From: a virus
DNA length: 21,546 bases
Strand: one strand, 5' to 3'
IMG/VR virus record: IMGVR_UViG_3300037189_027864
Span: 1-21,546 of that record
Below the pieces are notes generated by a model. The model had not been told where the DNA came from and did no database searches. It worked only from the letters and a program-made list of their open reading frames with translations. Within the stretch, counting starts at the first letter, position 1. The number at the start of each line of letters is the position of its first letter. Below, piece by piece: positions 1 to 21,546 of the stretch. A program made the translations under genes and the position numbers.

Positions 1-6
1 AACACC

Positions 7-627
7 ATGAACGAATTACAATTACATCAAAGTGATCAGAGCCACGGGCTTTCTAATCCACAAAGTTTTGACCACGTGCAACGAGTGGCCAAGGCATTAT
101 CCTCAAGCACTGTTGTTCCAAAGGATTATCAAAATAACGTTCCAAATACAATAGTTGCTCTTGAAATGGCGCATCGAATTGGTTGTAGCCCAATGATGGT
201 TATGCAGAATATGGACATAATCCATGGTAAGCCATCTTGGAAATCAACATTCATAATTGCTTCCATCAACAGCAGCAAACGATTTGATCCGCTTCAGTTT
301 GAGATGTCAGGGGATGGCGATAACTATGGCTGCGTTGCTTGGACCAGAAATAAACACGGGGATGTTGTTCGAGGGCCAAAAGTTACAATAGGTATTGCCA
401 AGGCTGAAGGATGGTACCAGAAAACTGGAAGTAAATGGAAAACTATTCCTGAGTTGATGCTTCAGTACAGGAGTGCTGCATTTTTTGGAAGATTGCATTG
501 CCCAGAAATACTAATGGGTATGCATACGGCAGATGAGGTCATTGACATAACGCCACAACGTCCTGCAATAATTGAAGCCGTAAACTCAAAAGTTGAAACT
601 ACCATAAACTTAGATGTTCCTGAATAA
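7..627 (+). CDS. RecT-like single-strand DNA annealing protein
   Basis: This 206-aa protein resembles the RecT family of phage recombinases, which anneal complementary single strands during phage recombination and replication. It is the only plus-strand gene and the only early-type gene in the window. The N-terminal half (about 21-75) has the family pattern of a short helix, an 'S..VP..Y' segment and 'ALEMAHRIG.SP...MQNM.IIHGKPSW'. The C-terminal part has 'PELMLQYRSAAFFGR' (148-162), a Cys-Pro-Glu, and 'GMHTADEVID' (171-180), matching the usual RecT ending 'RYRAA..F.R...P....G..T.DE..D'. It is shorter than E. coli RecT (269 aa). The ATG lies six bases from the window edge and the frame is still open upstream, so a start farther left cannot be excluded. 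The family call is from motif memory; a plain phage hypothetical is the alternative. Confidence 0.68.
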   Translation: MNELQLHQSDQSHGLSNPQSFDHVQRVAKALSSSTVVPKDYQNNVPNTIVALEMAHRIGCSPMMVMQNMDIIHGKPSWKSTFIIASINSSKRFDPLQFEMSGDGDNYGCVAWTRNKHGDVVRGPKVTIGIAKAEGWYQKTGSKWKTIPELMLQYRSAAFFGRLHCPEILMGMHTADEVIDITPQRPAIIEAVNSKVETTINLDVPE

Positions 628-650
628 AAAGAGGGGGCATTGCCCCCTCT
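626..650 (-). terminator. Intrinsic terminator of the late operon
   Basis: An 8-bp perfect GC-rich stem (630-637 with 643-650, loop 638-642, with a possible extra C-G closing pair) is followed, reading leftwards on the minus strand, by five T (AAAAA at 626-630 on plus). It sits about 40 bases past the stop of the last late gene and just behind the stop of the convergent recombinase gene. On the plus strand the hairpin is followed by CTCCTCACAC, which is not T-rich, so termination should be strongest for leftward late transcripts. It may also weaken rightward read-through. Confidence 0.8.
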
Positions 651-690
651 CCTCACACACACCGGAACACCGGCACATAAGTACACCTAC

Positions 691-1176
691 CTATGTAACA
701 TTGGGGTATTGAACCCCAGTTTTTTGAAGCCAAGAAATTGACTTACCAAATGTTTTTTGGAAATGCGGCATGTCGGTGAATTTCCAATCTCCACCCCATT
801 CCCATCCATGGCGTTTCAAAATAGCCACGGCCTCCATCCAATCGGATTGGCCATCGCCATCCGCATCAAGCTTGGTATCCCATGATGCCGTTTCAAATGA
901 ACCGTTTCCGTCCATGTCTCGAATCAAAACGATGTCCACGGCCAATCCGTAGTTGTGGTATGATTGGCCACCTTTGGCGTTGGTAACTACCTTGCCAGGT
1001 TTTGTTCGGCCTTGGGCGTACAATGCATCCTGCTCCGCGAACGTCCTGAGCGTGTATGCGAAACGGCACATGGCTCTTCCTGTCAGCGCGGAACAAATCT
1101 CATTGTAAATCTCCAACGCCTCCGCTCGAAGCGATGGATGAAGAAGATTGATTCTGGAAAGCGTCAGTTGATCCAT
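691..1176 (-). CDS. M15-family peptidoglycan peptidase (endolysin)
   Basis: This 161-aa protein is a zinc D,D- or L-Ala-D-Glu-type peptidase of family M15, the kind used by phages such as T5 as an endolysin. The zinc-site motifs are clear: 'SYHNYGLAVD' (His74, Asp81) and 'DMPHFQ' (His138, with the preceding conserved Trp131). There is no signal peptide, so release would need a holin, and none is recognisable in the window. Two acidic loops lie between the zinc motifs: D87-x-D-x-N-G92, and D104-x-D106-x-D108-G followed by Glu115 in EF-hand spacing. This recalls the calcium-regulated T5 endolysin. It is the last gene before the operon terminator, 10 bases after the fibre gene. A hand count of 781-900 gives about 51% GC, against 34% in part of the hub gene. 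Confidence 0.88.
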   Translation of the reverse strand: MDQLTLSRINLLHPSLRAEALEIYNEICSALTGRAMCRFAYTLRTFAEQDALYAQGRTKPGKVVTNAKGGQSYHNYGLAVDIVLIRDMDGNGSFETASWDTKLDADGDGQSDWMEAVAILKRHGWEWGGDWKFTDMPHFQKTFGKSISWLQKTGVQYPNVT

Positions 1177-1186
1177 AACCCACCTA

Positions 1187-2095
1187 TCAGAATTTAATGA
1201 TAAAATTCATGGCCACGTTTCTCGGACGTGTTTCTGCGCCACCAGTTGAAGCCGTTGCTCCATTTGGTATGCCGGCAGTTTGTTGTGTAAACGAATTAGC
1301 CCCGCTTGATGTTGAAATACCTACTTGAGTCAAACCATGGGTGTGGGCTTTAAGCAAATCAGATTGAGCGGAGCCAAGAGCGCGTCCGGTGTCAACTCCG
1401 CGTCCGCCATCGAGACCTCGTATGAACTCGCCACGAAGATCGGGGAGACGGAACTCTGACCCAGATTCCCCACCAGTGTTATAGGTTGTTCCAATAGCAC
1501 GAAAAAGTTCAGGAAACTGTGATCGAGATACAACAAACCCATTACATAAAAGCCACCCATCGGGTATTGTATTTCCCGCGTAAGCATTTACTGTGCCCGC
1601 TGGAACGCCACGTTCACGAACGTAAACAGTATAATATGTATCGCCTTTCCTAACAACCATCAATACATCGTCAGGTTTTAAAAAAATGGAAATTTCACCG
1701 TTGTCAAATGTTGTACCGTCATCATCAAATGTTTTTACAGTACAAAAATTAAAGGTGTTTTTGTTTTTGAACAGTATGGCTTGTCCGTCTAATAAAGCGT
1801 CTGCGTCCGCTATATCTGGGAGGGTCATTGTAACTGAAGCCGTCCCAGTAAAAACAACAAGCCCACCCGTGTTATCAATTGTCAGCGTCTGATTGGAAGA
1901 ATAAATAAAGACCGACTTGATTTGTATGTTTCCTGCAAGCAGGTTATCAACTTTTTCCTTCAGCCATTCCGTTCGATCGCCAAGTTGTTTTGGTTGTAAA
2001 TTTGAAATGCCTGCTGGTCCACCTTGAACAGGGTCTGACGTTTCAAGCTGGTATATGCCAGCGTTCCAATTTGCTGCAAGAGATAAATTTGCCAT
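1187..2095 (-). CDS. Tail fibre protein with C-terminal collar domain
   Basis: This 302-aa virion protein probably contacts the host surface. The N-terminus (1-55) has 'NLQPKQLGDRTEWLKEKVD', a short anchor and helical trimerisation segment common at the start of phage fibre proteins. The middle (about 60-160) is beta-rich and of unrecognised fold. From about 163 to the end is a phage tail collar domain (T4 gp12-like): 'PDGWLLCNG', 'LPDLRGEFIRG', an 'HTH' motif at 251-253 that in gp12 binds a metal ion, and the terminal 'ETRPRNVAMNFIIKF'. It lies nine bases downstream of the fibre-base gene. The ATG is preceded by CTCAAACA, resembling the A-rich start context of other late genes. Host specificity cannot be inferred. 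Confidence 0.85.
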   Translation of the reverse strand: MANLSLAANWNAGIYQLETSDPVQGGPAGISNLQPKQLGDRTEWLKEKVDNLLAGNIQIKSVFIYSSNQTLTIDNTGGLVVFTGTASVTMTLPDIADADALLDGQAILFKNKNTFNFCTVKTFDDDGTTFDNGEISIFLKPDDVLMVVRKGDTYYTVYVRERGVPAGTVNAYAGNTIPDGWLLCNGFVVSRSQFPELFRAIGTTYNTGGESGSEFRLPDLRGEFIRGLDGGRGVDTGRALGSAQSDLLKAHTHGLTQVGISTSSGANSFTQQTAGIPNGATASTGGAETRPRNVAMNFIIKF

Positions 2096-2104
2096 TGTTT
2101 GAGA

Positions 2105-2572
2105 TTAAAAGGTTATCTTCCACGCACCCGCTATTCGGATGGTATTGTCTTTGTTTATTACTGCTCTTGTTTTTCGGGCGAACATTACCCCGTCTTGATT
2201 AAATAAACCAAATTCTTGTATGGCAGTTCCATTGCCCTCTGAAGTCTCAATACTAAAGTTAAACTGAACTTGTCCGTCAGCAGGATATGTAACGGACGTA
2301 ATCGCCTTGCTAAATGGAGACGTGATGGATGTATCACCTGCCGATGGTGCTGCACCACTTGTTCCTGCCTTGAAAGATGTAACTTTCTTTCCAGCTGAAT
2401 CACCCCCAATAAGCTTAGAAAGGTTGGTTCTTCCAAGTAGGACTACAAGGTTTGAATCGCATGATTTTTCAATGCATTCACCATCTTTGTAAACCTCGAG
2501 ATAAACCTCCCCTTTTGCTTTTATGGTATCTTCATTTCTTTGGCTTCTAAGCCAGTCAATTATTGCTTTCAT
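2105..2572 (-). CDS. Tail fibre base / fibre-like protein
   Basis: This 155-aa protein sits directly after gpI, where P2 carries its fibre gene H, and overlaps the gpI stop by one base (TAATG). The C-terminal half has the pattern 'TAIQEFGLFNQDGVMFAR' followed by 'DNTIRIAGAWKITF', recalling the end of tail-fibre N-terminal domains in which an 'EFGLFD..G...AR' strand is followed by a final beta-hairpin. A short helix at the N-terminus (residues 1-15) precedes a beta-rich body. I infer a small fibre or baseplate-fibre connector working with the collar-domain fibre downstream. The family is not certain, and no catalytic motif is visible. Confidence 0.6.
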   Translation of the reverse strand: MKAIIDWLRSQRNEDTIKAKGEVYLEVYKDGECIEKSCDSNLVVLLGRTNLSKLIGGDSAGKKVTSFKAGTSGAAPSAGDTSITSPFSKAITSVTYPADGQVQFNFSIETSEGNGTAIQEFGLFNQDGVMFARKTRAVINKDNTIRIAGAWKITF

Positions 2573-3270
2573 TATGGTGTAATTGTTATTGTGAGATCGT
2601 CAATTCCTGAGTCGTCTCCATTGTATTGGTAGAAGCCGTTATGAGTAGCAGATGCGTTGTATTGCAGTCCATTTAAATTGTCGGAAACAATATATCCATA
2701 CTCAATGTCTTGTATTTCGTCCGCACATGATTGGGAATCGTTAATTCTTAATCCGGCAGAAATATCAAGTAAATGGCTTCTGGTGTTTTTGTATTCGTTT
2801 ACTAATGCCACCACGTCTGGATACAAGTCCGATGTCCAAGAAAATGAATCAGAAATATAAATTATGACCCTAAACATAGCCCAATGTGGACTACTGTAAT
2901 AAATGGTAGCGTCATGTTCATTGGTGCCATCATAATAAAACCCAACTATGTGGTCATCCACCTCAACATCGTTATACCCAAGAACCTTTAAGCTTTGGGC
3001 TACCGCCCATCGAGTACCCTTGTACCGGTGTAAGTCTATGGCCCTTTTGATTAGGTCTCGCTTCTCTTCTTCGGTTTGACAAAACCTCATGCCTTTGTAG
3101 CCCTCAACGTTAAACTGAACAGCAAGAAATGGCAATGCATCGGCGGGGCAAGTATCAACCATGTTCATCAATACCGTGCCAAGGTCTATTTTCTCAAGTT
3201 GAGATGCAAACGCCTCTTCAAACACTTTTATGTGTTCAACGGCTACCGATGGTGCAAGAACTGACTCCAT
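2572..3270 (-). CDS. I: Baseplate protein gpI-like (P2 tail protein I)
   Basis: This 232-aa protein follows baseplate J, as in P2. gpI is a baseplate wedge protein that helps attach the fibres. Recognisable features are an N-terminal 'IDLGTVLMNMVDTCPADALPFLAVQFNVEGYKG' region (about 28-60) and 'KRDLIKRAIDLHRYKGTRWAVAQSLKVLGY' (about 70-99), the characteristic helix and 'H..KGT..A...ALK..G' segment of the family. The remainder contains the aromatic 'HWAMFRVIIYI' strand and a long C-terminal beta-rich tail (about 185-232) of unknown role. It shares one base with its neighbour at each end (TAATG at 3270 and 2572), implying translational coupling. Confidence 0.85.
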   Translation of the reverse strand: MESVLAPSVAVEHIKVFEEAFASQLEKIDLGTVLMNMVDTCPADALPFLAVQFNVEGYKGMRFCQTEEEKRDLIKRAIDLHRYKGTRWAVAQSLKVLGYNDVEVDDHIVGFYYDGTNEHDATIYYSSPHWAMFRVIIYISDSFSWTSDLYPDVVALVNEYKNTRSHLLDISAGLRINDSQSCADEIQDIEYGYIVSDNLNGLQYNASATHNGFYQYNGDDSGIDDLTITITP

Positions 3271-4376
3271 TATGGCTCGCTGATTCCAACTATGTTAACC
3301 ACTAATGAAACGCATTCAGCGTATTGGTCAATCCCAAGAACAACATTGCTTGATGGCGATACAACTTGTGCATCGTATAGGCCATCAGAGGCAATATCTT
3401 GCTTTATTTTGGTAGGTACCAAGTCGAGGCCAAGTTTGCTTCGCTTTTCATCTGCATACTTTGTGAGGGCGGTAATTGCTTTTTCATGCTCAATATCAGG
3501 ATCCGCGTCTGGAAGAATTGTGAGATTGACCGAAATGGTGTATTCATACGCAGTTGGTGCAATTACCAGCGGTGTATCGGTAAGTGGTCTTACCTTAACA
3601 TCATCGCATATATCAAATACCTTATCAAGTATGGCTTGCGGGGTTTCTCCACTTTCCATCAATGGAAAAATCTCTACGCGTCCTGGGACCACCGACCGTA
3701 CTTTTACATCCACGATGTTAGGGCTGGCCGTCTTAGCCCAATACTCATACGCGCCGGATGGTCCCGCAACGCTAAAAATAGAAGATGCAAGTTTTATCCG
3801 CTCTCTCAACTGAATGTCGGTTTCAGCGGATCCACCTCCATTTGTTGTCTCAACATTTGATGCGGATAACAAAAATAGTTGTGGACTTTGAATCAAATTG
3901 ATGGAGCCTGGAAGGTATGAATTTCCTGTTTCTCCTGATTGTAAACACGTTGCGCCTACGGTGATAGTTTCCACATTTGCTTCAACCTCAGTTGCCACAT
4001 CGGTGGCAAAAATGGCCATACCATCCGCAGACGCAACAGTGAACCCAGCGGGTATGACAAGGGCCGCGTGGGAAGAAATAAATGTTAGTTCGAGGCTACA
4101 TACCGCATTTGATGCGGGGAGCCTTACAACGCCTACAAGTTCGCCAAGGTAATCCAATACCGGTGCCGTTGCAAAAGAAACAAGATTTTGTTTTGCTGCT
4201 TCGTTTACTTTGTATCGAAATAAAAACTCCCGATAAGCTAACGAATTGATGAGCAATGTTTCCGGCTGCCCAGGGCGAAGTGTTTTTCCAGTAGATGCTT
4301 CATAAAATGCAACCATTTCATTTTGAATGGCCGTAACATCAAGGTCAACAAAAACAGGTGTAGGAAGTGCGCTCAT
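3270..4376 (-). CDS. J: Baseplate J-like wedge protein
   Basis: This 368-aa protein belongs to the baseplate J family (P2 gpJ, Mu gp47, related to T4 gp6), which forms the baseplate wedge ring around the hub. The N-terminal helix region (about 20-75) has 'LLINSLAYREFLFRYKVNEAAKQNLVSFATAPVLDYLGELVGV', the classic family signature. It is followed by a beta-rich 'IPAG' domain (about 105-115) and a 'GGGSAETDIQLRERIKLA' segment (about 180-197) before the 'SVAGPSGAYEYWAKT' motif. Length is close to the family norm of 300-400 aa. It sits between W (gp25-like) and I, the standard P2 order, with one-base overlaps on both sides. Confidence 0.93.
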   Translation of the reverse strand: MSALPTPVFVDLDVTAIQNEMVAFYEASTGKTLRPGQPETLLINSLAYREFLFRYKVNEAAKQNLVSFATAPVLDYLGELVGVVRLPASNAVCSLELTFISSHAALVIPAGFTVASADGMAIFATDVATEVEANVETITVGATCLQSGETGNSYLPGSINLIQSPQLFLLSASNVETTNGGGSAETDIQLRERIKLASSIFSVAGPSGAYEYWAKTASPNIVDVKVRSVVPGRVEIFPLMESGETPQAILDKVFDICDDVKVRPLTDTPLVIAPTAYEYTISVNLTILPDADPDIEHEKAITALTKYADEKRSKLGLDLVPTKIKQDIASDGLYDAQVVSPSSNVVLGIDQYAECVSLVVNIVGISEP

Positions 4377-4744
4377 TATGCCTTGAGGTTGTATGTAACG
4401 TCAGCCTGGTCTGTATTGACTGTGTTTTTTATGTCGTATTTTATCCTTACGATAAGGTTTGATCCATCGTCTGACAAAACGTGCGTAAAGGTAATGTTTT
4501 CTATCCGTTCTTCCCAAATTTCAAGAGATTCAAATAACTCCTTGTAAATCCCCGTTAGCGCAACATTTATTGGCAAGTCCAAGTATTTGTAAGCATCACA
4601 ACCGAACAATGGCCTAAGAGGGTCTGAACCGGTTGGTGTGGTGGCAATTATTCTGATGCATTGTTTTATGTCATCAGCACCTTGCACTATTTTGCCTTGT
4701 TTGGACAAGGATAGCGAATACTCTATGTTTGTTGGGCTTGACAT
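4376..4744 (-). CDS. W: gp25-like baseplate wedge protein (P2 gpW)
   Basis: This 122-aa protein matches the GPW/gp25 family, a small baseplate wedge protein that connects the baseplate to the first sheath ring. The signature is a central 'DDIKQCIRIIATTPTGSDPLRPLFGCDAYKYLDLPIN' region (about 24-60): induced register, 'T..GS.P.RP.FG.D...YLD.P', then an amphipathic helix and a beta-hairpin (about 78-105). Length fits the family. Overlaps of one base join it to the upstream 79-aa gene and downstream J. Confidence 0.92.
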   Translation of the reverse strand: MSSPTNIEYSLSLSKQGKIVQGADDIKQCIRIIATTPTGSDPLRPLFGCDAYKYLDLPINVALTGIYKELFESLEIWEERIENITFTHVLSDDGSNLIVRIKYDIKNTVNTDQADVTYNLKA

Positions 4745-4983
4745 TATGATAAGGTAGGAGATACACGCGTTGATGATGAAACAGAGCCAGATGGACTAAT
4801 CAATGCATCGGGGAAAACCTCATCGTTGTATTTCTTGATGCCTTGGGCGATGACCGTAGCCAGCCCATGTTTGAACCTTGTCTGCCCTTCCGCAGCAGTT
4901 TCGGCCCCAGCGCAGTAGTCGAGCACCTCGGTTTGAATCTGTGGCTCGAGATAGGTGATAAGTTGCGCGAGTGTGAGTGCCAT
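4744..4983 (-). CDS. Small baseplate-region protein, unknown
   Basis: I do not recognise this 79-aa protein. Residues 1-50 are predominantly helical with two Ala-rich stretches ('YCAGAETAAEGQTRFKHGLATVIAQGIKKYND'). The last 20 residues are Ser/Pro/Thr-rich. It replaces nothing in the P2 order but lies exactly between spike V and wedge W, overlapping each by one base (TAATG), so it is probably translated with them and may be a baseplate or spike accessory. A hand count of 4861-4980 gives about 57% GC, well above its neighbours, suggesting different origin. It lacks the glycine-rich, His/Cys metal-binding pattern of PAAR tip proteins. Confidence 0.7.
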   Translation of the reverse strand: MALTLAQLITYLEPQIQTEVLDYCAGAETAAEGQTRFKHGLATVIAQGIKKYNDEVFPDALISPSGSVSSSTRVSPTLS

Positions 4984-5513
4984 TAGGGTATCAATAAGGT
5001 TTGTAATCTGGCCATAATTGAAGCATAACCTGGTGCGTTGATTGGAGGAGAGGTAGGAAACCCAAGGTTGCCGGTATGCGTTTCGGTCGTAAGTTGGGTA
5101 AGTAAATCGTTGATGATTGCATACAGCGTCTCTCCTCCTTTTTTAATCCGAAACCCACCAACTTCATTGACTACAAACTCGCTCGCTCCAACCTTGATAC
5201 TGAACTCATGGGCTGCACTGTCGTACTTCACAAGCGATCCATCCTTGTACTTAACCACGGAAACAGAAGGACCTGAATCTTCAGGTTTGTCTTGACTATT
5301 AAACCTCGCTCCAATAACCTCCCCGTCAGTACACGTTTCATCCATCAAACAAACAACCTGTTCGCCGGATTGATACGGGAAGAACTCTTTGGTGCCCTTG
5401 GTGCCTCTTGTTATTATTGAAAGCCAACCAGACGTAATATCGTCCTCTTTAAAGAAAACCTTCACGTATCCCTTTTCGGCATCAATTTCGGTTATGTAGC
5501 CAATCTTCCTCAT
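4983..5513 (-). CDS. V: Baseplate spike protein gpV-like (gp45 family)
   Basis: This 176-aa protein is the central spike of the baseplate, which pierces the outer membrane. The N-terminal OB-fold region (about 1-75) has 'KGYVKVFFKEDDITSGWLSIITRGTKGTKEFFPYQSGEQVVCLMDE', the typical gpV/gp45 beginning ('V.V.....SGWLP......G....P...GEQV'). A 'DGSLVKYD' to 'GGFRIKKGGETL' section (about 92-130) would form the beta-prism. The C-terminus has 'ETHTGNLGFPTSPP'. P2 gpV is longer (211 aa) and has an apex HxH iron-binding motif; only a single His is visible here. It overlaps hub D upstream and the 79-aa gene downstream by one base each. Confidence 0.88.
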   Translation of the reverse strand: MRKIGYITEIDAEKGYVKVFFKEDDITSGWLSIITRGTKGTKEFFPYQSGEQVVCLMDETCTDGEVIGARFNSQDKPEDSGPSVSVVKYKDGSLVKYDSAAHEFSIKVGASEFVVNEVGGFRIKKGGETLYAIINDLLTQLTTETHTGNLGFPTSPPINAPGYASIMARLQTLLIP

Positions 5514-7411
5514 TAGTATTCAACAACAGTTTCCGGCGTAGTAAGCACCTTTTTAATGCTTATTGATGTTGTGTACCCACCACCTTTGGAAAGATTGTGT
5601 GTACTTGAATCTATATTGTACTGACCGTCAAAGTTACCAAAATCGCTTAGAATAATGTTTTGCCCTGCCGTCAATGAATAACACCCAGCCATTGTTATTG
5701 TGCCTGAGCACCCGTCCGCGTTTGCATTGTATAAATTTGATGATGCAACTTGCTCGCCTTGCTCTTGAGACTCTACCCTTTCAAAGACCTTTTTAGTGTC
5801 CTTTGAGTAGTATTTTCTAAAAAATTCTGGAATCGTTGGTACCTTAGACGACTCAGGGTAAAGTTTTTTATCAGTTGCGTAAGGATCCTCAAATCCTTTT
5901 TCCGTATATGAAGATTCGACGACAAATTTGCTGTTGTCGTTTAAGTAATCAATCATATTTTTTCGCCCAATATCTGTCCCAAGATTTGCAGCTAAAGTAT
6001 AAAACGCGCCACTTTTTGTAACGTTATCATCCTTTAAGACTTGTTTAAACTTTTGAATTTTTTCTTCATTAAATTCAGGATACAAGCTTTGCAACAACTG
6101 CCCTTCAAAAGACTCTCTTTTTACTGACCAAAAAGGATTTTTGCCTACCGCAAAAAGTAAATTGTCTGGATAAAATTGTGCCGTGTTTTTGTTTGGGTCG
6201 TCATATATGGCTTGCGCTTTTCCGTAAGTACCGTATGTCTTATCGGTTATGCTCCATGATGAAATATCGGACTTTTTTATTGACATTATCGGTGGTTCAC
6301 TATGTATGCCCCATGTGCTTAAAAATATCATTTTCCCTCCTCTTAGGCTTGCATAGTATCCATAATTTTCTGCAATCTTTTTTAAAAAGGCAAGGTCAGT
6401 TTGCCTGTATTGGGTAACCCTATCAAAAACAGGATTTTGTTTAAACTCGCCTTCCAACTCAAATCCATTTGCAAAACATATATTTCCAACAATATCACTT
6501 AGCTTTTGGTTTTCAAACGCTCTTGAGTTTATTGTTCTTGCAGCATTTTTTATTCCAGCGGCTATGGCTTTTATTGTAATTGTGTCTCCAGGCCCTGAAA
6601 ATGTTATTTCGTCAATTTCAAAAACACCAAGGTAAAGTTCCTCAATATAAACAGAAATCACATCCCCAAATGTAGGGTACCATTTTGATTGCCATAGCTG
6701 ATCTACGTCATCAACAATAACTGTAACCTCATCGCTTTCACCATGGACTTTATCTGTGTATGTAAGGGTAGAAACATACTGAGTAATTTCAGCGGTTCCA
6801 TAAAGAACTTTGAATGAACCCATGGGCATATCCGAAGATGTTATTTCTCGCCTGTTTTTATATGGGTCATTTTTTTCGGATGGCGTTATTTTATTGCCTG
6901 CCGGTTCTTTTTTTTCTACCGGTTTTTCATTTTCATTAGCCGTATTTTGTTTTTGAGCAATACTATCGGCAACAGAGATAACTGTTCTTGCATAGCTTCC
7001 TGACTCAGCATATCCAGCATTGGCTATTGCAAAAATCTGGTCTCTGTAATTTTTTGCTGAAAAAACACCAGCGTTTTGATAACGACCGTTTTCGCGTAAG
7101 AACTTAATGTAATTAGCTGCGCTTTCTTCAAAACTATTATACTTTCTGAATTTTGAAATTTTTTGGGCATCATTTGGAGTAGGCAATGATACAGTTGGGC
7201 CAGTCCAAGAAGGGTCAGTTTTTATTCCAAAGTAATTATTTGCAGATTTTGCAAGAGATGATTGCCCTGGTGAGTATTCACCTCCAACTGGTCCTTGGCT
7301 TTCAACAATAGCTTGGGCCAATAATGTTTCAGGAAAAATACCCGTGCCCAATGAAATAGACTTTGCAGCAGGATAATTTATAGCAACCCAATTTTTCCTT
7401 GAAACAGCCAT
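5513..7411 (-). CDS. D: Tail hub gpD fused to N-terminal GH73 glucosaminidase
   Basis: This 632-aa protein combines two activities. Residues 1-150 are a glucosaminidase domain (GH73/FlgJ-like), likely to cut peptidoglycan during DNA injection: 'LLAQAIVESQG' carries the putative catalytic Glu37, followed by 'ANNYFGIK' (57-64), 'FRKYNSFEESAANYIKFL' (88-105) and 'NAGYAE...Y' near 131-140. A Lys/Glu/Pro-rich linker (about 155-200) joins it to a gpD-type hub ('late control D') domain with an 'F.V..G...IT..V..L..TD' start, 'YRQTDLAFLKKIAENYGYYASLRGGKMIF' in the middle and a C-terminal OB-like part. ATG at 7411 is preferred over an in-frame ATG 45 bases upstream (7456), because the upstream choice would overlap the 71-aa gene and adds an unrelated leader. 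It overlaps V by one base. Confidence 0.87.
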   Translation of the reverse strand: MAVSRKNWVAINYPAAKSISLGTGIFPETLLAQAIVESQGPVGGEYSPGQSSLAKSANNYFGIKTDPSWTGPTVSLPTPNDAQKISKFRKYNSFEESAANYIKFLRENGRYQNAGVFSAKNYRDQIFAIANAGYAESGSYARTVISVADSIAQKQNTANENEKPVEKKEPAGNKITPSEKNDPYKNRREITSSDMPMGSFKVLYGTAEITQYVSTLTYTDKVHGESDEVTVIVDDVDQLWQSKWYPTFGDVISVYIEELYLGVFEIDEITFSGPGDTITIKAIAAGIKNAARTINSRAFENQKLSDIVGNICFANGFELEGEFKQNPVFDRVTQYRQTDLAFLKKIAENYGYYASLRGGKMIFLSTWGIHSEPPIMSIKKSDISSWSITDKTYGTYGKAQAIYDDPNKNTAQFYPDNLLFAVGKNPFWSVKRESFEGQLLQSLYPEFNEEKIQKFKQVLKDDNVTKSGAFYTLAANLGTDIGRKNMIDYLNDNSKFVVESSYTEKGFEDPYATDKKLYPESSKVPTIPEFFRKYYSKDTKKVFERVESQEQGEQVASSNLYNANADGCSGTITMAGCYSLTAGQNIILSDFGNFDGQYNIDSSTHNLSKGGGYTTSISIKKVLTTPETVVEY

Positions 7412-7421
7412 TCCCTTAAAA

Positions 7422-7637
7422 TTAAGATTGGTTGAGTGGACGAATAACCAAATCAATCATTGCAACAGAAATTTCATATCCATACTTAACGCATAGAGAT
7501 TTATATTCCTCCATAAATGATTCCTGCTTGGATTTTTCAATTTTTTCTAAAAAATCACGTGCTTCTTGCTCTGTAATTTTTTTTTCAGAACAGGATTCTT
7601 TTTTTAATGACCATTTTCTATTTGGGGCTGGAGGCAT
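7422..7637 (-). CDS. Small charged protein of unknown function
   Basis: This 71-aa protein is not recognised. Residues 8-45 are strongly charged and predicted helical ('KKESCSEKKITEQEARDFLEKIEKSKQESFMEEYKSL'), possibly a coiled coil. The last part is 'YGYEISVAMIDLVIRPLNQ'. It fills the gap between the 243-aa gene and hub D without overlapping either (10 and 19 bases). Codon use and AT content fit its neighbours. It has no signal peptide or membrane segment. The reading-frame position and tight packing argue that it is real. Confidence 0.65.
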   Translation of the reverse strand: MPPAPNRKWSLKKESCSEKKITEQEARDFLEKIEKSKQESFMEEYKSLCVKYGYEISVAMIDLVIRPLNQS

Positions 7638-7656
7638 GGTAATTATTTAAAAACAG

Positions 7657-8388
7657 TTACACGCATACGTAGTGGCCTGAGAAATAAATTAAGTAATTAG
7701 TTGAATCGGCAGCGTCGGTGTTTACGGTTAACCTAAGGTTGCCAGTAGGCCCAGTTCCTACGGTTAATTCAGTTAATTTTGAATACCTTGTTGATGGATT
7801 GTTTGCCGAAACCGCAAACTTTGGAAATGCAGATATTTGGTCGCGAACAAAAGGCAGGTCAAAGTATATTATTTCACTTTGATTAACATTTGTAGTTAAT
7901 CCAAACCTTCCGCTAATGTTTACCACGTTTCCAATCTTGTGGTATATCAAAGGTTCTGAATAGTCAATACTGTTTCCATTATTGGTTGTTACATCACCCA
8001 TGTAATACACCCCGCTCTGAGCCCAAGGGGAAAATGTATCTGTACTTTGGTTATATGTCCCACTTGAGCCGGTATCAATATCAAATGCCAAAGGGTATAG
8101 GGTATCTGCCGAGTTTGCTTGAGTGCGTATTAACGACCCGTATTCACTATCTGTAATAATGTAAAATGCTTGCGGTATTAAACATTCAGATGAAACAAGA
8201 GAGGATAATTGAGAAACCGTTACAAACAAATTTTTGCTGTATTTACCTGTAAGGATGTCATCTTCGTATAAAATAACATTGTTGACAATGTTTTCCAACC
8301 TGTCGCGAACGGTATTCCCCTTAATAAGTTTTTGCTTATTGGTGTAAACGTTATTCCGTAAGTCTTGTATGAGTTGAGCCTTATTCAT
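7657..8388 (-). CDS. Unknown tail-module protein between gpX and gpD
   Basis: This 243-aa protein is not recognised. The N-terminus (1-50) is helical ('LIQDLRNNVYTNKQKLIKGNTVRDRLENIVNNVI'). The remainder is beta-rich with many Asn, Thr, Ser and Tyr, as in fibre or receptor-binding proteins, and ends in 'YLIYFSGHYVCV'. P2 has no gene at this spot between X and D. Its TGATG/TAATG-type one-base overlap with gpX (8388) ties its translation to the tail genes. A virion-surface or baseplate decoration role is inferred from composition only. Confidence 0.75.
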   Translation of the reverse strand: MNKAQLIQDLRNNVYTNKQKLIKGNTVRDRLENIVNNVILYEDDILTGKYSKNLFVTVSQLSSLVSSECLIPQAFYIITDSEYGSLIRTQANSADTLYPLAFDIDTGSSGTYNQSTDTFSPWAQSGVYYMGDVTTNNGNSIDYSEPLIYHKIGNVVNISGRFGLTTNVNQSEIIYFDLPFVRDQISAFPKFAVSANNPSTRYSKLTELTVGTGPTGNLRLTVNTDAADSTNYLIYFSGHYVCV

Positions 8389-8705
8389 TAGTCAAATGAG
8401 CTATCAAAAGAACCGATACCTGTTTGCGAAGATAGCATTTGTGTAAGGATTTCAGAAGCGGAAACGGCGGTTTGAACACCTGTTGAGTTTGGTGTTTGTT
8501 TCCATGGTGCCAAATCGTTAGTTTCAGCGTTTGGAGTTTCTATGATTGGAACAACAACTCGAGTGCCGGAAGGTATTAAACACCTCACCTCAAGGTTTGG
8601 ATTTTCATTTGCTATCTCGGCAATCTTTGTTGGGTCTCCGTATGCCTTCCAGGCTATCCAATCCCATCTGGTAGGGCCAATGCACGTGTATTCAGTTATT
8701 GCCAT
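8388..8705 (-). CDS. X: LysM-like tail protein gpX
   Basis: This protein of about 105 aa belongs to the P2 gpX family, a small LysM-fold tail protein. 'RWDWIAWKAYGDPTKIAEIANENPNLEVRCLIPSGTRVVVP' (about 13-53) is the LysM pattern ('D.IA...YG....I..AN.....L....G..V.IP'). It is followed by a Pro/Asn tail with 'APWKQ', similar to the 'V.LW' ending of gpX. The gene lies between gpU and the D region, as in P2. The start is placed at ATG 8705, where TGATG overlaps the gpU stop by one base. A TTG one codon upstream (8708) is the alternative. Confidence 0.88.
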   Translation of the reverse strand: MAITEYTCIGPTRWDWIAWKAYGDPTKIAEIANENPNLEVRCLIPSGTRVVVPIIETPNAETNDLAPWKQTPNSTGVQTAVSASEILTQMLSSQTGIGSFDSSFD

Positions 8706-9568
8706 CAAAACAGCCCTCTAAAACTTGATATTGTTGAAATCGGGGCCGAAAGTATCTTGACAGACCTTAACCCTCCATTGACTTGAGATGCTGCGTCTCT
8801 TGCCTCGGAAATGCTTGTTATTGGCATTGCAGAGATTATGTTCTGTGCTGCATTTTGAACTGCGGTAAATGCATCCCCAAGTCCTGTTGTTTGTTGTTGC
8901 AACGATTCAGACCCACTTAGAACTGCGTTTGCTTTTTCCATTGAAATATAAATCGCTTCATTGGCTTTTGCTACAATTGCACTTGCTTTTGCCAATAGTC
9001 CTGGGTTTTGAGCGGCCTCATCAATGGCAGCATTACTTTGAGCAGATGCCAACGATGCCTCTTGTATATTAACTGAAATTAACGCGGCTGGGTTGGCCGT
9101 AATTGACTTTTGAGAAAACATCGTCCTCGGAATGTCTGGATTTACGGCAAATGCATTTTTCTTCGCCTCAATTTCTTTATCGCGTTTTTTTGAAACGGAT
9201 TGATATTCCTTCAAGTTTACGTTTACGGTTGAGTCTACTATTGTGCCATCAGGCAAACTAAAATTAACAGTTTTTTCAATAGAGGTAACCACAAAGGACC
9301 CAACAATATCGCCATTGCCAAAAACCAATAATTCCGCCTTGGCATTTTTCCTCAGAGAATTTAGTTTTTCAAATTCGGATTCTGGATTACAAAAGTTCCC
9401 ATGAAAGTGCATGACCAATTTCAAGTCGTCCAAGTTTTCACCTGTTCTTTGAAGCTTTGGTTTCCTGTTTACCCGAGCGTGTTCATAAAACACGGTTTCT
9501 TTTTTCAGATTAAACTCTTCAGGAGCATTCAGGCTTTCAAAAACGATATTTCCAAAACGAGCATACAT
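8705..9568 (-). CDS. U: Tail protein gpU-like
   Basis: This 287-aa protein resembles the P2 gpU family, which completes the head-proximal end of the tail. The first 125 residues match the family: 'MYARFGNIVFESLN', 'YEHARVNRKPKLQRTGENLDDLKLVMHFHGNFCNPESEFEKL', 'LLVFGNGDIVGSFVVTSIEKT', then 'VNVNLKEY'. P2 gpU is about 160 aa, so this protein has an extra 150 residues at the C-terminus, rich in Ala, Ser and Ile with a coiled-coil look ('AALISVNIQEASLASAQSNAAIDEAAQ'). It overlaps the tape measure stop by one base (TAATG) and is followed by gpX, the P2 order T-U-X. Confidence 0.86.
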   Translation of the reverse strand: MYARFGNIVFESLNAPEEFNLKKETVFYEHARVNRKPKLQRTGENLDDLKLVMHFHGNFCNPESEFEKLNSLRKNAKAELLVFGNGDIVGSFVVTSIEKTVNFSLPDGTIVDSTVNVNLKEYQSVSKKRDKEIEAKKNAFAVNPDIPRTMFSQKSITANPAALISVNIQEASLASAQSNAAIDEAAQNPGLLAKASAIVAKANEAIYISMEKANAVLSGSESLQQQTTGLGDAFTAVQNAAQNIISAMPITSISEARDAASQVNGGLRSVKILSAPISTISSFRGLF

Positions 9569-11601
9569 TATGAAAAGGACCTCCGTGCCCTTCTTGAATT
9601 AGCTTCGTCGATTATTCTCAACAGTTCTTCCTTGTGTTTATTGAGAAGTTCAATAAATGACTTCTTGTCGCCATCCGCTCCGGCACCGATATGTATTACA
9701 GGCGAATATGTGATGATGGTTTGCCCTGATGTTGTTGCTGAGGAAACAGCAGTTCCTGCTATTCTTCTGGGGATGCTTCCAACTGCAACATTCATCCCTT
9801 TATTCATAGCCTTGGACAGCGCATCGCTTTTCAAGGACAATGCCAATGTTTCCATAAACTTAACCCTATGAATATCTCTAAGCGGCCCAACCTTTGCTGG
9901 GCTGAATGGAAGATAATCACGAATCATTTGCATTTTTGAATGCCACCAATTTTTAAAATCGCCCCACCTGCTTTTCATTCCATCCCATATTGATGAAATA
10001 ATGTTTGCTCCCGCATCCCATAAAATGCCTGGTAACTCAAAAATAAAATTGAACAAACTTGAAAAAAATGTTTTTACATACGGCCATAATGCAGCCAGCA
10101 ATTTGATTGCCGCAACAACCGCAAGTATTGGAACAAGAACAGGCCAAAAAAAGAACAATAACGCTCCTGCAAGAAGTGCCATCCAAATTCTGATGTTTGT
10201 GGATCCGTTTTTGAAGGCTTCAACCAATGTATCCCAATATGCGACCAAAGCAATTATGGCCGCAACTATTAACCCAATGCATATAAAAAACCATCCGATC
10301 GGGCCAGCAAGTAAAGTTGCATTAAACATACCTACTGCAAGTGTCCATAAATTCCACGCTGCGGTACAAGCTAAAACAATGGTAACAAGGCCAGCTATTG
10401 TTCCAATAATAGCAAAAATAATTTGACCAATAGGGCCAAGTTTTGTGAGAAACGTTGTAATTCCAGTAAGTAAATCCGTAATCATTTTTAGCAATGGGGA
10501 CATAGCTTCTCCAATCAACGCTAAAAAGTTGACAAACGTTCCGGTGAGTGCTTCCCACCTCATTTTTAATGTTTGGAGCTGAACATTCATTTTTGCGTCC
10601 ATGCTCATTTTCTGTTCAGCGGCTTTTTTCATATCTCGGTAGCCTTCAACTCCGCCTTGAATAAGACGCATAAGAATTTGAGTATCTTGCCCACCCCCTG
10701 AAAAAGCATACATGACATTTGCTCTCTGCTGAACGGTTAGTTTGTTCAACTGAGAAAACTGCTCAATCATGTTATCAATGCCCTTAAAGTTTCCTGACTG
10801 GTCAAAGAATGACATTGCTATGCCATAATTTGATGCAGCCTTGTTTAGGTTGTTGATGTTTTCCGTGCTCAACAAGTTTTTGATTGTTGCTGCAAATCCG
10901 GTTCCGACAACCTCCCCAGATAATCCGCCGCGAACCAATATCGCAAACATTGCTGACAAGTCTTTTGCCGCATCTAATCCACTAAGTCCAATGGATTTTA
11001 ATGCTCCACCGGACCTTCCAAATGCAAATTCCATTTCGGTTACGTCCGCACCAAGGTTGTACATGCGCTGGAGCGTATCCATAAACGATTTCATATCCTC
11101 ATCGGCAACACTTGTGGCATTTTTCATTTTAGCCGCAAACCTTGCTGCATCTGTATAGGCCATGTTTAAAGTAAGGCTCAAATAAGCCGCAGACTCACCA
11201 ACGCCATTTAAAACACTTTGCGCTGGAATGCCATTGTTGAGCAATACCTCAAACATTTTTTGCATGTCAGAGGTTGTACCAGGAAGTTTATTTCCGAGTT
11301 CAATAGTTAGATTTTTTACTTCCTCAAAAAGTGGACTAACTTGGTTAAAGTTGTTTGTCATCGCATTTTGCATGCGAACAGAACTATCTTCAAGTTCAGA
11401 AAACGCTTGAATTGGCTGGGCCATGACCCTACGCATACCCTCGGCCATGCCCATCAAGGCAGCAGCGGAAAATGCTTTCTTTAAAGAGCCCCCTGATGCA
11501 TCGTCAACGGCTTTTTTGCTCCTTTTGGCGGCTCCTTCAATAACATGACTGGCTTGGTCAACCGCTCTTAAAATAATGGCTATGTCAAGCTTTTTGTTCA
11601 T
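9568..11601 (-). CDS. T: Tail tape measure protein
   Basis: This 677-aa protein sets the tail length. The first 300 residues follow the phage tape-measure family: 'LKKAFSAAALMGMAEGMRRV', 'ALKSIGLSGLDAAKDLSAMFAILVRGGLSG', 'NVMYAFSGGG'. Residues about 380-520 hold long hydrophobic segments ('IGQIIFAIIGTIAGLVTIVLAC', 'IGWFFICIGLIVAAIIALVAYW', 'LLFFFWPVLVPILAVVAAIKLLAALW'), likely the membrane-interacting part released during DNA entry. At about 1.5 A per residue (a general rule), the tail would be near 100 nm. The start overlaps the stop of the frameshifted chaperone by four bases (ATGA), and the stop overlaps gpU. Confidence 0.93.
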   Translation of the reverse strand: MNKKLDIAIILRAVDQASHVIEGAAKRSKKAVDDASGGSLKKAFSAAALMGMAEGMRRVMAQPIQAFSELEDSSVRMQNAMTNNFNQVSPLFEEVKNLTIELGNKLPGTTSDMQKMFEVLLNNGIPAQSVLNGVGESAAYLSLTLNMAYTDAARFAAKMKNATSVADEDMKSFMDTLQRMYNLGADVTEMEFAFGRSGGALKSIGLSGLDAAKDLSAMFAILVRGGLSGEVVGTGFAATIKNLLSTENINNLNKAASNYGIAMSFFDQSGNFKGIDNMIEQFSQLNKLTVQQRANVMYAFSGGGQDTQILMRLIQGGVEGYRDMKKAAEQKMSMDAKMNVQLQTLKMRWEALTGTFVNFLALIGEAMSPLLKMITDLLTGITTFLTKLGPIGQIIFAIIGTIAGLVTIVLACTAAWNLWTLAVGMFNATLLAGPIGWFFICIGLIVAAIIALVAYWDTLVEAFKNGSTNIRIWMALLAGALLFFFWPVLVPILAVVAAIKLLAALWPYVKTFFSSLFNFIFELPGILWDAGANIISSIWDGMKSRWGDFKNWWHSKMQMIRDYLPFSPAKVGPLRDIHRVKFMETLALSLKSDALSKAMNKGMNVAVGSIPRRIAGTAVSSATTSGQTIITYSPVIHIGAGADGDKKSFIELLNKHKEELLRIIDEANSRRARRSFS

Positions 11602-11974
11602 TGAGAAGAACCGTTTATTTGATTATGCAATTGCACTGCCTCTGTTCCCCATTCTGCGAGTTCAGAAATAGGCATGTCCATTAACTCATGGTAGGTGAAC
11701 CCGCAGTAGTGGCTAATCCAAGTTAATTCTCTGCGGGTGAGGTAAAATTTGCTCCTGCAATCTCGCCTTGTATTTTCAAAAAGTCTTGCAAAGGAAGATC
11801 CCCAAAATCTTCCATTGGCATTCTCTTTCCATCAATGGTAACCAGTTGGGCCATCAATGCAGAAAAAAACTGTTCAACCTCGGTACCGGCAATTTTTTGG
11901 GCTGCCATAGCATCTTTGCCCTTGCCTTGCCTTATTTCGGCAATCCTTCCGTCTGATAATGTTAATGTTGTCAT
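11598..11974 (-). CDS. E': Tail-assembly chaperone, -1 frameshifted form (E+E'-like)
   Basis: I reconstructed this 125-aa product by reading the frame-0 gene to the Phe codon at 11746-11744, then shifting -1 at AAATTTT (11744-11750). The first 77 residues equal the frame-0 protein. The 48-residue tail begins 'YLTRRELTWISHYCGFTYHE' and ends '...LHNQINGSSQ', stopping at TGA 11600-11598, which overlaps the tape measure ATG by four bases. Chaperones of this type (lambda G/GT, P2 E/E+E') are made in two forms: the short one in bulk, the longer one in small amount. Both coat the tape measure during tail assembly and are absent from virions. Without the shift the 121 bases before the tape measure would be empty. 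Confidence 0.85.
11699..11750 (-). promoter_or_regulatory. -1 programmed ribosomal frameshift site
   Basis: The heptamer AAATTTT (revcomp of 11744-11750) is in the correct register: codons GCA AAT TTT, so A-AAT-TTT fits X-XXY-YYZ. Five bases downstream begins an 8-bp perfect stem, ACCCGCAG (11731-11738) with CTGCGGGT (11699-11706), enclosing a 24-base loop (11707-11730) that contains the frame-0 stop. Heptamer, 5-base spacer and stem match the canonical design for -1 frameshifting. Its location in the chaperone gene is the usual one for tailed phages. Confidence 0.85.
11723..11974 (-). CDS. E: Tail-assembly chaperone, frame-0 form (E-like)
   Basis: This 83-aa protein lies between the tail tube and the tape measure, the position of the tail-assembly chaperone. 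It contains 'MTTLTLSDGRIAEIRQGKGKD' followed by a helical 'QKIAGTEVEQFFSALMAQLVTIDGK' and 'MEDFGDLPLQDFLKIQGEIAGANF', which are typical of the gpE/gpG class: an N-terminal beta strand, a 'DG....RQ' turn and a '...D...L.....' helix. It ends six residues after the slippery site with '...TSPAEN'. The first ATG is used; the tRNA ends 50 bases upstream. The main product when no frameshift occurs is expected to be this short form. Confidence 0.85.
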   Translation of the reverse strand: MTTLTLSDGRIAEIRQGKGKDAMAAQKIAGTEVEQFFSALMAQLVTIDGKRMPMEDFGDLPLQDFLKIQGEIAGANFTSPAEN

Positions 11975-11995
11975 AGTGAACTGTGTGTGTATTGT

Positions 11996-12013
11996 TGCCG
12001 AAACGCCTCGGCA
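11996..12013 (-). other. Small hairpin between tRNA and chaperone gene
   Basis: A 6-bp stem (11996-12001 with 12008-12013, loop AACGCC on plus) sits 12 bases past the tRNA 3' end and 22 bases before the chaperone ATG. No T-run follows, so it is not a terminator. It may separate tRNA processing from the chaperone message. It could also be chance. Confidence 0.35.
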
Positions 12014-12024
12014 GGCTTAATTAG

Positions 12025-12096
12025 TAGCGGGGACAAGAATCGAACTTGCGACCTCAAGGGAATGAACCTTGCGAGCTACCACTGCTCTACCCCGCA
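12025..12096 (-). tRNA. tRNA-Met-like (CAU anticodon)
   Basis: A 72-base cloverleaf folds cleanly. Acceptor stem: six pairs (G2-C71 to G7-C66) with U1-U72 mismatched. D arm: GAGC/GCTC with loop AGTGGTA including G18-G19. Anticodon stem: CAAGG/CCTTG with loop TTCATTC, so the anticodon is CAU. Variable region: AGGTC. T arm: GCAAG/CTTGT with loop TTCGATT. The discriminator is A; no CCA is encoded. Anticodon-stem bases 29-31 are A-G-G rather than the three G-C pairs of initiators, so elongator Met (or Ile2 if the wobble C is lysidine-modified) is likely. Base 37 is U, unusual for such tRNAs, which normally carry modified A. It begins 6 bases after the tail tube stop and has no promoter of its own. 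Confidence 0.85.
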
Positions 12097-12102
12097 AAGC
12101 GA

Positions 12103-12621
12103 TTACAAACCAAGGTTGGCTCGGTATGCCGCAAGCAAGTCTTGACCATTTACACGGTAAATGTTTGCCAAGGCATCAACCTCATAAATTATCTCGTCAT
12201 TCACCATAAGCTTGATGTAGGTGATGTTTATCATGTTTTCCATGTCAACATTCTCATGCTGCTTAAAGTTGCCCCCAGGGTGCTTTTTGAATGAACCAGT
12301 CATAAGAACTTTGTATGGCTCTTGAGCGGTAATTCCGCTACTGTCATGGCTGGTCATGTTTCCACGAACTTGGAAGTCATAACTTCTAAAAAAGTTGGCT
12401 GCCTTGCGTTGAACTTCAGGATAAGGTCCAGCCCACTTTATTTTGGCTTCCATTTTTTCAAGTCCTGAGAAGAACTCAACGGTGCCAACCATACCCAATG
12501 CCTTGTGCTCGGCCATCTTTGCGCTGATGTCAGGCAAAGATATTTCCTCAGCACGTCCAAAAGTGCTAAGGCCGTCCATATAGACGTTGCAGTTGGTCAG
12601 TTTTTTTATGTCAATTGCCAT
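12103..12621 (-). CDS. FII: Major tail tube protein (P2 FII-like)
   Basis: This 172-aa protein forms the inner tail tube. It matches the P2 FII family: 'NVYMDGLSTFGRAEEISLPDISAKMAEHKALGMVGTVEFFSGLEKMEAKIKW' near the N-terminus (about 12-64) is the defining pattern ('N.Y.DG....G...E..LP.....E....GM.G...F..G..K.E'). A 'VLMTGSFKKHPGGNFKQHENV' stretch follows, then beta strands towards the end. Length equals P2 FII (172 aa). The ATG is preceded by AAACAATA, shared with the sheath and gpW-like genes. It directly follows the sheath (20 bases) and is followed by the tRNA. Confidence 0.93.
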   Translation of the reverse strand: MAIDIKKLTNCNVYMDGLSTFGRAEEISLPDISAKMAEHKALGMVGTVEFFSGLEKMEAKIKWAGPYPEVQRKAANFFRSYDFQVRGNMTSHDSSGITAQEPYKVLMTGSFKKHPGGNFKQHENVDMENMINITYIKLMVNDEIIYEVDALANIYRVNGQDLLAAYRANLGL

Positions 12622-12640
12622 TATTGTTTGGTGTTATTGG

Positions 12641-14065
12641 TTAAGCCAGAGTTCTCAATGCTGAAATGTCAACAAAACTTTCAAAGGTTATACGCTCACC
12701 TGGTACCGGACCCATAAATGAGTTTGTAAAAGTAACATGGCCGGCGGCAATTTCTTCAACTGGATTCTTTGTAGGGTCAAAAGTACATTCTGCTCCAGGA
12801 AGAACGGAACCCCTGCCTTCCAAAGTGCGGAAAAATTTATTGACACTTTCACGAACAAGGTCAATCCAAGTTTGATTTATAGGCAAATCAAGGAATTGCA
12901 AAGAAGCATATCGAACACTTTCATCGACAACGGACCGAACCATTTGTATAGAGAGGAAATTGTCGGGAGTTGTAACGGAAGGAAATGCTGCCGAACGATT
13001 TCCCCATGTGCGAAGTCCTGTACCAAATCCTGATGCCACGGTAACAATGCCAACCTCGTTCAAAGTATTTGCATCGCAAAGTGGGTCATCAATTGCCCAA
13101 GTAATTAAACGCTCAGTACCGGTAACCCCAAAAAGTTCTTTGTTTGATGGGCTGTAATGAATGTCATTATTGGTGATAGTAGCGCACCATGATCCCGCAA
13201 AAAACGAAGAATATGGGCGAAGCTCATCTGCATCGCTGTAAGCATCGTATGCCTTCAAATATGGGTAGCAAAGCACAGATCGTTTGCTTGATGTATTGAA
13301 GTTTATGGAACCGTTTACGCCTCTACCTGCGATGGCATCTGCTTTTGTTGTTCCAACAGGAGCATCAACAATGTCGAAGCCCTTGAACTTATTTGATTTT
13401 ACACGCATAGCCGCTGCCACGCTGTTCAATGAACTAAAACCAGGACAGATAATCATTTTTGGTGAAAACCCAAACGTATTGTATTGGTCATCCAAAAGTT
13501 GAAGCCCAGTTTTTGTATCGGTTTCAGTATCAATGCTTCCAATGATGTCTGAAGCAGAAATTTCACCTGTGTCAATCGTCTTGTAAGTAACTTTTAGGTT
13601 GTCGCCATTATTTATGCCAGACCCAGGCAATACAGTAATTACCCCAAAAGAATTGATTGTATAATGAGTGCCAAGAACGTATGTTACGTTCCCCGCATTG
13701 TTTTTTACAACAGGAGCAACCGGACCCGAAGGTGCATAGTCAGTTTGTGTAATTCCGCTGGTAACCAAGCATACTTCATTTGTAATGGTTTGAAGCATTG
13801 TGGACGGGTTGAAAACATTTACAACCACAACGGTTGCACCGCCTTGGCTGATAATTGAGTTCAACGCTTTTGGAATATCAAACCCTGGAAGTTCATCGCC
13901 AAATTGAGCTGCATCTGATGCGCTCCTGACAATTGTAAGGGTTTGAGATGGGCCTTTTGGTGCTATTCCTACAATAGATATTGTCGCTGCTTTTACAACG
14001 CGAATAGGCACGGGGCCTCTGTTTACTTCTATGGTTTCAACACCATGTAGAAAATTGGCTGCCAT
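12641..14065 (-). CDS. FI: Tail sheath protein (FI/gp39-like)
   Basis: This 474-aa contractile sheath protein marks the phage as a myovirus. The start 'MAANFLHGVETIEVNRGPVPIRVVKAATISIVGIAPKG' is the standard sheath opening. A variable inserted domain (about 100-165, 'PSGPVAPVVKNNAGNVTYVLGTHYTI') decorates the surface. The core follows ('IICPGFSS', 'SIQMVRSVVDESVRYASLQFLDLPINQTWIDLVRESVNKFFRTL'). The end 'ERITFESFVDISALRTL' is the C-terminal strand that links neighbouring subunits. It shares one base with the upstream DUF2635 gene (TAATG). Confidence 0.95.
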   Translation of the reverse strand: MAANFLHGVETIEVNRGPVPIRVVKAATISIVGIAPKGPSQTLTIVRSASDAAQFGDELPGFDIPKALNSIISQGGATVVVVNVFNPSTMLQTITNEVCLVTSGITQTDYAPSGPVAPVVKNNAGNVTYVLGTHYTINSFGVITVLPGSGINNGDNLKVTYKTIDTGEISASDIIGSIDTETDTKTGLQLLDDQYNTFGFSPKMIICPGFSSLNSVAAAMRVKSNKFKGFDIVDAPVGTTKADAIAGRGVNGSINFNTSSKRSVLCYPYLKAYDAYSDADELRPYSSFFAGSWCATITNNDIHYSPSNKELFGVTGTERLITWAIDDPLCDANTLNEVGIVTVASGFGTGLRTWGNRSAAFPSVTTPDNFLSIQMVRSVVDESVRYASLQFLDLPINQTWIDLVRESVNKFFRTLEGRGSVLPGAECTFDPTKNPVEEIAAGHVTFTNSFMGPVPGERITFESFVDISALRTLA

Positions 14066-14283
14066 TATTGTTTTTGTGAGGGTTTGGTTTCTTCTTTTGG
14101 TTTGATGGCAGACTTTTCATCTACCTCTATTAAGCGACCTTGCTTAACAAGCCTTGAGACATAAAGATTATCGCTTGGCAATTCTTTTGATGCACCTGGG
14201 AACAGTATTATGTCTTGATCCTGTCCATTAACAATCAACGTAGCCATAATTGCTATCGTGCCAATGTTTTTGTATTTTTTCAT
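14065..14283 (-). CDS. Mu gp38-like neck/sheath accessory (DUF2635)
   Basis: This 72-aa protein lies between a Mu gp37 homologue and the sheath, the position of Mu gp38 (DUF2635). The core 'IILFPGASKELPSDNLYVSRLVKQGRLIEV' resembles the family: a short beta hairpin with 'P..G..V' and a 'YW.RLL..G.' helix. Residues 57-72 are a Lys/Pro/Gln-rich tail. The ATG at 14283 forms a TGATG overlap with the upstream stop. The internal Met13 ('MATLIVNGQ') is another possible start, and the first 12 residues do not match the family. Confidence 0.65.
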   Translation of the reverse strand: MKKYKNIGTIAIMATLIVNGQDQDIILFPGASKELPSDNLYVSRLVKQGRLIEVDEKSAIKPKEETKPSQKQ

Positions 14284-14765
14284 CAGATTTCGGGTTCAAA
14301 ATTGATTTCACTTGCCAATGGTAAAAGCGATTGTTCAAGGTCATAATCAGATGAATCCTCTACAATAACCGCTTTTGTTTCAAAATAAAGCGCATAGGTA
14401 AATTCGCCTTGTTCATTCAGTTCAATTTTGAATTGCTTAAACTGAATTTTCTGCAAACAGCCAGATGGGGTCCAACCGAGCAAAGCTTTTTTACAGTGCC
14501 CGAACATGTCGTAAATACCCTTTACTCCACGCCTTTTTCTTGATGTTAACATCAGCAAAAAAGTTATCGTGTCGTCTTGACTTATTTCTGCCGTACTTTT
14601 TGATTCGTAAAAATCGCTTGAATAAAAACATACGGTTATGGTTGGAGCGGTTCTTGGCCTTTCGACCTCGGATTCTGTCTCCTCCATTATTTTTGATACA
14701 ATACCTTCCGGCATTTTATCGTGTAGCCGTTCCCGTATGCTATTTTCAATTGCTTCGTAACTCAT
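14283..14765 (-). CDS. Mu gp37-like tail terminator/neck protein (DUF1834)
   Basis: This 160-aa protein resembles Mu gp37 (DUF1834). The signature is 'SYEAIENSIRERL' at the start, 'ITVCFYSSDFYES' in the middle and 'RRGVKGIYDMFGHCKKALLGWTPSGC' (about 98-123), then a 'G.F.Y.L.F.T' beta strand. In Mu it is thought to act at the head-proximal end of the tail. Its start overlaps the upstream joining gene by four bases (ATGA), and its stop overlaps DUF2635 by one. Asp/Glu-rich residues close the protein. Confidence 0.8.
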   Translation of the reverse strand: MSYEAIENSIRERLHDKMPEGIVSKIMEETESEVERPRTAPTITVCFYSSDFYESKSTAEISQDDTITFLLMLTSRKRRGVKGIYDMFGHCKKALLGWTPSGCLQKIQFKQFKIELNEQGEFTYALYFETKAVIVEDSSDYDLEQSLLPLASEINFEPEI

Positions 14766-15124
14766 TGCTGTTCGTCAATTTGCAAGCGAGCTACAAAGGT
14801 TCTACCATCAAAAATAGCGTCTACCTTAGAAACAAAGAACTTTTGATTGTTTACGGTAACGTACTCGTATGACCGAGTATCAACACTTTCCTTTAGGCCC
14901 GTAAACACGCCTTTTCGGTATTCCATCATCCAACTGTAAGCGTCGAACTCTGGAAGGTTGTATGCTTGAGACCCAAGGTAAGCATTTGCCTCCGTTGGAT
15001 TTTTAAAAAGAACGATGCCAGTTTGTTCTGACCCGCCTTCAGCAGGAGTCCAAGTCGCTTCATACCCCATAGTGTTAGACACTATGTCGAATGCGCGATC
15101 TTGGAACCTGTCAAAGACATTCAT
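14762..15124 (-). CDS. Head-tail joining protein
   Basis: This 120-aa protein sits between capsid genes and the first tail gene, the position of the lambda gpFII-type joining protein. The features are 'MNVFDRFQDRAFDIVSNTMGYEATWTP' (N-terminal helix and beta strand), 'WMMEYRKGVFTGLKESVD' (about 66-83) and 'EYVTVNNQKFFVSKV', which fit small neck proteins with a 'YR.G.F.GL..SV' motif. No enzymatic motif. The assignment is by position and pattern, not certain family recognition. Confidence 0.65.
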   Translation of the reverse strand: MNVFDRFQDRAFDIVSNTMGYEATWTPAEGGSEQTGIVLFKNPTEANAYLGSQAYNLPEFDAYSWMMEYRKGVFTGLKESVDTRSYEYVTVNNQKFFVSKVDAIFDGRTFVARLQIDEQQ

Positions 15125-15134
15125 GTTTAAACGT

Positions 15135-15590
15135 TTATACGGTTGCTAACAGACCTACGGCGCGAAGCTTTGCAAGCAATGCGTTAAAATCTGCAACAAT
15201 ACCAGCAGTATTGTTCGCTGTACTGTCAGCTTGAACTGCCATCAAGTGGCCAAGTTCGTCAATGGTAACTTCTATGGTGGTACCATTATCGCCAACGGTT
15301 TGGGTAGCATAGCCAAGAAACTTGTTGCCAGAAAGGGTTTTGGTAACAACTGAATTTGTAGAGTCCCATGCAACAGCAGCACCTTGGGTGATGCCTTTAC
15401 CGGATCCAACTTCCTTTGCAAAGGAAAATACACCATCGGTTTTTACTGCGCCAGAAGTTCCGTTGGCAATGTTACCCAAGGCAACACCAACCAAGCGGCC
15501 AACAAACACAGGGGAACCCGAAGTAATAGTTGCTCCAGTTGAATTAGTCAACTGAAGAACTTCGCCTGAAATAATGAAATTTTGTGCCAT
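15135..15590 (-). CDS. Capsid cement protein, DUF2190-like
   Basis: This 151-aa protein follows the major capsid gene, the usual place for a decoration protein. 'SGEVLQLTNSTGATITSGSPVFVGRLVGVALGNIANGTSGAVKTDGVFSFAKEVGSGKGITQGAAVAWD' (about 7-75) is the DUF2190 pattern of a Gly/Thr-rich beta fold. A short helical end 'NNTAGIVADFNALLAKLRAVGLLA' follows. The ATG is directly preceded by seven A, a strong translation signal in Bacteroidota. Between it and the capsid gene lies a GC hairpin. Confidence 0.82.
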   Translation of the reverse strand: MAQNFIISGEVLQLTNSTGATITSGSPVFVGRLVGVALGNIANGTSGAVKTDGVFSFAKEVGSGKGITQGAAVAWDSTNSVVTKTLSGNKFLGYATQTVGDNGTTIEVTIDELGHLMAVQADSTANNTAGIVADFNALLAKLRAVGLLATV

Positions 15591-15607
15591 TTTTTTTGAG
15601 TGTTTAT

Positions 15608-15625
15608 GGGGCGGTTGCCCGCCCC
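15608..15625 (-). other. GC hairpin with GCAA tetraloop between capsid and cement genes
   Basis: On the minus strand a 7-bp stem, GGGGCGG/CCGCCCC (plus 15619-15625 and 15608-15614), encloses GCAA, a GNRA-type tetraloop. It lies 18 bases behind the capsid stop and 17 bases before the cement ATG. A-rich sequence follows instead of a T-run, so a simple intrinsic terminator is not supported. A 3' stabiliser or processing point of the abundant capsid message is inferred. Confidence 0.6.
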
Positions 15626-15643
15626 TTATTTAGATTTCAATGA

Positions 15644-17725
15644 TTACGCGCCTGGATTGTAAACAACACCACGGTATCCGATTGCACCTACACCATAGTC
15701 CAAGCGAATCTTCCACTGCATTCCGTCAACCTCATAGCCCATTTGGCTTTCCATGTATGGAGTTTGAACTCCATCAAGGAACGCAACCTCAAGCACGGGC
15801 TCAACGTTCGGGTCAGCAAACATGTAGTATGCTGTTCCTGAAAGACGAGGAGTATCCACAACGTTGTTCAGTAAACCATTTACCAAATTCGGACGCTGAA
15901 GTTTGTTTGAAGCATCAGGATCGTACTGGCTTCCGTTCACAATACGGGCAGCTCCTGCAATCGACATTGGGAACAATCCAATCGAAGGACGGATGTTCAA
16001 ATAGTCATTGTTGTCCTTGTCTTTTTGTTGAGCCATCAAAATACGCATGGCTTCAAATGAAGCCACCGTAGGGGCTACACCAGTACCAATCTTATTTCCG
16101 TGGTCAGTGTGGATCAAAGCTTTGCCATCAACCATATTTGGACCCATGCCGCTGTTCAAAGCAAGCAAAGCAAACAAATCGTTCTCAATTGAACGGGCAG
16201 CAGCTTGTCCAAGCATAGCAGCCAAACGAGCAAACGCATTCAAATCATCGTTCACAATCATCTGACGTGAAACGTTGATAAGGTTACCCTTGGTACCAAC
16301 GCTGATCTTCTCAAAGTCAGCATCGGTAATTTTCTTGGTCTTGAACTCTCCGTTTTCACCTACTGACTCAAGGTCAGAGAAACTTCCCATGCGAAGCCGC
16401 TTGTACTCGCGGAAATCTCCAACGGAACCGGTAACAGCAATTTGCCTCCATATAAGAGCAAGATTCTCATAATTGGCCAAAAGAATCCGGCGATTAGTTC
16501 CTTCAAGAATAACAGAAAAGTCGCTTCCAGAACTGGTAATTGCACGACCGGCAATCTCCATTTTGTCCATGCCTTCGTAATTTACACCAGCACGTTTCAA
16601 GCAATCCTTGGCGAAATCTAACAAAGTCATACCACGGAACTTATTCGCTTCTTTGCGAACATCCTCGTTGTAGTGCTTGGCAACATCGCCCACCTGAGCA
16701 GAACGCATAACCAAAGCAGCTTCACCAGCGGTTCTGCGAATTTCAACCTCGCGGTCGCGGCCCACCGATACATTACCATGAACTTTAGGCTGTCCAGCAA
16801 ATGACTGGTCAATAACTGCACCACGAACAACGTCAATGCTTGAGTTTTCGTTAACGTGCTTATTGACAAAATCCTCTCCAAGGCCAGCTTTAGAGGCTAA
16901 AGAACGAATTTCGGTAATTCTCTCACGCTCGGTGCGAGCAGCTTCTGCACGGGCATTCTCTGCCGATACAGGGTCAGGAGATGGAGCATGAGTGGGCGCA
17001 GGAGGAACGGGCAATTGAGCCGAACTCTCCAACAATTCAGTCAACTGCTCATCAGTAGCGTTATTTTCAAACGCAATGCTGCGCTGCTTCAATAACGCAA
17101 TGATCGTTTCACGTTTCATTGGTTTGGGTTTGTTTGGGTTTAGGATTTTATCAATTGATACTGGGTAATCTTCTGCATTTTCACTTCTGGCTGATGCTGA
17201 TGGATCAGCTGGAACGGCTACAAACGAAACTTCCATAGGTTCCCAATCTTCCGCACGGTATGTAGCGTATTGTTGTCCTTCTGTGCGAGGAATCTCCATG
17301 TACCTGTGAACCTTGTATCCAACAGATACATTTTTCTTGATGCCGTCTCGTATATCGTTAATCAACGGAAGCACTTCGTCATTGGAAGAAAAACGAACAA
17401 TGCCTCGAGCTTGATTTCCAATAAACTTCACTTCAGTCATAATGCCAATCTGGTCATCAATACTCGCATAGTGATCTTTTAGAATGGGAAGGCCGCTGTC
17501 AATTCGCTCTTTGCGAATATGTTGCGGATCCATACTCAAAATTTCATAAAATGGCTCATCTGAAACACGCCAGTTCCGAGTCAAAACGGCATTATCGGTG
17601 GCAAAAACAACTTCTACCGTTCGTTTATTTTCATCAAAGGTAGAAACGTCAAACTGGGCGCGAACGCGCAAATCAGATACATTTCGGCTTTGATTGCGGT
17701 ATGATAGCCCGTTGTTTAAATCCAT
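15644..17725 (-). CDS. Prohead protease / major capsid fusion protein
   Basis: This protein (693 aa from ATG 17725) carries protease, scaffold and capsid in one chain. Residues about 10-180 are an HK97-type (S78) prohead protease: 'GLPILKDHYASIDDQIG' (His85 catalytic), 'NVSVGY' (Ser134 catalytic), then 'WEPMEVSFVAVPADPSA' (159-177). Residues about 200-330 are a scaffold-like region with a Pro-rich segment and a charged helix ('AENARAEAARTERERITEIR'). The rest is a capsid fold ('NSGMGPNMVDGKALIHTDHGN', 'VEPVLEVAFLDG'). An in-frame TTG at 17764 would add 13 residues, but ATG 17725 begins at the normal family start. Confidence 0.92.
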   Translation of the reverse strand: MDLNNGLSYRNQSRNVSDLRVRAQFDVSTFDENKRTVEVVFATDNAVLTRNWRVSDEPFYEILSMDPQHIRKERIDSGLPILKDHYASIDDQIGIMTEVKFIGNQARGIVRFSSNDEVLPLINDIRDGIKKNVSVGYKVHRYMEIPRTEGQQYATYRAEDWEPMEVSFVAVPADPSASARSENAEDYPVSIDKILNPNKPKPMKRETIIALLKQRSIAFENNATDEQLTELLESSAQLPVPPAPTHAPSPDPVSAENARAEAARTERERITEIRSLASKAGLGEDFVNKHVNENSSIDVVRGAVIDQSFAGQPKVHGNVSVGRDREVEIRRTAGEAALVMRSAQVGDVAKHYNEDVRKEANKFRGMTLLDFAKDCLKRAGVNYEGMDKMEIAGRAITSSGSDFSVILEGTNRRILLANYENLALIWRQIAVTGSVGDFREYKRLRMGSFSDLESVGENGEFKTKKITDADFEKISVGTKGNLINVSRQMIVNDDLNAFARLAAMLGQAAARSIENDLFALLALNSGMGPNMVDGKALIHTDHGNKIGTGVAPTVASFEAMRILMAQQKDKDNNDYLNIRPSIGLFPMSIAGAARIVNGSQYDPDASNKLQRPNLVNGLLNNVVDTPRLSGTAYYMFADPNVEPVLEVAFLDGVQTPYMESQMGYEVDGMQWKIRLDYGVGAIGYRGVVYNPGA

Positions 17726-17730
17726 TGGAT

Positions 17731-17765
17731 GCAAATGTAAAAAAAGTTTTTTATTCAAATGCAAA
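17731..17765 (-). promoter_or_regulatory. Candidate Bacteroidota-type promoter before the capsid gene
   Basis: In the 45-base AT-rich gap, the minus strand reads TTTGCATTTG (plus 17756-17765) followed by TACATTTGC (plus 17731-17739). This is the TAnnTTTG -7 box, with TTTG at a spacing of 22 or 16 bases, the first within the 17-23 range quoted for Bacteroidota. The transcription start would lie at or next to the capsid ATG (17725), giving an almost leaderless message. It could allow extra capsid transcription inside the operon. AT-rich sequence makes chance matches easy. Confidence 0.4.
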
Positions 17766-17770
17766 TTTTT

Positions 17771-18037
17771 TTATTTACCAGGCAATAAATTTAACAAATA
17801 GAACAGTTTTGACTTGATTACTAATTGCTCATGTTCATCATAAACCGGTTTGTATTTCTGTTCACTACCTGGAAAGTTTAAAGAAGAATCAACAACCTCT
17901 GAGCACAACATGTCGTTAAACATTTTTATGAAGTCCTGCATTTCGCTAAAGGATATAGCCCTTTTCCTCGGGGTAGCCTTTGGCTTTAGTGGTACTTTCT
18001 TAGTGTTTGGCATTGATTGTAAAGATAAGCAAAACAT
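17771..18037 (-). CDS. Small protein of unknown function before the capsid gene
   Basis: This protein (88 aa from ATG 18037) is not recognised. The start forms a TGATG overlap with the metallophosphoesterase stop. Another ATG (18013), giving 80 aa, starts at 'MPNTKKVPLKPKATPRKRAISF', a strongly basic, Pro-rich segment that looks more like a natural N-terminus. The remainder is helical ('FSEMQDFIKMFNDMLCSEV', 'EHEQLVIKSKLFYLLNLLPG'). The position before the capsid protease could mean a scaffold or DNA-binding helper, but there is no family evidence. Confidence 0.6.
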   Translation of the reverse strand: MFCLSLQSMPNTKKVPLKPKATPRKRAISFSEMQDFIKMFNDMLCSEVVDSSLNFPGSEQKYKPVYDEHEQLVIKSKLFYLLNLLPGK

Positions 18038-19221
18038 CAAAACAAGATATTCAACTTTGTGGTATAGCCATGTTTTTTATCAATCATTTTGAATCCTTGT
18101 TGAGGCCGCTCAAACGATGCCCCGATGCGCTGGGCGTATGCCGAATAACCAATTCCTGAGCCATTCACCATGCAGTCCTTGGTGGCTTCAAACAACTGAT
18201 GATAGTGGCCCATAAAATTAAAGTCTGCTTTTATAGTGGTGTTGTACCTGCCAATGGCTTTGATGAGTGGAACCGTCAATCCTCCGATGCCACCACCATA
18301 GCTAATTGTATCCCCATGCCAAAAGCGGTTCACAAACCCGAACACATTCACGTAAGCAAAAAGCCCATCCGGCACAACGAACTCAAACCGTTTGTTGGTC
18401 TGGTAATAATCCTGAAGGTCTTTGTACATCATCCATTCGTAGCTGTTCTTATGCCCAGTGGACACCCTCGGCTTCTTGTTCGTTCGCCCATGGTTGCCAT
18501 AATTACACACCACGACGATGCGCTCAAAATTACCATGCTGTGCGTAAAAATCTAACGCGCTTATGATGCGCTTCTTTGCGAAGCGTACTGCTTGTACAGG
18601 ACTGAGATAATTGCTCTCTTCCAATTCTTCATGGATGTATCCCGTGATGAAGTCGCCACCAAGCCATATAATTGCCTGTTTTACCTCGCTGCTGTGCCGT
18701 TCCTTATGCACAAGCTTCATGCTATTTTGGATGCACCTAACCCATCTGTGTTCGGCTATCTCAAGGTTATACTCGTTTAACCCATTGATGGTTCGCGGGT
18801 CTATATTTTCCTCGAAATGCCAGTCGGATAACATAATCACCGGACATGCCTCGCTCTTGCCTTGGCTGAATAATGGCTCAATACAATGCACATCCACTCG
18901 CTCTCTGATAACAATCATTGCATCAAATCGCTTTTCGGCCTCCTCAAGTTTTACAAGAACGTGCTTGTATTTCTCGTTCAGTTGCCTTATTTTAGCCGAT
19001 TCGCGTATAGCAGATACATCGCCCGCAACGCGCTCCTCTACCGTTAGTTCGCGCTTCTCTTTTTTGTCGGTATGCTTTTCTTGCGGATTTTTAATCTTCC
19101 AATAAGCAACCTTCAAGCTTTTATACTCAGGGTCTTTTGTACTTATGCCCAATGCTGCGGCTACCTGTTTTGTAGTCTTTCCTTCATAGTCAACAGATAA
19201 AACCTTTTCCCTCCAAGTCAT
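18037..19221 (-). CDS. Calcineurin-like metallophosphoesterase with N-terminal HTH
   Basis: This 394-aa protein has all the metal-binding motifs of calcineurin-like phosphoesterases in order: 'LSDWHFEE' (Asp133, His135), 'WLGGDF' (Asp190), 'GNHGR' (Asn243, His244), 'WHGD' (His302) and 'MGHYH' (His339, His341). Residues 16-45 ('TTKQVAAALGISTKDPEYKSLKVAYWKI') look like a helix-turn-helix, followed by a charged coiled-coil (about 75-115). The substrate is unknown; nuclease or phosphodiesterase action on DNA or nucleotides is a family possibility. It sits between portal and capsid protease, three bases behind the portal stop, which is unusual for a non-virion enzyme. It may be carried for processing or protection at packaging. 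Confidence 0.85.
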   Translation of the reverse strand: MTWREKVLSVDYEGKTTKQVAAALGISTKDPEYKSLKVAYWKIKNPQEKHTDKKEKRELTVEERVAGDVSAIRESAKIRQLNEKYKHVLVKLEEAEKRFDAMIVIRERVDVHCIEPLFSQGKSEACPVIMLSDWHFEENIDPRTINGLNEYNLEIAEHRWVRCIQNSMKLVHKERHSSEVKQAIIWLGGDFITGYIHEELEESNYLSPVQAVRFAKKRIISALDFYAQHGNFERIVVVCNYGNHGRTNKKPRVSTGHKNSYEWMMYKDLQDYYQTNKRFEFVVPDGLFAYVNVFGFVNRFWHGDTISYGGGIGGLTVPLIKAIGRYNTTIKADFNFMGHYHQLFEATKDCMVNGSGIGYSAYAQRIGASFERPQQGFKMIDKKHGYTTKLNILF

Positions 19222-19224
19222 TTT

Positions 19225-20664
19225 CTATGGATTTGGTTGCATATCGGTTCGGTTCAACCTATTAGGGTCAAATGCGGGATCAGACTCAGGAACTACATTT
19301 GCAGAAATAAACAACTCGTGGTCTGTTTTTAGCTCACGAATAACATCTTGAGGGTCCCTGCCTAATTTTCGTACTTGATTCTGCCAACTGTCCATTCCTG
19401 ACCTAATCAATTGCTTCATGCCCTCAGTTTCCTTTACAGGATCAATCATCTCACGTCTTGGTGGTGTCCATGTAACAACTGATGCAGAACGGTATCCAAT
19501 CAATTCCATTGCATCGCTAAACCATTGATAAACAGGTTGGCAAAACTGAGCAATCATAATGTTCTCTTGCCAACTCACAATGTTCCGGTGCATCTCGAGC
19601 CAGCCCATACGGCCAGAACTAAACGATGTGTTTGCAAGGTCGCTGGTTAAGCTTTCGTATGTAATCCCATATCCAATGGCAATGCTTTGCAATGTTGATT
19701 TTACATATTCGGCATATCCTTGAGTAGCCGGTGGGGCCGCAAATGATATACTTTGGCCTGGATTCAATGTCGTAACGCTTCCAGGTTCTATTCTATCAGG
19801 TACAGAACCCTTGCTATTTGAAATTCCGTTTGTATCCGTAACAAAAGCTGCAAAACACGCTGCAATCTTACGCCTCATCAACTCAGCGTCCTGATACTCA
19901 TCCAAATCACGTACACGAAGAAATGCGCTCACGCCAAATGGAATACCACGAACTTGACCAGGGCGGTCTACCCGATAAACATGGCAAACATCCTCGGCCC
20001 GAACTCGAGAAGATTGAGGGTAAAGCGTTAATAACGGATCGCCAGGATGACGGTCAAAAATCCAATATGCAATTCGCTTACCGGTTTTATCAAACTCAAC
20101 ACCTTGCATAATCATGGTGCCGTCAGCCAACGTATCTTGAAACCTATTTACATCAAGGTAATCGGCCTCCAAAACCTGCAACTTGATAGAAATCTTATTC
20201 CGGTCCCTTGTACGACGACGAATAATTATGCACTCACCATCTTGGGCTACTGCTTTCATAATTTGCTCTTGCAAACCATAAAAATTCAACTGCCCATTGT
20301 AGTCGCAATCAGTGCTCTCGGCCCATGTTTTCCATTGATCGTTTATGCGACGACTCTGCAATTCGGATGTTCCAGTATGGGAAGGACGTATTCCAGGGCC
20401 AATGGTATTGGTAGCAATTACATGAACAGCACGTTGAGCGTAGGTATTGTTCCGAACTAATTCCCGAGACTTATTCCGAAGTTGAGTCAACGCATAAACG
20501 CTTTCAGCATTTGCAGAACCCGCATTTGATCCTTGCATGCCACCACGACGACCGTTCTGCGCTGCCTCATATCCACGAAGCATGTTGAAAGCCACCTTGG
20601 CTCGTTCGCGATTGAGAGCCCAAACAGGCGATATGGTCTGAATTACATTCTCAATTAGGCTCAT
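19225..20664 (-). CDS. Portal protein, lambda family
   Basis: This 479-aa protein forms the portal ring through which DNA is packaged. It is the lambda gpB-type family: N-terminal 'VRNNTYAQRAVHVIATNTIGPGI' (about 70-92), 'DCDYNGQLNFYGLQEQIMKAVAQDGECIIIRRR', 'LQVLEADYLD', 'VEFDKTGKRIAYWIFDRHPGD', 'IPFGVSAFLRVRDLDEYQDAELMRRKIAACFAAF' and 'TYESLTSDLANTSFSSGRMGWLEMHR', all in the family order. It overlaps the gpW-like gene by four bases (ATGA). Confidence 0.94.
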   Translation of the reverse strand: MSLIENVIQTISPVWALNRERAKVAFNMLRGYEAAQNGRRGGMQGSNAGSANAESVYALTQLRNKSRELVRNNTYAQRAVHVIATNTIGPGIRPSHTGTSELQSRRINDQWKTWAESTDCDYNGQLNFYGLQEQIMKAVAQDGECIIIRRRTRDRNKISIKLQVLEADYLDVNRFQDTLADGTMIMQGVEFDKTGKRIAYWIFDRHPGDPLLTLYPQSSRVRAEDVCHVYRVDRPGQVRGIPFGVSAFLRVRDLDEYQDAELMRRKIAACFAAFVTDTNGISNSKGSVPDRIEPGSVTTLNPGQSISFAAPPATQGYAEYVKSTLQSIAIGYGITYESLTSDLANTSFSSGRMGWLEMHRNIVSWQENIMIAQFCQPVYQWFSDAMELIGYRSASVVTWTPPRREMIDPVKETEGMKQLIRSGMDSWQNQVRKLGRDPQDVIRELKTDHELFISANVVPESDPAFDPNRLNRTDMQPNP

Positions 20665-20879
20665 TGGCTATCAAGAGGATATGCCCCCTTATTAAATGTT
20701 GGTGTGTTGATGTGAAGTTTTCCAGATACAATGCCAAGTTCTTGCTCCATTGCACCTTTAATCAATAACATTTCAGCAAGACTTCTGTATTCTACGGTCT
20801 TATCCCCATACTTAACAACTCTTGCACCTTGGGCAATAGATTGTTTAAGCGCATCGTAGTCAGTTTGAGTCCAAGCCAT
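20661..20879 (-). CDS. gpW-like head-tail joining protein
   Basis: This 72-aa protein lies before the portal, as lambda W lies before B. The pattern 'TQTDYDALKQSIAQGARVVKYGDKTVEYRSLAEMLLIKGAMEQ' (helix, beta hairpin with 'V.Y.D..VEYRS..EM', helix) is that of the gpW family, which stabilises filled heads and offers the site for tail attachment. The last 20 residues are disordered-looking. The ATG follows TAACAATA, the same context as the sheath and tube genes. Confidence 0.75.
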   Translation of the reverse strand: MAWTQTDYDALKQSIAQGARVVKYGDKTVEYRSLAEMLLIKGAMEQELGIVSGKLHINTPTFNKGAYPLDSQ

Positions 20880-20899
20880 TATTGTTATCTTAAACGGTG

Positions 20900-21061
20900 T
20901 TAAATACTTTTCAATTTTGTCAAGGTATCCTGAGTTTCATCAAGCAATGCTTGGTACTTAATAACAGCCTCCACGTCGCCCTGAGCCTCGTGGGCCTTTA
21001 CCATTGCCTGAAAATGCCGCAGCCTGTTCTCTGCTAATTCAATTAGTTGTTCTATTTTCAT
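20900..21061 (-). CDS. Small coiled-coil protein, unknown
   Basis: I read this 53-aa ORF directly: it starts 'MKIEQLIELAENRLRHFQAM' and ends '...QDTLTKLKSI'. It is almost entirely helical with a heptad-like pattern of Leu/Ile and Glu/Lys. Its ATG overlaps the stop of the upstream gene by one base (TGATG), and its stop is 20 bases from the gpW-like ATG. The tight fit and composition support coding. The function is unknown; small coiled-coil proteins next to head genes are common. Confidence 0.65.
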   Translation of the reverse strand: MKIEQLIELAENRLRHFQAMVKAHEAQGDVEAVIKYQALLDETQDTLTKLKSI

Positions 21062-21546
21062 CAGATGACCATTTGTCGTTCGTGAATACTTGATGTGTTA
21101 CCGATAAAGTACACGTAGGGGATAATGGTTGACCCATCGACATTAAGGTAAACGTATGCCGTGTTGCCCACGACAGCCGCGCCCTGCACGTTGTTGATAC
21201 TACTCCAGCCATCGACCTCTCCTGTGGCCACGTTCAAGCGATACCAGCGCAAGGTGGCATCCTTCTGAATGTATATGAAGTTGCCATAGTATGCGTACTT
21301 CGTGCCTGTGGTGAACGTTTCCGCGTTCGGGGTATAGGTAACACCACTTACCCATGTGTTCGCCGCTATGTCGTAATAATCAAGCACCGCACCTGCACCA
21401 CCTCGGAAGCTGTATATCCTTTGGCCATTGCGTATTGAGTTTTCAGTTGTCCAGTCGCTATCTGTAACACCCCAAACCCAGTTGCCACTCATTCCCGTAG
21501 AAGGAGCAGCCGCACGGGCCGCAGTAGGGCTTAAAGTCGTCCATGT
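21061..21546 (-). CDS. Partial propeller-like protein (C-terminal part)
   Basis: The frame is open from the right edge (161 codons visible), so the N-terminus is outside the window; the ATG at 21492 is probably internal. Repeats of Trp/Tyr-rich beta strands separated by Gly turns ('RIYSFRGGAGAVLDYYDIAANTWVSG', 'KYAYYGNFIYIQKDATLRWYRLNVATGEVDGW', 'VVGNTAYVYLNVDGS') resemble Kelch-like propeller blades: 'YDIA.NTW' then 'Y.L....G..DGW'. Hand-counted GC at 21181-21300 is about 51%. A surface or virion-associated role is inferred; no enzyme motif. Confidence 0.6.
   Translation of the reverse strand, partial: TWTTLSPTAARAAAPSTGMSGNWVWGVTDSDWTTENSIRNGQRIYSFRGGAGAVLDYYDIAANTWVSGVTYTPNAETFTTGTKYAYYGNFIYIQKDATLRWYRLNVATGEVDGWSSINNVQGAAVVGNTAYVYLNVDGSTIIPYVYFIGNTSSIHERQMVI

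Follow-up and report, generated by a model that had tools for sequence, protein, structure and literature searches.

The window, the whole 21.5-kb virus record analysed here (21,546 nucleotides), encodes head and tail proteins of a phage with a contractile tail, including a tail sheath (phrog_23). On the minus strand the head-tail adaptor Ad1 is followed by the portal protein, a metallophosphoesterase (MPE), the small gene orf89, a protease/capsid fusion, a cement protein and further head or neck genes, and then by a tail part with sheath, tube, tape measure and baseplate genes (Table 1). Used as a query against the viral collection, the portal found no relatives. The likely start of the protease/capsid fusion is an ATG near 17725; just before the start of this gene, at 17732-17765 (-), lies a Bacteroidota-type promoter-like sequence, TTTG-N22-TACATTTG, a pattern that the window contains in numbers not clearly exceeding chance expectation. 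Inside the tail operon, a tRNA-Met(CAT) gene (12024-12096, -) separates the tube gene from the small tail gene that comes next. In the gene at 5513-7456 (-), an N-terminal endolysin-like domain (residues ~33-207) is fused to a phrog_52 tail protein, and from this domain composition the product is likely a tail-borne cell-wall enzyme.

Table 1. Features around the metallophosphoesterase gene (window positions)
Feature	Position	Strand	Evidence or remark
MPE, PHROG_284-type metallophosphoesterase, 394 aa	18037..19221	(-)	uninterrupted ORF, PHROGs, alignment, model
Predicted parts of MPE			HTH-like helices (residues 3-44), coiled coil (61-106), DP1/Mre11-like catalytic domain (121-394)
orf89, small partner gene	17771..18040	(-)	between MPE and capsid
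Portal protein, lambda family	19225..20664	(-)	Phage_portal_2, E=7e-99
Prohead protease / major capsid fusion	15644..17764	(-)	phrog_4523, E=3e-174; NF045541 above curated cut-off
Head-tail adaptor Ad1 (gpW-like)	20661..20879	(-)	family match
Head decoration / cement protein	15135..15590	(-)	family match

The initial annotation described an intact calcineurin-like enzyme, and the reading frame indeed runs without interruption, contains all five motifs (D133xH135, GD190, GN243H244, H302 and GH339xH341) and encodes metal and catalytic residues that are invariant in a 35-sequence alignment. The product matches the widespread phage family PHROG_284 (“exonuclease”) with E=3.3e-37 over profile positions 35-385 of 398. 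No MPE family of Pfam or NCBIfam scored above cut-off and a PDB sequence search gave no match, so it is through PHROGs and fold comparison that the protein is placed. Its AlphaFold model (mean pLDDT 88.9) consists of three N-terminal helices (3-8, 17-23 and 31-44), a long 46-residue helix and the phosphoesterase domain, in agreement with the helix-turn-helix (HTH) and coiled coil first proposed for the N-terminus; HTH matches in Pfam are sub-threshold (GerE, E=0.012). As both the five motifs and the two-metal phosphoesterase fold are present, the protein is, judged by motif content and predicted fold, a member of the calcineurin-like metallophosphoesterase superfamily, and by its profile match a member of PHROG_284.

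Among solved structures, the model was nearest to DP1 of archaeal polymerase D (PolD; Z 17.6, 231 aa, 3.2 Å, 12% identity), followed by Mre11 (Z 16.5), with the cyclic-nucleotide enzyme Rv0805 at Z 13.1 and LpxH also at about 13. Phosphatases for proteins, lipids and cyclic nucleotides belong to the calcineurin-like superfamily as well, carry the same motifs and reach Z-scores of 13-15, not far under those of DP1 and Mre11; the shared fold does not prove the substrate. In DP1 the metal ligands are D360, H362, D404, N450, H497, H560 and H562, and H451 is essential (PMC10721889), with a catalytic role (PMC4996933). All eight residues have invariant counterparts in the MPE: the ligands correspond, in order, to D133, H135, D190, N243, H302, H339 and H341, which would hold two metal ions, and H451 corresponds to H244, which would protonate the leaving 3'-OH. 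The N-terminal OB-fold domain of DP1 is absent from the MPE model, in which residues 1-120 are helical or coil without strands, and no polymerase D partner is known for the MPE here.

Mre11/SbcD shares both fold and two-metal site with the MPE but works with SbcC/Rad50, and no such gene was detected in 5 related phage records with PF13558 or in 15 with PF13476, the positive controls being detected and the window itself being a 21.5-kb fragment. As these 15 records lack SbcC/Rad50, the family members appear to act alone; membership in an SbcCD complex, looked for through SbcC, found no support in these related phage records. The N-terminal part varies among MPE relatives, being HTH-like in the window clade, Cys4 zinc-ribbon-like in cyanophages, or a coiled coil only, while the catalytic core is kept. 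Swapping of modules around a constant core is what would be expected of a DNA-targeted enzyme, and the varying N-termini may represent exchangeable DNA-targeting heads.

The initial annotation passed over orf89, which is part of the same insert as the MPE. Listed as 89 aa, it has homologues whose starts align with the ATG at 18013, likely the true start, which gives a protein of 80 aa (MPNTKK...) with a basic N-terminus and a predicted alpha-beta-beta-alpha core. A search of the phage database returned no family match, the fold comparison no confident match, and a profile comparison with the MPE no similarity. Within the viral collection, relatives of orf89 were seen only adjoining MPEs of the window clade; this exclusive linkage, together with its faster divergence, suggests that orf89 modulates the MPE or serves as its adaptor. 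The orf89 of L007 (L007:4211-4459) is 57% identical to that of the window, while L002-L006 have a 37% version (L003:9208-9441) next to MPEs close to that of L007, so that orf89 seems to have been swapped independently of the MPE.

The nearest relatives of the window head module, namely Stenotrophomonas phage S1, Bordetella phage PBb001 and L094 (whose capsid fusion is 46% identical), have no MPE at this site, and their portal is followed directly by protease/capsid. The gene order that had been given as the rule for such head clusters thus holds in these genomes, the description of the MPE as inserted is borne out, and MPE plus orf89 can be recognized as an insert of about 1.5 kb. The pair occurs again in L002-L007 and L121, where it comes behind genes for a portal of Mu type and a minor head protein and upstream of a set of neck, protease and capsid genes that differs from the one in the window. 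Among 17 contigs fetched as more distant relatives of this second head operon, the region was visible in 16, and in all of these (16/16) it lacks an MPE, the genes after the minor head gene being ferritin-like, small or neck genes. The ferritin-like/rubrerythrin gene between minor head and neck genes (L003:9871-10380, Pfam Ferritin E=5.5e-8) is also found in L002, L006, L101-L108 and L121 and is kept at 36-47% identity or more. The insertion points in the two head operons are analogous, not identical.

Head-located MPEs and the MPE of a further record, L009, form one clade (support 91/88), and a single MPE-orf89 pair therefore appears to have been passed from one unrelated phage to another. 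In L009, a 94%-identical MPE precedes an orf89-like gene (~30% identity) and then, in place of capsid genes, antisense genes that are methyltransferase- and PAPS-reductase-like, as named from sequence alone; DNA homology between the window and L009 ends at the MPE stop codon. A search for flanking repeats, as a mark of transposon-like insertion, gave weak two-copy matches only. On this synteny and phylogeny, MPE and orf89 are best described as a horizontally moving two-gene cassette. Like phage morons, the cassette is an optional foreign element between conserved structural genes, absent at the same site from close relatives (L094, S1 and PBb001, and the 16 relatives of the second operon). It may differ from morons in its regulation, a pattern scan that covered sigma-70 type promoter sites having given promoter and terminator hits at about the chance number, and it is tightly packed, the MPE starting after a 3-base gap from the portal stop codon. 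The MPE gene is kept for its protein under strong purifying selection: the window and L009 copies are 94% identical in protein and 81% in DNA, with a dN of 0.047 and saturated dS, and in the second head group dN/dS is ~0.03-0.07.

Stand-alone phage MPEs are common, with more than 540 relatives among the matches listed in one scan. An HNH endonuclease is the next gene in 15/84 family loci, a set consisting mostly of best-scoring scan matches, near-copies included, in which counts are not population frequencies; NinG, exonuclease VIII, SSB, an annealing protein and DNA polymerase A are also found nearby. Distant members are located in recombination, replication or lysis regions, many of them in lysis regions rather than in DNA-metabolism clusters. 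In cyanophages L010, L011, L025 and L041 the order MPE, HNH endonuclease, phage-encoded sigma factor is fixed. PHROG_284 relatives such as Synechococcus phage S-CBS1 gp28, cyanophage KBS-S-2A CPKG_00013 and Bacteroides phage BU2-2 gp41 share with the window MPE the stand-alone state, the catalytic domain and all motifs at 31-36% overall identity. They differ from it in being part of recombination/replication clusters that contain exonuclease VIII, SSB, HNH or PolA, in lacking orf89 and, in the cyanophage members, in having a Cys4 instead of an HTH N-terminus. The literature searched contained no biochemistry of the PHROG_284-type MPE family, and no title or abstract in it described a portal-MPE-capsid arrangement.

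The most likely activity of the MPE is that of a stand-alone DNA nuclease, and we consider this assignment probable. The frequent DNA-processing neighbours within the family count in its favour, as does the DNA-degrading mycobacteriophage MPE gp48, a different protein described below, while the many relatives in lysis regions count against it, as does the repeated landing of the close clade after portal or minor-head genes, which under this reading would be coincidence. With the initial view of an intact, DNA-active enzyme, fold, residues and selection agree, the DNA activity itself being what we infer. A dedicated role in packaging or in trimming DNA ends, as proposed with it, is not supported: phages can do without the cassette, which is mobile, and the family resides mostly in recombination, replication or lysis regions. 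Synteny of a mobile insert at random loci had been named as the observation that would speak against such a role, and synteny largely shows such an insert, except that in two head operons unrelated to each other the close clade is found behind a portal or minor-head gene. It is on this recurrence that a late packaging-linked nuclease could be argued, one that, perhaps held by orf89 at the portal vertex, trims ends or branches so that terminase fills the head: MPE and orf89 follow the portal in the window, or portal and minor head protein in L002-L007, precede protease and capsid in both unrelated operons, and their pairs belong to the one clade. However, both head modules have relatives that function without the MPE, the sites of insertion are only analogous, most of the family lies elsewhere, and the nearly identical L009 copy is found away from capsid genes, so that we regard this explanation as unlikely. 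Since the cassette moves between phages, its position between portal and capsid is no proof of a packaging role. A stricter version of the packaging explanation, in which the MPE would join with orf89 in a dedicated late complex at the portal or procapsid that processes DNA in packaging and was for this reason adopted by unrelated head operons, appears more doubtful still; if true, the cassette would be an exchangeable packaging accessory with a role comparable to that of the HNH proteins aiding some terminases.

A counter-defence or host-takeover enzyme, degrading host DNA or destroying a nucleotide immune signal, would be compatible with an accessory mobile cassette under strong purifying selection, and has a precedent in the MPE gp48 of mycobacteriophage A10ZJ24, a phosphodiesterase and DNA nuclease for which host DNA degradation has been proposed and which degrades DNA in vitro, is inactivated by motif mutations and is expressed early (PMC12287305). 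Both are phage MPEs with five motifs, but they are different proteins likened by description and not by sequence; moreover, the window MPE belongs to a late operon and its fold is closest to DNA exonucleases. This explanation deserves some weight, even if it is not a likely one. A protein phosphatase resembling lambda NinI, with proteins of the host or the virion as substrates, would come from the same superfamily, and NinG, near which NinI is found in lambda, adjoins the MPE in L019-L021. Nevertheless, the protein is placed with exonucleases by its fold and by PHROGs, and the N-terminal modules are of DNA-binding type, which makes a phosphatase of this sort highly improbable.

Under the preferred reading, that of a stand-alone nuclease, the MPE-orf89 cassette would have been acquired horizontally and would be co-transcribed with the late head genes, late expression then following from the landing site in the head operon and not being taken as a sign of packaging function. 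The enzyme would act as a two-metal DNA nuclease in the manner of Mre11 or DP1, brought to DNA as an oligomer by its HTH and coiled coil. Most likely it would process ends or branches of phage DNA, in recombination or in the clean-up of replicating DNA, or degrade host DNA.

While the enzyme family was already known, the cassette clade with its exclusive partner orf89, recurring in unrelated head operons, is new. That two unrelated head operons share this enzyme and its partner, and that both have cassette-free relatives, provides a clean comparison, and the effect of the cassette on packaging, recombination or host takeover is thereby testable by gene removal.
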